From the NCBI GenBank assembly GCA_001648575.1, contig LQXN01000058.1:1-64000 (forward strand): a stretch of 64,000 nucleotides of DNA, read 5' to 3'. The position numbers and the translations under genes were made by a program. Source of the stretch: Sutcliffiella horikoshii DSM 8719 (lineage in GTDB: Bacteria > Bacillota > Bacilli > Bacillales > Bacillaceae_I). Positions 1 to 64,000 of this stretch are shown here, piece after piece. The first letter of the stretch is position 1, and the number at the start of each line of letters is the position of its first letter. The notes under the pieces were generated by a model that was not told where the DNA came from, did no database searches, and worked only from the letters and a program-made list of their open reading frames with translations.

Positions 1-311
<311 letters not shown>

Positions 312-431
312 GAGTCTGAGCTTTTGCTCAAAATTTGCTAGCTTGTGTTACTTAAATCATTTTGCCAGTTCCATAGAACCGACGTTATGACGCTGTTGTT
401 TTGTTTAGTTTTCAAAGATCATTCAATATTA
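312..431 (-). promoter_or_regulatory. pre-16S leader with boxA-like processing/antitermination sequence
   Basis: Between tRNA-Gly and 16S the minus strand carries GATCTTTGAAAACTAAACAA (about 403-422), which matches the conserved leader motif in front of Bacillus 16S genes. A small GAGC-AAAA-GCTC hairpin lies nearer the 16S start. I infer the usual role in RNase III processing and rRNA antitermination; no separate promoter is evident here. Confidence 0.6.
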
Positions 432-505
432 TGGAGCGGGTGATGGGAATCGAACCCACGACATCAGCTTGGAAGGCTGAGGTTTTACCATTAAACTACA
501 CCCGC
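432..505 (-). tRNA. tRNA-Gly (anticodon TCC)
   Basis: The minus strand folds as a cloverleaf with acceptor GCGGGTG/CACCCGC, anticodon loop CTTCCAA, T loop GTTCGATTC and encoded CCA. It is the last tRNA before 16S. Confidence 0.97.
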
Positions 506-516
506 AATATTCAAAA

Positions 517-590
517 TCGGGAAGACAGGATTTGAACCTGCGACCCCTTGGTCCCAAACCAAGTGCTCTACCAAGCTGAGCTACTCCCCG
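517..590 (-). tRNA. tRNA-Pro (anticodon TGG)
   Basis: Acceptor CGGGGAG/CTTCCCG, anticodon loop TTTGGGA and T loop GTTCAAATC are readable on the minus strand. The 3' CCA is not encoded, unlike most neighbours. Confidence 0.96.
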
Positions 591-606
591 TTTACTTTAT
601 AAGTAA

Positions 607-683
607 TGGCGCGCCCGAGAGGACTCGAACCCCTAACCTTTTGATCCGTAGTCAAACGCTCTATCCAATTGAGCTACGGGCGC
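607..683 (-). tRNA. tRNA-Arg (anticodon ACG)
   Basis: Acceptor GCGCCCG/CGGGCGC, anticodon loop CTACGGA and an encoded CCA are visible. It is the first tRNA after the internal promoter at 731-759. Confidence 0.97.
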
Positions 684-730
684 TTCATATCAGTGTTTGT
701 TATAATGTCGCTCTCAGAGGCGACTTAACT

Positions 731-759
731 ATAATATCAATTTCAGCGTTTTATGTCAA
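731..759 (-). promoter_or_regulatory. internal sigma-A promoter of the tRNA-Arg/Pro/Gly-16S unit
   Basis: The minus strand has a perfect -35 TTGACA (754-759), a 17-nt spacer and TATTAT as -10 (731-736). It lies in the 96-nt gap between tRNA-Leu and tRNA-Arg, so the last three tRNAs and the rRNA operon can be transcribed without the upstream tRNAs. Confidence 0.85.
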
Positions 760-779
760 CACTTTTTTGAAATTATTTT

Positions 780-865
<86 letters not shown>

Positions 866-891
866 GAAAATGAATGGCTAGTAAAAATGTA

Positions 892-975
892 TGGTGCGGG
901 TGAAGGGACTCGAACCCCCACGTCAAAGACACTAGATCCTAAGTCTAGCGCGTCTGCCAATTCCGCCACACCCGC
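892..975 (-). tRNA. tRNA-Leu (anticodon TAG)
   Basis: Class II tRNA with acceptor GCGGGTG/CACCCGC, anticodon loop CTTAGGA, long variable arm and encoded CCA. Confidence 0.97.
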
Positions 976-992
976 ATACATCAATATAAAGT

Positions 993-1067
993 TGGCTGGG
1001 CTAGCTGGATTCGAACCAACGCATGTCGCAGTCAAAGTGCGATGCCTTACCGCTTGGCTATAGCCCA
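993..1067 (-). tRNA. tRNA-Gln (anticodon TTG)
   Basis: Acceptor TGGGCTA/TAGCCCA, anticodon loop CTTTGAC and encoded CCA are readable. A 184-nt structured spacer separates it from tRNA-Val upstream. Confidence 0.97.
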
Positions 1068-1251
1068 TTGAATATGCTCCGTGAATTTAACTTCTTAGAG
1101 TAAGCTACATGAGCTTACACCGCAGATATTATTATGACTATTTCAGAAGGAAATAGGCGGAATAATATCGACACCAAAATCCACGAGACTTCTCAAAAGA
1201 AAAGAAGAGTAGTTCTAAGTTGTTGTATAAGAGGAGATTGTAAAATCCCTC
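1068..1251 (-). other. 184-nt structured spacer inside the tRNA cluster
   Basis: No gene is seen. The spacer holds two hairpins: a nested one at 1125-1169 (outer arms GATATTATT/AATAATATC, inner arms CTATTTC/GAAATAG) and one at 1100-1118 (GTAAGCT/AGCTTAC). All other intertRNA gaps here are under 100 nt. I see no convincing promoter or tRNA remnant in it. Confidence 0.6.
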
Positions 1252-1327
1252 TGGTGGAGGATGACGGGATCGAACCGCCGACCCCCTGCTTGTAAGGCAG
1301 GTGCTCTCCCAGCTGAGCTAATCCTCC
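1252..1327 (-). tRNA. tRNA-Val (anticodon TAC)
   Basis: Acceptor GGAGGAT/ATCCTCC, anticodon loop CTTACAA and encoded CCA are visible on the minus strand. Confidence 0.97.
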
Positions 1328-1377
1328 AGATAGGAAGCGGGCAGCAAAGCACAAATGCTTTGCAACCCACTTAGTAG

Positions 1378-1449
1378 TGACCCGTACGGGATTCGAACCC
1401 GTGTTACCGCCGTGAAAGGGCGGTGTCTTAACCGCTTGACCAACGGGCC
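1378..1449 (-). tRNA. tRNA-Glu (anticodon TTC)
   Basis: Acceptor GGCCCGT/ACGGGTC with anticodon loop CTTTCAC. The sequence after the discriminator A is CTACT, so CCA is not encoded. Confidence 0.96.
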
Positions 1450-1458
1450 TTAATAAAA

Positions 1459-1549
1459 TGGCGGAGAAGGAGGGATTTGAACCCTCGCGCCGCTTACACG
1501 ACCTACACCCTTAGCAGGGGCGCCTCTTCAGCCACTTGAGTACTTCTCC
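1459..1549 (-). tRNA. tRNA-Ser (anticodon GCT)
   Basis: A 91-nt class II tRNA with acceptor GGAGAAG/CTTCTCC, anticodon loop CTGCTAA, long variable arm and encoded CCA. Confidence 0.97.
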
Positions 1550-1554
1550 AAATA

Positions 1555-1629
1555 TGGCTCCACCAGTAGGATTCGAACCTACGACCCTTCGGTTAACAGC
1601 CGAATGCTCTACCGCTGAGCTATGGTGGA
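1555..1629 (-). tRNA. tRNA-Asn (anticodon GTT)
   Basis: Acceptor TCCACCA/TGGTGGA, anticodon loop CTGTTAA and encoded CCA. It is the first full tRNA in the cluster; its first 25 nt are repeated exactly at 1755-1779. Confidence 0.97.
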
Positions 1630-1754
1630 TTATTGCAAAGTGTTCCCGACGGATCTAAGAAGTAGCAGACGCCGAACGTCCCGATTTCGGGAAGCATTTC
1701 AGTGAAGTTGCTCAATCGGTACGCTGTAGAGTCTCGAAGAAGCTTATTCGAGCG

Positions 1755-1779
1755 TGCTCTACCGCTGAGCTATGGTGGA
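1755..1779 (-). pseudogene. tRNA-Asn 5' fragment (acceptor strand plus D arm)
   Basis: These 25 nt are identical to the 5' part of the intact tRNA-Asn (1605-1629) and lie exactly 150 bp upstream of it. The match stops after the D arm, so no anticodon or T arm is present. It lies just downstream of the cluster promoter, so it should be transcribed at the 5' end of the precursor. The 125 nt between fragment and gene hold small hairpins (CTCGAA/TTCGAG and TCCCG/CGGGA). Confidence 0.8.
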
Positions 1780-1836
1780 ATAATAATACGGTATAGTGCT
1801 TATTTTCTCTCTTATCCCTCGCAACCGACTGTTTTA

Positions 1837-1865
1837 ATTTTAATAAGCATGTCCTAAAAAGTCAA
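1837..1865 (-). promoter_or_regulatory. sigma-A promoter of the tRNA-rRNA cluster
   Basis: The minus strand reads TTGACT (1860-1865), 17 nt, then TAAAAT (1837-1842), a near-consensus rRNA-type promoter. Transcription would start about 50 nt before the tRNA-Asn fragment. Confidence 0.8.
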
Positions 1866-1949
1866 GTTTTTTCGAAAGATAATGATATATTATCATAATT
1901 GTCATTGGTGCGCTTTTTTAAAACAGCGACTAGAATAAATTATCATATT

Positions 1950-2423
1950 TTACCGTTGTATGTCAACATGCTTTTTGATTTCTCTTAGTTTCCCTCTACA
2001 TTTTCCACATCTATACTTTGTCGTATTCACCCTTCTTACTCTTTTATATAAATGGCGGCAATCGATGCATTCATATATGCGGAACGTTTTCGGCTTGGGC
2101 TCTTCTGTAAGGATCGGGGTGCAGAACCTTGGAGCTCCCACTTCTTTGAGTAAAACGCGGAAATCCCGATCTCGGTGCTTATATCCTTTTCCTTGGATGT
2201 GTAAGTGATAATGACAGAGTTCATGTTTGATTATCCCAACAAGCTCGTCCATTCCCAAGGCGTCGTAGTATTTCTTGTTTATTTGGATGTTACTTGTGGA
2301 GGTCAAGTATCTCCCTCCTGTTGTTTTCAAACGGTGGTTGAATGAAGCTGTATGTAGAAATGGTCTATTGAAATAGGATATAGATATATCTTCTATCAGC
2401 TTCTGAAGATCCTTGTCTTCCAT
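1950..2423 (-). CDS. sprT: SprT-family zinc metallopeptidase-like protein
   Basis: This 157-aa protein belongs to the SprT-like family (B. subtilis YdcK). The zinc-binding HELCH (HExxH) is at residues 67-71, and a C-terminal zinc ribbon has two CxxC pairs near 119-122 and 139-142. The start is the ATG 9 nt after a strong GGGGGAGG; an in-frame ATG 14 codons earlier has no such site. The family is metalloprotease-like, but the physiological substrate in Bacillus is not something I can state. Its neighbours, cmpA (divergent) and the tRNA cluster, match the B. subtilis order. Confidence 0.9.
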   Translation of the reverse strand: MEDKDLQKLIEDISISYFNRPFLHTASFNHRLKTTGGRYLTSTSNIQINKKYYDALGMDELVGIIKHELCHYHLHIQGKGYKHRDRDFRVLLKEVGAPRFCTPILTEEPKPKTFRIYECIDCRHLYKRVRRVNTTKYRCGKCRGKLREIKKHVDIQR

Positions 2424-2530
2424 TTGTCCTCCCCCTTCTTTTGAACCCTCCTCATTATACTGCATACTATAGAAGAAATTAAGTCATATTTGTAGCCTTC
2501 GAGTTAAATGTAGAAGGAGGTACTAAGAAG

Positions 2531-2641
2531 ATGCCATCTTGGTTTAGGAAGCAGATGCAGCGGGCCTACCTGGAAAAGGATCGTTACCAAATAAAAATGT
2601 TGAATCAGTGTTGGTTTTTTTACTATAAGAAGAATGTCTAA
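2531..2641 (+). CDS. cmpA: cortex morphogenetic protein CmpA
   Basis: This is a 36-aa ORF (start MPSWFRKQMQRAYLEKD, end FFYYKKNV) with AGAAGGAGG upstream of ATG. Length, the KQMQ-A-LEKD-YQIK-LNQCW pattern and position next to sprT and tex match B. subtilis CmpA. CmpA is a sporulation protein that helps the ClpXP-dependent removal of the coat protein SpoIVA and so acts as a checkpoint between coat and cortex assembly. Its presence supports a spore-forming host. A strong terminator follows immediately. Confidence 0.92.
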   Translation: MPSWFRKQMQRAYLEKDRYQIKMLNQCWFFYYKKNV

Positions 2642-2646
2642 AGATA

Positions 2647-2682
2647 AACCCCGAGCAGCATAGAAAATTGCGCTCGGGGTTT
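2647..2682 (+). terminator. terminator of cmpA
   Basis: Stem CCCCGAGC/GCTCGGGG (2649-2656, 2672-2679) is followed by TTTATATT. It also faces the 3' end of tex and could work in both directions. Confidence 0.8.
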
Positions 2683-2696
2683 ATATTGTGACGAAA

Positions 2697-4880
2697 TTAT
2701 ACTTCCTGTTTTTCCGGTTGCAGCATAGTGAGTGAGACTCGTCCTTTGTTCACTTCCACGCCGTCCACCCAAACCGTGACAATGTCACCTACTGACACAA
2801 TATCGAGTGGATGCTTTACAAATCGGTTGCTCAGTTTGGAGATATGGACTAGGCCGTCCTGTTTCACTCCGATATCAACGAACGCTCCGAAGTCGACCAC
2901 ATTGCGGACGGTCCCTTCAAGTTCCATCCCTTTTTGCAGATCCTCCATTTTCAGAACGTCTTGCTTGAGAAGCGGAGTCGGCATATCATCACGGGGATCA
3001 CGCTCTGGTCTGATCAAGGAATCGATAATATCCTGCAGAGTGATAGGACCGATGTTCAGGTCCTCTGCCAGCTTTTCGATTTCCGCGCCTTTCAGGGCAT
3101 CTTGTAATTTGGATGTACCAATCTCTTTTTCGGAAGCACCTAGTTGCTTTAGCAGTTTTTTTACATCTGAATAGGTTTCCGGATGGATGCCAGTTCTATC
3201 AAGGGGCTGTTTACCATCGATGATTCGAAGGAACCCGATGCACTGTTCATAAGTCTTGGCTCCAAGTCTCGGGATTCCTTTAAGATCTGCCCTGCTGGCG
3301 AACTTCCCTTCTTCCTCACGTTTTTTGACAATATTATTTGCGACTGTCTTTGATAGTCCTGCGACATATTGCAGCAAGGAGGAGGAGGCAGTGTTAACGT
3401 TCACACCTACCTGGTTTACAACTGTTTCCACCACAAAATTCAGGGATTCTGCCAGACGTTTTTGAGCAACATCATGCTGATACTGACCAACCCCTACTGA
3501 TTTCGGGTCTATTTTTACCAGTTCAGCCAATGGATCTTGAAGTCTTCTGGCAATGGAAACTGCACTTCTTTCTTCCACCTGTAAGTCCGGAAATTCTTCT
3601 CTCGCCAGGTCAGATGCGGAATAGACACTCGCACCTGCTTCATTGACGATGAGGTAGGAAATGTTTTTTCCGCTTTCTTTCATTACCTCTGCGATAAGCT
3701 GTTCCGTTTCACGCGATGCCGTGCCGTTGCCAATTGCCACTACTTCGATTTGGTGGGTTGCCAGGACATCGATCAGGCTTTTGATTGCCTCTTCACGCTT
3801 ATGGGCACCTGTATGCGGATAGATGACACTGATATGAAGCACTTTTCCGGTTTCGTCAACAACGGCAAGCTTGCAGCCGGTGCGATATGCCGGGTCCACC
3901 CCCAACACAACCCGACCTTTTAAAGGTGGTTGAAGTAAAAGGTTTCTCAGGTTTTCTGAAAAGATATGGATAGCCTGTTCTTCTGCTTTTTCGGTCAACT
4001 CTTTTCGGATTTCACGCTCAATGGCAGGTTCGATCAACCGCTTGTAGCTGTCGTCTATCGCTTCCTTGATAAGAGGGGTTGCAATGGATGATTCTCTTTT
4101 AATCACCTGACGATTCAAGTAATCGATGATTCTGTCAGTCGGGGCGGAAACAGACAGGCGCAATACCTCTTCTTTTTCCCCGCGGTTTACCGCTAGAATC
4201 CTATGCGGAAGAATCCTGGAAATCGCTTCTTCATATTCATAGTACATTGCAAAGACTTCTTTTTCGTCTTTTTCTGCCTTTTTGACTGTCGAAACGAGCT
4301 TCCCTTGCTTGAAGGTCAGGTCGCGGATGTATTGGCGAAAGGATGGTTCGTCTGAAAAAGTTTCGGCAAGAATATCCTTTGCACCCTCAAGCACCTCTTC
4401 AATAGAAGTAACTTCTTTTTCTTCGGACAAGAAGCCTTGTGCTTTTTCTTCCAGTGATGGTGATGACGGGAAGGTAAACAGCCATTGTGCAAAAGGCTCC
4501 AGTCCTTTTTCTTTTGCAACCGTTGCTTTTGTACGGCGTTTTTGCTTGTACGGACGGTATAAGTCCTCAACTTGCTGCAGCTTTGTCGATTTTATAAGGC
4601 TAGCTTTCAGTTCTGGAGTGAGTTTTCCTTGTTCTTCAATGAGGCGGATTACTTCATCTTTTCTATTTTCAAGGTTTTGTATGTATTGCCATTTTTCCAT
4701 TACCGCTCTGATTTGGACTTCATCAAGCGACCCGGTCTGTTCTTTTCGGTATCTGGCGATAAAAGGAACTGTATTGCCCTCTTCTAGGAGTGCAATTACT
4801 TTTTTAGCCTGTGCTTTAGTTACTTCAACGTCTTTGACTAGTAAATTTACCAGTTGTTCTGTTTTTTCGTTCCATTCCAA
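2697..4880 (-). CDS. tex: Tex-family RNA-binding transcription accessory protein
   Basis: This is a 727-aa Tex protein (B. subtilis YdcI): N-terminal helical Tex domain with the VPFIARYRKE motif near residue 40, a YqgF/RNase H-like middle (VVLGVDPAYRTGCKLAVVDE), helix-hairpin-helix repeats and a C-terminal S1 RNA-binding domain (GTVRNVVDFGAFVDIGVKQD). The start is a TTG 8 nt after GGGAGG; the in-frame ATG 12 codons upstream has no ribosome site. Tex proteins bind nucleic acid and affect transcription and its coupling to translation. It follows the sigma-B operon but is separated from it by a terminator. Confidence 0.95.
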   Translation of the reverse strand: MEWNEKTEQLVNLLVKDVEVTKAQAKKVIALLEEGNTVPFIARYRKEQTGSLDEVQIRAVMEKWQYIQNLENRKDEVIRLIEEQGKLTPELKASLIKSTKLQQVEDLYRPYKQKRRTKATVAKEKGLEPFAQWLFTFPSSPSLEEKAQGFLSEEKEVTSIEEVLEGAKDILAETFSDEPSFRQYIRDLTFKQGKLVSTVKKAEKDEKEVFAMYYEYEEAISRILPHRILAVNRGEKEEVLRLSVSAPTDRIIDYLNRQVIKRESSIATPLIKEAIDDSYKRLIEPAIEREIRKELTEKAEEQAIHIFSENLRNLLLQPPLKGRVVLGVDPAYRTGCKLAVVDETGKVLHISVIYPHTGAHKREEAIKSLIDVLATHQIEVVAIGNGTASRETEQLIAEVMKESGKNISYLIVNEAGASVYSASDLAREEFPDLQVEERSAVSIARRLQDPLAELVKIDPKSVGVGQYQHDVAQKRLAESLNFVVETVVNQVGVNVNTASSSLLQYVAGLSKTVANNIVKKREEEGKFASRADLKGIPRLGAKTYEQCIGFLRIIDGKQPLDRTGIHPETYSDVKKLLKQLGASEKEIGTSKLQDALKGAEIEKLAEDLNIGPITLQDIIDSLIRPERDPRDDMPTPLLKQDVLKMEDLQKGMELEGTVRNVVDFGAFVDIGVKQDGLVHISKLSNRFVKHPLDIVSVGDIVTVWVDGVEVNKGRVSLTMLQPEKQEV

Positions 4881-4935
4881 TTTTATAGCCTCCCAACTTA
4901 ATAACCCATCTTCCATTTTAGCAAAATAATGAACA

Positions 4936-4967
4936 AAGAAAAAAGACTAACATTAATTTGTTAGTCT
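4936..4967 (-). terminator. terminator of the sigma-B operon (after rsbX)
   Basis: On the minus strand AGACTAACA pairs with TGTTAGTCT around an AATTAA-type loop and is followed by TTTTTC. It separates rsbX from tex. Confidence 0.85.
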
Positions 4968-5008
4968 CGGAACATGTTTTTCGTCAAAATTTAAGCCTGA
5001 CATTCTCC

Positions 5009-5608
5009 CTAATGGATTTCACCGGAGATGATGGTGACATCATCCATTCCATTACCGGTAAACATTGCAGCGATCTCAAGCAGGGACGTTGCAGATGGGA
5101 TATCCTTGATGTAACGCTTTACAGAAGGGATATTCAATCCATCCGAGTAGATGAAGAACTTCATTTTGGAACTGTAGGGAAAACGATGGGTTTTAAGGTT
5201 TTGAGGTTTTCCAGAAAGGTAGCCTTTAACCGGAAGAGGATAGATAAGCTTCTCTGTCGGAGGATATAAGAAGAATCGAATATTTCCAACACAGCTGTAT
5301 ACAACCTCCTGCAGGCCATAATGGACCTTCAACACGGATACCGCTGCTCCACGCTTATTCTTCATTGCTTCGTTACAAGCTTTCATGATTACCGAAACGT
5401 CCTCTGTTTCATGATCTTTGGCAGCGGAGATAACCGCTTGTGATGCATCATGAGCGTGCTCCCCACTACCTAGGCCATCAGCCACCACACACAGAAAATA
5501 ATCGTCTGTTGTGTTCACATAGTAGCTGTCCCCACAGAAATACATTCCGTTTTTCGCATTCTGGTAGGCATTGACGTTCGCTCTTTCATGTTTGAATTGT
5601 TCTATCAT
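5009..5608 (-). CDS. rsbX: RsbX, serine phosphatase (feedback regulator of sigma-B)
   Basis: A 199-aa PP2C-type phosphatase, the same length as B. subtilis RsbX, with the FLCVVADGLGSGEHAHDASQ metal-site motif near residues 38-57 and a C-terminal DDVTIISGEI strand. RsbX dephosphorylates RsbS and RsbR in the stressosome and so resets the pathway after stress. Its ATG overlaps the sigB stop codon by 4 bp, so translation is probably coupled. It is the last gene of the operon. Confidence 0.96.
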   Translation of the reverse strand: MIEQFKHERANVNAYQNAKNGMYFCGDSYYVNTTDDYFLCVVADGLGSGEHAHDASQAVISAAKDHETEDVSVIMKACNEAMKNKRGAAVSVLKVHYGLQEVVYSCVGNIRFFLYPPTEKLIYPLPVKGYLSGKPQNLKTHRFPYSSKMKFFIYSDGLNIPSVKRYIKDIPSATSLLEIAAMFTGNGMDDVTIISGEIH

Positions 5609-6390
5609 GTAAAGATCTCCGTTGTTGCATTATCAGCCATGAATGCCTGTTTCAGCTTGGTAAGCGCCTTACGTTGCAGCCTGGATACATGCATTTGAGA
5701 AATACCCAGTTTTTCCCCTGTTTCTTTTTGACTCATGTTTTTAAAGAATGTGCATTCGATAATTTGCTTCTCGCGCTCTGATAGCACGTGGAAGATTTTT
5801 TGCAATAGAAGTTGTTGATCGACTTGATCAAAGCCTGAATCCTGATTTCCTACGATATCAAGAATGGTCACCGTGCTTCCGTCAGAGTCAGCCTCAATGG
5901 CATTATCAACAGACAGAGCTTGGTAGTTCTGGCTCATTTCCATCGCTTCCAAAACTTCTTCTTCTGTAACTTCCAAATAATCCGCAATCTCATAAACTTT
6001 TGGTGAACGTTGAAGTTCATTTGTCAGTTCCTCGACTGCAGACTTTATCTTCGGTCCTATTTCTTTAATTCTGCGAGGGACATGGACACTCCATGTCTTA
6101 TCACGCAGGAAGCGTTTGATTTCTCCTATGATGGTCGGTACGGCGAAAGCTTCGAAACTTCTGCCGAAACTAGCATCAAAACGCTTCATTGCTCCTAGCA
6201 ATCCAATCATCCCAACTTGGGATAGGTCTTCATGAAAGGCTTTGCCTCTTGAATATTTACGAGCGATGGATTCAACAAGTGCCGTATAATGCTCGACTAA
6301 TTGCAACTGCGATACTTCACAACCGTCTTGTTGGTACCGCTCTAATAGCATATTAACATCCAGCTTATTGGACTGAGATTGATTCTGCAT
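5605..6390 (-). CDS. sigB: RNA polymerase sigma factor SigB (general stress)
   Basis: This 261-aa sigma-70 family protein (B. subtilis SigB is 262 aa) shows region 2 (SRGKAFHEDLSQVGMIGLLGA), region 3 and a region 4 helix-turn-helix (MSQKETGEKLGISQMHVSRL). The chosen ATG has AGGTGG 6 nt before it and overlaps the rsbW 3' end by 26 bp, as in B. subtilis. SigB directs the general stress regulon; it is held by RsbW until RsbV is dephosphorylated. It should transcribe its own operon from the promoter at 7263-7287. Confidence 0.97.
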   Translation of the reverse strand: MQNQSQSNKLDVNMLLERYQQDGCEVSQLQLVEHYTALVESIARKYSRGKAFHEDLSQVGMIGLLGAMKRFDASFGRSFEAFAVPTIIGEIKRFLRDKTWSVHVPRRIKEIGPKIKSAVEELTNELQRSPKVYEIADYLEVTEEEVLEAMEMSQNYQALSVDNAIEADSDGSTVTILDIVGNQDSGFDQVDQQLLLQKIFHVLSEREKQIIECTFFKNMSQKETGEKLGISQMHVSRLQRKALTKLKQAFMADNATTEIFT

Positions 6391-6841
6391 CCCTTTCCAC
6401 CTGCTCTCCTTGTACATACTTTGTCATGAAGACTGTAACGCCCTGATTGCTGTGCACCTTCACATCATCCATCAGCGTTTGGATTAAGAATAATCCTAAC
6501 CCTCCTTCTGGCAAAGTTTCTACTGGTTGCGACTCGGTGTATGGACCCAGTTCCTCTCTCACTTTATCAAAGTCAAAGCTTTGACCATTGTCAGCTACCA
6601 CCAACTCGAGCCGATCTTTATAAATCCCAAATCCGATTCGAATATTACCTTTTTCGTCTTGCTTATAAGCGTGCTCTACTGCATTTGTGCAAGCCTCGCT
6701 TAACGCAATCTTGATATCTTCAATTTCATCGTATGAAAAGCCCATACGATTCGCAATTCCAGACAAGGTAAGTCGGATGACTCCTACGTATTCCGCCTTG
6801 GCCGGAAACGACATTTCTATATAATCGTAAGCCCGATTCAT
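6365..6841 (-). CDS. rsbW: RsbW, anti-sigma-B factor and serine kinase
   Basis: A 158-aa GHKL (HATPase-like) kinase with the N box EACTNAVEHAYK and the G1 box VADNGQSFDFDKV, then GGLGLFLIQTLMDDV. It binds SigB and phosphorylates RsbV. The start ATG follows GGTGGGGG; an upstream in-frame ATG lacks a ribosome site. It sits between rsbV and sigB with a short gap to rsbV and an overlap with sigB. Confidence 0.96.
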   Translation of the reverse strand: MNRAYDYIEMSFPAKAEYVGVIRLTLSGIANRMGFSYDEIEDIKIALSEACTNAVEHAYKQDEKGNIRIGFGIYKDRLELVVADNGQSFDFDKVREELGPYTESQPVETLPEGGLGLFLIQTLMDDVKVHSNQGVTVFMTKYVQGEQVERDAESISVQ

Positions 6842-6896
6842 TGTTCCCCCACCTTTAAGTGAACTTTTAATGGCTAATTCCATTAGAAAAAAAGCC

Positions 6897-7205
6897 CTAT
6901 TTGATTTCCATTATTCCCGCAAGACCAGTGATATCGAACAATCTTTTCAAACGGTCGGACAAACCCATCAAACGAAAGACACCGCCGTTTGCCTTAACGG
7001 TTTTAAAGAAACCAACAAACATTCCTAAGCCTGTGCTGTCCATATAGTTAACATTGGATAAGTCAAAAATGAGCTCTCCAGTGAATCCTTCTAATAACGG
7101 GGCAACCTTTTCCTTTACCTTTGGTGCAGTGTAGGCATCAATTTCCCCTTCCAGAACAACTGTCGTCTGGTTTAAATCTTCTTTTATCTGAATGTCCATA
7201 TGCAT
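6897..7205 (-). CDS. rsbV: RsbV, anti-anti-sigma factor
   Basis: A 102-aa STAS-domain protein with the phosphorylatable serine in NYMDSTGLGMFVGFFK. Unphosphorylated RsbV captures RsbW and frees SigB; RsbU reactivates it. A sigma-B promoter lies 58 nt upstream of its start, so rsbV-rsbW-sigB-rsbX is autoregulated. Confidence 0.96.
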   Translation of the reverse strand: MHMDIQIKEDLNQTTVVLEGEIDAYTAPKVKEKVAPLLEGFTGELIFDLSNVNYMDSTGLGMFVGFFKTVKANGGVFRLMGLSDRLKRLFDITGLAGIMEIK

Positions 7206-7262
7206 TCTTACGTCACCCCAAACATGAATTAGAATTCCAATTTCAGGTCATCCCAATACTAA

Positions 7263-7287
7263 ATACCCGCTTCACGGACATTTAAAC
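7263..7287 (-). promoter_or_regulatory. sigma-B promoter of rsbV-rsbW-sigB-rsbX
   Basis: The minus strand reads GTTTAA (7282-7287), 13 nt, GGGTAT (7263-7268), a perfect match to the sigma-B consensus. The -35 hexamer overlaps the rsbU stop codon at 7282-7284. Confidence 0.93.
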
Positions 7288-8289
7288 CTTTCTTTTTAAA
7301 ATAATTAAGGTAAAGTCGTCCCTGAGCTGAAAGTCCTGGATTTTCTCCAAGTCCCTATACACCATTTCCACTATGGCTTGTGGGGGCAGGTGGATATAGG
7401 ATCGTATTAACTCTATTATTTTTTCAACCTCTACAAAGCCTTCATCTGTACGGCATTCTGTCACTCCGTCAGAAAATAGGATAACCATATCATCTACTTC
7501 TATTTCTTTTTCATATTGCTGATAAGTCGCCAGTCGGTCTATCCCAAGTACAAGTCCCCTTGCATCCAGTTCATAGAATTCATTTTTCTTCGCATCAAAA
7601 TATAGAGGCGGCTCATGTCCTGCAGAAGAGAAAGAGAAGAGATGTTTGTGAAGGTCATACATGCCATAAAACATGGTGATGAACATGCTCGAATCCACAT
7701 TTTGCTCTACCACTCTATTTAAATTCCCGAGAACATAACTCGGAGCAACTCTGGTATCTGGTAAGCTATCCATTGCATATTTGATCATACTCATACACAT
7801 CGCCGCCGGAATTCCTTTTCCGATGACATCGGCGATCGCGACACTGAACGAATCATTTTCACTGTGAACAAAGTGGTAATAGTCCCCGCTCATATGCTTG
7901 GCAGGTACACTTATCGCACCGATCTCCACAGAATCCGTTTCAGGTATTTTCGTTTCCAGCAGTGTCTGCTGCACATTTGCCGCGATTTCGATTTCTGTTT
8001 GAATCTCCTGCTGCCTGTGACGCAGACTTTGATGTTCCCGATAGGCAATCCCATATCCAATCATGACTTCAAGAAGGAAGTCCAAGGAATGCAGGATGTT
8101 GTCAGGGATTTCTGGAGACAGATTCTGCAACATCGATTTATGAACACTTATGATCTCTTCCGGAGACACCCTCTCCCCAAGAAGCCTCCTGCTGAATTCC
8201 TGTCCCTTATATAAAGCCTCTTCTGATTGCCTGTTCAGATAGGCTGAAAGAATTTCTTTATATTCCGATTCTAAATCTTTATAATTCAT
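7282..8289 (-). CDS. rsbU: RsbU, PP2C-type phosphatase activating RsbV
   Basis: A 335-aa protein, identical in length to B. subtilis RsbU. The N-terminal helical domain (residues 1-80) binds RsbT. The C-terminal SpoIIE/PP2C domain shows SGDYYHF, SVAIADVIGKGIPAAM and DDMVILFSDGVTEC. It dephosphorylates RsbV-P when RsbT is released from the stressosome. A ribosome site (GGGGGAA) precedes the ATG. Confidence 0.96.
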   Translation of the reverse strand: MNYKDLESEYKEILSAYLNRQSEEALYKGQEFSRRLLGERVSPEEIISVHKSMLQNLSPEIPDNILHSLDFLLEVMIGYGIAYREHQSLRHRQQEIQTEIEIAANVQQTLLETKIPETDSVEIGAISVPAKHMSGDYYHFVHSENDSFSVAIADVIGKGIPAAMCMSMIKYAMDSLPDTRVAPSYVLGNLNRVVEQNVDSSMFITMFYGMYDLHKHLFSFSSAGHEPPLYFDAKKNEFYELDARGLVLGIDRLATYQQYEKEIEVDDMVILFSDGVTECRTDEGFVEVEKIIELIRSYIHLPPQAIVEMVYRDLEKIQDFQLRDDFTLIILKRKV

Positions 8290-8304
8290 GGGTTATTCCC
8301 CCTT

Positions 8305-8706
8305 CTAGCGAATCCACTTCACGGCATAGATTGCCGTCCCTTCTTCCGAAGAAGAATCTATCTGAAACGAATCCATCAACCGTTTAACACCAGGAAGTCC
8401 CGCTCCGAGTCCTCCTGAAGTGGAAAAACCATCTTCCATGACCTGACGAATATCGGGAATCCCGGGACCATCATCCGTAGCGATCACTTTCAGTCCCCTT
8501 TTTCCATACTCGTCCAATTCTTCGATACAAATCTGGCCTGTACCTGCATATAAATAAATATTTCGAGCCAACTCAGAGATTGCCGTAGTTATCCTCGCTT
8601 GGTCTACTGTGCCGAAACCAAGATCTTTGGCGACATTCCTACCCATTTGCCGGGCAGCGACAATATCCCATTCGTTTCTAATGCTTACACAGGATTGGAC
8701 AGTCAT
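8305..8706 (-). CDS. rsbT: RsbT, switch kinase of the stressosome
   Basis: A 133-aa GHKL kinase (same length as B. subtilis RsbT) with SELARNIYLYAGTG, IATDDGPGIPD and GGLGAGLPGVKRLMD boxes. It phosphorylates RsbS and RsbR and then activates RsbU. Two adjacent ATGs occur; the second is better spaced from GGGGGAG and gives the expected length. The gene is packed directly against rsbS. Confidence 0.96.
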   Translation of the reverse strand: MTVQSCVSIRNEWDIVAARQMGRNVAKDLGFGTVDQARITTAISELARNIYLYAGTGQICIEELDEYGKRGLKVIATDDGPGIPDIRQVMEDGFSTSGGLGAGLPGVKRLMDSFQIDSSSEEGTAIYAVKWIR

Positions 8707-8709
8707 CAT

Positions 8710-9066
8710 TTACTCCCCCAGTTCCTGTTGTAATTTCTCTAGACCCTTTTCTAAATCTAGTGCTGTGAACACTTCATCCAACTGAATCCCAAGCTCGACC
8801 AAAGTAATGGCTACCGCTGGCTGGATACCCGTCAAAACAACTTGCGCTCCCATAAGTTTTGACATGCTTATTACGTCCCCAAGCACTTTAGCAATGAAAG
8901 AGTCAATCATATCCACAGATGTCAGGTCGATAACGACACCGTTCGCACCCGTTTCATGGATTCTATTTAGAAGATCCTCCTGAAATTGCAACGCAGTTTG
9001 ATCATCTAATTCCCATTGTATCGATATTAAAAGGCAATTATGCAATTTTAATATAGGTATTCTCAC
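8710..9066 (-). CDS. rsbS: RsbS, stressosome STAS scaffold
   Basis: A 118-aa single STAS-domain protein with [19 protein letters not shown], which holds the serine phosphorylated by RsbT. It forms the stressosome core with RsbR. The GTG start overlaps the rsbR stop by 4 bp. Confidence 0.95.
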
Positions 9067-9890
9067 ATTTGATCCCCCACAGTCACAATTTGTCTGTTTG
9101 TTAACTCAAGTGCCGTCTCGATCCCTTTTTTCAAGGAATTCTTCGTAATAATTTGATCCAGGTTGATACCTAAATTGACGATGGTTTGAGCTATTTCAGG
9201 GCGTATCCCCACAAGCAGACACTTTGCACCGACAAGGCGGACCGCTTCTGCTGCCTGTATGATATGATGCGCCACCATTGTATCTACTACAGGCACACCA
9301 GTGATATCGATCAATACAACTTCCGCCCGGTGTTTGACGACACCTTGCAAAAGGTTTTCCATGATCTGTCTTGCACGTTCTGTGTCAATGGTGCCGACTA
9401 ACGGCATCACAGAGATTCTATCGAATACCGGGATCAGCGGTGCAGCCAATTCCTGCAGTGCGATCTTCTGCATGGAAACAGTGTGTTCCCAAGATCCAGT
9501 ATAAGTTTGCAAAATTTCATTCCCGACCGGGCGAAGCCACTGATCAAAATCATACATCAACGAGACTTTACGGCTGTCGCCCGCACCTTCTGTCATTCCT
9601 TCATATACGATTTTCCCAAAAAGGGTCAGACCTTCCGTAACATAAACAAGCGGCCATCCAAAACGAACAATTTTCTCGGCAAAGTCCGTTAACACAGTAG
9701 ACAAGTCATCTGAGTTCTGGCTGATATTATTTAACAACAGGTTGATATATTCACGACTGGTACTCAGGTACACCTTATCGGAGATAGCCTTGAATTCCTT
9801 TTGCTCGCCAATTTCGTCCATGCCTTCAATCCAGCGATTGAAAATTGTTTCACGGTTTTCCTCAATATAAATGATTATCTCCTGATTCAT
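9063..9890 (-). CDS. rsbRA: RsbR-type stressosome co-antagonist
   Basis: A 275-aa protein with an N-terminal non-heme globin-like sensory half (residues about 1-145) and a C-terminal STAS half ([19 protein letters not shown]). It is the first gene of the stressosome operon, consistent with RsbRA. The ATG follows AAAAGGAG; the ORF extends 24 codons further upstream without a ribosome site. Confidence 0.95.
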
Positions 9891-9960
9891 TATCCCGGCT
9901 CCTTTTCTGGTGATAAATATATTAATAAATTTTATAAATATTTCTAGTATCGCTAATACC

Positions 9961-9990
9961 ACTATAAATTTTAATCATTTTAAAAGTCAA
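9961..9990 (-). promoter_or_regulatory. likely sigma-A promoter of the rsbR operon
   Basis: TTGACT (9985-9990), an 18-nt spacer and TATAGT (9961-9966) on the minus strand, about 70 nt before the rsbR ATG. The rest of the 9991-10215 gap shows no gene. Confidence 0.6.
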
Positions 9991-10215
9991 ATATGTTTAA
10001 TCCCATTCCATCCATAATTGTGGTTTATTTGCCTAATTATGGTGGTATCTTCTAATATATATCCGGTGTACATAGAAAGATTTGTTTAATTGGTGTGTTG
10101 TGCGAAACACTTGGGTCCGACAAACCAGAAGATTTCCCCTAGGAGCTATCTCACAATTGATTCTTCGCCCAGTACAACATTTATCAGCCAAGATGCTTTT
10201 TTTACTCCTGCAAAA

Positions 10216-10252
10216 TAAAAAAGCTACTCACGCTCTTGTGAATAGCTTTTTA
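10216..10252 (-). terminator. terminator after ndoA
   Basis: Minus-strand stem AAAGCTATTCAC/GTGAGTAGCTTT followed by TTTTATTTTG ends the ndoAI-ndoA transcript and separates it from rsbR. Confidence 0.85.
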
Positions 10253-10274
10253 TCGATAAAACGGATTCAACATA

Positions 10275-10625
10275 TTAAAAGTCAATAAGTCCTAAACTTA
10301 TTTGAAGCGCCTCATCCACTTTGTCCATCATCTCTTCGTCAAGATGAGTTATTTTGTCCGTCAACCTTTGTTTATCAATTGTTCGAATTTGTTCGAGCAG
10401 GATAACAGAGTCACGTTCAAAACCATATCGCTTTGCATCGATTTCTACATGGGTTGGGAGTTTGGCTTTTTGGATTTGAGCAGTAATGGCAGCTACTATA
10501 ACGGTTGGGCTAAATCGATTTCCGATATCATTTTGGATGACAAGTACTGGTCGAACGCCTCCTTGCTCAGACCCAACAACCGGGGATAAATCAGCAAAAT
10601 AAACGTCACCGCGTTTGACAATCAA
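10275..10625 (-). CDS. ndoA: EndoA (NdoA/MazF-type) endoribonuclease toxin
   Basis: A 116-aa PemK/MazF toxin starting [20 protein letters not shown], with the family motifs [13 protein letters not shown] and [14 protein letters not shown]. The B. subtilis enzyme (116 aa) cleaves mRNA at UACAU-type sites and is inhibited by EndoAI. It lies 4 nt downstream of the antitoxin gene. Confidence 0.97.
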
Positions 10626-10629
10626 ATGA

Positions 10630-10911
10630 CTAACCCCCGCTAACTAAGCGTTCAACCGTATGCTCCGCCTCATATTCAGCCAAGAAAGCTTCAGATGCAA
10701 TGTTTAAATTAATTTTAGACATTTCCATGTAGCCACGTCTCATGGACTCGCGAATTTGACGTTTTTTTCGCTCGCGAAGATACATCTTTGTTGCTTGAAA
10801 GATTAATTCGTTTCGATTGCCGTTTTCTTGTTTTACCAAACCATCTAATTCCGATACTAAGTTTTGAGGTAATCGAATCAAGATTTCAGTTGTTGCGCTG
10901 GATTCAGACAC
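10630..10911 (-). CDS. ndoAI: EndoAI antitoxin (MazE-type, ribbon-helix-helix)
   Basis: A 93-aa antitoxin, the B. subtilis length, with an N-terminal ribbon-helix-helix ([19 protein letters not shown]) and the toxin-binding tail [14 protein letters not shown]. The start is a GTG 6 nt after GGAGGTG; a TTG 5 codons earlier would overlap that ribosome site. It binds EndoA and probably represses the operon. The pair sits downstream of alr as in B. subtilis. Confidence 0.95.
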
Positions 10912-11056
10912 AGCATACACCTCCAAGAACTACAGACACTTAATACTATTCCATATTCCATAATACCATCAATACCGATAAATGCAAAGTCTATTTAGCG
11001 AATTCTTCACTATTATCACTATAAAAACCCTTTTTTATGCAGAAAATTACCATTTA

Positions 11057-12232
11057 CTATTCTACGGGTTTGTCCTGCAGATAATTTCTCACTTCTATTA
11101 TATTTTTATTCCGCCAAAACATGCGCGGCACCCTGTAACTGATCATGCAAGGCACTTCATAATTGATTGTTTCAAGCTTGGCAGCGACATCATTTGAGCT
11201 TATCTGTTTATCCCCTTGTTTTCCGATAAGTGTCACCTTGGTTCCGATCGGCAATTCATACGGCAGCTTGACCATGAATTGATCCATGCAGATCCTGCCA
11301 ATAATTGGCGCGGGTTTTCCATCCACTAAAACGTCCATCCCTTGCAGTTTCCGGATCCAGCCGTCCGCATATCCGACAGGAACCGTCCCGACCCATTCTT
11401 CTTCCTTAGTTGTGTAGGTCGCCCCATAACTCACGCTTTCTCCAATGGAAAGCTTTTTCACATGCACAAGCTTTGTGTGTAGGGAAAACGCCTCTTTAAG
11501 CGGAAACGGCAAGGTCGGTTCCATTTCTGGAGAAGGCGTCAATCCGTACATGGCAATGCCGACCCGGACAGCGTTAAAGATGCGTGTCGGAAACCTTAGC
11601 GTAGTGGCACTGTTCCCACAGTGGACCAATGGAATATTGTAATGTTTAGTGATTTCGTCCAGCATGACATCGAACCTTTTAAACTGTTGCTCTACATATT
11701 GGGATTGCAACTCATCAGCTGTCGCAAAATGAGTGTAGACCCCCTCCATTTGAAGATGTGGCGCTTTTTCGGTCAGTTTCATGATGTGAGCCACTTCCTC
11801 TTTTGTCCGCACACCAATACGCCCCATCCCTGTATCCAGTTTCAGATGGAGGTTGACCGTTTCTAATTGAGCGTCATCATAGGCGCTGACCGCTTCTTCC
11901 ACCCATTCCTTTTGAAAGACAGTCAAAGTGATTTTCTCTTTGGCCGCGAGCGGCAGATCAGATACCCTTGAAGCCCCCAGAACAAGTATCGGGGCGGTGA
12001 TGCCTTGTTTCCTTAGCGACATCGCCTCATCCAGGAAGGAAACCGCAAGATATTTCGCACCAGCTTCCAGGGCAACTTTCGCAACCTGCGCATCCCCATG
12101 GCCATACGCATTCGCCTTCACGACCGTTATGACAACAACACCCTCTGTCACATGCCTCTGCAAAGCCCTCACATTCTCATATATACAATCCAAGTCCACT
12201 TCAACCCAAGTATCCCGATGAAAACTAGACAT
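11057..12232 (-). CDS. alr: alanine racemase
   Basis: A 391-aa fold-type III PLP enzyme making D-alanine for the cell wall. The PLP lysine lies in VVKANAYGHGD (K39) and the catalytic tyrosine region in SVSYGATYTTKEEE, with IGRICMDQFMVKL near the C-terminus. The start MSSFHRDTW aligns with the B. subtilis start, although GGAGG directly abuts this ATG; a GTG four codons upstream has AAAGGAA and is possible. Two hairpins and a terminator-embedded repeat lie between it and ydcC. Confidence 0.96.
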   Translation of the reverse strand: MSSFHRDTWVEVDLDCIYENVRALQRHVTEGVVVITVVKANAYGHGDAQVAKVALEAGAKYLAVSFLDEAMSLRKQGITAPILVLGASRVSDLPLAAKEKITLTVFQKEWVEEAVSAYDDAQLETVNLHLKLDTGMGRIGVRTKEEVAHIMKLTEKAPHLQMEGVYTHFATADELQSQYVEQQFKRFDVMLDEITKHYNIPLVHCGNSATTLRFPTRIFNAVRVGIAMYGLTPSPEMEPTLPFPLKEAFSLHTKLVHVKKLSIGESVSYGATYTTKEEEWVGTVPVGYADGWIRKLQGMDVLVDGKPAPIIGRICMDQFMVKLPYELPIGTKVTLIGKQGDKQISSNDVAAKLETINYEVPCMISYRVPRMFWRNKNIIEVRNYLQDKPVE

Positions 12233-12315
12233 CCTCCAAAGCACTTCCTTTTAACCATAACTAAAAATAATATGTACTATCATACCCAAAAAACCCACGA
12301 AAGTCATGCCTCAGC

Positions 12316-12378
12316 AATGCCCTTCGACATGGAGGGCGAAATTCCTTTGGGGGTCTGACCCCCAAAGGAGGTTTTTTT
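12316..12378. other. pair of strong hairpins upstream of alr
   Basis: Two palindromes are adjacent: GCCCT/AGGGC at about 12320-12339 and CCTTTGGGG/CCCCAAAGG at 12345-12368. The second is followed by a T-run on the plus strand, so it looks like a terminator, but no plus-strand gene lies upstream. On the minus strand both would be in the 5' region of the alr transcript. Confidence 0.5.
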
Positions 12379-12403
12379 AACTAATTTAAACAAAAACAAA
12401 AAT

Positions 12404-12430
12404 ACAGGCCCGTCTCAACGGGCCCGCTAG
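12404..12430 (-). terminator. ydcC terminator, distal copy (keeps the U-tract)
   Basis: On the minus strand CGGGCCCGTTGAGACGGGCC forms the stem-loop and is followed by TGTATTTTTGTTTTTG. The same 27-28 nt recur exactly at 12635-12661/2, on the other side of the repeat element. Confidence 0.75.
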
Positions 12431-12634
12431 TGTGTAGACAAAGCTTAGAATAATTAAATTCCCTAGTTGATCGCAGTGGAAGGAGCGTAGACTCCTGCGG
12501 GAGGAAGGGACAGGTAAGACCCCGCAACGGAGTGAGGAGGCTTACGGACCGCCCGCTGGAAAGCGAAGCTCCTGGAACGGAGATCAACTGTTCCAACAAA
12601 TAACCTAACTAATTTATAGTTTATCAACAGTCTG
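12431..12634. mobile_element. MITE-like element, copy 1, inside a duplicated terminator
   Basis: About 204 bp lie between two identical 27-28-bp direct repeats, each of which is a terminator stem. The ends are imperfect inverted repeats (GTGTAGACAAAG ... TTTATCAACAGTC). The core at 12466-12588 is a long GC-rich palindromic repeat running from GTTGATCGCAGTGGAAGG to GGAACGGAGATCAAC. There is no ORF of note. A second copy with matching ends and core lies at 48152-48368. I infer a non-autonomous mobile element. Confidence 0.7.
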
Positions 12635-12661
12635 ACAGGCCCGTCTCAACGGGCCCGCTAG
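12635..12661 (-). terminator. ydcC terminator stem, proximal copy (U-tract lost)
   Basis: An exact copy of 12404-12430. On the minus strand the stem is followed by CAGACTGTTG (element end) and no T-run, so it should terminate poorly. Confidence 0.65.
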
Positions 12662-12718
12662 TTTGGTGTTTTATTGGTTGTTCAGTTATATATTAACAAT
12701 TTACCAGATGTGGAATTT

Positions 12719-13741
12719 CTATTTGATTGCTGCGCCTTGGACGGAGCGCGCTACCATGAGCAGCTCTTCTTGTGTCAGGTCTTTGGATGCCAGGGTGAAG
12801 TCGACTCCTTGGTAGGTCCATGTCAGGCTGTTTTCTGTCATGGCTCCGACTGTGAAGCCAAGGTCAGCTGGTTGCCCGTTGATGAATGTGGAAGTCGGGA
12901 TATCGGCATTTCGTGCTTTTTCCTGAATCAATGTGAAGGTCTTATCTCCTTCATAGGTCATGACGACACGTTTTCCATTGGCTGTTTCCACCACCGTCTC
13001 TTCTTTGAGCTCAGAGCCCGCCGGGGTATCAAGCGGTGTCATGGCAGAAAACTCATCCGTTTCTTCCGTGACAGGTCCGGAGGCAGGCATTTCCAGGCTT
13101 GCACGGGCACCGGTCATGTTCTTTTTCACATCAAATGCATCTGCATCGAAGCTTGCATCAAATTTGAAATCAGAGAACTCCACTAATACCAATGGCTTTT
13201 TATCCGGATCCATGACTTTTACAGAAACTGGCGACAAATCTTTCTTGTTAAGCGTAATTTCCTGTGTTGGCAGCAGCTTATTATTTTGGTAGTTTGTTTT
13301 TGTTTCGAACACATAGTGTTCTTCCGTTGCAGTGAAAGTCGCATCAGGATCGTTTTTGATGTCGTTGACAAGTGATTCGAACAAGTAGGCTTGGCTGCTG
13401 TTTTGCGGCCATTCGCTGTGGAAGCGGAAGCTCTTGTTCAACGCCGGCGTCAAGACGAAAACCCCTTCATCATTGCGGATGATGATTTGACTTTGGTCTT
13501 TTTCAGCATTTTTCAGGTTGACTCTGTAATAATTCGGTTTGTTGTGACCGATTTGCACTTCATATACTTGCGGCTCTGCGCCAGTTTGAAGTGTCATTTT
13601 TGCATTGGACTCATAGCTTTTCATCTCTTCCACTTTCGCACCAAGAGAAGCTGTTACATCCTCTTTCGACTTCGTACCGCACCCTGCGAGAACAAGGATA
13701 CTCACAAGGCCAACCACTAACAATAGCCATGCTTTTCTCAA
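12719..13741 (-). CDS. ydcC: YdcC-type lipoprotein (LolA-like fold), sporulation associated
   Basis: A 340-aa lipoprotein: signal peptide MRKAWLLLVVGLVSILVLAGC with lipobox LAGC, then a LolA/LolB-like domain and a C-terminal DUF4367-like part (SLTWTYQGVDFTL). The preferred start is a TTG 8 nt after AAAGGGG; ATG and TTG codons upstream are closer to or before that site. In B. subtilis ydcC lies between acpS and alr and is a sporulation gene. I see no catalytic motif, so the ligand is unknown. Confidence 0.85.
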   Translation of the reverse strand: MRKAWLLLVVGLVSILVLAGCGTKSKEDVTASLGAKVEEMKSYESNAKMTLQTGAEPQVYEVQIGHNKPNYYRVNLKNAEKDQSQIIIRNDEGVFVLTPALNKSFRFHSEWPQNSSQAYLFESLVNDIKNDPDATFTATEEHYVFETKTNYQNNKLLPTQEITLNKKDLSPVSVKVMDPDKKPLVLVEFSDFKFDASFDADAFDVKKNMTGARASLEMPASGPVTEETDEFSAMTPLDTPAGSELKEETVVETANGKRVVMTYEGDKTFTLIQEKARNADIPTSTFINGQPADLGFTVGAMTENSLTWTYQGVDFTLASKDLTQEELLMVARSVQGAAIK

Positions 13742-13912
13742 ATTATTCATCCCCTTTGCTTTCAATACATGATTATCTTAGAGAAAAGTGAGAGTGCAGA
13801 GATTACAGGCCAGCCGCTTCTATACGTATTGCAGGTTGGCTGCACCTCTTACTTGTACACCTTGTCTCCTTTCTGAACTATGTATATGAGCAAGTTTTGG
13901 GGAATATGCAGA

Positions 13913-14278
13913 CTAGCTTGACAAGCTTTCGATAATTACTTGCGCGATCGCATATTGTTCACTGTGGGATATGGACAGATGGACCCTGCCATCTTCGAGC
14001 GAAGGTGCAGCAAAATAAGGCTTCCCTAGTTCGGTGGATGCAATCGTCATATCTTGAAAGCTGAGCCCTTTGCCGATGCCGGTTCCTTTTGCTTTTGAAA
14101 AAGCTTCTTTTGCGGCAAAACGGCCTGCAAGGAACTCCACTTTTCTTTTTTGTCCGAGGGAATGGAATTTTTCCTTTTCAACAGGGGTGAGGATTCGATC
14201 TATAAAATTCGGCTGGCGATCCATCAACTTCTGGATTCGCGCAAGCTCGACGATATCTATCCCGGTTCCAATAATCAT
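13913..14278 (-). CDS. acpS: holo-[acyl-carrier-protein] synthase
   Basis: A 121-aa phosphopantetheinyl transferase, the B. subtilis length. It shows the magnesium-site [10 protein letters not shown] near the N-terminus, [16 protein letters not shown] and [16 protein letters not shown]. It transfers 4'-phosphopantetheine from CoA to ACP. I place the start at [10 protein letters not shown]; an ATG 7 codons upstream is possible. Confidence 0.95.
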
Positions 14279-14439
14279 ACTTTTACCAACCTTTCTCATA
14301 TAATAGTAATGTATGCTTCAATTCACCTAATAAGACAATCAGGGTGGTTACATGGTACTCTTACATATAGACTATTCGCATCAGGCTTTTTACTAATTCG
14401 GAAACGTAACAGCCTATATATATAGAAGGGGTGAAGTCA

Positions 14440-15153
14440 ATGTTTGTCCGAACGGAAAATTTCCGTACGTTTAGAAGATTATATCCTATTATCACCATAA
14501 TTGTAGCCATCCATCTTGTTTTATGGCTGCTTGTACAGTTTTCACCAACGATACTCAACCTGACAGTAGGTTTCAATCTACTTGTATGGCAAGGGGAGTA
14601 TTGGCGGCTTGTCACACCCATCTTCCTCCATGCAAGCCTGACACATCTTTTGTTCAACTCACTGTCCTTGGTGCTGTTCGGCCCAGGGGTCGAGCGTATG
14701 TTAGGAAAGTGGAAGTTCATCATGTTCTACCTGCTTGGAGGCATTATCGCCAATGTGGCGACTTTGCTTTTAAAACCTGAAATCTATTCGCATCTCGGGG
14801 CTTCTGGTGCTATATTTGCGATTTTCGGCCTGTATTTTTATATGGTGTTCCTGCGCCCAGACCTTTTGGATCGGTCGAATTCACAGGTTATCTTAACCAT
14901 TTTGGTGATAGGGCTTGTGATGACATTTCTGAACCAGAACATAAACGTGGTTGCCCACCTGTTTGGATTTTTTGCCGGAACGGTATTGGCTCCTTTCTTT
15001 TTAGGAAAAGGACCGAACTCGTCCCCAAGATCTTTCCGCACCATCTTCCCTAAAGCAGACAGGCCAAGGGGTCCAAAGAATCAAAAGCAGACCATTATAT
15101 GGATTGTATTGATCGGTTTGGTGCTTGTCGGGGTCCTGGCAAGGTATTTGTAA
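14440..15153 (+). CDS. ydcA: rhomboid-family intramembrane serine protease
   Basis: A 237-aa integral membrane protein with about six hydrophobic segments. The rhomboid signatures are WRLVTPIFLHASLTHLLFNS, the catalytic serine in LGASGAIFAIFG and the catalytic histidine in NVVAHLFGFFAG. The ATG follows AAGGGGTG; a GTG three codons earlier would overlap it. It is divergent from acpS, as ydcA is in B. subtilis. The substrate is unknown. Confidence 0.9.
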   Translation: MFVRTENFRTFRRLYPIITIIVAIHLVLWLLVQFSPTILNLTVGFNLLVWQGEYWRLVTPIFLHASLTHLLFNSLSLVLFGPGVERMLGKWKFIMFYLLGGIIANVATLLLKPEIYSHLGASGAIFAIFGLYFYMVFLRPDLLDRSNSQVILTILVIGLVMTFLNQNINVVAHLFGFFAGTVLAPFFLGKGPNSSPRSFRTIFPKADRPRGPKNQKQTIIWIVLIGLVLVGVLARYL

Positions 15154-15320
15154 TATTAAAAGGCTGTTTTCGCAAACTTTGTTGCTTTTCGTATTTCCAA
15201 TCAGCCCGTCTATCGTGCTCATTTCCCTGTTATGCAATGAATACCGCTTGCAAATTCAAGACTATGTAAGCAATGAAAAGTCCAATTGCCGACTTTGAGA
15301 AAAGAGCCTATTAAAAACAA

Positions 15321-15361
15321 AAGCAAGGGAGTCGGTTATACGACGTTCCCTTGCTTTTTTT
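15321..15361. terminator. bidirectional terminator between ydcA and ydbT
   Basis: AAGCAAGGGA and TCCCTTGCTT form the stem, with T-runs on both strands (AAAACAAAAGC before, GCTTTTTTTC after). The ydbT stop codon lies within the hairpin. The 180 bp between ydcA and this hairpin hold no gene. Confidence 0.8.
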
Positions 15362-16841
15362 CATAAGAATACCACTCATAGATCCGGTGGCCATCTTCAT
15401 TTTCAACGTCCACCACTTGGAAGTTCTTTCCCCCAAGTCCGGTTTTGATCGAAGCCTTCACAGTATAAAGCTTTCTTTTCCCTTGAAAAAATGACTCTCT
15501 CAATTCGAAAGATTGGATCCGCTTTTTCCTCACCAGGACGATGGTTTTGCTGAGATGACGGAAGGAAAGCTGCAATTGTTCCCCATCTCCACTCCCGCTC
15601 GGGCCAACAGACCAGCCGGCCGTCTTGAATTGGCTGTATCCAAGAAGCAACGCTACCCCTACTGACAGGAAAGCAAAATATCCATACGGTTGAAAGAAGT
15701 AGGCAAATGGTGCAGAAAGCAGGATCGCAGGCACACCAAGCCTGATCATATAACGAATGAAGGAACGCTTCGGCAAAGGATTTATGGTTTGTGACAGTTT
15801 GTAGGATGGTACAAACTCTTTTAAAAGGGCCTCGACTTCCGCCATTTTCACCAATGGGAAAAGGATTGTCGAAAAGTCCGCTTCCTTTCCACCGGAGCTT
15901 CCGGCACTTTCCACATAAACCGTCGCATATCCGAATGGCTGCCTCAAAAGATTCTGCGTAATCCTGATTGCCTGGATCCTCCCAAGGGAAATGGTCAATT
16001 GCCTTTTTTCGATGATTCCCCTTGAGATCTGCAACTCATCCTTATTTTTCACAACGGTAAAATTTCCATATTTGAACATGGTCATCAGGATGGATATGAG
16101 CCAAGAGAGGAACAGTACCAGAAATACAATCGAAGCAATCAGGAACACACTCGTTTGCAGGACCATTCCGAAGCGATCAATGATATCTTCATATGGCACG
16201 ATTTGGTCAAACTGAGACACAAAGGCGATGACTGCTGAGAGGACGACCCCGATCCCTCCGGAGGTTGTCCCGACAATGAACAATGACTTCCAGGAAACCG
16301 TAAAAGTCGGCTTTGGCAGTTCTTCAACCGGCTCAAGATCAGGGATTTCCGTTTCATTCAGGTCATCTGCCTCGTCCCGGACCTCAGCCTGATGCTTTTT
16401 ATACAGCAGAGCCTCCCTTAAACGATGGGCTTCTTCCTTAGTGACAGCGGTCAGGCTCGCCTCGGCCTCGGTACCGCCACCTGCCGTCTCGACCTGGACT
16501 TTCACCAAGCCGAATATCCGTTGAATGATGCCTTCTGATGTATCCAATGTCTGGATTCTCTCTTGGGGGATGAAACGTCTTTTTCTCACAAAAACGCCGT
16601 ATTCCATCCGCAGTTCGCCATCCTCGATCCAATAATAAAAGCGATACCAGGATATGATGCCGACCACGATCAAACCTGCAAACCACAGGATCATGACACC
16701 AATATAGATGATCCCGAACCACCCATCGCCCCTGCTTCCGAAGAAAACGAACAGGATGATCGGAAACAGCAGTTCACGCAGTTGCTTGAAAAATCCTACG
16801 GCGATAGAGGCAGGATGCATCCTTCTTTTCTCAAACATCAT
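15336..16841 (-). CDS. ydbT: membrane protein with bacterial PH domains (YdbT-like)
   Basis: A 501-aa protein with paired hydrophobic segments near residues 18-65, 185-260 and 365-400. Each is followed by a bacterial PH-type (bPH2, formerly DUF304) domain with motifs such as RRFIPQERIQTLD, QLTISLGRIQAIR and VLVRKKRIQSFE. It overlaps ydbS by 11 bp, so the two are translationally coupled and probably act together at the membrane. Molecular function is unknown to me. Confidence 0.88.
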   Translation of the reverse strand: MMFEKRRMHPASIAVGFFKQLRELLFPIILFVFFGSRGDGWFGIIYIGVMILWFAGLIVVGIISWYRFYYWIEDGELRMEYGVFVRKRRFIPQERIQTLDTSEGIIQRIFGLVKVQVETAGGGTEAEASLTAVTKEEAHRLREALLYKKHQAEVRDEADDLNETEIPDLEPVEELPKPTFTVSWKSLFIVGTTSGGIGVVLSAVIAFVSQFDQIVPYEDIIDRFGMVLQTSVFLIASIVFLVLFLSWLISILMTMFKYGNFTVVKNKDELQISRGIIEKRQLTISLGRIQAIRITQNLLRQPFGYATVYVESAGSSGGKEADFSTILFPLVKMAEVEALLKEFVPSYKLSQTINPLPKRSFIRYMIRLGVPAILLSAPFAYFFQPYGYFAFLSVGVALLLGYSQFKTAGWSVGPSGSGDGEQLQLSFRHLSKTIVLVRKKRIQSFELRESFFQGKRKLYTVKASIKTGLGGKNFQVVDVENEDGHRIYEWYSYEKKQGNVV

Positions 16842-17310
16842 CTTCTGTCACCCTTGCAAGTCTTGATATGTAGTCACGAAGCTGATCTGCCTGTTCTTCG
16901 TCAAGTGCAGGAATCTCATGAATGGTCGCCGCCGTCGAAATCAAGACAGTGGAAAGGTGGTACTTTTTCAAAATCGGCCCTTGTCTCGTATCCACATGTT
17001 GGACGCGAACCATCGGAACCAATGTCCTTCTCTTTATAAAAATGCCATGCTGAAGGTCGATTTCATGCTCATGCACCTCATATCGCCATCGTTTCCAATG
17101 CATGGACGGGAAGATAAATACGGTAAAAATAAAAATAATGACAAATAGTCCCCCCGCTATCACCAATGTCCACCAAGGCAGTTCAAAGGTGCGCTGGATA
17201 AACCAAAATCCCCCTGCCAGCAATAAGTAGAAGATGGCATTAAGCGCGGCGGATATCCTCCATACCGACAGTGCTTTTCTATCTATCATCTGTTTAGGCT
17301 CCGGCCTCAT
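16831..17310 (-). CDS. ydbS: small bPH2-domain membrane protein (YdbS-like)
   Basis: A 159-aa protein with two membrane segments (residues about 20-65) and one bPH2 domain (RRTLVPMVRVQHVDTRQGPI). It has a strong GGAGGGAA ribosome site and precedes ydbT in an operon. Its role is unknown; the pair is conserved next to the acpS/alr region in Bacillus. Confidence 0.88.
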   Translation of the reverse strand: MRPEPKQMIDRKALSVWRISAALNAIFYLLLAGGFWFIQRTFELPWWTLVIAGGLFVIIFIFTVFIFPSMHWKRWRYEVHEHEIDLQHGIFIKRRTLVPMVRVQHVDTRQGPILKKYHLSTVLISTAATIHEIPALDEEQADQLRDYISRLARVTEDDV

Positions 17311-17396
17311 GTCATTCCCTCCATAATAACTTGATAGCAGCTTATTCTCGTTGCCGCAGTTCCTAGTATACTACTTAACGGTATCATTGGAAAATT

Positions 17397-18368
17397 TTAT
17401 TTGATGATGAAGGAGGCACCATCCACTATTTCAATATTGGAAAAGCCTTTCATATCACGCATCAGTTGAAAAAGTGCTTCATCCTTTTGTTTCGCTTCAA
17501 TCATACAATGAATTTCAGGTGTGCTCCCTTTGGCACCTTGCAGAAAATCCATAAACATCTTAGGGTCCACATAGTCAGAATGCGCCCTGAAATTCTTCTC
17601 ATCCCTAGGACTTGATATGTGCATTTTAACTGGCAGCGGAGAGTACTCCCATGTCTGTACGACCCGCCCCCAGTCTTCCTCCCAAGGCTTGGCTTCTTTT
17701 TCATAATGAGCAAGATGGTGATGGTAGTCAAAAACAAGGGGCACATTCAACTTTTCACACACATATAAAGCATCACGAAGATGGAATGTCGTGTCATCGT
17801 TTTCTAGTATGATCATTTCTTGTAGCGATCGGGGCACCAATGCCCAGTTGTGGATGAACTGTTCAAGCGCAAGCTCCCTGTCTTCATAACCACCGCCAAT
17901 ATGCAGCACACATCTATGTTTGGTCGGGACCCTCATCCCCTTTAAAAGAGATCTGTGCATGCTGAGCGTCTTAATGGTCTGGTTGATTATTTCCTTCTTC
18001 TTGGAATTCAACAGGACAAAATGATCCGGATGGAAATCCACTCGCATCGGGTGTGCATCTATGTAGTCACCTATATGGGACAAAATTTCTCTGAGTGGCC
18101 GCATGAACTTCCAGCCTTTCAGCTCTTCGTGATTTGCAAGCGGGACCAGCTTCGAGCTGAAGCGGAAGAACTGAATATCATTGGCAACATTGTGCTTCAG
18201 CAGACGCAGGCAATTCTCGAGATTTTCAAAGGCGATCCGTTCAAGCTTGTCTATGGCCGCTTCCCGGTCCTTTAGCTTGCTGAACTGCGCATAGGTCATG
18301 GTTTTGGATGGGGATGCATTGGTGAGGTGGACGCTCATCGCAACATATCCCAGTTTTACAAGGGTCAT
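17397..18368 (-). CDS. uvsE: UV damage endonuclease UvsE
   Basis: A 323-aa UvdE-family TIM-barrel endonuclease starting MTLVKLGYVAMSVHL, with metal-ligand regions HPDHFVLLNS, HIGGGYEDRE, LENDDTTFH and FDYHHHLAHY. Enzymes of this family nick DNA 5' to UV photoproducts and start an alternative excision repair. The ribosome site AAGGAG is rather far (about 12 nt) from the ATG. It lies between cshA and ydbS, where B. subtilis has no such gene; there it is ywjD. Confidence 0.94.
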   Translation of the reverse strand: MTLVKLGYVAMSVHLTNASPSKTMTYAQFSKLKDREAAIDKLERIAFENLENCLRLLKHNVANDIQFFRFSSKLVPLANHEELKGWKFMRPLREILSHIGDYIDAHPMRVDFHPDHFVLLNSKKKEIINQTIKTLSMHRSLLKGMRVPTKHRCVLHIGGGYEDRELALEQFIHNWALVPRSLQEMIILENDDTTFHLRDALYVCEKLNVPLVFDYHHHLAHYEKEAKPWEEDWGRVVQTWEYSPLPVKMHISSPRDEKNFRAHSDYVDPKMFMDFLQGAKGSTPEIHCMIEAKQKDEALFQLMRDMKGFSNIEIVDGASFIIK

Positions 18369-18454
18369 GGGGGCGGGTCACTCCTTTTGGATTGTGGTTT
18401 GAAAGTAGTATGCCCTGCTCAAGAAAAAGAAACAATAGTCCCCGCCCTCACAAC

Positions 18455-18506
18455 AAAAAAAGCCCGAAGACCAACCATCTCACAACGGTCAGTTTTCGAG
18501 CTTTTA
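18455..18506 (-). terminator. terminator of cshA
   Basis: Minus-strand arms AAGCTCGAAAACTGACC and GGTTGGTCTTCGGGCTT pair (with G-U pairs) and are followed by TTTTTTTG. Confidence 0.8.
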
Positions 18507-18518
18507 TAATCAAATCAA

Positions 18519-20030
18519 TTATACGCGTTCTTTACGGGAAGAGCGTTTGTAGCCTTGGCGCTTCGCGTTAGCGTCTCTGGATCCAGAACCGCCGCCACGG
18601 TTGTCGGAGCGCTTGTTCCAGCCGCCTTTTCCGCCGCCGCCATGACTTTTTCCACCACCACGGTTACGGTCGCCGCCACGGCCACCACCACCGCCGCCGC
18701 CTCTTCTTGAGTGCATAGGTGCTTCTTCAGTAAGACGGATAGGTGTTTCGTCCGGCTCTTTTGTGAACAATTTCAGAGCTGCAGATACAAGTGTTATTGC
18801 ATCGTGCTCTTCTAGTAATTGTTCAGCTGCACTACGGTAGAAACCAAGGTTTTGCGCTTCAACCGCTTGCGTCAATTTTTCCATGGACATTTTTTGTTGG
18901 CCTTCTAGCGCTTCGTCTAGAGTCGGAGCCTTCATTTTGTCCATTTTACGTTTCGTTACGCGTTCTACATGGTGCAGGTAGCTAACTTCACGAGGGCTGA
19001 CGAATGTGATCGCCAATCCGCTCTTACCAGCACGACCTGTACGTCCAATACGGTGAACATAACTTTCAGGGTCTTGTGGAATGTCGAAGTTGTAAACGTG
19101 TGTTACACCAGAGATGTCTAGTCCACGAGCAGCTACGTCTGTTGCAACAAGTACGTCGATGGAACCTTCTTTAAACTTACGTAGAACACTCATACGCTTC
19201 GCTTGGGAAAGGTCACCATGAATTCCTTCCGCAGAGTAACCACGCACGTTCAATGCATCGGACAGCTCATCTACACGGCGCTTAGTACGACCGAAGATGA
19301 TAGCAAGCTCTGGAGACTGGATGTCAAGAAGACGAGTCAAAGTATCGAACTTCTTCTTTTCCGGAACTTCCACGTAGAATTGTTGGATGTTGGATATTGT
19401 TAGTTCTTTCGCTTGTACCTTTACACTTACAGGCTCGCTCATGAAACGTTCAGCGATTGCACGGATAGGTGCAGGCATTGTAGCAGAGAAAAGTAATGTT
19501 TGTTTTTGTTCTGGTGTTTCAGCAAGGATTTTTTCGATATCCTCGATGAATCCCATGTTCAACATTTCATCCGCTTCATCTAGAACGACCGTATTCACAT
19601 TTTGAAGACGAAGTGTCTTACGGTTGATATGGTCAAGTAGACGACCTGGTGTACCAACTACGATGTGAGGGTTCTTTTTCAATGAACGAATCTGTCTGCT
19701 GATGTCCTGGCCTCCGAATACGGAAAGAACACGAGCACGTTTATGGTAAGAAGCCTTATAAATTTCTTCAGCAACCTGGATTGCTAATTCACGAGTCGGT
19801 GCGATAACGATACCTTGGATGGAATCGTTTTTCACATCAACATTTTCAAGTAATGGAAGACCAAATGCAATCGTTTTACCTGTACCTGTCTGAGCTTGCC
19901 CGATAACATCTTTACCGGTTAATGCAACAGGAATCGTTTCCGATTGGATAGGGGTAGCTTCTTCAAACCCCATTCTGTCGATCGACTTCATGATATCTTC
20001 TGATAAACCTAATTCTTTAAATAACGCCAA
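18519..20030 (-). CDS. cshA: DEAD-box RNA helicase CshA
   Basis: A 503-aa helicase with the Q motif ([10 protein letters not shown]), Walker A AQTGTGKT (46-53), DEAD at 152-155, SAT (LLFSATMP), and motifs V/VI ([19 protein letters not shown]). The C-terminal tail from about residue 430 is Gly/Arg/Lys rich ([18 protein letters not shown]), typical of CshA proteins in RNA decay and ribosome assembly. The start is TTG after AAAGGAG. A 90-nt leader with a terminator-like hairpin precedes it. Confidence 0.96.
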
Positions 20031-20066
20031 ATTATTCCTACTCCTTTATCTATACAAATTAATAAA

Positions 20067-20094
20067 TTAGGCACGCGTCAGAGCGCTTGCCTAA
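20067..20094 (-). promoter_or_regulatory. terminator-like hairpin in the cshA 5' leader
   Basis: On the minus strand TTAGGCA(A)GCG pairs with CGC(G)TGCCTAA around CTCTGA, followed by TTTATTAATTTG. A 14-codon ORF (MCLICLLIKIRQAL) upstream would end in the loop, but its ribosome site is weak. This may be an attenuator or a stability element; no test is possible here. Confidence 0.5.
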
Positions 20095-20130
20095 TCTTTA
20101 TAAGTAGACATATTAAACACATTACCTGTT

Positions 20131-20159
20131 ATCATAACACTTTGGTTACTAAATAGCAA
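20131..20159 (-). promoter_or_regulatory. likely sigma-A promoter of cshA
   Basis: TTGCTA (20154-20159), 17 nt, TATGAT (20131-20136) on the minus strand. It gives a leader of about 90 nt. Confidence 0.7.
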
Positions 20160-20315
20160 TAAAGGTTAATGCCAACTTATAGGAGGTTGCGCTTACAAAC
20201 GCACTCCCCTGCCGAATAAATCGGGAAAATATTTTTCTGTCCATCTGATTTAAGGCAACAGCACAGTACACTTTTAATTTTCTCTTCTTGGACGCTCGGT
20301 ATTCTTAAAAAGTGA

Positions 20316-21671
20316 TTATTTTATTCCTTCGATGACTTCTTCCAGTTTCATTCCGCGGGATCCCTTTACCATCACCACATCACCAGATTCCAATAACGGA
20401 AGCAATTCACTTATTAGTTCCTGTTTGTTCATGAATGGCTTCACACGTGCTGGTTCCATCACTTCCTGGGCTCCTTTGGCAATTTCCATTCCCAGCTCCC
20501 CAAAAGTGAAGACATAGTCCACATCTTTTACATATTGCCCGATTTCATGGTGAAAAGTCTTTTCCATGTCACCGAGTTCAAGCATATCGCCTAAAACGGC
20601 AATCTTTTTCCCATACCCATCAAGGCTTCCCAGTAAGTCCAATGCCGCTCTCATGGAAGTGGGGCTGGCATTGTAGGCATCATTAATGACGGTCCATCCA
20701 CCAGAGGTTTCCACCACTTCGTTTCTCATCCCAGTGATGGTCAATTGCTCAAGGCCTATTTTTCGGTTCTCTTCTGACACTCCAAATAGTTCACCAACGA
20801 TGATGGCAGCAAGGGCATTTGTCACATTATGGGCACCAAGCACCGGGATGAAATACTCTGTTTCTTCTATTATAAAATGAGTGCCCTTCCCATTCAACGT
20901 TATGTCCTTGGCTTGGTAGTGGTTGCCTGCCTTCAAGCCAAAAGGGATAACGTTCGCATTGCCGCCGACTCTGGCAGTCAAAAGGGGCTCATCCCCATTG
21001 ATGATCAGTTTCCCGTCTTCTTTCAAGCCGGCAGCGATTTCAAGTTTCGCTTCCGCGATACCTTCACGCGAGCCAAGGTCCTGCATGTGGGATTCACCGA
21101 TATTTGTAATCACGGCAGCGTCGGGCTTTGCGATATTGGAAAGCAGCTCAATTTCACCCCGACCGCTCATCCCCATTTCCAATACCGCCACTTCGGTATC
21201 TTCTTTCATGGACAGGATCGTCAGCGGCAAGCCGATATGGTTGTTGTAGTTACCTGCTGTCTTATGCACACGGAAGGTTGTTTCAAGGACAGATGTCACC
21301 ATATCCTTGGTTGTCGTTTTCCCGTTACTTCCGGTAATCCCTACAACCTTCATTCCGATTTCGTTCCGATAGCTGCTTGCAAGATGCTGCAGCGCCTCAA
21401 TCGTATCATCGACAAAAATGAGGTTCAAATCGGCAGGGGGCTCTGGTTGGTCTTTCTGCCAGAAGGAAGCTACCGCCCCCTTCTTTTCGATTGCATCCCT
21501 GACAAATTCATGGCCGTTGAAATTTTCGCCGATGATCGGTATGTACAATTTCCCGCTCATGTCTTCACGGGTATCCCTTGAAACCCCCTCCACTACGACA
21601 GCACTGTATTCAGAGGAGATCGGCTGCCCTTCAGCCATTTCTTGGATTTTCTTTAAGGTCCTTTTTATCAT
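20316..21671 (-). CDS. murF: UDP-N-acetylmuramoyl-tripeptide--D-alanyl-D-alanine ligase
   Basis: A 451-aa Mur ligase with the ATP site GITGSNGKTTTKD (111-123), TAGNYNNHIGLPLT and the C-terminal VINDAYNASPTSM and VLGDMLELGD motifs. It adds D-Ala-D-Ala to the UDP-MurNAc-tripeptide. It lies downstream of ddl, which makes D-Ala-D-Ala, in the same orientation with a 126-nt gap containing an imperfect hairpin. Confidence 0.97.
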   Translation of the reverse strand: MIKRTLKKIQEMAEGQPISSEYSAVVVEGVSRDTREDMSGKLYIPIIGENFNGHEFVRDAIEKKGAVASFWQKDQPEPPADLNLIFVDDTIEALQHLASSYRNEIGMKVVGITGSNGKTTTKDMVTSVLETTFRVHKTAGNYNNHIGLPLTILSMKEDTEVAVLEMGMSGRGEIELLSNIAKPDAAVITNIGESHMQDLGSREGIAEAKLEIAAGLKEDGKLIINGDEPLLTARVGGNANVIPFGLKAGNHYQAKDITLNGKGTHFIIEETEYFIPVLGAHNVTNALAAIIVGELFGVSEENRKIGLEQLTITGMRNEVVETSGGWTVINDAYNASPTSMRAALDLLGSLDGYGKKIAVLGDMLELGDMEKTFHHEIGQYVKDVDYVFTFGELGMEIAKGAQEVMEPARVKPFMNKQELISELLPLLESGDVVMVKGSRGMKLEEVIEGIK

Positions 21672-21797
21672 ATTACCTTATACCCTCCTGTTCCTTTTAC
21701 GCAGAGAAGGGGCTGACATCACGTATCGTAATATACCTCCGTGTGATGACCCAACCCCTGCCAACTGTAAAATCAATCTACTGATATGCGTCCAGCC

Positions 21798-22868
21798 TTA
21801 AAAAGTATGCTTTATCTTCTGTTTTTCTTGGTGACGTTCTTGCGCATATCCTACTAGCTTTGCGATGAGTTCCGGATAGGAAACATCAGTATGCTGCCAT
21901 AATAATGGGAACATGCTGTAAGGGGTGAATCCTGGCATAGTGTTTACTTCGTTTATATACAGTTTACCCTCTTTTGTCAAAAAGAAGTCTGCTCGCACCA
22001 AGCCTGCACCATCAATTGATTTAAAAGCGGTGATTGCCATTTCCTTCACCTGCTCATACACTTCATCACTGATTTCAGCAGGAATGATCATGGCTGTATC
22101 GCCATCTTCATACTTTGCTTTGTAGTCGTAAAACTCTTTCTTTGGTGCGATTTCTCCAATAACGGAGCATTCCGGTTCATCATTGCCAAGCACACCGATT
22201 TCAATTTCACGTGCTCCTTCCAACCCTTGTTCCACAATGATTTTACGGTCAAATTCAAATGCTTCCCGGAAAGCCGCCTCAAGTTCTTCACGATTCTTCG
22301 CTTTGCTGATTCCAACACTGGAACCGAGGTTAGCAGGCTTTACAAAGCACGGGTAACCAAGTTCGGACTCCACCTTTTCATATGACGCATCTGCTGCCTT
22401 TTCCCATTCAGAGCGCAGGAAGTGCACATATCCAACTTGGGGAAGTCCCGCTTGATCGAAAAGATTTTTCATAATAACTTTATCCATACCAGCCGAAGAT
22501 GCCAATACGCCGTTTCCTACATAAGGAAGGTTCAGAAGTTCAAGCATTCCTTGAACAGTCCCATCCTCTCCGTTCGGGCCATGCAGCAACGGAAAGACGA
22601 CGGTTGGTGTTTCTTCTGTTTCCTCACCTGAAGTCAGAGCAAGAGGGGCAATCGTCGTGCCGCCATCTTCCAACTTCAGCTGGTGTACGCTTTCTGCTGG
22701 TCCATCCAGCAAGCCGCCGCGCTTCCATTCCCCTGATTCCGTTATGTATAACGGATAAACCTCAAATTTTTCTGTGTCCAATGCTTTAGTCACTGCCAAA
22801 GCTGTTTGTAAGGAAACTTGGTGTTCTGCGGATTTCCCACCGTATAATAAATGCAGTTTTGTTTTCAT
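21798..22868 (-). CDS. ddl: D-alanine--D-alanine ligase
   Basis: A 356-aa ATP-grasp ligase starting [20 protein letters not shown], with the family signatures [32 protein letters not shown] and [21 protein letters not shown]. It joins two D-Ala, supplied by alr about 10 kb away. A GAGGGGGA ribosome site precedes the ATG. Confidence 0.97.
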
Positions 22869-23146
22869 ATTGTGCTCCCCCTCAAGAGATGATCTGTTTA
22901 TGTTTTAGGATCGTTAACTGTTGTTCCTTAGATATTCTTCAATTATTTCATTATAGCACCTACATACAAGTTTTCGAAACTTCTTCCTTTATTAAGTAGG
23001 TGGAAAACAGAAAATCTTTTCCCATAATATATGAATGTCTTTCCACTGGCGTGTAGAGTGCAAACCTAAAAGCCTAGATTATTTTCGACAAGGTTTTTTC
23101 CTAGGAAATAATTTGCCGTAGTTTCCTGTCATTATTTCCTTAAAAA
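22869..23146. other. intergenic region between the beta-propeller gene and ddl
   Basis: No gene is seen. On the minus strand TATAAT (about 22952-22957) is a likely ddl -10 with a poor -35. A hairpin with arms GGAAATAAT/ATTATTTCC lies at about 23105-23142. Confidence 0.4.
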
Positions 23147-23184
23147 AGACGAAAAAAGAGAGCGGTTTAAATCCGCCCCCTCCT
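23147..23184 (-). terminator. terminator after the beta-propeller protein gene
   Basis: Minus-strand GGGGGCGG/CCGCTCTC stem around ATTTAAA, followed by TTTTTTCG, just after the stop codon. Confidence 0.7.
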
Positions 23185-23186
23185 CC

Positions 23187-25370
23187 TTACCAGGTGATTT
23201 CCGTCGCCTTAATCCCTTTAGGTGTTACGGTATATAGATGCTTATCAATATAGAGGATTCGCTGCACCATGTTCTCCCAGTCCTCATACATGGTGTTCTC
23301 CGGCTGATGCGTTATCTTCGTATGAAGGGTAAAGCCTTTCTCGGTATCAATGCCATAAACCAATGCACCTTCAAAAGCCAGGCGGTAGCTGTGATCTTTA
23401 TTGTTTTCATCGTACATTGTGATAGGAAAAGCAAAGATGTCCTTTTCTTTGTTAAAAAGTAATGCTTTATGGTCGTGGTTCAATGGAGAATGCGTGGCTT
23501 GGCCTCCGATTATCTCTGTATGCTTTTCCAGTGGATTCGTTGGATCGCTCACATCGAACAAGGAAATTTTCACACCATTTGTCAGCACCCTCGTTCCCCA
23601 CTGATCTTTTTCAAGCTTCGTATCATAGCCAAAACCGATCAGATGATTCTCATCATATGGATGAAGATAGTTGCTGAAGCCCGGTATCTTAAGTTCCCCA
23701 AGCACTTTTGGATCATTTGGATTACTCAGGTCAAACACGAACAGCGGGTCGACCTCCTTAAACGTGACCACATACGCTTTATCCTGCATAAAGCGGACAG
23801 AGTAGATTCGCTCACCTCTTGCCAGGTCCTCTACACTGCTGACGACATTCATTCCTTCATCCAAAATAAAGAGATGGTTGCTTGACGGCGAGTTTTCATC
23901 CCATGTCTGTCCTTTGGTTGCCGCCACCCGGAAATGGCCTTTATACTCATCCATGGAAAATTGGTTTAAAAGATGACCCGGGATGGCTCCATTGGCCCGG
24001 AATTCTACATTCATCCCATCGACGGCAAATTTATAAACTTCCGTACTTTCAGTATTTGCCCAGTTCGGCGCATACCCATAATTCGGTACCGCAACATACA
24101 GGTTTTCCTTTGACATATAGATCTGATCTCCACTGCCGACATACGTGGTAATGGATGCATCCTCTTGAGGCTGGTTTAGGTCGAGTGTAGCTATTGTCAT
24201 AAAATTATCTTCTGTGGAATCAGGAAAATAACGGATATCCTTATATGGAACTTCCTCCATTTCTCCTTCTTCCTCACCTTGTGTATCGGAAAATCGCGGT
24301 CTTAAGTCTGCTTCAGGGCGCTCCCTTAGTATCCAATAGTCCGCATATTTATTGGTAATCAGATATACATGGTTATCTATCTTCCTACTTGATACATAAT
24401 TCCCTTCCAGGGTAATCGTTTTTTGCACCACAGGATTGGAGCGGTCTGAAATATCATAGATAATCGCCTTTGTTGAATCGTACATAGGCATGATCATCTC
24501 TCCTGCGACTTTAGAATCACTGCTGCCTGCGTACATCTTTTCATCCCAAAAGGTTCCGATGACTACCAACTGATCTCCATCTAAAAACAACTGATACGGG
24601 CTGAAATCTGTGTACTTCAACTCTGACACGACCTGCATTTTCTCTACAGGCTCAGCCTTGGTAATCTTAAGCTTTTGGTCAGTTGCTTGATAGATGAAAC
24701 TTCCATCGGTCTTGACGATATCTGCTTCATCGACACCTTGGACCTGGATGTTTGTATCGGAATGTCCTCCACCGCTGGACTCCGCCTCACTTGCTCCAGT
24801 ATCTGCATTGGGTGCACCACTATTGCTATCTTCAGAAGATGCGGTTGACTCTTTAATAGACTCAAAAAATGATCCGATGCTTTTCTGTGCCGTTTCCATC
24901 CGTTCTAGTTGAGCAGTGAATAGCTTGTTAAGTTCTTTTTTGGAAGCAACCGTTGGAAGTTCTTCTATTGCCATAAACTTTATCTTCTTCTGTTCTCCCA
25001 GTGTTTTCCCGTCCACCGATTCAATTTCCCCGCTGATGTGTAGCTCATACGGCCCTTTGCTTGGATCATACCCACCTTCAGGAGGAGATAGCGCGACAAA
25101 GGCTTCGGTTATTTCTAACACTGTATCCACCTTCTTGCCGTCCTTATCCGTCACATAAATGGATTCATTCCCCTTGATGCTTTCCTGCTTAAATTCTTTT
25201 GTAAAAGTCAGCAGCCATTTTTTATCTGAGAGTACGGTTTTAGTGTCTTTTTCATAGAAGGAATTGCCGGTGCCATTGACCGCAAAAGGTTCTCTGGATT
25301 GATAGATATACGTAAAGATGACGGCCAGGCTTACTATAATAGAAGAAAATATAATCACCTTTTTTTTCAT
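23187..25370 (-). CDS. membrane-anchored secreted beta-propeller protein
   Basis: A 727-aa protein with an N-terminal signal anchor (residues 4-24), an Ig/SbsA-like segment (about 45-135), a Ser/Gly-rich linker (about 170-205) and a large C-terminal beta-propeller domain opening with NIQVQGVDEADIVKTDG. That opening is the signature of the beta-propeller family Pfam PF09826. Proteins of this kind are extracellular; no enzymatic function is known to me. It is a single-gene unit with its own terminator. Confidence 0.85.
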   Translation of the reverse strand: MKKKVIIFSSIIVSLAVIFTYIYQSREPFAVNGTGNSFYEKDTKTVLSDKKWLLTFTKEFKQESIKGNESIYVTDKDGKKVDTVLEITEAFVALSPPEGGYDPSKGPYELHISGEIESVDGKTLGEQKKIKFMAIEELPTVASKKELNKLFTAQLERMETAQKSIGSFFESIKESTASSEDSNSGAPNADTGASEAESSGGGHSDTNIQVQGVDEADIVKTDGSFIYQATDQKLKITKAEPVEKMQVVSELKYTDFSPYQLFLDGDQLVVIGTFWDEKMYAGSSDSKVAGEMIMPMYDSTKAIIYDISDRSNPVVQKTITLEGNYVSSRKIDNHVYLITNKYADYWILRERPEADLRPRFSDTQGEEEGEMEEVPYKDIRYFPDSTEDNFMTIATLDLNQPQEDASITTYVGSGDQIYMSKENLYVAVPNYGYAPNWANTESTEVYKFAVDGMNVEFRANGAIPGHLLNQFSMDEYKGHFRVAATKGQTWDENSPSSNHLFILDEGMNVVSSVEDLARGERIYSVRFMQDKAYVVTFKEVDPLFVFDLSNPNDPKVLGELKIPGFSNYLHPYDENHLIGFGYDTKLEKDQWGTRVLTNGVKISLFDVSDPTNPLEKHTEIIGGQATHSPLNHDHKALLFNKEKDIFAFPITMYDENNKDHSYRLAFEGALVYGIDTEKGFTLHTKITHQPENTMYEDWENMVQRILYIDKHLYTVTPKGIKATEITW

Positions 25371-25481
25371 GTAACTGCCCCCTTTTATACGGTTAGACGA
25401 GGCAGCTGTTAAAAAGTTACATTGGAGGGATGAAATGTTTCAGGTGGTGGACCATCTCCAACCAACATAAAAAGATGCCCG

Positions 25482-25513
25482 AAAAACCAACAGACATCAA
25501 ACTCATCTGTTGG
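25482..25513 (-). terminator. terminator of the copper operon
   Basis: CCAACAGA/TCTGTTGG stem followed by TTTTTCGG on the minus strand, just after the last gene of the operon. Confidence 0.85.
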
Positions 25514-25537
25514 CTATCAAGCACCACTACTCCCCAA

Positions 25538-26164
25538 CTATGCCATTACCTTCTCCTTCAGTTCATCAAGCCCGTATCGCCCTACAAATTTGGCAAACTG
25601 TTCGCGCTTCTTGCCTTCTGCGGCATAGATATCTATCAACCTATCAATCATGGAATACAACACTTCTTCCGAAAGACCGTCCGCAATCAATTTGCCCGTC
25701 CTGGCATCCAACCCTTTCGCTTTGCCACCGACATACAAGTCAAAACGATCACCGTGCTGTTTGATTACCCCGATATCATTGACCAATGGCTCGCCGCAAC
25801 CCACCGGGCAACCTGTGTAGGCCGGCTTTAAAGTGAAAGGTACCGGCCTCCCGGCAATCCGGCGGTTTATTTCTTTTGCAACTGGCATACCTTCCTCCAG
25901 TTCCCCCTTACAAAAATTACAGGTGCGAAGACTTTTGATAAAATTGCCGACTGGATAGCACTGCAGACCAACGCTTGCAAAATCTGCCTTTGCTTCCTCC
26001 AAGCGCCCTTCTGGAACATCCACATACAATTGCTGAAAGGTTGTAACCTCGAGTTCCTGTTCTTCTCCCATATAGCGGGCAAGCATCAAAAGCTGTTTTC
26101 CATTGAGCTTGGCGCCAAAGGCAATTCCGCCATTTACCGCAAGCTTAATCAATTTTTCTCCCAT
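25538..26164 (-). CDS. short nitrite/sulfite reductase-like (siroheme, 4Fe-4S) protein
   Basis: A 208-aa protein with a ferredoxin-like half (LIKLAVNGGIAFGAKLNGKQ) and a 4Fe-4S/siroheme half with TCNFCKGE and TGCPVGCGEPLVNDIGV. Classical nitrite/sulfite reductases have a Cys-x5-Cys and a Cys-x3-Cys pair; here the first pair is Cys-x2-Cys and the protein is half the usual size. Start is either this ATG or a GTG one codon earlier. It is the last gene of the csoR-copZ-copA run, 14 bp after its neighbour. Its reaction is unknown. Confidence 0.75.
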   Translation of the reverse strand: MGEKLIKLAVNGGIAFGAKLNGKQLLMLARYMGEEQELEVTTFQQLYVDVPEGRLEEAKADFASVGLQCYPVGNFIKSLRTCNFCKGELEEGMPVAKEINRRIAGRPVPFTLKPAYTGCPVGCGEPLVNDIGVIKQHGDRFDLYVGGKAKGLDARTGKLIADGLSEEVLYSMIDRLIDIYAAEGKKREQFAKFVGRYGLDELKEKVMA

Positions 26165-26178
26165 CACAATAAACCCCT

Positions 26179-27045
26179 TTATTCCGTGATTTCCAAAACA
26201 TATGGGAAGGCATACACTTCTCCGTTCAATTTGAACTCAGCCCAGAGCTTATACATGCCCGGCTTGCTGAAGTGCGCTTCAAAAACTGGTTGGGTTCCTT
26301 CACGGGGATGCACATGGATGAATTCATCCAACCCTTCATCCACAACGACCACATGCCCTAAAGCACCAAGGTAATTTTCCGGCTCCGCCCCTTCTATCTC
26401 AAAAGAGAGAACCACATTTTCTTTTACAGAAAAATTGTCTACATCAAGAGTGACCTCAAATCCCCCTTGTTCCTTTGTCCACGAAGATTCAGATTCTAGA
26501 TGAACATGCCCCTCTTCATGACCTGCATGTTCCCCAGCCATCACAGGATGCGGTTCATTCACATACTTCAACTTACCCGGCTTGATATCCACAAATGCCT
26601 GGTACATGCCTTCTTCCAAATCGACACTTGTTTTAAAGACACCTTCGGAAACTTTTTCAGGGTGTAGATGCTGAAAAACTTCGAGATCCTCGCTGATGAC
26701 AATCAAATGCATAAGCTTCTCGTGATTTACTTCAAGTTCATCCATCGGGTTACCTTCAAGGTCTGTTAACGTGATAGTCAACTCTTCTCCATCTAATTGT
26801 ACGTCTGCTTCCACTTCACTTGACGCATCCCCTCCATGGTCGCCGTGGCCGTCGTCACCGCTTTCCTCATGACCGTCATGTCCATCTTCCGCATCATGGT
26901 CCTCATGCTCCTCATCAACATTCTGATGGTCTCCGTGATCAGGATCATTCTGAGCCCCGTTACCGCCTGCAAAAAACGTATAAGCCGCATAACCTCCAAT
27001 TACCAATACCAGATATATCAGTGCCGAACCAATCCACTTTTTCAT
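26179..27045 (-). CDS. His/Asp-rich membrane-anchored extracellular protein of the copper operon
   Basis: A 288-aa protein with an N-terminal transmembrane anchor (residues 5-27), a strikingly acidic and His-rich stretch (about 36-75, repeating HGDH, EEHEDHD, DGHDGHEE), and two beta-sandwich-like repeats each with an HLHPE or HVHPRE motif. It starts 15 bp after copA. The His/Asp/Glu segment suggests metal binding outside the cell; this is inference. I do not recognise a named family with certainty. Confidence 0.75.
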   Translation of the reverse strand: MKKWIGSALIYLVLVIGGYAAYTFFAGGNGAQNDPDHGDHQNVDEEHEDHDAEDGHDGHEESGDDGHGDHGGDASSEVEADVQLDGEELTITLTDLEGNPMDELEVNHEKLMHLIVISEDLEVFQHLHPEKVSEGVFKTSVDLEEGMYQAFVDIKPGKLKYVNEPHPVMAGEHAGHEEGHVHLESESSWTKEQGGFEVTLDVDNFSVKENVVLSFEIEGAEPENYLGALGHVVVVDEGLDEFIHVHPREGTQPVFEAHFSKPGMYKLWAEFKLNGEVYAFPYVLEITE

Positions 27046-27060
27046 CGTGTACCCACCTTT

Positions 27061-29481
27061 TTAGAGTTTTACTTTTTGCAGTCGCAAAGCATTCAGGACA
27101 ACCGAAACAGAACTGAATGCCATCGCAGCTCCCGCCACCCAAGGTGCCAAGAAGCCCAGAACGGCAATAGGTATTCCCAATGAATTGTAGGCAAATGCCC
27201 AGAACAGGTTCTGCTTGATGTTGGTGATGGTTTTTTTACTCATTATGATTGCATCAGCTATGCTGTTGAGATCACCGCGCATCAAAGTAATGTCAGCTGC
27301 TTCCATCGCAACGTCAGTTCCTGTTCCAATTGCCATCCCGATATCCGCTGTCACCAAGGCTGGCGCATCATTGATGCCATCTCCGACCATTGCGACCTTT
27401 TTTCCTTGCTTCTGCAGGTTTGCAACTTGTTCCGCTTTTTGTTCCGGAAGTACTTCCGCTATTACATTATCGATGCCGGCAAGCCCTGCTATGGCATGGG
27501 CAGTGCGCTCGTTGTCCCCTGTCATCATGACTACCTCAAGACCCAAATCCTTTAACCGTTTCACTGCTGCTTTAGAAGTATCTTTTATAGTGTCCGCCAC
27601 TGCGATGATTCCTTGGTATTTATCATTGACAGCAATCAGCATGGCCGTTTTCCCTTCTGTCTCCAGGCTGCGGATGGAATCTTCTGCAGTCTCGACAGCG
27701 ATACCATGCTTGTTCATCAGTTTTCGTGTACCGACGATAACACGGTCAGCTCCAATATTCGCTTCGATACCATACCCGGGTATTGCTTCAAAGGAATCCA
27801 CAGTTCCAAATTCAATGCCCTTTTCCCGGAGACCTTCCACAATTGCTTGCGCCAATGGATGTTCGGATTGTTTCTCTGCAGTACCGACCAAGCCAAGGAC
27901 TGCAGCTTCATCCACACCTGACTTTAAATTCACATCAGTAAGAACTGGTTCTCCGTTTGTAACCGTTCCTGTTTTGTCCAGCACGACGGTTGTGATGCGA
28001 TGGGTCTGTTCTAAATGCTCCCCGCCTTTAAAAAGGATCCCAAGTTCTGCTGCACGACCGGAACCGGCCATGATGGATGTCGGTGTTGCAAGACCGAGTG
28101 CACACGGACAAGCGATGACAAGGACGGCAATCAGGTTCACCAACGCCTGTGCAAAGTTCCCCGGATCGACAATGAAATACCATACTAGAAAAGTAAGGAT
28201 GGCAATCCCGACCACAATCGGTACGAAAATACCCGAAATTTTATCTGCTAGACGCTGGATCGGGGCTTTGGAGCCTTGCGCCTGCTCCACAATCCGGATG
28301 ATTTGGGCAAGTGCGGTTTCCTTTCCGACCTTTGTCGCCTTCATTTTCAAAAATCCATTTTTGTTGATGGTCGAACCGTAGACAGTGTCCCCTGTCTTTT
28401 TATCTACAGGTATGCTTTCCCCTGTCAGCATCGACTCATCCACAGCAGACTGTCCTTCTGTTATTTCTCCATCGACAGGCACTTTCTCACCTGGCTTGAC
28501 GGAAACGATATCTCCCACAAGTACTTCATCCAATGGCACCTCAAGCTCTTTTCCATCACGGAAAATGAGGGCTGTCTTTGCCTGCAAGCCCATCAGCTTT
28601 TTGATTGCTTCTGAAGAACGGCCCTTCGCCCTCACCTCAAAAAGTTTTCCTAAAATAATGAGGGTGATGATGACCGCACTAGTTTCAAAATAAAGGTCGA
28701 CCATATGGGCTCCAGAACCGATCGATTCAATCGATAAGTATAGACTGTACACATACGCGGCAGACGTACCCAGTGCCACCAGCACATCCATATTGGCACT
28801 TTTATTTTTCAGCGCTTTATAAGCACCTGTGTAGAATTGCCAGCCGATAAAAAATTGAACAGGTGTCGCAAGAGCGAGCTGTACCCAAGGGTTCATCAGC
28901 ATGTCAGGCAAATATATGAAGGAAGTAAAAGAAAAATGGCTCACCATCGCCCAAAGCAAGGGAATCGTCAATATCATGGAGAAAACAAATTTACCTTGCT
29001 GCTTTTCCAGTTCTTTTTGACGGAAGCTTTCGGCATTCTCGCTTTTCTCCACCTTTTCCGTTGCACCATAGCCTGCTTTTTCAATGCGGGCGATGATGTC
29101 TGAGGGCTTCAACTTGGACGGATTATATTCCACCGTCCCACTTTCCAATGCCAGGTTCACATTGGCTGTATTGACACCCTCCATTTTACCCAGCACCTTC
29201 TCGATTCTGCTCGAGCAAGCAGCACATGTCATGCCGGTGATCAGAAATTCCGCTTTTTCCTTCACCACATCATAGCCAAGGTCCTGAATCTTCTTTTCTA
29301 TCTCTTTTTCGGAAACTTGTTCCGGGTTATAGGTTATGGAAGCATTCTCAAGGGCAAGGTTCACATTTGCGGCTTCCACCCCCGTCAGTTTGTTCAGCCC
29401 TTTCTCCACCCTTGTGGAGCAGGCGGCACATGTCATTCCTGTAATCTGCAACATGGTCTCTTTCTTCTTATGATCGCTCAT
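27061..29481 (-). CDS. copA: Cu(I)-translocating P-type ATPase CopA
   Basis: An 806-aa P1B ATPase with two N-terminal heavy-metal domains (GMTCAAC at about 16-22 and 83-89), eight predicted membrane segments, the CPC ion motif ([13 protein letters not shown]), the phosphorylation site [11 protein letters not shown] and the hinge [12 protein letters not shown]. It exports Cu(I). The ATG follows AAAGGAGG; the ORF extends 25 codons upstream without reason. A CsoR-like palindrome lies 16 bp before the start. Confidence 0.97.
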
Positions 29482-29496
29482 GATTGCAACCTCCTT

Positions 29497-29515
29497 TATA
29501 CCCATATAGGGTATA
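29497..29515 (-). promoter_or_regulatory. CsoR-like palindrome in the copZ-copA gap
   Basis: A 19-bp inverted repeat TATACCC-N5-GGGTATA resembles the copper repressor CsoR operator (TACCC...GGGTA). It lies just before the copA ribosome site, so bound repressor could block a copA-proximal promoter or elongation. Confidence 0.6.
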
Positions 29516-29526
29516 TTATTCCGCAA

Positions 29527-29566
29527 ATAAAACGTGCTTTTCCCGTAAGAAAGCACGCATTTTGTC
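29527..29566 (-). terminator. partial terminator between copZ and copA
   Basis: Minus-strand arms GCGTGCTTT and AAAGCACGT pair around CTTACGGGA and are followed by TTTATTTG. Partial readthrough would make more CopZ than CopA mRNA. Confidence 0.65.
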
Positions 29567-29573
29567 GATTGGG

Positions 29574-29780
29574 TTATGCTACTTCATAACCTTCTTCGTC
29601 GATTGTTTCCTTGATTTTCTCCACTGTCACTTGCTCACTTGTGTATTCTACCGCCACTGTTCCAGAAGCCAGGTCCACTTTGACAGAATTCACCCCGTCC
29701 AATTCCCCGACACTTCCTTCTACAGCTTTCACACAATGACCGCAAGACATCCCATTCACTTTTAACGTTACTTGTTCCAT
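29574..29780 (-). CDS. copZ: copper chaperone CopZ
   Basis: A 68-aa heavy-metal-associated domain with the Cu(I) motif GMSCGHC at residues 10-16. It delivers Cu(I) to CopA. It lies 12 bp downstream of csoR and upstream of copA. Confidence 0.96.
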
Positions 29781-29792
29781 TCTAAACTCCCC

Positions 29793-30131
29793 CTATTTCA
29801 TCAATCTTTTCACTGTGACTAACAATTCGTCTATCACTTCTGTATCGCCATCTTGAATTCTTTCCACGATACATGATTTCATATGTCCTTCTAAAAGCAT
29901 CTTACCGAGACCGTTCAGGGCGGATTGCACCGCTGAGATCTGAGTCAGTACATCATCACAATAAGTGTCTTCTTCTATTAAGCGCTTTACTCCCCTGACC
30001 TGACCCTCAATACGGTTCAGACGGGATATCAACGCCTTTTTCGCCTCTTCGGAATGATGACTCTTACGTTCACCATTATCCGTATGGCAGCAATCTTCAT
30101 TATTTATTGTTTCAATTGGAAGGTTTTCCAT
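29793..30131 (-). CDS. csoR: copper-sensing repressor CsoR
   Basis: A 112-aa all-helical DUF156 repressor (LISRLNRIEGQVRGVKRLIEED) with the Cys-His-Cys copper site visible as TYCDDV and LEGHMKSC. The ATG is 9 nt after AGGAGGT; the ORF runs 7 codons further. The N-terminus has an additional CCHTDN...HH segment that may add a metal ligand. Copper binding releases it from operators such as 30163-30183. Confidence 0.94.
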   Translation of the reverse strand: MENLPIETINNEDCCHTDNGERKSHHSEEAKKALISRLNRIEGQVRGVKRLIEEDTYCDDVLTQISAVQSALNGLGKMLLEGHMKSCIVERIQDGDTEVIDELLVTVKRLMK

Positions 30132-30162
30132 TCGTTCTTGACCTCCTATCACATATAAAGTA

Positions 30163-30183
30163 ACATACCCCTATACGGTATGT
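30163..30183 (-). promoter_or_regulatory. CsoR-like operator at the csoR promoter
   Basis: The inverted repeat ACATACC-N7-GGTATGT lies about 30 bp before csoR and overlaps the region where its promoter must be. It resembles the known CsoR box and indicates autoregulation. Confidence 0.65.
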
Positions 30184-30236
30184 AAAGTGGTTGAATTTAT
30201 ATATTTTCAAAATAATTCCCAGAAGAGGTATTTACC

Positions 30237-30788
30237 ATGTGGAAAGATCAGGTGATGGAATGGTTCGCGGCAGCTGGGCCGTTTGCCGTCATACTTAGTA
30301 TTCTAATCAATACGATCATAAGCATACTCGCCTTTATGCCAAGTGTCTTTCTCACCGCCGCCAACCTTGCATTCTTCGGCTTTTGGCTCGGCACATTGAT
30401 TTCCTTTTTAGGCGAGTCCATCGGGGCGATAGTGAGCTTTTGGCTCTATCGAAAAGGAATCAAGCGGTTTGCCCCTGAGGCGCTGATGAAAAATAAATGG
30501 CTGACGAAATTGCAGGAAACTGGCGGACGGGAAGCATTTCTGTTAGTAATGGCCTTGCGTTTATTCCCTTTTGCGCCATCAGGTCTTGTGACATTGGCAG
30601 GGGCTGCGAGTAAAATCAGCTTGGTCGGATTCGCGGTGGCAAGCACCATCGGAAAAGTCCCCGCTTTGTTGTTGGAGGCATTTTCCGTCTATCAGGTGCT
30701 GCAGTGGAATACGGCCGGTAAAGTGATATTGGCTTTGGTGGCAGCCGCGGTCGTCGTGATGGTTTTGCGAGGGAAGTTGAAAAAATGA
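30237..30788 (+). CDS. TVP38/TMEM64 (SNARE-associated, DedA-like) membrane protein
   Basis: A 183-aa protein with about five hydrophobic segments and the family core GTLISFLGESIGAIVSFWLYRKG and LRLFPFAPSGLVTLAGAASKIS. This is the SNARE-assoc/VTT fold seen in DedA and TVP38 proteins, some of which act in lipid or proton-linked transport. The start has AGAGG at proper spacing. It is divergent from csoR and shows no other tie to copper. Confidence 0.82.
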   Translation: MWKDQVMEWFAAAGPFAVILSILINTIISILAFMPSVFLTAANLAFFGFWLGTLISFLGESIGAIVSFWLYRKGIKRFAPEALMKNKWLTKLQETGGREAFLLVMALRLFPFAPSGLVTLAGAASKISLVGFAVASTIGKVPALLLEAFSVYQVLQWNTAGKVILALVAAAVVVMVLRGKLKK

Positions 30789-30971
30789 TCCTCTAAAAAT
30801 GTTAGACATGCTAGTCAATATTACCCAAGTCTTGTTACACATAATATTTTCTTATTCTTGAAACTAATCCTTCAAATTTTCGTAAAAGTAGCTATAGATA
30901 GAATCTCAACTATTGGAGCTGTATGTTTTAGTCTTTGTACCAAAATATATGCATTTTACGGAGGGGATTTT

Positions 30972-31064
30972 ATGGCTGAAGGATTTTTATTACTATTAAT
31001 CGTTTTAATAACTGTTGTAGTCATCAGAACAGAAAAAAGAAGTAGTAATGGTAATTGGTCATAA
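30972..31064 (+). CDS. 30-aa single-pass membrane peptide
   Basis: A short ORF (MAEGFLLLLIVLITVVVIRTEK...) with GGAGGGG six nt before ATG. Residues 5-18 are a hydrophobic helix, followed by a basic, polar tail. A strong terminator follows 7 nt after the stop. The ribosome site, terminator and amphipathic design support a real small gene; no family is recognised. Confidence 0.6.
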   Translation: MAEGFLLLLIVLITVVVIRTEKRSSNGNWS

Positions 31065-31067
31065 AAA

Positions 31068-31110
31068 AAGAAGGCTAGGTTATTGATGATATCCCAGCCT
31101 TCTGTTGATT
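31068..31110. terminator. bidirectional terminator after the small ORF and helD
   Basis: AGAAGGCTAGG/CCCAGCCTTCT stem, A-run before and T-rich sequence after; serves the convergent small ORF and helD. Confidence 0.75.
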
Positions 31111-31114
31111 ATTT

Positions 31115-33436
31115 TTAGTGCCCCATCAAAACCTTTTCCTCCGAAACATCCCCAAGCAGAAAATCCGTCCTATCATTCCCATATAAGCTCAAATGATGTA
31201 ACGGCCTTGTCATGGCAACGTACAGCAATTTCACATCGATCTCGGTTTTCGTGAACACCTCATCAAGCGTGCACAATAGCACCGCATCAAACTCGAGCCC
31301 CTTTGCCAATTGGGCATGTACGATGACGACATCCTCCTGATTGATTTCTTCATTCTCCTGAAGCAATTGCACGCGCAAATCGGTATGCTTGCTTAGCATC
31401 CCCTCTAGTTTCTTGCATTCCTTTTCAGTTTTGCCAATCACTGCAATTGTTTTTCGGCCGTCAACAGCATACAGCTTCTTGATTTCTGTCTCGATCATCC
31501 CAGCCATTTCACTTGCCCCGCCACCTGAATTAGACCATTTATGAAAGAGTGGCTTTGCACCATGCCTCACTACCGGTTCCACTTTTGGAAGTTCAAATGG
31601 CAACAGCTTAAGGATGTCATTTGCCGTCTCCATGATTTCAACGGTTGTACGGTAGCTTTTTTGCAAGGTAGTATAGGCAGCCCGCGGGAAGATGGACTCC
31701 TTTACTTTGTTCCAATCCTGGATGCCGCGATAGGAATGGATGCCTTGGGCCAAATCGCCAACGATGGTGAACATGTCCGTCTCCAATGCACTCTTTAATG
31801 CTGCAAGTTGAAAATAACTGTAATCCTGTGCCTCATCAATGACAATATTTCGTGCACGCAGGTCCTTACTGATGCCGTACAAATGGTGCTGTAAATAGAG
31901 TAACGCCGCCAAGTCTTCCAATTCATACTTTTTTTGTTTATGTAACTTCACCTGATAGTCTACAAAATACTTGATTTGAAAGTCATCCAGATAGTCATTG
32001 GCATATTTGGCAAATGTCGCCCTGTCTGTCACCAGCTCTTTGAAATAATGAAAGAGTGTGTGTTTGGGAAGCTTTCGGATGAACGCGTTGACGGCTGTCC
32101 TGGACTCCCGCTTTATCTCTTCGGTCATTTGATCCTTTTTATCCATCGCTTTTGTCACATAGCTTTTGCGTTTGGCAGGATCTAGTTTCATGTTGAACAA
32201 TGCTTTATCGAGTTTGTGGTCATAAAATTTTTCCACTTTGTGCAAAAGCACCTTTTTCTCGGTCCGTACATAATTCTGCAGAACACTTTTCACCTTTTCC
32301 ACCCGTCGATAATACGGGAGGTAGGTATACTCATTACGTATTAAGTTTTCCATTTTTTCTGCGGTGTAAAGTTTGAATTTCGAAGTCAGATAAAAATCTT
32401 CTGTCGGGATGAGTGTTTCAAGAATGTCAGATAGATAGCGGTCGATGATGTCTTTGAATTCCAAAGAACCCTTGAAGCTTGCGAGCCATTGGACCATCTC
32501 AGGGTCCTCGTATTCATGATTGATGAACCCCATCAGTTTCTCGGACGGTGGCCGCAGCTTTATTTTCTTTCCGATACAGCTCAAGACAAAATCTATGAAG
32601 GTCGTCTGCAGGATCCTGTCCACCCCGAGCTCTGGCAATACTTCCGAAATATAGTCGATGAACAGGTTATTTGGTGCTAGTATCATAAGTTGTTCTGGTC
32701 GGAATTGGTCCTGATAGGTATAGATGAAATAAGAAATTCTGTGAAGGGCGATGGTCGTTTTCCCGCTTCCCGCCGCCCCTTGGACGATGATCGGTTTATT
32801 GAGATCTGCCCGGATGATGCGGTTCTGTTCCTCCTGGATGGTGGATACGATATCGGTCAGACGATTGCTCGAGCTGCCGGAAAGGGACTCTTGCAAAAGC
32901 TCATCGGTTGTCGTCAGGTCGACATCCCTTATGTCCTGAAGCTCGCCGTCCTCCATGATGTATTGACGTTTCAGGGAAAGGTAGCCGTCATAGGTTTCCC
33001 CTTCCGCTTCGTACTCCACGTCTCCTAATCTTCCATCATAGTAAAGGTTGGCAATTGGAGAGCGCCAGTCCACGATAATCGGATCTTGTGTTTCCCTGTC
33101 GAACAAAGATGCTTTTCCAAAATAAAGGATTTCCTCTTCGTCTTTGCCGGCGCGCTTGTAATCCACTCTGGCAAAATAGGGCTTATGGTAGATTTTCTTG
33201 AGGCTGCGGATCTCTTCGGTCGTCCGCTGAAGCAGGTTTGCGTTGGTGAGCATGCTCATGTAGCTTAAACTACTGTCCTTAAAGTCCATGCCGTCCAGTG
33301 CATCTTTAAAACTTGCTTTGAATGATTCCTCATCCATTTCTGTTGCCTGGATCACAATATCCATATACTTTTTGGTAAATGTCAGCCGTTCCACTTCCTG
33401 ATCAAAATCAGGATGCCTTTTCTTCTTTTCTGCCAA
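31115..33436 (-). CDS. helD: RNA polymerase recycling motor HelD (UvrD-like ATPase)
   Basis: A 773-aa superfamily 1 helicase-like protein (B. subtilis HelD is 774 aa). It has a charged coiled-coil N-terminal arm (residues 1-90), Walker A GAAGSGKTTIALHRIS (220-235), DEAQDYSYFQ, the VGDLAQGIHSYRG motif and a C-terminal ARGLEF-like QLAKGLEFDAVLL and YVAMTRPLHHL. HelD removes stalled RNA polymerase from DNA and RNA. The start is a TTG 9 nt after AGGAG. A leader ORF and terminator precede it. Confidence 0.9.
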   Translation of the reverse strand: MAEKKKRHPDFDQEVERLTFTKKYMDIVIQATEMDEESFKASFKDALDGMDFKDSSLSYMSMLTNANLLQRTTEEIRSLKKIYHKPYFARVDYKRAGKDEEEILYFGKASLFDRETQDPIIVDWRSPIANLYYDGRLGDVEYEAEGETYDGYLSLKRQYIMEDGELQDIRDVDLTTTDELLQESLSGSSSNRLTDIVSTIQEEQNRIIRADLNKPIIVQGAAGSGKTTIALHRISYFIYTYQDQFRPEQLMILAPNNLFIDYISEVLPELGVDRILQTTFIDFVLSCIGKKIKLRPPSEKLMGFINHEYEDPEMVQWLASFKGSLEFKDIIDRYLSDILETLIPTEDFYLTSKFKLYTAEKMENLIRNEYTYLPYYRRVEKVKSVLQNYVRTEKKVLLHKVEKFYDHKLDKALFNMKLDPAKRKSYVTKAMDKKDQMTEEIKRESRTAVNAFIRKLPKHTLFHYFKELVTDRATFAKYANDYLDDFQIKYFVDYQVKLHKQKKYELEDLAALLYLQHHLYGISKDLRARNIVIDEAQDYSYFQLAALKSALETDMFTIVGDLAQGIHSYRGIQDWNKVKESIFPRAAYTTLQKSYRTTVEIMETANDILKLLPFELPKVEPVVRHGAKPLFHKWSNSGGGASEMAGMIETEIKKLYAVDGRKTIAVIGKTEKECKKLEGMLSKHTDLRVQLLQENEEINQEDVVIVHAQLAKGLEFDAVLLCTLDEVFTKTEIDVKLLYVAMTRPLHHLSLYGNDRTDFLLGDVSEEKVLMGH

Positions 33437-33504
33437 ACTCTTCACACTCCTGAGGTTTTGTAGGGCTCTTTTCTCAAAGAAAAAACAGCCTTTAATAAAG
33501 ACGC

Positions 33505-33541
33505 AAAAAACCATGAACTAGAGTCCTTCTCCATTCATGGT
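33505..33541 (-). terminator. leader terminator in front of helD
   Basis: Minus-strand ACCATGAA (33534-33541) pairs with TTCATGGT (33510-33517), followed by TTTTTT. It lies between the helD promoter (33612-33640) and the helD start (33436), where no other gene would need a terminator. Confidence 0.75.
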
Positions 33542-33547
33542 AAACAT
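33518..33547 (-). CDS. putative 9-codon leader peptide of helD
   Basis: ATG-TTT-ACC-ATG-AAT-GGA-GAA-GGA-CTC-TAG encodes MFTMNGEGL. AAAAGG lies 9 nt upstream. Codons 3-5 form the 5' arm of the leader terminator, so a ribosome paused on the ORF would open the hairpin. The design matches antibiotic-responsive attenuators; expression is inferred, not shown. Confidence 0.5.
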   Translation of the reverse strand: MFTMNGEGL

Positions 33548-33611
33548 CCTTGGTAACCTTTTCAAAGTACGCAACGGTTTTCTGTTTCAGTTCTATTTTG
33601 CCGGAAGGATA

Positions 33612-33640
33612 ATTATAACCGCTTCCAAAACAATTTGCAA
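33612..33640 (-). promoter_or_regulatory. sigma-A promoter of helD
   Basis: TTGCAA (33635-33640), 17 nt, TATAAT (33612-33617) on the minus strand. The transcript would have a leader of about 170 nt. Confidence 0.8.
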
Positions 33641-33666
33641 TTTTCTATCAGATTTATTTCTTTCCC

Positions 33667-33695
33667 TTGTCAGCCATCCACCACATATGTAAACT
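33667..33695 (+). promoter_or_regulatory. promoter of bioB
   Basis: TTGTCA (33667-33672), 17 nt, TAAACT (33690-33695). The -10 lies inside the left arm of the BirA-type palindrome. Confidence 0.6.
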
Positions 33696-33719
33696 AATAA
33701 TGTATTTAAGTTTACATAT
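33685..33719 (+). promoter_or_regulatory. BirA-type biotin operator
   Basis: A perfect 11-bp inverted repeat ATATGTAAACT ... AGTTTACATAT with a 13-bp spacer. It has the length and TGTAAAC/GTTTACA form of biotin repressor (BirA) sites and overlaps the bioB promoter, so bioB should be shut off when biotin is plentiful. Confidence 0.75.
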
Positions 33720-33739
33720 ATTATTTGGGAGTGATTATT

Positions 33740-34750
33740 TTGACTTGGAAACAGCTTGCAGAAAGAGTGGTAGAAGGTTATAACATCACACAAAGGGAAG
33801 CCTTAAGTATTTTAAATGAAGACGACGATAACGTGTTGGAGCTTATACAAGCGGCTTTTCATATCCGGAAGCATTACTATGGGAAAAAAGTAAAATTGAA
33901 CCTGATAATAAACGCAAAAAGCGGCCTTTGTCCAGAAGACTGCGGCTACTGCTCCCAGTCCATGAAAGCTGACACAGAAATTGACAGTTATCCCCTTGTC
34001 AGCAAAAAAATCATCGTCGACGGAGCAAAAGAAGCCAAGAAAAATAAGATCGGGACCTATTGTATCGTCATGAGCGGCCGCAAACCGACAAACCGTGATG
34101 TGGATACAGTTGTCCAGGCTGTTCAGGATATAAAGAGAGATGTCGACAATATGAAGGTTTGTGCCTGTTTAGGACTTGTCAATGACGCACAAGCCAAGCT
34201 TTTGAAAGAAGCAGGCGTGGACCGCTTTAACCATAACATCAATACAAGCAAAGGGCATCACAGCGAGATTACCACCACCCATGACTATGAGGATCGAATC
34301 CGGACACTCGAAACGTTGAAAAACGCAGGGATTTCCCCTTGTTCTGGAGTGATTTGCGGAATGGGTGAAACACTTGAGGATGTCGTAGAGATGGCATACT
34401 CCCTAAAGGAACTTGATGCAGACTCCATTCCTGTCAACTTCCTCCATCCTATTGAAGGGACAAAACTTGCCGGCATGGATGATTTGACTCCATTAAAATG
34501 CTTGAAGATCCTTGCAATGTTCCGATTTGTAAATCCCACCAAGGAAATTAGAATTTCCGGCGGCCGTGAGTTCAATCTCCGTACACTTCAAAGTTTGGGA
34601 CTATACATGGCAAACTCCATTTTTGTAGGCGATTATTTGACAACTAGCGGACAGGCATCAAACCAGGATTATCAGATGATCAAAGACCTTGGCTTTGAAA
34701 TCGAGGAGAACGCCTTTGAAACAGAAAGCCAACAGTTTGCAGGCGTTTAA
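33740..34750 (+). CDS. bioB: biotin synthase
   Basis: A 336-aa radical SAM enzyme with the CxxxCxxC cluster motif (C64, C68, C71 in CPEDCGYC), YCIVMSGRKP, RFNHNINTS and a C-terminal FVGDYLTTSGQ. It inserts sulfur into dethiobiotin. The start is a TTG after GGGAGTG; the reading frame continues upstream without a ribosome site. No other bio gene is adjacent, so it is a lone bioB under a BirA-type operator. Confidence 0.96.
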   Translation: MTWKQLAERVVEGYNITQREALSILNEDDDNVLELIQAAFHIRKHYYGKKVKLNLIINAKSGLCPEDCGYCSQSMKADTEIDSYPLVSKKIIVDGAKEAKKNKIGTYCIVMSGRKPTNRDVDTVVQAVQDIKRDVDNMKVCACLGLVNDAQAKLLKEAGVDRFNHNINTSKGHHSEITTTHDYEDRIRTLETLKNAGISPCSGVICGMGETLEDVVEMAYSLKELDADSIPVNFLHPIEGTKLAGMDDLTPLKCLKILAMFRFVNPTKEIRISGGREFNLRTLQSLGLYMANSIFVGDYLTTSGQASNQDYQMIKDLGFEIEENAFETESQQFAGV

Positions 34751-34760
34751 ATAGCAAAAC

Positions 34761-34794
34761 AAGGACAGTGAAATGAAACCACTGTCCTTTTATA
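34761..34794. terminator. terminator of bioB
   Basis: AAGGACAGTG/CACTGTCCTT stem followed by TTAT; its 3' side overlaps the end of the convergent YciI-like gene. Confidence 0.8.
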
Positions 34795-35119
34795 CACCTA
34801 TCGGGGAGAATTTATCATTCAATAACGCAAGCCGGTAACGAGACAATTCTCCTGTCATGATTTCGCTTGATACAGCAGGATCGTGGTTCATAAACCTTTC
34901 TGCTTCCGTTTCACTTCTAGCCAAGAAAATGACCACACCAAACCCTGTTTCATCCGTTTGTTCGGTTCTTCCGGCAAGTATGACAACCCCATTATCCAAA
35001 TTCTTTTTTAAGTAGGAGAAATGACGGGATACGATGTTCTTTTCTTCTTCTGTCCAACGTTCTGGATCATATAATCTTTCAGGCAACCTTAACACATAGA
35101 TATAAGTTTGCAAGCTCAT
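34790..35119 (-). CDS. YciI-like domain protein
   Basis: A 109-aa protein of the YciI/dimeric alpha-beta barrel type: YIYVLRLPERLYDPERWTEEE, the HFSYLKKNLDNGVVILAGRT middle and a FLARSETEAERFMNHDPAV end. The invariant His near residue 35 and Asp near 87 expected of YciI proteins are present. Function is unknown for most members. The chosen ATG follows AAGGAG at 10 nt; an ATG 7 codons earlier is unlikely. Confidence 0.8.
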   Translation of the reverse strand: MSLQTYIYVLRLPERLYDPERWTEEEKNIVSRHFSYLKKNLDNGVVILAGRTEQTDETGFGVVIFLARSETEAERFMNHDPAVSSEIMTGELSRYRLALLNDKFSPIGV

Positions 35120-35280
35120 GGGTTCCCCACTCCTTTCCATACCTTAAATTTCTACAAATTCTGAGAAAATCCTTTTTACGGATAGGAGGAAAAAACACTC
35201 TAGTTCCACTTCCAAATAGTGTATAATAAATATTAGAGAATAGTATTAATTTTCGCTCATCTGAGAGGAGAGACCTTACG

Positions 35281-35838
35281 TTGAATAATATAGAGAAAAA
35301 TCATGTTTATCTTATGTATTCTATCGGGATACTTGTGTTGTTGCCATTATACATATTAGTCGGACCATTTCTTGTGCAGGGTATTCTTTTCGATGATAAA
35401 ACAATTTGGTTATTGCAAGAATCCAGTGATACGTATTGGCTTTATGGTGCTTCAGGAGGCTTGCTGGCATTGTTTTTCTTCCTTGCATTTCTTTTTGTCA
35501 AGCATGCGAAGTGGCTAGTTGGTACAGGGGTCTTTATTGCATTGTTTTTCTTTAGTCTTGGAACGTTCAGTTACCAGGCACTGGGTTCGGAGTCCATCTC
35601 TTGGAGTGCAACAGGGACGTTCAAAACCAACCATTACTCGTGGGACGATGTAAAAGAGGTAGTTTTGATCCTACCCAAACAAGGGGAGAAACACAGGATG
35701 GTTTTTCATTTCAACGATGGAAATGAGCTTTCCATGATCCGTGATCATAAATTTACGCTTCAGTTGTATCAATTCAATCATGCGAGAAGGGAACACGACT
35801 TTCCATTTACTGTTGATCGGACAAACCAATATAACTAA
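35281..35838 (+). CDS. hypothetical membrane protein with C-terminal PH-like region
   Basis: A 185-aa protein with three hydrophobic segments (about 10-35, 55-72, 79-97) and a soluble C-terminal part (YSWDDVKEVVLILPKQGEKHRMVFHF) that resembles the strand pattern of bacterial PH-like domains. The start is TTG after AGAGGAG. TATAAT at about 35222 is a likely -10. Not recognised beyond this. Confidence 0.65.
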   Translation: MNNIEKNHVYLMYSIGILVLLPLYILVGPFLVQGILFDDKTIWLLQESSDTYWLYGASGGLLALFFFLAFLFVKHAKWLVGTGVFIALFFFSLGTFSYQALGSESISWSATGTFKTNHYSWDDVKEVVLILPKQGEKHRMVFHFNDGNELSMIRDHKFTLQLYQFNHARREHDFPFTVDRTNQYN

Positions 35839-35890
35839 AACAGGGACGGCTCTTTCGCTTAAAAAGCAAAAAGAACCGTCCCCTTTTTTT
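35839..35890. terminator. bidirectional terminator
   Basis: AGGGACGGCTCTTT/AAAGAACCGTCCCC arms around a short loop, T7 on the plus strand. It separates convergent genes. Confidence 0.85.
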
Positions 35891-36767
35891 ATCCGTTTAC
35901 GACTGTTCCGCCGTTGATGTGAATCATTTGTCCTGATACATAAGAGGAATCCTCCGATGCCAGGTAAACATAGGCCGGCGCCAATTCTGCCGGTTGTCCA
36001 GGGCGTCCCATCGGTGAATTCGTTCCGAAGTCTTCCACCTTTTCCCCATCAAACGATGCCGGGATGAGCGGTGTCCAGATCGGGCCGGGTGCCACGCCGT
36101 TTACACGTATACCACTTCCTACAATATTTTCAGACAGTGAACGCGTCAGGGCGACAATTGCACCTTTTGTAGCAGAATAATCCATTAGTATCGGCATCCC
36201 TTTGTATGCCACGATCGAAGCAGTATTAATAATGGAGCTGCCTTTGTCCAAGTATGGCATCGCCGCTTGTATGAAATAAAAATATGAAAAGATATTGGTT
36301 TTAAACGTACGCTCCAGCTGCTCTTCTGAGATATCCTCTATCTTCTCCTGAACATGCTGCTCAGCTGCATTGTTCACAAGAATATGTAGGCTGCCAAGCT
36401 CCTCCACTGTTTGCTTGACTACATCCGTACAAAAGTCTTTTTGACCGATATCTCCTGAGTAAAGCAGGCATTTCCCACCATACTTTTCCACCATTTGCTT
36501 TGTTTCTTTTGCATCCTCATGCTCGTCCAAGTAAACGATGCTGACATTTGCCCCTTCCTTTGCGTAGGCTATGGCCACCGCTCGTCCAATTCCGCTGTCC
36601 CCCCCAGTGATGATCGCATTCTTACCTTTCAGCTTGCCGCTTCCTTTATAATTGGGGTTATCGAAAATCGGTTCCGGTATCATTTCACTTTCGTCACCAG
36701 GCTGTCTTCCTTGTTCTTGTGCTGGTTGGCCTTCTGTTTGTCTGGAATCAAAACGTTCTTCACTCAT
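35889..36767 (-). CDS. short-chain dehydrogenase, general stress protein 39 type
   Basis: A 292-aa SDR with an N-terminal 45-residue extension typical of the YhdF/YdaD (Gsp39) group, cofactor motif TGGDSGIGRA, NNAA, the catalytic YSATKGA and C-terminal HINGG. Its substrate is unknown; the closest well-known relatives are sigma-B-dependent in B. subtilis. The ATG follows GAGGAG. No clear sigma-B box is visible upstream, though the neighbourhood is rich in stress genes. Confidence 0.88.
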   Translation of the reverse strand: MSEERFDSRQTEGQPAQEQGRQPGDESEMIPEPIFDNPNYKGSGKLKGKNAIITGGDSGIGRAVAIAYAKEGANVSIVYLDEHEDAKETKQMVEKYGGKCLLYSGDIGQKDFCTDVVKQTVEELGSLHILVNNAAEQHVQEKIEDISEEQLERTFKTNIFSYFYFIQAAMPYLDKGSSIINTASIVAYKGMPILMDYSATKGAIVALTRSLSENIVGSGIRVNGVAPGPIWTPLIPASFDGEKVEDFGTNSPMGRPGQPAELAPAYVYLASEDSSYVSGQMIHINGGTVVNG

Positions 36768-36842
36768 TACTTCCACTCCTCTGATTTTTTAAAAATTATT
36801 TTAAACATGCAAAAATACATGAGATACAAAGCTATAACCTTT

Positions 36843-36884
36843 GAAAAAAGATAAAGAGGCAGCCTTAATATTTACCGGCTGCCC
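36843..36884 (-). terminator. terminator after the Asn/Ser-rich KGG protein
   Basis: GGCAGCCGG/AAGGCTGCC stem followed by TCTTTATCTTTTTTC on the minus strand. Confidence 0.8.
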
Positions 36885-36912
36885 ATACTGTCATCTATCA
36901 ACATGACTCATG

Positions 36913-37617
36913 TTAGTTCGAGTTGTTTCCGCCCTTTTTGCCGATTTGTTTGAAGTGCTCTTTGCCATGTTCGTCCAGCGTCTTCTCGCCGCCCTGTCTT
37001 CCAATTTCCTCGAAATGATCTTGACCATGCTCCTGCTTTGTCTTTTCTCCACCCATGCGTCCGCGTTCCTCATAAGACATTGAGGAATTGTCAGAGCTGT
37101 TGCTGGTAGAGTTGTTGTTGTTTGAGCCACTGTTGTTAGAGCTGTTACTGTTAGAATTGTTGCTGTTTGAGTTGTTGCTATTATTAGAATTGTTGCTGTT
37201 AGAGCCGCTGTTGTTTGAGCTGTTGCTGTTAGAATTGTTGCTGTTTGAGTTGCTGCTATTATTAGAATTGTTGCTGTTAGAGCCGCTATTGTTTGAGCCA
37301 CTGTTGTTAGAGCTGTTGCTGTTTGAGTTGCTGCTATTATTAGAATTGTTGCTGTTAGAGCCGCTATTGTTTGAGCCGCTGTTATTTGAGCTGTTGCTGT
37401 TATTGTTGCTGTTGTTTGAGTTGCTGCTATTATTAGAATTGTTGCTGTTAGAGCCGCTGTTGTTTGAGCTGTTGCTGTTATTGTTACTGTTGTTTGAGTT
37501 GTTGCTGTTATTAGAATTGTTGCTGTTAGAGTTATTGGAATTACTGTTATTACTGTTGTTAGAGTTATTCGAGCTGTTAGAGTTGTTGCTGTTGTTATTA
37601 CTGTTGTTGTTTGCCAT
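36913..37617 (-). CDS. Asn/Ser-rich low-complexity protein with C-terminal KGG stress repeats
   Basis: A 234-aa protein in two parts. Residues 2 to about 178 are almost only Asn and Ser with sparse Gly (NNSGSNSNNSNN). The last 55 residues carry KGG-type repeats (RMGGEKTKQEHGQDHFEEIG, RQGGEKTLDEHG, KKGG), the motif of GsiB, a sigma-B-dependent hydrophilic stress protein. AAAGGAG precedes the ATG. It follows the CsbD-like gene by 47 bp, so both are likely one transcript. The long DNA repeats encoding the first part should vary in length between strains. Confidence 0.85.
   Translation of the reverse strand: MANNNSNNNSNNSNSSNNSNNSNNSNSNNSNSNNSNNSNNSNNSNNNSNSSNNSGSNSNNSNNSSNSNNSNNNSNSSNNSGSNNSGSNSNNSNNSSNSNSNSSNNSGSNNSGSNSNNSNNSSNSNSNNSNSNSSNNSGSNSNNSNNSNNSNSNNSNSNSSNNSGSNNNNSTSNSSDNSSMSYEERGRMGGEKTKQEHGQDHFEEIGRQGGEKTLDEHGKEHFKQIGKKGGNNSN
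36985..37617. repeat. internal DNA repeats encoding the Asn/Ser tract
   Basis: Plus-strand units such as GAATTGTTGCTGTTAGAGCC and GAGTTGCTGCTATTATTAGA recur from about 37130 to 37540 at near 70-100-bp spacing. Synonymous AAC/AAT and AGC/AGT/TCT use differs between units, so the tract is a minisatellite and not a pure trinucleotide run. The antisense open frame (37088-37636) is a by-product. Confidence 0.8.
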
Positions 37618-37664
37618 GTCGATTCCTCTCCTTTAAGTAATTTCAGAAAAAATCTAAGTACCGC

Positions 37665-37853
37665 TTACTCCCAACCGTCTACTTCACGTTCCGCCTCTTC
37701 TTTGGACTTCCCGTAACGCTCCTGGATTTTGCCTACCAGCTTATCACGATCTCCCTCAATTTGTTGAAGATCATCATCCGTGAGATTTCCCCATTTCTTT
37801 TTGGCGTCACCTTTCATCTGGTTCCACTTACCTTTCATGGTTGTCTGATTCAT
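37665..37853 (-). CDS. CsbD-family general stress protein
   Basis: A 62-aa hydrophilic CsbD-like protein (GKWNQMKGDAKKKWGNLTDDDL ... RYGKSKEEAEREVDGW). CsbD-like proteins are abundant small stress proteins of unknown mechanism, sigma-B-dependent in B. subtilis. The ATG follows GGGAGGTG. A degenerate AGGTTTTAA / GGGTGG pair lies about 60-85 bp upstream, too poor and too closely spaced to call a promoter. Confidence 0.88.
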   Translation of the reverse strand: MNQTTMKGKWNQMKGDAKKKWGNLTDDDLQQIEGDRDKLVGKIQERYGKSKEEAEREVDGWE

Positions 37854-38012
37854 AATCAACTCACCTCCCACTTCGAATTGTGACTTCTGATAGCTCGTCA
37901 CTAGTTACTCAATTCCACCCTTACATTATTTAAAACCTATATTTGGGAACAAACTTTTTTTAAAGCTTTTTACCTATTTCCAGTCCGCACCAAACAAATA
38001 AAAAAAATAATG

Positions 38013-38038
38013 GTTTAATATATTACAGGCAAGGGAAT
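38013..38038 (+). promoter_or_regulatory. sigma-B-type promoter of the first MLWTIF membrane protein
   Basis: GTTTAA (38013-38018), 14 nt, GGGAAT (38033-38038). This differs from the sigma-B consensus at one -10 position. The leader is about 50 nt. Confidence 0.75.
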
Positions 38039-38093
38039 TACCTTCTGTGTAGACAATGAAAAAAATACCAACATTATAGAGGAGGTAATTCAT

Positions 38094-38243
38094 ATGTTAT
38101 GGACTATTTTTGTTGTACTTTTAGTACTTTGGTTACTCGGTTTTGCAATGGAAATCGGTGGAGGACTCATTCACATTCTTTTAGTTCTAGCTGTATTGGC
38201 TATCGTATTTAACCTATTTGGAAGAAGACGCGGTGCCAGGTAA
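38094..38243 (+). CDS. 49-aa two-helix membrane protein (lmo0937-type), copy 1
   Basis: MLWTIFVVLLVLWLLGFAME...HILLVLAVLAIVFNLFG then a basic RRRGAR tail: two hydrophobic helices joined by a short loop. GAGGAGGTAATTC precedes ATG. It resembles the small lmo0937-family membrane proteins of Bacillales. A sigma-B-type promoter lies upstream. A paralog follows in tandem. Confidence 0.85.
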   Translation: MLWTIFVVLLVLWLLGFAMEIGGGLIHILLVLAVLAIVFNLFGRRRGAR

Positions 38244-38338
38244 TTATCTAGCCAATTTTTAGTAGGATTAATAAGAGTTAGTGAAGGGAATACCAACCTT
38301 ACAGGTTATTACGTCAGATGTTTAGGAGGCATATCATT

Positions 38339-38485
38339 ATGTTATGGACAATTTTTGCAGTATTACTTATTTTGTGGTTACTTGGATTCTCCTTTGATAT
38401 CGCAGGGAACCTTATCCACATCGTCCTTGTTTTAGCACTAATCGCATTGGTCTTTAACCTATTTGCCGGCCGCAGAAGGCCTTAG
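38339..38485 (+). CDS. 48-aa two-helix membrane protein (lmo0937-type), copy 2
   Basis: MLWTIFAVLLILWLLGFSFD...HIVLVLALIALVFNLF with a GRRRP tail, about 70% like copy 1. AGGAGG precedes ATG. The 95-bp gap carries no clear promoter, so co-transcription with copy 1 is likely; a strong terminator follows copy 2. Confidence 0.85.
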   Translation: MLWTIFAVLLILWLLGFSFDIAGNLIHIVLVLALIALVFNLFAGRRRP

Positions 38486-38500
38486 GTATAATAAACAAAG

Positions 38501-38551
38501 AAAAAAGCTGGAAAGAATCAGTGTTGACACTGAAACTTTCCAGCTTTTTTT
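38501..38551. terminator. bidirectional terminator
   Basis: AAAAAAGCTGGAAAG and CTTTCCAGCTTTTTTT form a long stem with A- and T-runs on either side. It ends the tandem small-protein transcript and may also stop the convergent ynj-type operon. Confidence 0.9.
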
Positions 38552-38574
38552 GTGAGAAATTCATGCTCGCGCCT

Positions 38575-38656
38575 ACTTGATTTCCGCAAATGGCTTCGCT
38601 TTTCTAGGGCTGGAACTCGGCTAGCCTCCGGGGTCTACGCCTTTTGTTCCAATCAG
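38575..38656. repeat. decayed copy of the structured repeat core (copy 4)
   Basis: CTTGATTTCCGCAAATGGC, TTCGCTTTTCTAGGGC and CTAGCCTCCGGGGTCTACGC align with the core of copy 2 (48195-48321), with large deletions. No end repeats are seen. Confidence 0.5.
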
Positions 38657-38670
38657 CTAAGATATATGAG

Positions 38671-39252
38671 CTACTGCAAGATTCTTTTCGCCTCGAAAAA
38701 ACGTTGCAGACCAGTAATGATTTCAACTGACAGAAAAATCAAGGTGGTCCATAGGACAAGTGCAGGCAACAGCATCATGAGAGAAAGTAAAATAAATCCC
38801 TCTGTCCTTTCCGCAAGCCCTGCTTGATAATAAAATGACTTCATTCCCTGCTTTTCTGACACCGCGCCAACAGTCAAGAAGACTGTTATGGAAAAAATGA
38901 TGGACACGCTTAACAATAACAATGCCCACTGTATTTCGGGATAGACAAAAGCCACACCGAGGATGACACTTATCTCAACAAGCCGGTCAAACGTGACATC
39001 CATCACGGTGCCCCAAGGGGAGGATTTTGTTTTGCGGGCCATTGTTCCGTCGACCGCATCAAGAAATCCTGAAACCCACAAAACCAACACCGCTATGATC
39101 GGCAAGCCGAAATAGAAGAACACTCCCGATGTCACCCCGATACAGAAAGAAATGACTGTAACCTGGTTGGGTGTCAATCCGAACTTCAAAAGATGCTCTG
39201 CTGTATTTGATATGATTGGTTGTACATATTTTCGGGCATGCGTATCAAGCAT
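38671..39252 (-). CDS. CDP-alcohol phosphatidyltransferase family membrane protein (YnjF-like)
   Basis: A 193-aa protein with about five membrane segments and the family active-site motif D-x2-D-G-x2-A-R-x8-G-x3-D-x3-D, seen as DAVDGTMARKTKSSPWGTV followed by MDVTFDR. Such enzymes transfer a phospho-alcohol from a CDP-linked donor. The gene is the last of a five-gene run with a ynjBCD-type ABC transporter, the same partnership as ynjF with ynjBCD in E. coli. Its substrate is unknown. Confidence 0.88.
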   Translation of the reverse strand: MLDTHARKYVQPIISNTAEHLLKFGLTPNQVTVISFCIGVTSGVFFYFGLPIIAVLVLWVSGFLDAVDGTMARKTKSSPWGTVMDVTFDRLVEISVILGVAFVYPEIQWALLLLSVSIIFSITVFLTVGAVSEKQGMKSFYYQAGLAERTEGFILLSLMMLLPALVLWTTLIFLSVEIITGLQRFFEAKRILQ

Positions 39253-39280
39253 AAATACCTTCCTTTATATGAATAGATTT

Positions 39281-40279
39281 TTAAAGTGGCGATAAAGCAT
39301 CATGACATTTTGAAGGAAATCGGACAAGATCTTTTTCCTGTTGCACCGTTATCCATACTTCCTGGGATAGATCCAAATTATTTATTGAAGGTAGTGTCAG
39401 CTTTTGATTGAGTTCTTCTACCTGTATATCATAAAAGAGGCTGCCATGTTTTACTTTTTTCTGAACGACTTTCCCTTTATATGAAAGATAACTGTCCTCT
39501 AAATGTGCTTTTTCTACGGTCAATTTCTTTGAATGGATAAAGGAATCCTTTCCTATTAAAAGACCATCGGAATAGAATTTTGCCACAAATGGCGTGGCAG
39601 GCTTCTCATACATATCCAACGGCTTGCCAATTTGTTGGATTTCCTGTTCGGCAAATACGACGACCCTGTCTCCCATCAGCATTGCTTCTTCTATATCATG
39701 GGTGACAAAAAGACTTGCAATACCTTCTTCTTTCAATAAATTTTTCACCCACATCCGCAACTCGTCCCTTTTTTCGTTATCGATGCTGCTGAAAGGCTCA
39801 TCCAATAGCAAGAGCTGAGGATTAGTGATCAGCGCCCTGGCCAATGCAACCCTTTGCTGCTGCCCTCCGGAAAGTTCATAAGGATAATTCTTTCCGTACC
39901 CACTCAATCCGACTTTCATGAGGAAGTCACCTGCCAGCTCTTTTCGCTGCGCCTTTGTCCCTTTTCTTTTAAAAGATAAACCTATCATGACATTCTCCAG
40001 GACGGTCATATGTGGGAACAGAAGCGGCTGTTGAAACATCATGACAATCGGACGCTGATTGGCATGCATGGAGGTGATATCTTGCTCCCCCACTTTAATA
40101 GATCCACCAGAAACTGGTTCGAGACCTGCAAGGCATTTCAATAGTGTTGATTTGCCACTGCCTGATGGGCCGACGACACTGATGATCTCACCTTGTTCGA
40201 TTGTCAGATTCATGTTACGGATGATGCATTTCTCTCCATAATTTTTCGACACTTTCTCTATCACTACTTTTTCATTCAA
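39281..40279 (-). CDS. ABC transporter ATP-binding protein (YnjD-like)
   Basis: A 332-aa ATPase with Walker A GPSGSGKST (about 37-45), Q loop MMFQQPLLFPH, signature LSGGQQQRVALARAL, Walker B LLLLDEPFSSID and switch VTHD. A C-terminal extension (about 240-332) looks like a TOBE-type regulatory part. It overlaps the upstream permease by 4 bp. It powers the two permeases and binding protein encoded upstream. Confidence 0.93.
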   Translation of the reverse strand: MNEKVVIEKVSKNYGEKCIIRNMNLTIEQGEIISVVGPSGSGKSTLLKCLAGLEPVSGGSIKVGEQDITSMHANQRPIVMMFQQPLLFPHMTVLENVMIGLSFKRKGTKAQRKELAGDFLMKVGLSGYGKNYPYELSGGQQQRVALARALITNPQLLLLDEPFSSIDNEKRDELRMWVKNLLKEEGIASLFVTHDIEEAMLMGDRVVVFAEQEIQQIGKPLDMYEKPATPFVAKFYSDGLLIGKDSFIHSKKLTVEKAHLEDSYLSYKGKVVQKKVKHGSLFYDIQVEELNQKLTLPSINNLDLSQEVWITVQQEKDLVRFPSKCHDALSPL

Positions 40280-41079
40280 TCTAGAAACACCCTTTTCTGA
40301 TAAGGAATTACAAGTCGAAAGACCAGCTCAAATCCGACCATCACACCTACCGGAAGGAGTGCAAACACGATGGAGAAACTGGCAATGACTGCTTCGTCCA
40401 CTGATTGCAGGAACGGAAAATACAACATGGCTAAAGTTAAAACGTTCCCACCACCGATGATGGATGTCAGCGCATATTGACTTAGCGAAATGACAAAAAT
40501 CAAAAACACCATGCTTCGAAAACTTGGCAGTAGTTGCGGCAAATATATTCTGTAGAGGATCGCCCATTTAGTGCCGCCAAGGGAGCTTGCTTGTTCCTCC
40601 CACTTCTGCCCTAGCCTTTCAAAGCCCGATCGCAAAATTTTTATAGAGTAGGGTACGGTCGGAATGAGGTGAACCAACACAACGCCAAGCCACTGATCGG
40701 CTAAACCAAGCCTTATCAGCGTGATATGTATTCCCATCGCCACTGCGAGGCTGGGTATGAGGATCGGGAGGAGGAGCACAACTTCAACCAACGATTTTCC
40801 CCTGAAATTGTGGAAGGCAAGTGCCCTTGCAGCCGGTACAGCGATAAACAGATTTAGGAGGATTACAATGATCCCGATTAAAAGCGTCATTCCTATCGCC
40901 GTATAAAAGCGAGAGTCATTCAGCAGGACGGTAAAACCTCTCGTTGAAAAAGACGTTGGAATGATTTCCCCCCACCGCCAACCGAAGGAAACACTTTTCA
41001 ATAGTAAAAGCAGGACAGGAAGAAAAAGGACGAACGCAAAAAATATGTACAATGTGCTCCAGTTTCTTTTCTTACTCAT
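40276..41079 (-). CDS. ABC transporter permease 2
   Basis: A 267-aa permease with six predicted helices and the EAA-type loop EQASSLGGTKWAILYRIYLPQLLPS that contacts the ATPase. It follows permease 1 by one base. In E. coli the two permease halves are one fused YnjC; here they are separate proteins. Confidence 0.92.
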   Translation of the reverse strand: MSKKRNWSTLYIFFAFVLFLPVLLLLLKSVSFGWRWGEIIPTSFSTRGFTVLLNDSRFYTAIGMTLLIGIIVILLNLFIAVPAARALAFHNFRGKSLVEVVLLLPILIPSLAVAMGIHITLIRLGLADQWLGVVLVHLIPTVPYSIKILRSGFERLGQKWEEQASSLGGTKWAILYRIYLPQLLPSFRSMVFLIFVISLSQYALTSIIGGGNVLTLAMLYFPFLQSVDEAVIASFSIVFALLPVGVMVGFELVFRLVIPYQKRVFLD

Positions 41080-41080
41080 C

Positions 41081-41947
41081 CTACATCCCGTTTCCTTTCA
41101 TCATCCGATACCTTGACCTTGAAACTAAACTCAACAAGAGAACGAGCATCCCTAAGATAATCGCTGTTACTGTCATCATGACCGCAAATGATTCAGGCCT
41201 TTTGCTCCAGTCTCCCTGATAAAACCATTCATACGCAAGTACCGATACCATTTTTGGATAAGTGGTGCCGAGTAGATACGGCACTTCAAATGCCGCCAAA
41301 ATAAAGGCAAATACAATCAGGCACGCTTCCATCAAAACCGGAAACAGCCATGGCCACTCCACCGTCTTGAACACATGCCACTTGTTTCCGCCAAGTGTCT
41401 TCACCACATTTGGCAAATCCCGGTTCAGCTGTGCATATACAGGCAACAACATTAGCACGACAAATGGAATTTCCTTCAACGTGTACGTGATGATGATGCC
41501 AATCCCGTACCGGTCATTAGTCAAAACCGGAAATTGATCTGGGCTATCGATGATGGATAATCCATGCATCAAAGTGGAAAACCATCCTGTTTGTGAAAAA
41601 AGCAGGATCATCATATATCCCCAAACAAAGTGAGGAAATAGCATCGGCAGCCAGACAATTATCCGTGCCATGTGCTTCTTCAATGTTTCAAATAACAATT
41701 TGGTTAGTAATAGTCCCAAAATGAGGGATAATGTCGTTGAAACGAAGGCAATCCTGAGACTATATTTTAACGAATCCAGAAAAGCCTCGTTTTCGAATAT
41801 TTTTTTATATGCATCCAGCGAGAAGCCGTTCAAGGTTGTCACACTTTCCTGTGCCGCCATAAACAGCCCATACACGACAAGACAGAATGTAAATAGAAAG
41901 GCAGGAAGGAGTGCAAGACTCCAGCTATTGCTTTTGAACCACTTCAT
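41081..41947 (-). CDS. ABC transporter permease 1
   Basis: A 288-aa permease with six helices and the EAA loop VVKTLGGNKWHVFKTVEWPW. Its ATG lies inside the 3' end of the binding-protein gene (23-bp overlap), which suggests tight translational coupling. Confidence 0.92.
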   Translation of the reverse strand: MKWFKSNSWSLALLPAFLFTFCLVVYGLFMAAQESVTTLNGFSLDAYKKIFENEAFLDSLKYSLRIAFVSTTLSLILGLLLTKLLFETLKKHMARIIVWLPMLFPHFVWGYMMILLFSQTGWFSTLMHGLSIIDSPDQFPVLTNDRYGIGIIITYTLKEIPFVVLMLLPVYAQLNRDLPNVVKTLGGNKWHVFKTVEWPWLFPVLMEACLIVFAFILAAFEVPYLLGTTYPKMVSVLAYEWFYQGDWSKRPESFAVMMTVTAIILGMLVLLLSLVSRSRYRMMKGNGM

Positions 41948-43169
41948 TGACCCAGTGCTCCTTCAACCAATTCACATATTCCGCATCCACTTCCGGCAAC
42001 AGGCTTTCACTTAATTGTTCCGGCGCAAGTACAGATGCCCCACGATCCATTTCGTTCAACTTTTCCTTCGCCTCATCTGGCAGCTTCGTTGGATCAAGTG
42101 CCATATTTTCTCCCCAATAGGTCGACTCGTATTTGGAAAGCTGTGCATCCGGGGACATCAAGAAATCAATGGCCACCATCGCCCCTGCTTTATTTGGACT
42201 GTTAAAGGGGATGGCCAGGAAGTGTGTATTTCCGATTGAACCTGAATCCAGCACAAAAGATTTAGTGCTTTCAGGGAATATGCCATCCTTGATAAGGCTT
42301 TCCGCCCTCGCCTCGTTATACCCCATCGTCATCCATACTTCCCCTTGGCTATACAGGCGGTCAAGATCTGTTAGGGTTGCCGGGTAGGTTTCCCCGTTTC
42401 TCCAAAGAGATGGCTGGATTTCACGGAGATAGCTCCACAAGCCTTCTTGGTTTTCCGCTAAAACCTCTTCATCGTAGCCGTTTTCTAATAGTTTTTCCGG
42501 CCCGCCGACAGCATCGTACAGGACATGTCTCAGAAATGCGTTGCCTGTGAAATCATTGGCATCAGGGTATGTGAATTTTCCTGGGTTTTCTTTAATCCAT
42601 GTCTTTAGCTCTTCTAGGCTGGCCGGTGGAGACTGAACTTTCTCTTCGTCATACAGGAAGACGAATTGCACTTTCCCCCATGGCGCCTCCAATCCTTCCA
42701 CTTCTGTACCGAAGTCATATTGGACGTCCAGACTTTCTGTATCGACATAGTTCTGATAGTTAGGCAGCTCTTCACTGAAAGGTCCGTATAGGAGCTCAAA
42801 CTCCTTGGCGTTCTTGAAATTTTCCCCGTTCACCCAGATGATATCGATCGTTCCGTCATCTTTGTCCGCACGCTTTTCCGTGGATAGTTTTTGGAGGATT
42901 TCGTTTGTATCCATCGGGACTCTTTCTAGTTCAATGTTGTGGGCATCCTTAAGATTCGGAGCAACCCACTCATCCATGTAGCGATTGATCCCTTCATCGC
43001 CGCCCCACATAAAAATGCGCACCTTCGAGCCTTCTGCAAGTTCGGTGATGTCGCTCCATTCTTTATCTTTTAGTTCCTCACCGGCAGTGTTGCTAGTGTT
43101 TGTGTTTGAGCAACCAGCTGCTATTAATAGTACGATCATTAGTGATATTGCAAATAACCTGATTTTCAA
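41925..43169 (-). CDS. ABC transporter substrate-binding lipoprotein (YnjB-like)
   Basis: A 414-aa lipoprotein with signal peptide ending LLIAAGC and an extracellular type-2 solute-binding fold, including VRIFMWGGDEGINRYMDEWVA and DIIWVNGENFKNAKE. These resemble E. coli YnjB, whose ligand is not established. The start is TTG 7 nt after GAGGG. It is the first gene of the operon. Confidence 0.88.
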   Translation of the reverse strand: MKIRLFAISLMIVLLIAAGCSNTNTSNTAGEELKDKEWSDITELAEGSKVRIFMWGGDEGINRYMDEWVAPNLKDAHNIELERVPMDTNEILQKLSTEKRADKDDGTIDIIWVNGENFKNAKEFELLYGPFSEELPNYQNYVDTESLDVQYDFGTEVEGLEAPWGKVQFVFLYDEEKVQSPPASLEELKTWIKENPGKFTYPDANDFTGNAFLRHVLYDAVGGPEKLLENGYDEEVLAENQEGLWSYLREIQPSLWRNGETYPATLTDLDRLYSQGEVWMTMGYNEARAESLIKDGIFPESTKSFVLDSGSIGNTHFLAIPFNSPNKAGAMVAIDFLMSPDAQLSKYESTYWGENMALDPTKLPDEAKEKLNEMDRGASVLAPEQLSESLLPEVDAEYVNWLKEHWVNEVVQKQ

Positions 43170-43391
43170 TGGACGTCCCTCTTCTCTCTATATCGAATTT
43201 ATCTATCTCTATATATAACACTATCTTTATACACTTTAAAATGTTGGTATGTTTGGGGTGGGTTTAGGTTCTTTAAGAACCTAACGTTTTGGGCGGGGAT
43301 TTGGATCACTTTGGTTTATCATGGGGATTTTTCGGTTGGGGATGCGGGGACTGGGGGTGCGGGGGGTTGGCGTACTTTCGTTTTAGGCAAA
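43170..43391. other. intergenic stretch between ynjB-like and ppaC
   Basis: No gene is seen. It holds an AT-rich likely promoter zone for the ynj-like operon (43195-43245), a palindrome TAGGTTCTT/AAGAACCTA at about 43266-43284 and an unusual G-rich tract (about 43290-43370). Confidence 0.4.
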
Positions 43392-43454
43392 TGTCGGAAG
43401 TTTTTCTGTTTTTGTCCGAAGTTTCGGCGTACTTGTCCGAAGTTAATTGACCGA
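43392..43454. repeat. 21-bp-period tandem array A
   Basis: Three units start at 43392, 43413 and 43434, each opening with TGTC(G/C)GAAGTT and followed by about 10 variable bases. The spacing is exactly 21 bp. On the minus strand the units read as seven-codon repeats (NFGQ-x3), without a start codon or ribosome site. Confidence 0.75.
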
Positions 43455-43504
43455 ACGGTTTAAAAGCGATTAAAAACCATCAAAAAACCCGTCACTTCCC
43501 CAAA

Positions 43505-43556
43505 AAAATCAAAAAACGCACGGACCAACTCATCAAAAAGAATCAATCCGTGCGTC
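43505..43556 (-). terminator. terminator of ppaC
   Basis: Minus-strand GACGCACGGA/TCCGTGCGTT stem followed by TTTTGATTTTTTT. Confidence 0.85.
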
Positions 43557-43576
43557 CATTCCTTAAAAGAGACCCA

Positions 43577-44506
43577 TTATTTAGTTAAAGCATCCGTCAA
43601 CACAGGTACAACCTGTTTCTTACGGGACACAACGCCCTTCAATAAAGCAGTATTGTTCTCAAGCGTCACATTGTATGCTTTCTCCACAGCCGGAGCCTGG
43701 GAGCCAAGTGCAAGTGCAACAGAATCATTCTCTAAGATATCCGTCACTACCAACAAAAACAAATCTAAATCCTTGTTCGCCACATTCGCTGTGATTACAG
43801 CTTCCAACTCTTCTTGTTTTGCAAGAACGTCGTTTGTATCAACTGTGTTCACCTGGGCGATTTCCACCTTGTAGTTACCCATTTGGAACTCTTTTGCATC
43901 AAGTGAGATAAGCTGTTCTACCGTTTTGTCGCTAAGGTCCGCTCCCGCTTTCAGCATTGCAAGGCCGTACTCTTCTGCATTCACACCTGCGATTTCAGCA
44001 AGTTCTTTTGCAGCTTGTACATCTTGCTCTGTGCAAGTCGGGGATTTGAACAATAGAGAATCAGAGATGATGGCAGAAAGCATCAATCCCGCAATTGGCT
44101 TGGAGATTTCTAGGCCGTTTTCCTTGTAAAGCTTGTTCAAGATCGTCGCTGTACAACCAACAGGCTCTGCACGGTAGAGTAATGGTTCCGCTGTTTCAAA
44201 GTTTGCGATACGGTGATGATCGATTACTTCAAGAACGCGAACCTGGTCGATATCACTTACGCTCTGTTGGCGCTCGTTGTGGTCGACCAAGATTACTTCC
44301 TTCACTTCGTTTGCAACAGTTTCCACAAGACGTGGCACTTCACTGTTGAATTCTTTTAAAGCATATTCCGTTTCGCCGTTCAGTTCACCCAAGCGAACCG
44401 GCTCGGCATCCATGCCCAATTGCTTTTTTAACTCTGCATAAGCGATGGCCGAGCAGATGGTATCTGTATCTGGGTTTTTATGTCCTAGTACTAAAACTTT
44501 TGTCAT
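43577..44506 (-). CDS. ppaC: manganese-dependent inorganic pyrophosphatase
   Basis: A 309-aa DHH/DHHA2 family II pyrophosphatase, the B. subtilis length. It shows [17 protein letters not shown] at the N-terminus, VDHNERQQ, the DHH of [10 protein letters not shown] and the C-terminal SRKKQVVP. It hydrolyses PPi. The ATG follows AAGGAG; the ORF extends 18 codons upstream without support. Confidence 0.97.
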
Positions 44507-44649
44507 GAGTACTCTCCTTGCGTAAATGTAATATCGAGCTATTCGTGCTAACTCTTCCACTTTGTATATTACCTTAAAATTTCTTCTGTTTCAAAATGAA
44601 AATCTAATCAATCATTAAAACGTCGCGCTGCAGTCGATATCACTAATCC

Positions 44650-44733
44650 GAGTTGATGCCGAAATGGGTGGAGTTCGTGCCAAAATGAACCGAGTTCGTG
44701 CGGAAACTTGGCAAGTTCGTGCCAAAGCAGCGC
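44650..44733. repeat. 21-bp-period tandem array B
   Basis: Four units start at 44650, 44671, 44692 and 44713 with core (G/A)AGTTCGTGCCAAA and a 7-nt variable tail. The period is exactly 21 bp. The minus strand reads as FGTN-x3 heptads in one frame. It lies between ppaC and the VWA lipoprotein gene. Confidence 0.85.
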
Positions 44734-44762
44734 CCCCCTCTCCGCCAGTTCAACCCAATATA

Positions 44763-46220
44763 TTACCCGTTCTCTTCCTTCAGCTTTCTCATCCGCTCCA
44801 ACCAATCCTCCAGTTCTGCATCGATTCGGTCAAGTTCATCGTTCATTTCTTTTTCCTTTTTGGCGTGTAATTCGTCCTTTAACGATTCCATTGTCTCTTT
44901 ATATTCTTCGATTCTAGCAAGTAAGGCGGATTCTTCTTCCTCTGTAATTTGTTCTGCGTTTTTCAACGATTTGGCAGCACCCCTGAAGCGCTCCGCTTCT
45001 TTGGTGATGGCATGGTTAATCGTCATTTTCATTTTACCGAGGTCAAGATTGGCAAAAGAAACGGCAAAAGTGCCTCTCGGGGATTCCAGTGATTTATTCA
45101 TCAGGTCGAGATCACTTGGCAGCCATTTGTATTTCATGCTGTTCTGCAGGTCGTCCGCGCTGTCGGCAGAGATGTACTCACCATTCCCGGCAGCTGCCAC
45201 ATCTTTCAACTGATTTTCCGATTCTTTGTCGACATTGAATCCGATGATGTTGACATGGCGGCCATCTTTTTCATCTGCAAAGGCCTGAGCTTCCTCTACC
45301 GGGTTGCCTTCGCACGTTTCCATCCCGTCACTTACAATATAAAGGGTAATATCACCCTCATAATCGGCGCTATCCTCGCGTGCCGTCTTGATTGCCTCCG
45401 CAAGCGGGGTCCACCCTTTCGCTTCTACCCCTTGAACTGCTTCAAAAAATGCTTTTTCGTTATACGCCTGTGCCGGGTAGACCTCATCAATCCTTGAACA
45501 GGAAACTTGCATATCCTTGTCTTCTTGGGATCCGGCGTGCCCGTATACATACAAGGATACATCGCTATTCGCCCCGATTGTTTTACCAAAACTCAAGACG
45601 GCATCCTTAGCCACCTTCATTTTTTGCTTCCCATTTACATCCAACAGCATACTTGAGCTGGCATCCAAAAGGATCAATGCTTTTGCAGGCGTCCCCTGCC
45701 CATTTGTTGCTTCATCATTCAGCTCTGGCTCGGGCAGGAGCGGTTCATTAAAAGAAGGATCAAAGTCTGCCAGTTCCCCAATTGCCACAGGATAGGCACT
45801 GTTCCCTAACAGGTAGATAAAAGCCTTCAACAAATCATCCGTATTTGTCGTTTCCTCTGTTACACTTTCCATATTTAAAAGAAACTCCTCTTCCAAACCC
45901 TCTAAAGGGCTGAGCGAGGCAAAGACTTTGGTTTCCTCTTCATACTCGATATCCCCAGTCATTGTACCGGACTGAACCGCTACAAACTCTTCCAGATTGG
46001 ACGGGATCACTATTTCATCCAACTTTTTAAGAACCTCTCCGTCTGAAGCTCTGTTTTCGCCTTCTGGTTCTTCTTCGTTCGTATCCTCTTCCTCTTGGAC
46101 TGTTTCTTCCTGGCGATCTTCTTCATTGGTATCATTTTGACCCGCTGAAGTGTTTTCCCCTTTCGAGCAACCCCCAAGGATTAACATACATATACTCAGT
46201 AACGTAATAAATGATTTCAT
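44763..46220 (-). CDS. VWA-domain lipoprotein
   Basis: A 485-aa lipoprotein: signal peptide with lipobox ILGGC, a Glu/Asn-rich linker (about 22-62), a von Willebrand A domain with the metal-site motif ILLDASSSM (about 180-188), TPLAEAIKTA and VSDGMETCEGN, and a C-terminal charged coiled coil (about 415-485). It resembles B. subtilis YwmC/YwmD. Adhesion or envelope interaction is likely from the fold; the partner is unknown. Confidence 0.85.
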   Translation of the reverse strand: MKSFITLLSICMLILGGCSKGENTSAGQNDTNEEDRQEETVQEEEDTNEEEPEGENRASDGEVLKKLDEIVIPSNLEEFVAVQSGTMTGDIEYEEETKVFASLSPLEGLEEEFLLNMESVTEETTNTDDLLKAFIYLLGNSAYPVAIGELADFDPSFNEPLLPEPELNDEATNGQGTPAKALILLDASSSMLLDVNGKQKMKVAKDAVLSFGKTIGANSDVSLYVYGHAGSQEDKDMQVSCSRIDEVYPAQAYNEKAFFEAVQGVEAKGWTPLAEAIKTAREDSADYEGDITLYIVSDGMETCEGNPVEEAQAFADEKDGRHVNIIGFNVDKESENQLKDVAAAGNGEYISADSADDLQNSMKYKWLPSDLDLMNKSLESPRGTFAVSFANLDLGKMKMTINHAITKEAERFRGAAKSLKNAEQITEEEESALLARIEEYKETMESLKDELHAKKEKEMNDELDRIDAELEDWLERMRKLKEENG

Positions 46221-46491
46221 CTGTGTCCCTCCATTCTTCTATTCGTACGGCTTGGCGCTGATATAGTTTCAATCATCCTTAAAATCAGCCCTTAGGAACT
46301 ATTAAAATAGTAAAAAAACCTTTATATAGCTCACCTTCCATAAATAGGATAACTATTTCGCCCCTTTTTTTCCAATAAAAACTATTTTCAAACTGTTTCA
46401 CTCATTCTCCCAAATACTCTCAATGACGATATTTTCCCCCTCAAGTAGGGTAAGGGAATAACTATTAACGATAAAATATGGAGGTTCTGAT

Positions 46492-48033
46492 ATGGACAAC
46501 TTTACAAAGCTACCATCTCATCCTGCTTCACTCTGGCGACAGCCACAATCATCTGGTGATTTCACCCCGCTCAATGAGGACATCTCAGCAGATGTAACAG
46601 TGATAGGTGCTGGAATTACAGGCATCACTACCGCATACCTTCTTGCAAAGGAAGGATTGAAAGTCGCCCTCCTTGAAGCAGGCGAGGTCATAGGTGGGAC
46701 GACAGGATTTACCACCGCTAAGATTTCCTCCCAGCACGGGCTGATCTATCAAGAACTGATAAAGCAACACGGAAAAGATAAAGCAAGGCTTTATTATGAA
46801 GCGAATCAGGAAGGCATATCATTCATTCAAGATTGCATCAATGATCTGCAGATAGATTGCGATTTCCACACACTCCCGTCCTTTATTTACTCCACAAATA
46901 AGGAAATGGAGCAAAAAGTGGAGGATGAGGCAAATGCCTATCTTCAACTTGGTATAGATGGTGGTTTTGCCCACAAGGAGGATCTGTCCCTCCCTTATTC
47001 CATAAAAAACGGGGTGATGATGAGGAATCAGGCACAATTTCATCCAGTCAAATATTTAAATGGGCTGATACAGGCTTTTACAAAACTTGGCGGTCAAGTG
47101 TTTGAGCACACAAGAGCCTTGGATATAAACAATGACCCTACCGCTGTAAAAACAGACAGGGGTTTTGAGGTGAAAAGCAAATACATCGTTGTCAGCACCC
47201 ACTATCCATTCAGCGATACAAAAGGCCTTCTCTTTTCCAGATTGCATATTGAACGCTCTTACGCACTAGCGGCTAAGACGGATGCCGGCAACATACCGGA
47301 TGGCATGTACTTGAGTGCCGATGAACCGACACGCTCCATCCGCTGGGCAACCGGGCCTGACGGAGAGAAATTATTGCTTCTTGGCGGGGAAGGGCATCCT
47401 ACCGGTCAAAATGATCGAGATACCTCCACCCACTATGAGAATCTAGTAAAATTCGGATCCAGGTATTTTGATATAACCGATGTTCCGTTCCATTGGTCTT
47501 CACAGGATATTTTCTCCTTGGATAGCCTGCCGTACATCGGTCCCATCCAGACAGGGACTGAAAATGTACTCGTAGCTACCGCTTACGCTAAGTGGGGCAT
47601 GACAAACGGCACAATTGCAGCTTCCATATTGAAGGATCATATCTTAGACAAGGAAAATCCGTATAAAGACCTTTTCCATCCCGCAAGGAGCGAAATGGAA
47701 GCCAGCAGCATCAAAAATTTCATCAAAGAAAATACTACCGTCGCCAAAGAAATGGTCAAAGGGAAAATGAAAAGAAAGTCCCGCAGCTTAGATGAACTGA
47801 GGCATGATGAAGGCGGAATTGTCCAGCTGGACGGCAAAAAAGTCGGAGCCTATAAGGACAGTGAAGGCACTTGCCATCTTGTAAAGCCGACCTGTACCCA
47901 TATGGGATGCGACGTGGAGTGGAACGATGCGGAACGCTCATGGGATTGTCCATGCCACGCATCAAGGTTCTCCTATAAGGGTGATGTGTTGGAAGGACCG
48001 GCAACGAAGCCATTAAAGGGGGTTGAGAGTTAA
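46492..48033 (+). CDS. yhfW: FAD-dependent oxidoreductase with C-terminal Rieske domain (YhfW-like)
   Basis: A 513-aa fusion. The N-terminal DAO-type domain has the FAD motif VTVIGAGITGITTAYLL (about 35-51). The C-terminal Rieske [2Fe-2S] domain (about 425-513) has CTHMGC and CPCHASRF, giving the two Cys and two His ligands. B. subtilis YhfW has the same design. The substrate is unknown. ATGGAGG precedes the start at normal spacing. It lies convergent to a YflT stress gene, with a repeat element between. Confidence 0.9.
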   Translation: MDNFTKLPSHPASLWRQPQSSGDFTPLNEDISADVTVIGAGITGITTAYLLAKEGLKVALLEAGEVIGGTTGFTTAKISSQHGLIYQELIKQHGKDKARLYYEANQEGISFIQDCINDLQIDCDFHTLPSFIYSTNKEMEQKVEDEANAYLQLGIDGGFAHKEDLSLPYSIKNGVMMRNQAQFHPVKYLNGLIQAFTKLGGQVFEHTRALDINNDPTAVKTDRGFEVKSKYIVVSTHYPFSDTKGLLFSRLHIERSYALAAKTDAGNIPDGMYLSADEPTRSIRWATGPDGEKLLLLGGEGHPTGQNDRDTSTHYENLVKFGSRYFDITDVPFHWSSQDIFSLDSLPYIGPIQTGTENVLVATAYAKWGMTNGTIAASILKDHILDKENPYKDLFHPARSEMEASSIKNFIKENTTVAKEMVKGKMKRKSRSLDELRHDEGGIVQLDGKKVGAYKDSEGTCHLVKPTCTHMGCDVEWNDAERSWDCPCHASRFSYKGDVLEGPATKPLKGVES

Positions 48034-48115
48034 CACCAATATTCTTTTTGCTGTTATTGGAAGCTTTGGTTGGCCTTTTATGGCAACTGTTTCCGAGAAC
48101 AGTGAGCAAGAAAAA

Positions 48116-48151
48116 GAGGAACACCCCCGGTGAAGGGGGGGTTCCTCTCAG
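48116..48151. terminator. terminator hairpin, left copy flanking element copy 2
   Basis: GAGGAACACCCCC/GGGGGGTTCCTC stem. On the minus strand it is followed by TTTTTCTTG, so it is the effective stop for the YflT gene; on the plus strand no T-run follows. Confidence 0.7.
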
Positions 48152-48368
48152 ACTGTTGACAAAACCCTAAATATTTTTAAATTTGCATCCTGCTGTTGAT
48201 CTTCGTTCCAGGCGCTTCGCTTTTCGCGGGCGGTCCGGAAGCCTCCTCGGGCTTACGCCCTGCGGGGTCTTCCCTGTCCCTTCCTCCCGCAGAAGTCTGC
48301 GCGCCTTCCACTACGATCAACACAGGTTATTGCATATCTCAAAGATAAAATAACTTTGTCTACACACT
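48152..48368. mobile_element. MITE-like element, copy 2, between two terminator hairpins
   Basis: About 217 bp in the opposite orientation to copy 1. Its ends read ACTGTTGACAAAA (left) and CTTTGTCTACACACT (right); as inverted repeats these agree at about 11 of 15 positions. The core 48195-48321 matches the reverse complement of copy 1's core closely (for example GGGAGGAAGGGACAGG and GGACCGCCCGC). The flanking hairpins share their arms but differ in loop. Confidence 0.7.
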
Positions 48369-48404
48369 GAGAGGAACACCCCAGTTTAGGGGTGTTCCTC
48401 TCAG
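48369..48404. terminator. terminator hairpin, right copy flanking element copy 2
   Basis: Perfect stem GAGGAACACCCC/GGGGTGTTCCTC around AGTTTA. On the minus strand it is followed by TGTGTAGAC (element end) and no T-run. Confidence 0.65.
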
Positions 48405-48408
48405 TTTA

Positions 48409-48831
48409 TCAGTCTACTTGCTTAAGAGCATCCATTGGCATTTTTTGCTGGTCACGGCCTCCAACACAAGGTTCGAGGGTTTGTGCTTCCTTGCTTTTTC
48501 TTTTATTCACAAGAACTAAAATCCTGCCGTTCTCCACATCGGTAGCGTACATCGGTGCGTCATGGTCTGATAGACCGAGCTCAAGTAGTTTGTTCCCGAC
48601 ACCTTGTGGGGCCTGGACTTCTTCTGGCAAAAGGATTTTATCAACAACAGAATCTTCATCTTCCTCTACAATCCTTTCGATGCGAGTTCCCATTGGATAA
48701 TCGGAGCCAAGAGAATCTCCTAATGCGACGATGACGATCTCTTCTGCCTGGTATCCTTGTACAATCAAACCTTCTACCACGTTCCTGGCTTTTTTCTCTG
48801 TATCATAAACACCTAATAGCGCTTTTTTCAT
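48409..48831 (-). CDS. general stress protein 17M-like (YflT domain)
   Basis: A 140-aa protein with the YflT domain at its N-terminus (LLGVYDTEKKARNVVEGLIVQGYQAEEIVIVA) and a variable C-terminal part. Relatives in B. subtilis are sigma-B-controlled stress proteins of unknown biochemical role. A sigma-B-type promoter lies at 48875-48899. AGGAGGAA precedes the ATG. Confidence 0.87.
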   Translation of the reverse strand: MKKALLGVYDTEKKARNVVEGLIVQGYQAEEIVIVALGDSLGSDYPMGTRIERIVEEDEDSVVDKILLPEEVQAPQGVGNKLLELGLSDHDAPMYATDVENGRILVLVNKRKSKEAQTLEPCVGGRDQQKMPMDALKQVD

Positions 48832-48874
48832 TGTCGTTTCCTCCTAGGAAGTATGATAGTTCTTTTCTCTATAC

Positions 48875-48899
48875 ATTCCCCCGTACCAAGAGTTGAAAC
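48875..48899 (-). promoter_or_regulatory. sigma-B-type promoter of the YflT gene
   Basis: GTTTCA (48894-48899), 13 nt, GGGAAT (48875-48880) on the minus strand. Each hexamer differs from consensus at one position. Confidence 0.7.
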
Positions 48900-48918
48900 G
48901 CAATTCCTTATATTACCT

Positions 48919-50628
48919 TCACCCAAACTGTGCATGATGAAGCCTGCTGTAGATTCCCTCTGCCTCAATCAGCTCTTCATGTCGGCCTTGCTCTGCGATC
49001 CCGTCTTTTGTCACAACCATGATTCGGTCTGCATTTTTGATGGTGGCTAGCCTGTGGGCGATGACAAGTGTCGTCCGGTCTTTGGATAGCTCCGTCAATG
49101 ACTCCTGGATGGCGCGTTCTGTTTCGGTATCAAGTGCAGAGGTCGCTTCATCAAGTATCAGGATCGGTGGATTCTTCAGGAATATCCGTGAAATGGCAAG
49201 GCGCTGCTTTTGGCCTCCAGACAATTTCACCCCTCGTTCCCCAATGACGGTATCAAGTCCCTGAGGCTGAGTGGAGATGAAATCATCAAGCTGGGAACGC
49301 CTCGCCGCCTCCATGATCTCATCATCTTTTGCATCAAGTTTTCCGTATGCGATATTTTCCCTGATCGTTCCGGAAAAAAGGAAAACATCCTGCTGCACGA
49401 TCCCGATTTGGCTCCGCAAAGATTCCAGGGTCAATTCACGCGTGTCATATCCATCGATGAGGATGCTGCCTTCCTCTACTTCATAGAATCTTGGCAAGAG
49501 ACTGCAAAGCGTCGTTTTACCGGCACCTGATGGACCGACGATTGCCACTGTTTCCCCAGCCCGGACCTTAAGATTGATATTTTTCAATACTTGTTCATTG
49601 CCTTCATAACCAAAGGATACATTCCGGTAATGGATCTCCCCTTCAAGGTCCGCATGGACAGCATCTGGTGCATCTGCAATATCAGGTTCTGTATCCATGA
49701 TTTCCGTGTAACGTTTGAATCCTGCAATTCCCTTTGGATAACTCTCGATTACTGCATTTATTTTTTGGATTGGTCCAAGTAAAATATTGGACAAAAGAAT
49801 GAATGCGACAAACTCCCCGTAGCTTAATTCCCCGCGGATAACGAAGAAGGTACCGAATAAGAGCGTAAATAATGTCACCATACGCATCAGCATGTAGTTT
49901 GCCGTGACGTTCTGGGCCATGATTTTATATGAAGCAAGCTTTGTGAACCGGTAGCTTTCATTGTTCACTGCAAATTGCTTCTGTTCGTGTTTCTCATTGG
50001 CAAAGGCTTGCACCACGCGGATCCCACCGATGCTGTCCTCCACCCTTGCATTGATTTCGGCAACGTCGCTGAACATTCTGCGGAATGTGCGCGTCATCTT
50101 TTTATTAAAATGGATGGCAAGCACCATCAATAGCGGGATGACCAAAAATGATAATACGGCAAGCTTCCAGTTGATGGAGAGCATGATGAAAAAGGCCCCT
50201 ATCAGGGTCATCAATGCCACAAAGACATCCTCTGGCCCGTGGTGGGCAACTTCCCCTATTTCTTCTAAATCCTTCGTCAATCTTGAGATGGAATGTCCTG
50301 TTTTATTATTGTCATAATAGCCAAATGAAAGCTTCTGCATGTGTTGAAAAAGCTTTCTCCGCATATCGGTCTCGATATTGATCCCAAGCATATGCCCCCA
50401 ATATGTAACGATATAGTGCAGCCCGGTATTAATAACATAGATAGCAAGCAGCCCGATGCATGCCCAGACAATCAGCGTCCAATTTTGTTGCGGCAAGAGC
50501 TTATCAATCACCTGGTTGACGGCAATCGGAAATGCAAGTTCCAGCAACCCTACCAAAACAGCGCAGGAGAAATCCAAAATAAACAGCCATTTATATGGCT
50601 TATAGTAGGAGAAAAACCGTCGTACCAC
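48919..50628 (-). CDS. ywjA: ABC exporter, fused membrane and ATPase (YwjA-like)
   Basis: A 569-aa half-transporter: six-helix exporter domain (about 10-310) and ATPase with Walker A GPSGAGKTT, signature LSGGQKQRLAIS and Walker B ILILDEATSALD. The GTG start giving MVRRFFSYYKPYK matches the YwjA N-terminus; the open frame runs 26 codons further, through the Fur box, and is not used. B. subtilis ywjA is in the Fur regulon. The substrate is unknown. Confidence 0.88.
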   Translation of the reverse strand: MVRRFFSYYKPYKWLFILDFSCAVLVGLLELAFPIAVNQVIDKLLPQQNWTLIVWACIGLLAIYVINTGLHYIVTYWGHMLGINIETDMRRKLFQHMQKLSFGYYDNNKTGHSISRLTKDLEEIGEVAHHGPEDVFVALMTLIGAFFIMLSINWKLAVLSFLVIPLLMVLAIHFNKKMTRTFRRMFSDVAEINARVEDSIGGIRVVQAFANEKHEQKQFAVNNESYRFTKLASYKIMAQNVTANYMLMRMVTLFTLLFGTFFVIRGELSYGEFVAFILLSNILLGPIQKINAVIESYPKGIAGFKRYTEIMDTEPDIADAPDAVHADLEGEIHYRNVSFGYEGNEQVLKNINLKVRAGETVAIVGPSGAGKTTLCSLLPRFYEVEEGSILIDGYDTRELTLESLRSQIGIVQQDVFLFSGTIRENIAYGKLDAKDDEIMEAARRSQLDDFISTQPQGLDTVIGERGVKLSGGQKQRLAISRIFLKNPPILILDEATSALDTETERAIQESLTELSKDRTTLVIAHRLATIKNADRIMVVTKDGIAEQGRHEELIEAEGIYSRLHHAQFG

Positions 50629-50690
50629 TACTTCCACACCCTTTTTAAAATAGTTATGTATACTGCCTGTTTTTTCTTTCGACACCCTAA

Positions 50691-50705
50691 TGATAATCGT
50701 TATCA
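50691..50705 (-). promoter_or_regulatory. Fur box upstream of ywjA
   Basis: TGATAATCGTTATCA is a 7-1-7 inverted repeat one base from perfect, the classic Fur operator. It overlaps the start of the transcript behind a minus-strand promoter with TTGACG and TATAGT (about 50721-50750). Confidence 0.85.
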
Positions 50706-50827
50706 TTTACATTATACTATACTACCATTTCCCTCCAACCGTCAATGCTAATTATATTAGGAAACAAGCGCCACCTGTGTTATAAAGAAATCAAAAGGAT
50801 CCTATGTAGAGAGTGGGAGTATTGAAG

Positions 50828-51496
50828 ATGGCTAACATATTGATCATTGAAGACGAGAAAAAGATTGCCCGTGTCCTTCAACTGGAGCTTGAGCATGAGG
50901 GCTATGAGACGGACGCTGCATTTACCGGTGCAAGCGGCTTGGAAAAATTCAAAGAGCAGCATTGGGACATGGTATTGCTTGATGTGATGCTGCCGGAACT
51001 GAGCGGTTTGGAAGTGCTGAGGAGAATCCGTACGACCGATTCACACACTCCTGTCATTCTTTTGACCGCCCGCAATTCCATCCCGGATAAAGTGAGCGGA
51101 CTGGATCTTGGGGCAAATGATTATGTGACAAAGCCTTTTGAAATAGAGGAACTTTTGGCAAGGGTAAGGGCCTCCTTGCGAACGGTGGAGGTCAAGTCTG
51201 AGAATTCCAAGGTCCTGACTGTCAAGGACTGGACCGTGAATGAAAAAACACGCGATGTCCTCTCTGGTGAAGAACAGGTGGATCTGACACCAAAAGAGTT
51301 TGAGCTTCTTGTTTATTTTATTGAAAACAAAGGACAGGCCTTAAACCGCGAACAGATCCTCAACCGGGTATGGGGCTTTGATTATTACGGGGACACCAAT
51401 ATCGTCGACGTTTACGTCAGGCATCTTCGGAAAAAGCTGGACCTCTCAGATGTGCTCTTGACTGTCCGCGGTGTCGGATACCGACTGAAGGAGTAG
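50828..51496 (+). CDS. ykoG: OmpR-family response regulator (YkoG-like)
   Basis: A 222-aa regulator: receiver domain with DE pair near 8-9, phosphorylated Asp in VLLDVMLPE (about D51), Thr and Lys in LLTARNS and YVTKPFEIEE, and a winged-helix DNA-binding domain (LTPKEFELLVYF ... VDVYVRHLRKKL). The ATG is 8 nt after GGGAG. It is followed by its kinase and two PepSY genes, as in B. subtilis ykoGHIJ. Confidence 0.93.
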   Translation: MANILIIEDEKKIARVLQLELEHEGYETDAAFTGASGLEKFKEQHWDMVLLDVMLPELSGLEVLRRIRTTDSHTPVILLTARNSIPDKVSGLDLGANDYVTKPFEIEELLARVRASLRTVEVKSENSKVLTVKDWTVNEKTRDVLSGEEQVDLTPKEFELLVYFIENKGQALNREQILNRVWGFDYYGDTNIVDVYVRHLRKKLDLSDVLLTVRGVGYRLKE

Positions 51497-51503
51497 CAGG
51501 CAA

Positions 51504-52874
51504 ATGAAAATAAAAAGAAAAATTCTATTGTTTTCCACCGTATGGCTCGTCATCATGCTGCTCCTTGTTAACGGGGCCATCTATTTTCTATTCCAAAAAA
51601 ACATTCTGGACAATGACCTGAACCGGGTAAAGGAACATGCCGAGTCGGTGACAGAAGCCGTGAACCGGGCGATAAGCGAAAACGAAACGGATTTCAGCTC
51701 CCTGCTACATGCCTATCTCCCTCCTAACGGGATGATCCGCATCGTGACAGAAGAGAATACCTCTGTTGCAAACAGTGCCAAGGAGTATGATATGAGACTT
51801 GTACCCACCAAGTTTCAGGATCAGCAATTTTCCACTGTTCGAACATTGGAAGGCACTCCATATGCGGTCGTTTCCTACCCGTTGATATGGACTGATGGAA
51901 ATATTGTGATGCTGGAGGTCACAGAAAAGCTGGAGGATTCCAAGCGGACGATCGACACCCTGCTTATCGTGCTGTTGCTGGCTTCGGTTTTCATCTTGGT
52001 TCCCGCTTTATTTTTCGGGAATGTATTGAGCCGGATCATCTTGACGCCGATTCATGCCATGACCAAAACGATGAAGCAGATCCAGCAGACTGGGGATTAT
52101 CAAAAGCTGCGGCTTGAAGGCACTTCCAAGGATGAGCTTTATACAATGGGAAACACATTCAACCAGATGATTGATATCCTTGAGAAAAACTATCAAAAAC
52201 AGCAGCAATTTGTGTCCGATGCTTCCCATGAATTGAAAACGCCGCTTACTGTCATTGAAAGTTATGCCAGCATGCTGAAACGGTGGGGCATGAAAAAGCC
52301 CGAGCTATTGGAGGAATCGGTGGATGCCATCTATTCTGAGTCCTTACGGATGAAGGAAATGACCGAGCAGATGCTGCAGCTGGCCAATGCGGATAATGAT
52401 ATGGTGTTGAAGAAAGAAACGGTGGACCTGCATGACCTCTGCAAGCAAGCTGCACACAATATGGAAGTTTCTTTTAACAGGGAAATCCGGTTTGTCGATC
52501 AAGGCCTTGCATCTCTAGTCATTGCAGATACAAATAAAATAAAGCAGCTGCTCTACATCCTCTTGGATAACGCACGGAAATATAGTGAAGCAGAAGTGGA
52601 GTTGGAGCTTGGGGAGACTGCTGGCAACTGCTATTTTTCCGTACGGGACCAAGGGATGGGGATCCCGAAAGAAGACTTGGATAAAATCTTTGACCGCTTT
52701 TATCGCGTCGATAAAGCCAGAAACCGCGAGTCCGGTGGTGCTGGGCTTGGTCTTTCCATCGCCAAGCAAATAGTGGAAGCACACCGCGGGACGATCGACT
52801 TTACAAGTGAGGAAGGAAAAGGCACGACCGTGAAAGTGACATTGCCCAAAGGAAAGGACAGTGAACGGGAATGA
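51504..52874 (+). CDS. ykoH: sensor histidine kinase (YkoH-like)
   Basis: A 456-aa kinase with two membrane helices (about 8-28 and 149-172) around an extracellular sensor, a HAMP linker, the phosphorylated His in SDASHELKTPLTVIESYASM (about 235-240), N box LLYILLDNARKYSEA and G boxes DQGMGIPKE and GAGLGLSIAKQI. It lies 7 nt after ykoG and overlaps the next PepSY gene by 4 bp. The signal is unknown. Confidence 0.93.
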   Translation: MKIKRKILLFSTVWLVIMLLLVNGAIYFLFQKNILDNDLNRVKEHAESVTEAVNRAISENETDFSSLLHAYLPPNGMIRIVTEENTSVANSAKEYDMRLVPTKFQDQQFSTVRTLEGTPYAVVSYPLIWTDGNIVMLEVTEKLEDSKRTIDTLLIVLLLASVFILVPALFFGNVLSRIILTPIHAMTKTMKQIQQTGDYQKLRLEGTSKDELYTMGNTFNQMIDILEKNYQKQQQFVSDASHELKTPLTVIESYASMLKRWGMKKPELLEESVDAIYSESLRMKEMTEQMLQLANADNDMVLKKETVDLHDLCKQAAHNMEVSFNREIRFVDQGLASLVIADTNKIKQLLYILLDNARKYSEAEVELELGETAGNCYFSVRDQGMGIPKEDLDKIFDRFYRVDKARNRESGGAGLGLSIAKQIVEAHRGTIDFTSEEGKGTTVKVTLPKGKDSERE

Positions 52875-53449
52875 AAAATAAGAAGCGTTTTCTGATTCTT
52901 ATCACTGGAGCTTTTCTGGTACTATCAGGTACTTCGCTCTTCTATCTTTTCTTTAATAAGGCGGAGGCCTTGGCTTCAGAAACGGAAGTACGGGAACTGG
53001 TGGAGAATCAATTCAGGGGCAGCATCATTACCTCCATGCAGCAAAAAAACGAAGCATATGAAGTTTTTATGGAAAATGACATGGGGGAATACCAGCTGAC
53101 TGTGGACGGCCGCACACGAGAGATCACCTCTTTGAAGCTAAAAAACCGTAAAGGGGATGCCGGTGGCTCTGAACCTGGCTCAACTGGTTCAGAGCAAGAG
53201 GAGCCTTCCGATGAGTCGGAGAATCCTGTGCCGCCTGCGGAGGAGGAGCCCGCTCCAAGCATGCTTACAAGGGATGAAGCCATTGAAATTGCATTAAAGG
53301 AAGTACCAGGTAAAGTGGAAGATGTGGAGCTTGATGATGAGGATGGCATCAAGGTATATGAAGTCGAAATCGAAGTGGATGACGATTCGGAGGCGACGAT
53401 CATCATCAATGCATATACAGGAGAAATCCTCTCTTTGACGTGGGATTGA
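52871..53449 (+). CDS. PepSY-domain membrane-anchored protein 1
   Basis: A 192-aa protein with an N-terminal anchor (about 6-28), a first PepSY-like repeat (ETEVRELVENQFRGSI ... YQLTVDGRTREI), a Pro/Glu/Ser-rich linker (about 96-136) and a second PepSY repeat (TRDEAIEIALKEVPGKVEDVEL ... INAYTGEIL). It is translationally coupled to the kinase, so it probably modulates sensing or is a target at the cell surface. Confidence 0.87.
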   Translation: MKNKKRFLILITGAFLVLSGTSLFYLFFNKAEALASETEVRELVENQFRGSIITSMQQKNEAYEVFMENDMGEYQLTVDGRTREITSLKLKNRKGDAGGSEPGSTGSEQEEPSDESENPVPPAEEEPAPSMLTRDEAIEIALKEVPGKVEDVELDDEDGIKVYEVEIEVDDDSEATIIINAYTGEILSLTWD

Positions 53450-53462
53450 GCTAAAGTGATGC

Positions 53463-53504
53463 TTCATTAAGATTTTTTAATGTTTTACTCCTTTTCTATT
53501 AATG
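53463..53504 (+). promoter_or_regulatory. candidate response-regulator operator before PepSY protein 2
   Basis: CATTAA-N6-TTAATG (53465-53482) is an inverted repeat and a further TTAATG begins at 53499, 22 bp (about two helical turns) after the first. TATTAT (about 53514-53519) is a possible -10 with no good -35, as expected for an activator-dependent promoter. Confidence 0.45.
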
Positions 53505-53567
53505 TTGGCTGGCTATTATGTAAAGTGTAGCAAGCGAAACAAACAACATTCCAAGGAGGAATTCATA

Positions 53568-54161
53568 ATGAAAATTTTCACAGCAGCTATAGCAGGAGCC
53601 GTACTTATCGGAGGAATCAGTGTAGGAGCGGAAGCTTTAAAGAACGAAGACACAAAGGAAAACTTAAAGCAGGTCCAGGTTGCCACTACGTCTAAAGAAG
53701 AGGCTGGCATCACATTATCCGAAGCATCCGATATCGTGTTGGCAAAAGTAGAAAATGGCGTTATTAAAGAAGCGGAGAAAGACCGTGAAAACGGGCGTCT
53801 TGTTTATGAAATCGAAGTGAAAAATGATCAATACGAGTTTGATTTCAAAGTGGATGCTTCAAACGGTGAAATCATCAAGGAAGAAAGAGAAGAGCGTGAC
53901 GGCAAGAAAGCATCTGTGACTGGTGGTAACGAGAATGCTGACGCCGGAGAGAATGAAGCAGTGATTTCCATCGATGAGGCAATAGGAATTGCAAAGAAGG
54001 AAGCACCAGGAAAGCTTGAAGACATTGAACTTGAACGTGAAAACGGAAAGCTTGTGTACGAAGTGGAGATTGAAAACTTCGAAAATGGTGACGATGAAGA
54101 TGTAACGGTCTATATTGATGCCATTACAGGGAAAGTACTGTATGTAGAGTGGGATGATTAA
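53568..54161 (+). CDS. PepSY-domain secreted or anchored protein 2
   Basis: A 197-aa protein with a signal-like N-terminus (FTAAIAGAVLIGGISVGAEA) and two PepSY repeats (TLSEASDIVLAKVENGVIKEAE ... KVDASNGEII and SIDEAIGIAKKEAPGKLEDIEL ... YIDAITGKVL). AAGGAGG precedes the ATG. It is separated from PepSY protein 1 by 118 bp with its own likely promoter. Confidence 0.88.
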   Translation: MKIFTAAIAGAVLIGGISVGAEALKNEDTKENLKQVQVATTSKEEAGITLSEASDIVLAKVENGVIKEAEKDRENGRLVYEIEVKNDQYEFDFKVDASNGEIIKEEREERDGKKASVTGGNENADAGENEAVISIDEAIGIAKKEAPGKLEDIELERENGKLVYEVEIENFENGDDEDVTVYIDAITGKVLYVEWDD

Positions 54162-54171
54162 TAGTGGGATG

Positions 54172-54203
54172 AGGGCGGCCCTTTGATGGGGCTGCTTTTT
54201 TAG
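54172..54203 (+). terminator. terminator of the ykoGH-PepSY unit
   Basis: GCGGCCC/GGGGCTGC stem around TTTGAT followed by TTTTTT. The remaining bases to 54351 show no gene. Confidence 0.75.
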
Positions 54204-54351
54204 GTTTGGGTATGATTTGGGTCGTGTTAACTCTCAAGCTTGTTTTTTTGAAAGGTTTTTAGCAAACCAGTCTTTTGAACATTTGTTTTATGCTGATTTC
54301 CGGGAGATTTGTGGCCTTTTAAGCTTGTGAAAAAGCGTTCCCATCCAATTC

Positions 54352-54388
54352 AAAAAAGCCGCCCAGGTTCACTAACTCCCCCGGACGG
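54352..54388 (-). terminator. terminator of cydC
   Basis: Minus-strand CCGTCCGGG/CCTGGGCGG stem followed by CTTTTTTG. Confidence 0.8.
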
Positions 54389-54402
54389 CCAGAACCCCCT
54401 AC

Positions 54403-56127
54403 TTACATAAACACGCTTTTCTCTATCTCTTTCATTTTATAAAAATACCCTTGCGTACTCATCAGTTCATCAAACGTACCTGCCTCCACAACACGGCCAT
54501 TCTCCATGACAATGATTTGGTCCATCTTCTCCAGGCCTGTCAATCGATGACTCACCAGTACCAAAGTATCCTCTGCCGCCACCTCTAATAGCTTTTCAAA
54601 AATCGCCGCTTCCGTTACAGCATCTACAGAGGATGTCGGCTCATCCAAGAGCCACAATCGTGCTGCTTTCAATAATGCACGGGCAATGGAAAGGCGCTGC
54701 TTCTCCCCACCGGAAAGGTTCTCTCCTTTTTCCAATACCTCATCATCCAAGGAGAACCCCTCAAGCTTCACTGCGCCCAAAGCCTCCAGCATCTCCTCAT
54801 CACTCAGTCCATCCTTGGCAAGAGCAAGGTTTTCCCTTATCGTGCCGTAGAAAAAGTGGTTTTCCTGCAAGACGACGTTCGATTTGCTCCACAGGTCCTC
54901 CTGCTCCAAGGCGGCATATTCCCACTGATCCAACGAGATATTCCCCTCGTCTGCCTCATAGATTTTCAACAGCAACGATAATAACGTAGATTTACCGGAA
55001 CCGCTCGGACCGACGATTGCCGTTTTGGAACCTGCCGGCAAACTAAGATTCACCCCATCCAGCATCCAACGGGATTCTCCAGGAAAACGGAAGTCAACAT
55101 CTCTCATTTGAAAGGAAAATGCCTTATTTTCAGGCAGTTCCATCGTTGATTCCAACATTGGCTCCCGAGGCTCGGATTCCGCACCAACCACATCTTCCAA
55201 TCTAGCCGCAGCCCTCCTGCTATCCTCATAATGATTCGGGAAAACAGCCATCGGCGCGGCATTTTCAAATACGGTCAAGGAGATCATCACAAGCATCGCA
55301 AGGAACAGTCCTTCAAACTGCCCTTCCACTGTCAAATACGCCCCAAGCGCAAGCAGCGTCCAGGAAACAAGCAGGGTGATAAATGTGTTCACCGATTGAT
55401 TGAACATCTCCTGCTTTCCTTCCCGCTCCTGCTCGGCCACATAAGAACCGGCAGCCGTGGCAAGCATTTTTTCTTTATCATCCAGCTGTTGATAGATTTT
55501 CAAGTCACGGAAGCCGTAGAACAGTTCTGTCACCTCTGTTGAAAGTGTCCCCCTCTCTTCCCTGACACGATTTTGTAATCGACGCTGGCCTACCGCAAAG
55601 ATAGCTGGCACCACAAAGCCCGTCAAAATCAGCCCAATCAGCATCACGATTGCTAAATATACAGAGAAAAAAGAAATGAAGAATATCGTACTCAAAAAGA
55701 CAAGCACCAGCACAATCGGTGGGTAGAACACGCGAAGAAAGAAATTCTGCAGGCTCTCCACGTCCCCCACGATCCGTGCAAGCAAATCGCCGCTGCGGTA
55801 CTTCTGAAAAATCTGTGGCGCAAGCGGCTCTATTTTTTTATAAAAAGAAACACGTAGATTACTTAATATCGTAAAGGTCGCCCTATGCGAGTATAGTCTC
55901 TCGCCGTAGCGGCTGAAGGCCCTCGCAAAACCGAAGAGTTTCAGGACCGCGATCATCACGGTCAAGGTATAGATCGGCGGAGCCAGCGCCGCTTTGGAAA
56001 TGAGGTAACCACTTGAGGCGAATAGCCCCACAGCCGTAATCCCTGCTGAGAATCCGAGCAAAATGGACAGCAGTATGTCTTTCTTTTCCAACATGATCAG
56101 CTTCACGACATGTGCTAATTCTCTCAT
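54403..56127 (-). CDS. cydC: CydC, ABC exporter subunit for cytochrome bd assembly
   Basis: A 574-aa fused membrane/ATPase half-transporter with Walker A GPSGSGKST, signature NLSGGEKQRLSIARAL and Walker B LWLLDEPTSSVD. CydDC exports reduced thiols (cysteine, glutathione-type) and is needed for cytochrome bd maturation. It overlaps cydD by 4 bp. No cydAB is in the window. Confidence 0.93.
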   Translation of the reverse strand: MRELAHVVKLIMLEKKDILLSILLGFSAGITAVGLFASSGYLISKAALAPPIYTLTVMIAVLKLFGFARAFSRYGERLYSHRATFTILSNLRVSFYKKIEPLAPQIFQKYRSGDLLARIVGDVESLQNFFLRVFYPPIVLVLVFLSTIFFISFFSVYLAIVMLIGLILTGFVVPAIFAVGQRRLQNRVREERGTLSTEVTELFYGFRDLKIYQQLDDKEKMLATAAGSYVAEQEREGKQEMFNQSVNTFITLLVSWTLLALGAYLTVEGQFEGLFLAMLVMISLTVFENAAPMAVFPNHYEDSRRAAARLEDVVGAESEPREPMLESTMELPENKAFSFQMRDVDFRFPGESRWMLDGVNLSLPAGSKTAIVGPSGSGKSTLLSLLLKIYEADEGNISLDQWEYAALEQEDLWSKSNVVLQENHFFYGTIRENLALAKDGLSDEEMLEALGAVKLEGFSLDDEVLEKGENLSGGEKQRLSIARALLKAARLWLLDEPTSSVDAVTEAAIFEKLLEVAAEDTLVLVSHRLTGLEKMDQIIVMENGRVVEAGTFDELMSTQGYFYKMKEIEKSVFM

Positions 56128-57857
56128 CCTGCGCTCCCTCCTTGCTGTACAGACACCATTTCACGGTAAGCCGGCACTGCTTCGACCAGCTCCTCGTGTG
56201 TTCCTTGGGCGATCAGTGCGCCTGCATCAAGCAGTAAAATGGAGTCTGCCTGTTTGATTGTGTGCAGCCTGTGTGCAACGGTGATGACGGTAGACGTTTC
56301 GGCCAGCTCCTTCATCGAAGCTTGCAATATCCGCTCTGTCTGGAGGTCAAGTCCTGTTGTCGGTTCATCAAACAGGATGACGGACGGCTTTTTCAAAAAG
56401 GCACGTGCCAACGCCAATCGCTGCTTCTCCCCGCCAGATAATCCTCTCCCCGCTTCACCGATTTTCGTTTCGAAACCTTCTGGCAAAGAGTCAATCAACG
56501 GCAGGATTCCAGCTTTCTCCGATGCATCTCGTATTTCCTCTATGGTTGCTTCCGTTTTTCCACCAATCGCGATGTTCTCAGCGATCGTTCCGGAGAAAAG
56601 ATACGGATTCTGCGAGATATAGCTCACACGGTCAAACCATGGTTTTTCCTCATAATCAAATAATGGCTTTCCATCCACCAGCACTTCACCTTCTGTCGGA
56701 CGGATCAATCCCGCAATCAGATTAAGGAGTGTCGATTTCCCGGCACCGCTCCGACCAATCAAGGCAAGCTGCGTGTATGGCGGGATATCCACTGAAAGAT
56801 CCTGTATCGCAAAGCCTTTTTCTCCATAACGGAAGCCGAGGTTCTTCAGGAGGATGGAAGGCGGACCGTTTTTAGCTGGAAGGGATGTGTCTCCCCATTC
56901 CATTGGTGCCTCCTCTTCCGCGAGCTCATCTGTCACTTTTTTAGCGGCTCCCATACTTCCCCGCCCCGTATGGAAGGCACTTCCCAGCTCCTTTAGATAA
57001 AGGTAGAACTCAGGTGCCAATACCAACACGAAGAATGCGGTAAAGAACGTAACATTTTCAAAAACAACCAACTGCAAGCCTACTTCAAGCGCGATCAATC
57101 CAATGGCTAGCATCGAGATGAACTCAAGCATCAAGGACGACAGAAATGCGATCTTCAACACTTCCATCGTTGCATCACGAAAGCTTAAGCTGCTGTTCTC
57201 AATCGTCTCCTGTTGTTTGGCCGAACGACCGAAAAGCTTCAGTGTCGTGAGCCCTTGTAACGTATCAAGGAATGTTCCGGAAAATGCGTTCAGTTTATCC
57301 ATCTGCTCTTCCGATTTCTTTTTCGTTTTCAATCCTACGACAATCATGAAAATAGGAATGAATGGTGCTGTGACCAATATGATTAGTCCTGTATTCATAT
57401 GCTGGCTGAATGCCGCGATCAATATCATGATCGGGATGATGCTCGATTGGATGACCTGTGGCACATACCTGCTGAAATACGGATCGATCTCATCCACCGC
57501 ATCCATCATGACACTCACCTTCTGGCCAGATTGACCTTTCAGGGAAGCTTGGACAGGACTGTTCGAATACTTTTGGAGCAGGGCGGTGCGAAAATCGCGT
57601 TTTACCCTCGCCGCTAGCTTCACACCGGTGACACCGCTCCAATAGGTCAAGGCCGCCCGTGCCGCCAATAACGCCAGCAGCCCTCCAAGGAATGGCAGGA
57701 TTTCCTGGAACGAGTGGCCCCTTAAGAACACGCGGTCCACGATGGTGACAAAGAAGTATGCCTGGCCGATGACCGTCGCCCCTGTCAGGACGGCGATTAA
57801 GATCAGGATTATTCTTGTGCTTCTATGTGATTTTGCTATTGTCTTTAAATCCGTCAT
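56124..57857 (-). CDS. cydD: CydD, ABC exporter subunit for cytochrome bd assembly
   Basis: A 577-aa half-transporter paired with CydC, with six helices, Walker A GRSGAGKST, signature GLSGGEKQRLALARAF and Walker B VILFDEPTTGLD. A Rex-type operator lies about 90 bp upstream. Order cydD-cydC with a 4-bp overlap indicates one transcript. Confidence 0.93.
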   Translation of the reverse strand: MTDLKTIAKSHRSTRIILILIAVLTGATVIGQAYFFVTIVDRVFLRGHSFQEILPFLGGLLALLAARAALTYWSGVTGVKLAARVKRDFRTALLQKYSNSPVQASLKGQSGQKVSVMMDAVDEIDPYFSRYVPQVIQSSIIPIMILIAAFSQHMNTGLIILVTAPFIPIFMIVVGLKTKKKSEEQMDKLNAFSGTFLDTLQGLTTLKLFGRSAKQQETIENSSLSFRDATMEVLKIAFLSSLMLEFISMLAIGLIALEVGLQLVVFENVTFFTAFFVLVLAPEFYLYLKELGSAFHTGRGSMGAAKKVTDELAEEEAPMEWGDTSLPAKNGPPSILLKNLGFRYGEKGFAIQDLSVDIPPYTQLALIGRSGAGKSTLLNLIAGLIRPTEGEVLVDGKPLFDYEEKPWFDRVSYISQNPYLFSGTIAENIAIGGKTEATIEEIRDASEKAGILPLIDSLPEGFETKIGEAGRGLSGGEKQRLALARAFLKKPSVILFDEPTTGLDLQTERILQASMKELAETSTVITVAHRLHTIKQADSILLLDAGALIAQGTHEELVEAVPAYREMVSVQQGGSAG

Positions 57858-57947
57858 ATAGTTAAATCCCTCTTTTCTGTTGATGGGAATTGGATTTTAT
57901 GGTTTGGTTGGTGGTAAGTTGGATATCTTGTTGGTTATTTAGCTAGT

Positions 57948-57965
57948 TAGTGAAAAGTTTCACAT
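57948..57965 (-). promoter_or_regulatory. Rex-type (NADH/NAD redox) operator upstream of cydDC
   Basis: TAGTGAAAAGTTTCACAT matches the Rex box TTGTGAA-N4-TTCACAA except for one base in each outer arm and is palindromic at its centre. Rex represses cyd genes in Bacillus when NADH is low. Confidence 0.7.
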
Positions 57966-58106
57966 ACTTTATAGTTATCATTATATATCATGCCTGCTGG
58001 AATTTCTTCTTTTGGGATTGACCATTTTATGACATATTTAATGTTTTCCCTTTTCCTTCGTTAATGTAACGGATTATTCAGGGGACGAAATTTGCTCTCT
58101 TTTTCT

Positions 58107-58315
58107 TGTGAAGGGATTATTTGCCGTTGTGATGGGTTTAAGAGGAGATATGAAGGGATTTTTCCCACTTGTGATGGGATTTCCCCCTCTTGTGAAGGGA
58201 TTAATTTTTCACAGTTCATCAAGGCCACATATATACGAGAAATACGACTCGTTGTGAAGGAATTGTATAAACTAATGAAGGGATTAAGCATTATTGTGAA
58301 GGGATTCTCACTAAA
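58107..58315. repeat. 21-bp-period tandem array C (5 + 3 units)
   Basis: Units start at 58107, 58128, 58149, 58170 and 58191, then at 58253, 58274 and 58295. The core is TGTGAAGGGATT with a variable 9-nt tail, and the period is exactly 21 bp within each block. The minus strand is an open frame reading (I/N)PSQ-x3 and NPF-x4 heptads (58061-58342), with no convincing ribosome site. Confidence 0.88.
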
Positions 58316-58471
58316 CTTTTTAATCAAGGACAAAAATTCCACCCTAACAACTTCTACCCCATCCCTTTAGCGCATAAAATTAAATCATTCATAAAAAAAC
58401 ATTGCATTTCCCCTTCACCTGTTGTAAATTAGTACAATAATTAAATTGTTCAGATAATTAAATAGTGAACT

Positions 58472-58595
58472 TTCTTATCCAGAGAGGTTGAGGGAATGGC
58501 CCGAAGACACCTCAGCAACCAGCAGCGCCCGCTTTATCGGACGCTGAAAAGGTGCTAATTCCAGCAAGCTGTGATGCTTGCAGAGATGAGAAGAA
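58472..58595 (+). promoter_or_regulatory. S-box (SAM-I) riboswitch aptamer
   Basis: The signature elements are present in order: TTATCCAGAGAGGTTGAGGG, ATGGCCCGAAGACACCTCAG, CAACC, AAGGTGCTAATTCCAGC and a closing GATGAGAAG that pairs with the start. It binds S-adenosylmethionine and turns off the downstream genes. Confidence 0.95.
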
Positions 58596-58611
58596 TGAAC
58601 TTTCGATTGAA

Positions 58612-58645
58612 AAGTCTTCTTCTTATAGAAGGCTTTTTCTTTTTA
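58612..58645 (+). terminator. riboswitch-controlled terminator
   Basis: AAGTCTTCT/AGAAGGCTT stem around TCTTAT followed by TTTCTTTTT. The 5' side can pair with the aptamer end (AGAAG) as antiterminator. Confidence 0.85.
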
Positions 58646-58678
58646 TTCCCGGCCTTTTTATATCTCTTAAACCCCTCT

Positions 58679-58806
58679 GTTGCTTTTCGTTCCAGGTGTT
58701 CGCTTTCCGCGGGGCGACCTTGAGGATCCTCGGGCTATTGCCCGGCGGGATCTCAAGATTGTCGCTTCTCTCCCGCAGGATTCTAACGCCTTACTCTTCA
58801 AGCAAC
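58679..58806. repeat. structured repeat core, copy 3, in the metI leader
   Basis: GTTGCTTTTCGTTCCAGGTG, TTCGCTTTCCGCGGGGCGAC, GGATCCTCGGGCTATTGCCC and a closing AAGCAAC align with the core of element copy 2 in the same orientation. The ends are complementary. It lies between the riboswitch terminator and the metI ribosome site, so it is part of the mRNA leader. Confidence 0.7.
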
Positions 58807-58875
58807 AGGGGGGACTGGATCCCTTATCCCCTCTGCTTATAGGAAGCCGTCACTTGCAAATATAGGAGGCCTATC

Positions 58876-59994
58876 ATGTACAAAACCGAAACGAAGCTTG
58901 CGCAAATTGGAAACCGCACTGAAACTGCCACTGGAACCGTGAATCCGCCTGTTTATTTTTCCACTGCCTATCGACACGAAGGGATCGGGCAATCAACGGG
59001 CTATGACTATACTAGAACAGGAAATCCGACGCGTCATGTGCTGGAAAAGGCGATTGCCGACCTTGAAAGCGGCGACCAGGGGTTTGCCTGCAGCTCAGGC
59101 ATGGCTGCAATTTTGACGATACTCTCCCTGTTCAAGTCCGGTGACCATCTTATCGTCTGCAAGGATTTGTACGGCGGGACCTACCGTCTTTTTGAAGAAG
59201 GCTATAAGAAATGGGGACTGTGTTGTAGCTATGTGGACACGACCGACCTTTCACAAATCGAAGCTGCAATCACTCCACAGACGACGGCCATTTTTGTGGA
59301 GACCCCAACAAATCCCCTGATGGTAGAAACAGATCTTGAAGCCGTTTCAAAGCTCGCGAAAGCGCACGGGATCCTTCTGATCTGTGACAATACGTTTTAT
59401 ACTCCTGTTCTATTAAACCCCATACCTTTAGGCGCTGACATCGTCATTCATAGCGCCACCAAATACCTTGGCGGACATAATGATGTGCTGGCTGGGCTCA
59501 TAGTCGCAAAAGGCGAGGCGCTTTGTGAATCACTCTCCCTTCACCATAATGCGGCAGGTGCGGTGCTGAGCCCATTCGACTCATGGCTTTTGATGCGCGG
59601 GATGAAAACCCTCTCCCTTCGTATGGAACGGCATGAGAAGAATGCGAAACAAATCGCGGACTACTTGACTCAGCATGATTCCATCACGGACGTACTGTAT
59701 CCAGGAAGGGGCGGGATGCTCTCCTTTCGAATAAAAGAGGAGGCGTGGGTGAACCCGTTGCTTCAGAACCTCAACCTCATCACTTTTGCCGAAAGCCTTG
59801 GCGGTGTGGAGAGTTTCATCACTTATCCTGCCACCCAGACCCATGCGGACATTCCGGAAAAGATCCGTATCGAGACGGGCGTATGCAACAGGCTGCTGCG
59901 CTTTTCGGTCGGCATTGAAGACGCAGATGACTTGATTCAAGATTTAGGGGCGGCGCTGAAGGCTGCTTCCATCCAAAAGGAGGTCCTATTGTGA
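58876..59994 (+). CDS. metI: cystathionine gamma-synthase / O-acylhomoserine thiolyase
   Basis: A 372-aa Cys/Met-metabolism PLP enzyme with SSGMAAILTIL, LYGGTYRLFEEG, the PLP Asp in LICDNTFYTP and PLP lysine in HSATKYLGGHND. MetI converts O-acetylhomoserine to cystathionine, and can use sulfide. AGGAGG precedes ATG. It is the first gene after the S-box and overlaps metC by 4 bp. Confidence 0.95.
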   Translation: MYKTETKLAQIGNRTETATGTVNPPVYFSTAYRHEGIGQSTGYDYTRTGNPTRHVLEKAIADLESGDQGFACSSGMAAILTILSLFKSGDHLIVCKDLYGGTYRLFEEGYKKWGLCCSYVDTTDLSQIEAAITPQTTAIFVETPTNPLMVETDLEAVSKLAKAHGILLICDNTFYTPVLLNPIPLGADIVIHSATKYLGGHNDVLAGLIVAKGEALCESLSLHHNAAGAVLSPFDSWLLMRGMKTLSLRMERHEKNAKQIADYLTQHDSITDVLYPGRGGMLSFRIKEEAWVNPLLQNLNLITFAESLGGVESFITYPATQTHADIPEKIRIETGVCNRLLRFSVGIEDADDLIQDLGAALKAASIQKEVLL

Positions 59995-61193
59995 GCCATT
60001 CTTTTCAAACTAAGCTGTTGCACAATCGCCACAAGGTAGACAAGAGCAATGGTGCTGTGAGTGTGCCCATCCAGCATGCTTCCACCTTCCATCAAACTGA
60101 TATCGATTCTTTTGGAAAATACGATTATGGCCGTTCCGCAAATCCGACCAGGGAAGCCCTTGAAGAAACAATCGCCCAATTAGAAGAAGGCTCAAGAGGA
60201 TTTGCCTTTTCATCCGGAATGGCGGCAATATCGACCGCTTTCCTCCTCCTCTCACAAGGTGATCACGTATTGATTTCAGAAGATGTGTATGGCGGTACTT
60301 ACCGGATGGTTTCAGAGGTGCTGATCCGCTACGGTGTGGACCATACTTTCGTGGATATGACGGACTTGGATAAAGTGAAAGCAGCCATCCAGGCAAACAC
60401 CAAGCTATTCTACGTGGAAACGCCATCGAATCCATTGTTGAAGGTCACCGATATCACAGCGATTTCCACTCTCGCCAAATCAGTCGGAGCTTGGACATTC
60501 GTCGACAACACCTTCTTGACCCCAGCACTGCAAAAGCCGCTTGAGCTTGGCGCAGACCTTGTCCTTCACAGTGCAACCAAGTTCCTCTCCGGACACAGCG
60601 ATGTGGTGGCAGGACTTGCGGTTGCGAAGGATCCCTTACTTGCCGATCGGTTGGCCTTTTTGCAAAATTCCTTCGGGGCCGTCCTTGGTGTCCAGGATGC
60701 TTGGCTTGTTTTAAGAGGGCTGAAGACGTTGCATGTCAGGCTGGAACAGTCACAAAAATCAGCCTATAAAATAGCGGGTTACCTAGAAAAACACCCTGCC
60801 GTGAAAAATGTCTATTTTCCAGGATTGACAACACATCCCGGTTTCACGCTTCAACACAGGCAGGCACAGGGACCTGGTGCCGTCCTTTCTTTTGAACTGC
60901 ACAGTGAGGAAGACCTCCGGAAGTTTGTCGGCGCGGTGGAGATCCCGGTATTTGCCGTTAGCTTAGGCGCGGTGGAATCGATTCTCTCCTTCCCGGCGAA
61001 AATGTCCCATGCGGCAATGCCGGAAACGGAACGGTTGAAACGGGGCATCTCGAATTCTTTACTCCGCCTGTCAGTCGGCCTCGAGAGTGCGGATGATTTG
61101 ATAAATGATTTTGAACAGGCATTTAACCAGGCAACTGCAGAGAGAAGCTCAGAACTAGAACAACGGAGGGTATACCATGGGAATCTTAGATAG
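59991..61193 (+). CDS. metC: cystathionine beta-lyase
   Basis: A 400-aa paralog of MetI with [42 protein letters not shown] and PLP lysine in [12 protein letters not shown]. It cleaves cystathionine to homocysteine. The GTG start (MSHSFQTKL) overlaps metI by 4 bp with AAAGGAGG upstream. Its 3' end overlaps yitJ by 17 bp. Confidence 0.94.
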
Positions 61194-63036
61194 CTTACAA
61201 CGAGACAAAATTTTGATCGCTGACGGCGCAATGGGGACCCTCCTCTATTCTTACGGTTCTGATTGTTGCTTTGAGGAATTGAATCTATCGCAGCCAAACC
61301 AAATCTATAATATACACAAGGCTTACCTCCATGCAGGTGCGAACCTCATCCAGACCAACACGTATGCGGCCAACTACCATAAGCTTGAGCGCTATGGGTT
61401 GCAAGATCAGGTGAAGGAAATAAACAGTGCCGCGGTCAGGCTGGCCAAAAAGGCCGTGGCGGATCACCCAGGAGCGCATGTGGTCGGGACAATCGGAGGG
61501 ATCCGAGCCATCAAGCCCGAAGCCATTCCCCTTGAAGAAATCAAACGCACCTTCCGTGAGCAGCTTTACTGCCTGCTGCTTGAAGGGGTTGATGGTATAT
61601 TGCTAGAAACCTTCTATGACCTGGAAGAATTGGAGACGGTCCTGCAGATTGCCAGAAAAGAAACAGACCTGCCGATTATTGCGCAAGTGTCGCTCCAAGA
61701 GGTTGGCTATTTACAAAATCGCGTGCCTATTACAGACGCATTGAACCGCTTGGAATCGCTTGGTGCCGATATCGTCGGATTGAACTGCCGTCTTGGTCCA
61801 TACCATATGATTTCCACACTGGAAGAGGTATCGATTCCAAAGACTGCTTATCTATCGGCTTATCCGAACGCAAGTCTTCCCTCTTATGTGGACGGAAAAC
61901 TTGAGTATGACAGCGATGCGGATTATTTTAAAGAAACGGCCCTTGCTTTTCGCGATCAGGGCGTACGGTTAATCGGCGGTTGCTGCGGGACGACTCCCGC
62001 CCACATAAGGGCTTTTTCGGAGGCACTTCAGGGTGTCACTCCTTTAAAAGAAAAGCAGGTAAAGCGGAAAGAGAGAACCATCATCATTCCTTCAAAAAAG
62101 AAGGAAGTGCCGACACCACTTTTTGAAAAAGCAAAAAAACAACAATCCATCATCGTGGAACTCGATCCTCCGCGCAAACTGAACACAGATAAATTCATGA
62201 CCGGCGCTAAAGCATTGAAGGATGCGGGCATTGATGCGCTCACGTTGGCGGACAATTCCCTTGCTTCCCCGCGGGTCTGCAACACTGCACTGGGATCGAT
62301 TGTGAAATCAGATATCGGCTTGCGCCCGCTTATCCACATCACCTGCCGAGACCGCAATCTGATCGGCTTGCAGTCACATTTGATGGGGCTCCATCAGCTT
62401 GGCATTCATGACGTGTTGGCAGTCACAGGCGACCCGACAAAGGTCGGTGATTTTCCTGGTGCCTCCTCTGTCTATGATGTCACATCGTTTGGTCTCATCA
62501 ATATGATCAAACAGTTCAACCAAGGAGTCTCCCTATCTGGAAAAGAACTTGGCGAGCGCACCAGCTTCTCAGTCGGAGCTGCCTTCAACCCCAACGTACG
62601 CGTCATTGATAAGGCGGTCGAACGATTGGAGAAAAAAATAGACGCAGGTGCAGACTATTTCATCAGTCAGCCTGTCTTTTCAGAAGAAAAACTACTCGAA
62701 GTCCATCAGGCTACTAAACATATCGATGCCCCTATCTATATTGGGATCATGCCGCTTACAAGCAGCAGAAATGCCAATTTCCTTCATCATGAAGTGCCGG
62801 GAATCAAGCTGACTCCACAGGTGCTCGGGGCGATGAATCGTCACCAGGATGACCCGCAGCAGGCAACTATAGAGGGGCTTAACATCGCGAAAGGGCTGCT
62901 TGATGCGGCACTTGAACTATTTAATGGTATCTACTTGATCACACCGTTCATGCGCTATGAACTGACAGTAGACCTTGCCAAGCATGCCAAAAAATACGGT
63001 CCGGTCCATTCATCCAGGAGGGTTCAAAATGTCTAA
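61177..63036 (+). CDS. yitJ: bifunctional homocysteine S-methyltransferase / methylenetetrahydrofolate reductase
   Basis: A 619-aa fusion. The N-terminal half (about 1-290) is a zinc-dependent homocysteine methyltransferase with [22 protein letters not shown] and the Cys pair of [16 protein letters not shown]. The C-terminal half (about 320-610) is a MetF-like reductase with [36 protein letters not shown] and [10 protein letters not shown]. It would make 5-methyl-THF and can supply the methyl-transfer step. It overlaps metH by 8 bp. Confidence 0.95.
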
Positions 63037-64000
63037 ACCTATCACACTACTAGAACAACAGATTCAAAAGAAAATACTGGTCATGGACGGGGCGATGGGA
63101 ACGATGCTGCAGCAGGCAAACCTTACGCCAGAAGACTTTGGCGGCGAAGAGTATGACGGCTGTAACGAGAACCTGAACATCACCGCACCCGATGTCATCG
63201 AACGCATCCATGTAGAATATCTGAACGCCGGTGCCGATATTGTGGAAACCAATACCTTCGGCGGCACAGACCTTGTTCTTGATGAATATGAGCTTGGTTT
63301 TAAAGCTTACGAGATCAATAGGCTTGGCGCAGAAATTGCCAAGCGTGCGACCACTCAGGTGTCCACCCCGGAGTGGCCGCGCTTTGTGGCGGGCTCCATC
63401 GGTCCGACAACGAAAACACTGAGTGTTACGGGCGGAACCACTTTTGACGCTCTGACAGATTCCTATGAAGAGCAGGCGCGAGGGTTGTTGGACGGCGGTT
63501 CTGATTGTCTTTTAGTAGAGACAAGCCAAGATTTATTGAACGTAAAATGCGCCTTCCTTGGGATCCAGCGCGCTTTTGAAAAGACCGGCATCACCATTCC
63601 TGTCATCATCTCCGGCACCATCGAACCGATGGGAACCACACTTGCAGGTCAGGCGATCGATGCCTTCTATGTTTCTGTGGAGCATATGAAACCTCTTGCA
63701 GTCGGGTTGAATTGTGCGACCGGCCCGGAATTCATGCAGGATCATATCAGGACGCTTTCCAGCTTGTCCAAAAGTGCGGTCAGCTGCTATCCGAATGCCG
63801 GCCTCCCGGATGAGGAGGGCCATTACCATGAAACACCACAGTCCCTTGCAACAAAGCTTGCAGGCTTTGCCGAGCAAGGCTGGCTGAACATTGTCGGCGG
63901 CTGTTGCGGGACGACACCAGACCATATTCGCGCGATTGCGGAAGTGATGAAGAGTCACAAGCCCCGGGCTGCAACTGTAACCGACCACCACAGCGTCTCC
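63029..64000 (+). CDS. metH: cobalamin-dependent methionine synthase, N-terminal part (cut by window edge)
   Basis: Open from ATG (CAGGAGGG upstream) to the window end, 324 codons. It shows [51 protein letters not shown] and zinc-site [15 protein letters not shown] of the homocysteine-binding domain of MetH. The folate, cobalamin and activation domains would lie beyond the edge. It completes the methionine operon. Confidence 0.95.

Follow-up and report, generated by a model that had tools for sequence, protein, structure and literature searches.

The gene helD2 occupies positions 31115-33436 on the minus strand of the 64,000-nt stretch of Sutcliffiella horikoshii DSM 8719 DNA analysed here (the window), and encodes a class I HelD protein of 773 amino acids. 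Its product passes the curated cut-off of the NF041464 (HelD_BACSU) profile, at 446.9 bits against 419, matches chain H of PDB entry 6wvk (6wvk_H, E 9e-94), and is 92-94% identical to the HelD of named relatives. Two proteins of this genome exceed the cut-off: this one and the canonical B. subtilis-type HelD, encoded elsewhere (G000:C3:168400-170688), which scores 1070.5 bits and is a much closer orthologue. The window gene is a HelD paralogue, here named HelD2, and not the B. subtilis-type helD. The canonical-type gene (G000:C3; L040, L127) carries an in-frame TAG at codon 348, its normal stop being at 777; none of four same-genus canonical copies checked has an in-frame stop before 777, and the gene may be a pseudogene or the TAG an assembly or sequencing error. 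HelD proteins clear stalled polymerase, and that of B. subtilis protects against rifampicin (PMC12802891); why some bacteria retain additional helD genes is, according to PMC8655204, 'not clear'.

The leader, all on the minus strand, runs for about 170 nt from promoter to start codon. A sigma-70-type promoter, TTGCAA-17-TATAAT, lies at 33612-33640, where an earlier reading of the sequence alone had placed it; its hexamers are the same in 14 of 16 same-genus leaders, differing only in L021 and L022, and the position of the -10 box would put the transcription start near 33605. An early-leader block, GTTGCGTACTTTGAAAA (33559-33575), is kept in all 16; L031 and L033 have 3 nt inserted, and L033 also has one base changed. 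Then come a nine-codon ORF, ATGTTTACCATGAATGGAGAAGGACTCTAG (MFTMNGEGL; 33518-33547), and a terminator-type hairpin, ACCATGAAT-GGAG-loop-CTCT-A-GTTCATGGT (33510-33541), with its arms ACCATGAAT at 33541-33533 and GTTCATGGT at 33518-33510. The sequence-only reading had located hairpin and T-run correctly but gave the former 8 pairs and a 16-nt loop: it has nine outer and four inner pairs, the stem continuing inwards with T.G and then GGAG/CTCT, and a 5-nt loop. The first T of the T6 tract (33505-33510, followed by GCGTC) pairs with the A of ACC. Between T-run and Shine-Dalgarno sequence, an insertion found here and in L021 contains an extra hairpin, GGCT..AGCC (33464-33490); the insertion in L022 is longer and of different sequence, and the remaining 13 leaders of the genus lack one. 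The Shine-Dalgarno sequence, GGAGTG from 33450, and the TTG start codon at 33436 together span 33434-33450; TTG is the start in 16/16 same-genus leaders and the Shine-Dalgarno sequence is, by eye, slightly variable. As an alternative start we considered the 3'-arm ATG, which in the window shares the reading frame of helD, and rejected it: in several same-genus leaders an early in-frame stop follows it (by eye), and TTG was therefore retained.

Three further observations concern the surroundings. Directly downstream of the -10 box, the helD2 leaders of two other families (f19, f41) and of L018 share a transcript start of AAATACGTCTTT or a close variant, which is present also in the hairpin-less leaders L174 and L180. 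A palindrome, ATATGTAAAC-N15-GTTTACATAT, at 33685-33719, lies between helD2 and a divergent gene at 33725; we take the gene to be biotin-synthase-like, and the palindrome presumably resembles a BirA operator. A SAM riboswitch of known kind is found at 58472-58592 on the plus strand (Rfam RF00162, 81.3 bits).

Strength of the leader hairpin

A stable hairpin leads directly into a T-run, as in an intrinsic terminator (-14.0 kcal/mol, T6); when the 132-nt leader was shuffled 300 times with its dinucleotides preserved, an equally strong hairpin beside a T-run appeared in 6 cases. Within the window, surveyed without its first 1.7 kb, 18 of the 295 T-sites that do not lie just after a long ORF are as strong, the leader hairpin included. 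Hairpins of -12 kcal/mol or below accompany 15 of the 45 T-sites at most 120 nt downstream of an ORF of at least 150 codons, and 34 of those 295. As terminators go, the leader hairpin is of usual strength and by that measure alone unremarkable; a simple hairpin scan (loops of 3-8 nt) did not report it. Terminator energies across 23 helD2 leaders range from -8.3 to -15.1 kcal/mol. No Rfam family matches within 33380-33700 at an E-value of 1 or below. Conservation is the stronger test.

Conservation across genomes

A search for CCATGRA-N6..24-TTCATGGTTTTTT found a single occurrence of the pattern in each of 17 of the 18 family genomes (16/16 in the genus, 1/2 outside it), always with helD2 downstream, and the reversed pattern, used as control, in none. 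By family, the hairpin lies upstream of helD2 in 17 genomes of f1; in 11/14 of f19, 8 found by covariance model and 3 by eye, the latter confirmed at 25-29 bits; in 6/7 of f41, 5 by model and 1 by eye, the latter then scoring 27 bits; in 2/4 of f44; and in one found in f20. Over 397 genomes of the order the model matched 104 at E up to 0.01. Its 26 best matches (at least 39 bits) are all upstream of helD2, though most come from the model's own training genomes, which match by construction because they were used to build it; L157 and L161 are new. When these 26 and four of the next five were inspected, 27 of the 30 loci proved to be upstream of helD2 and three away from it; of seven further model loci, two are not at helD2 (the G398 match and a second G127 match).

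The hairpin is absent from 4 of 40 helD2 genes of at least 63% identity in the families searched (G398, G280, G259, G057). A sample of 150 genomes contained 49 with a match: the hairpin is present in 11/12 at 63% identity or more and in 0/37 at 58% or less. Scanning the 38 leaders of these 37 distant genomes together with the close hairpin-less leaders yielded no sense-strand match to the model upstream of helD2; L124 has a match of 19.2 bits on the other strand. Since it is missing from four of the 40 close genes and from the 38 distant leaders, helD2 can do without the hairpin. The upstream neighbours of helD2 differ, and so it is with helD2 that the hairpin travels. One helD2 gene beside a hairpin is split: in G269, query residues 8-93 are found next to it (C1:707279) and residues 97-767 about 2.5 kb away (C1:702531-704522), as if interrupted by an insertion.

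Eight helD2 leaders from other families (L091, L094, L095, L098, L100, L101, L103, L105) have no terminator; in these, TTTCTCC ... GGAGAAA surround a CCATTGCGGCTGAAA-like segment, and their pairing could sequester the Shine-Dalgarno sequence. This pairing appears in the lowest-energy fold of six of the eight, not in those of L091 and L098, and looser versions occur in L102 and L126.

The motif is not exclusive to helD2, because similar hairpins precede other genes. Pattern matches at 33 loci include 15 with no helD nearby; ORFs were listed for nine of these, three of which directly follow an ORF, and three f44 loci (L077, L080, L082) represent one common site between two genes. None of 15 further, lower-scoring model sites inspected is at helD: among them are the leaders of two ABC-F genes in the same genus, three f20 sites that all precede one membrane-protein-like 213-aa ORF, and three f22 sites that likewise precede a common ORF.

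Covariation and sequence constraint

The alignment holds 33 hairpins, 32 of them distinct; repeats of the same genomes (L026, L027, L028, whose hairpin is that of L024, and L030, as L022) were left out, as were the hairpin-less leaders L011/L174, L017/L182, L180 and L088. Standard pairs fill 99.0% of its 288 pair cells, against 42.4% for the best slid register. Double-change cells number 7, a figure reached in none of 500 shuffles, relatedness being uncorrected. Changes on both sides affect three of the nine pairs: AU to GC at the base in five rows, AU to GC in one, and UA to AU in one; the five basal swaps, in related genomes, may stem from one or two events. Among the 32 distinct rows the basal pair is AU in 24, GU in 3 and GC in 5. 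By eye, the inner stem varies in a compensatory way (GGAG/CTCT, GGAA/TTCC, GGAG/CTCC); that of L035 is partly broken (by eye; -10.3 kcal/mol), and pair 11-26 of L025 is mismatched. One-sided changes are mostly of G.U type (10 GU at pair 9-28, 12 UG at pair 11-26), which favours RNA over a DNA palindrome. Covariation keeps the structure at the RNA level, as expected of an intrinsic terminator.

Every one of the 33 rows has a T-run: at least 6 T in 24, and 5 T, too few for TTNTTT, in 9, with the run broken by G or C in most. Downstream of it, GCGTC or CTGTC recurs in many helD2 leader rows, although beyond the expected termination point. The arm sequence is kept across five families; the loop is not. 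Constancy of the 3' arm was considered as a binding signal and dropped, because most of its pairs permit only wobble changes on the 5' side.

Leader ORFs and the ABC-F leader

The sequence-only reading had made the nine-codon ORF the sensor of a ribosome-stalling, drug-inducible attenuator. MFTMNGEGL can indeed be read at 33547-33518; its ATG exists only in L020, L021, L022 and L030, four of the 16 genus leaders, and in L021 a 1-nt deletion in the loop shifts the frame. Orthologues, then, keep the terminator without the ORF, the very outcome that the sequence-only reading had named as refuting its proposal, and with its start so seldom present and its frame variable we judge the ORF non-functional.

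Another ATG, in the 5' arm, is kept throughout the genus. Its ORF has 6 codons in 8/16 leaders; the remaining eight give 15-31 codons or run on without a stop into helD. Beyond the genus (a survey without L018), L019 and L012 have GTG in its place and soon a stop codon, the frame ends early in L083 and L085 too, and it stays open into helD2 in L010, L014 and L013; the remaining leaders offer it no clear Shine-Dalgarno sequence, except L087, as weak as in the genus (-5.6 kcal/mol). These ORFs, from 2 codons to open into helD and with weak or no Shine-Dalgarno sequence, were likewise rejected. As for an alternative fold, none of 23 leaders folded with a cut before the 3' arm (L021, L022, L086, L087 and L050 not among them) has an antiterminator: pairing the 5' arm upstream gains only 0.5-3.3 kcal/mol.

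What a leader-peptide attenuator is expected to look like in this genus is seen elsewhere. Two same-genus genomes (L188, G015:C7; L189, G002:C1) have a similar hairpin, ACCATGG...CTCATGGTTTTTT, before an ABC-F gene; that of G015:C7 scores 38 bits with the helD2 covariance model. The gene's best NCBIfam match is 'ribosomal protection-like ABC-F', at 244 bits on a partial protein and below the 380-bit cut-off. Its leader ORF, MLLSVK..., is 43 codons long in both genomes, whose versions differ by 5 synonymous and 8 non-synonymous changes, and is preceded by Shine-Dalgarno sequences of -16.5 and -15.6 kcal/mol. We regard this leader as a candidate leader-peptide attenuator, with a hairpin base resembling that of helD2; helD2 itself is without such features.

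Antisense promoters at helD genes

Induction of B. subtilis helD by rifampicin comes about because PhelD normally suffers interference from a strong antisense promoter; 39 bp separate the two start sites, and HelD does not regulate itself (PMC12802891). We searched for antisense promoters by a simple hexamer score with 60 shuffles for each leader, a crude test that could miss unusual promoters. Canonical-type helD leaders of the genus (13 loci from 16 genomes) have antisense TTGAC(T/G)-17/18-TATGAT/TATAAT/TAAAAT in 12 of 13 cases, at p of about 0.02 or less, the exception being L047; by hand estimate the start sites are some 41 bp apart. At HelD2 the same crude score found none in 27 leaders at p<0.05, the lowest value being about 0.08, and one in a wider set of 44, five of which are shared with the 27.

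Interpretation

Conservation and covariation bear out one part of the sequence-only reading, the attenuator layout of promoter, leader terminator and helD, while ribosome stalling falls away. Attenuation of helD2 by its leader terminator is, as a prediction, well supported. We lean, by a little over an even chance, to the view that a weak, Nus-type intrinsic terminator attenuates the gene and that readthrough is set by the polymerase's state of termination. Polymerase would start near 33605 and transcribe about 95 nt of leader; a fraction would stop at the hairpin and T6, the rest reading on into helD2. Readthrough would be set by the elongating polymerase itself with its Nus factors, most likely so since there is no conserved leader ORF and no antiterminator was found in the leaders folded. 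Poor termination, through scarcity of Nus factors or an altered or stressed polymerase, would then raise HelD2 output. The component claims differ in strength. That the hairpin terminates transcription is likely. Nus factors may matter too, a little short of an even chance: the A-U/G-U stem base and the distal interruption of the U-tract are features published for NusA/NusG-dependent terminators of B. subtilis (PMC8060035, PMC9226507). A response of the terminator to the state of the polymerase is a tentative suggestion.

The arm sequence is conserved beyond the needs of pairing, which a plain terminator does not explain and which leaves room for a trans-acting factor. Such a factor, a protein (possibly tied to polymerase or HelD) or a small RNA, would recognise the CATGAAT/ATTCATGG stem and switch termination. 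Constancy of the arms across five families while the loop varies, double changes in only three of nine pairs, and the recurrence in many rows of GCGTC or CTGTC beyond the T-run speak for it; yet no candidate factor was identified, B. subtilis HelD does not control its own expression (PMC12802891), and the similar hairpins before ABC-F in two genomes and the 213-aa ORF at three f20 sites suggest that there is no dedicated regulon, a shared one being possible. We consider this control unlikely. Less likely still is a set-point without regulation, the partial terminator doing no more than reduce helD2 expression or define the end of a short leader RNA: the moderate hairpin, its loss in 4 of 40 close relatives and the lack of an antiterminator in 23 leaders would suit it, and the surplus conservation of the arms, above what a passive terminator needs, would not. 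A DNA operator, the inverted repeat binding a dimeric regulator, could draw on the palindromic half-sites and their conserved sequence, but the gap between half-sites varies from 7 to 16 nt, the changes, mostly one-sided and G.U-tolerant, suit RNA, and a T-run adjoins in 33/33 rows; on the variable gap and the wobble-type changes we reject it as most improbable.

Two further readings would bring in drugs. A ribosome-stalling attenuator has in its favour AAGG-type letters before the 5'-arm ATG in all 16 same-genus leaders (-3.8 to -7.8 kcal/mol, where shuffled sequences have a median of -1.4 and a 5% point of -6.3) and the likeness to the ABC-F hairpin, whose leader resembles a leader-peptide attenuator. 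The start of the nine-codon ORF in 4/16, the varying length and frame of the arm ORF within the genus, its GTG, early stops or want of a clear Shine-Dalgarno sequence outside it (L087 excepted), the absence of an antiterminator from the 23 folds, and the lack of any counterpart at helD2 to the strong Shine-Dalgarno sequence and constant 43-codon ORF of ABC-F largely refute the idea, which we hold to be very unlikely. Rifampicin had also been brought up in the sequence-only reading, by way of actinobacterial HelD relatives: the published link concerns the orthologue of B. subtilis helD (PMC12802891), which in this genome is a different gene. That helD2 carries the same convergent-promoter alarm might be expected of a HelD gene, given the strong antisense promoter at 12 of 13 canonical-type leaders of the genus; with 0/27 HelD2 leaders, and 1/44 of the wider set, positive by a score that could miss unusual promoters, we give this scarcely any weight.

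The leaning set out above, to a Nus-type terminator read through according to polymerase state, can be extended. The hairpin might be a dedicated cis-regulatory RNA that reads the termination competence of polymerase, or of a bound factor, and raises a second rescue motor when termination fails: a speculative reading that we rate as improbable, if attractive. If true, each helD paralogue in a cell would have a sensor of its own, convergent promoters for rifampicin on one and an attenuator for termination state on the other. That paralogues within a genus differ in their leader devices, a conserved terminator being among these, provides a direct handle on the second HelD: whatever opens the helD2 attenuator would tell when this protein is needed.

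Comparison with known systems

Among the matches listed in the open-access literature, none describes a terminator in a helD leader. The rifamycin-associated element (RAE) of actinobacterial helD/helR genes (PMC8655204, PMC12802891) is likewise a palindromic element upstream of a HelD gene; it is a 19-bp palindrome of Actinobacteria, whereas the helD2 leaders, in Bacillales, have an RNA hairpin that covaries and adjoins a T-run. The vmlR leader of B. subtilis (PMC9226507) shares with helD2 a promoter, an intrinsic terminator in the leader, of the weak Nus type, and a stress-response gene downstream, but it has a uORF, an antiterminator and an anti-antiterminator, none of which is conserved or was found at helD2. 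The NusA/NusG-dependent terminators (PMC8060035) likewise have an A-U/G-U stem base and, as in most helD2 rows, an interrupted U-tract, and 24 of 33 helD2 rows have the six or more T that TTNTTT would need, 9 having five; helD2 differs in the conservation of its stem sequence across families, and its Nus dependence is a prediction. The alarm on B. subtilis helD (PMC12802891) resembles the proposed attenuator in acting on a class I HelD by way of the leader, and we predict it for the canonical-type helD of the genus; HelD2, by contrast, is a paralogue for which none of 27 leaders scored showed an antisense promoter at p<0.05 and which has a terminator in the sense direction instead.
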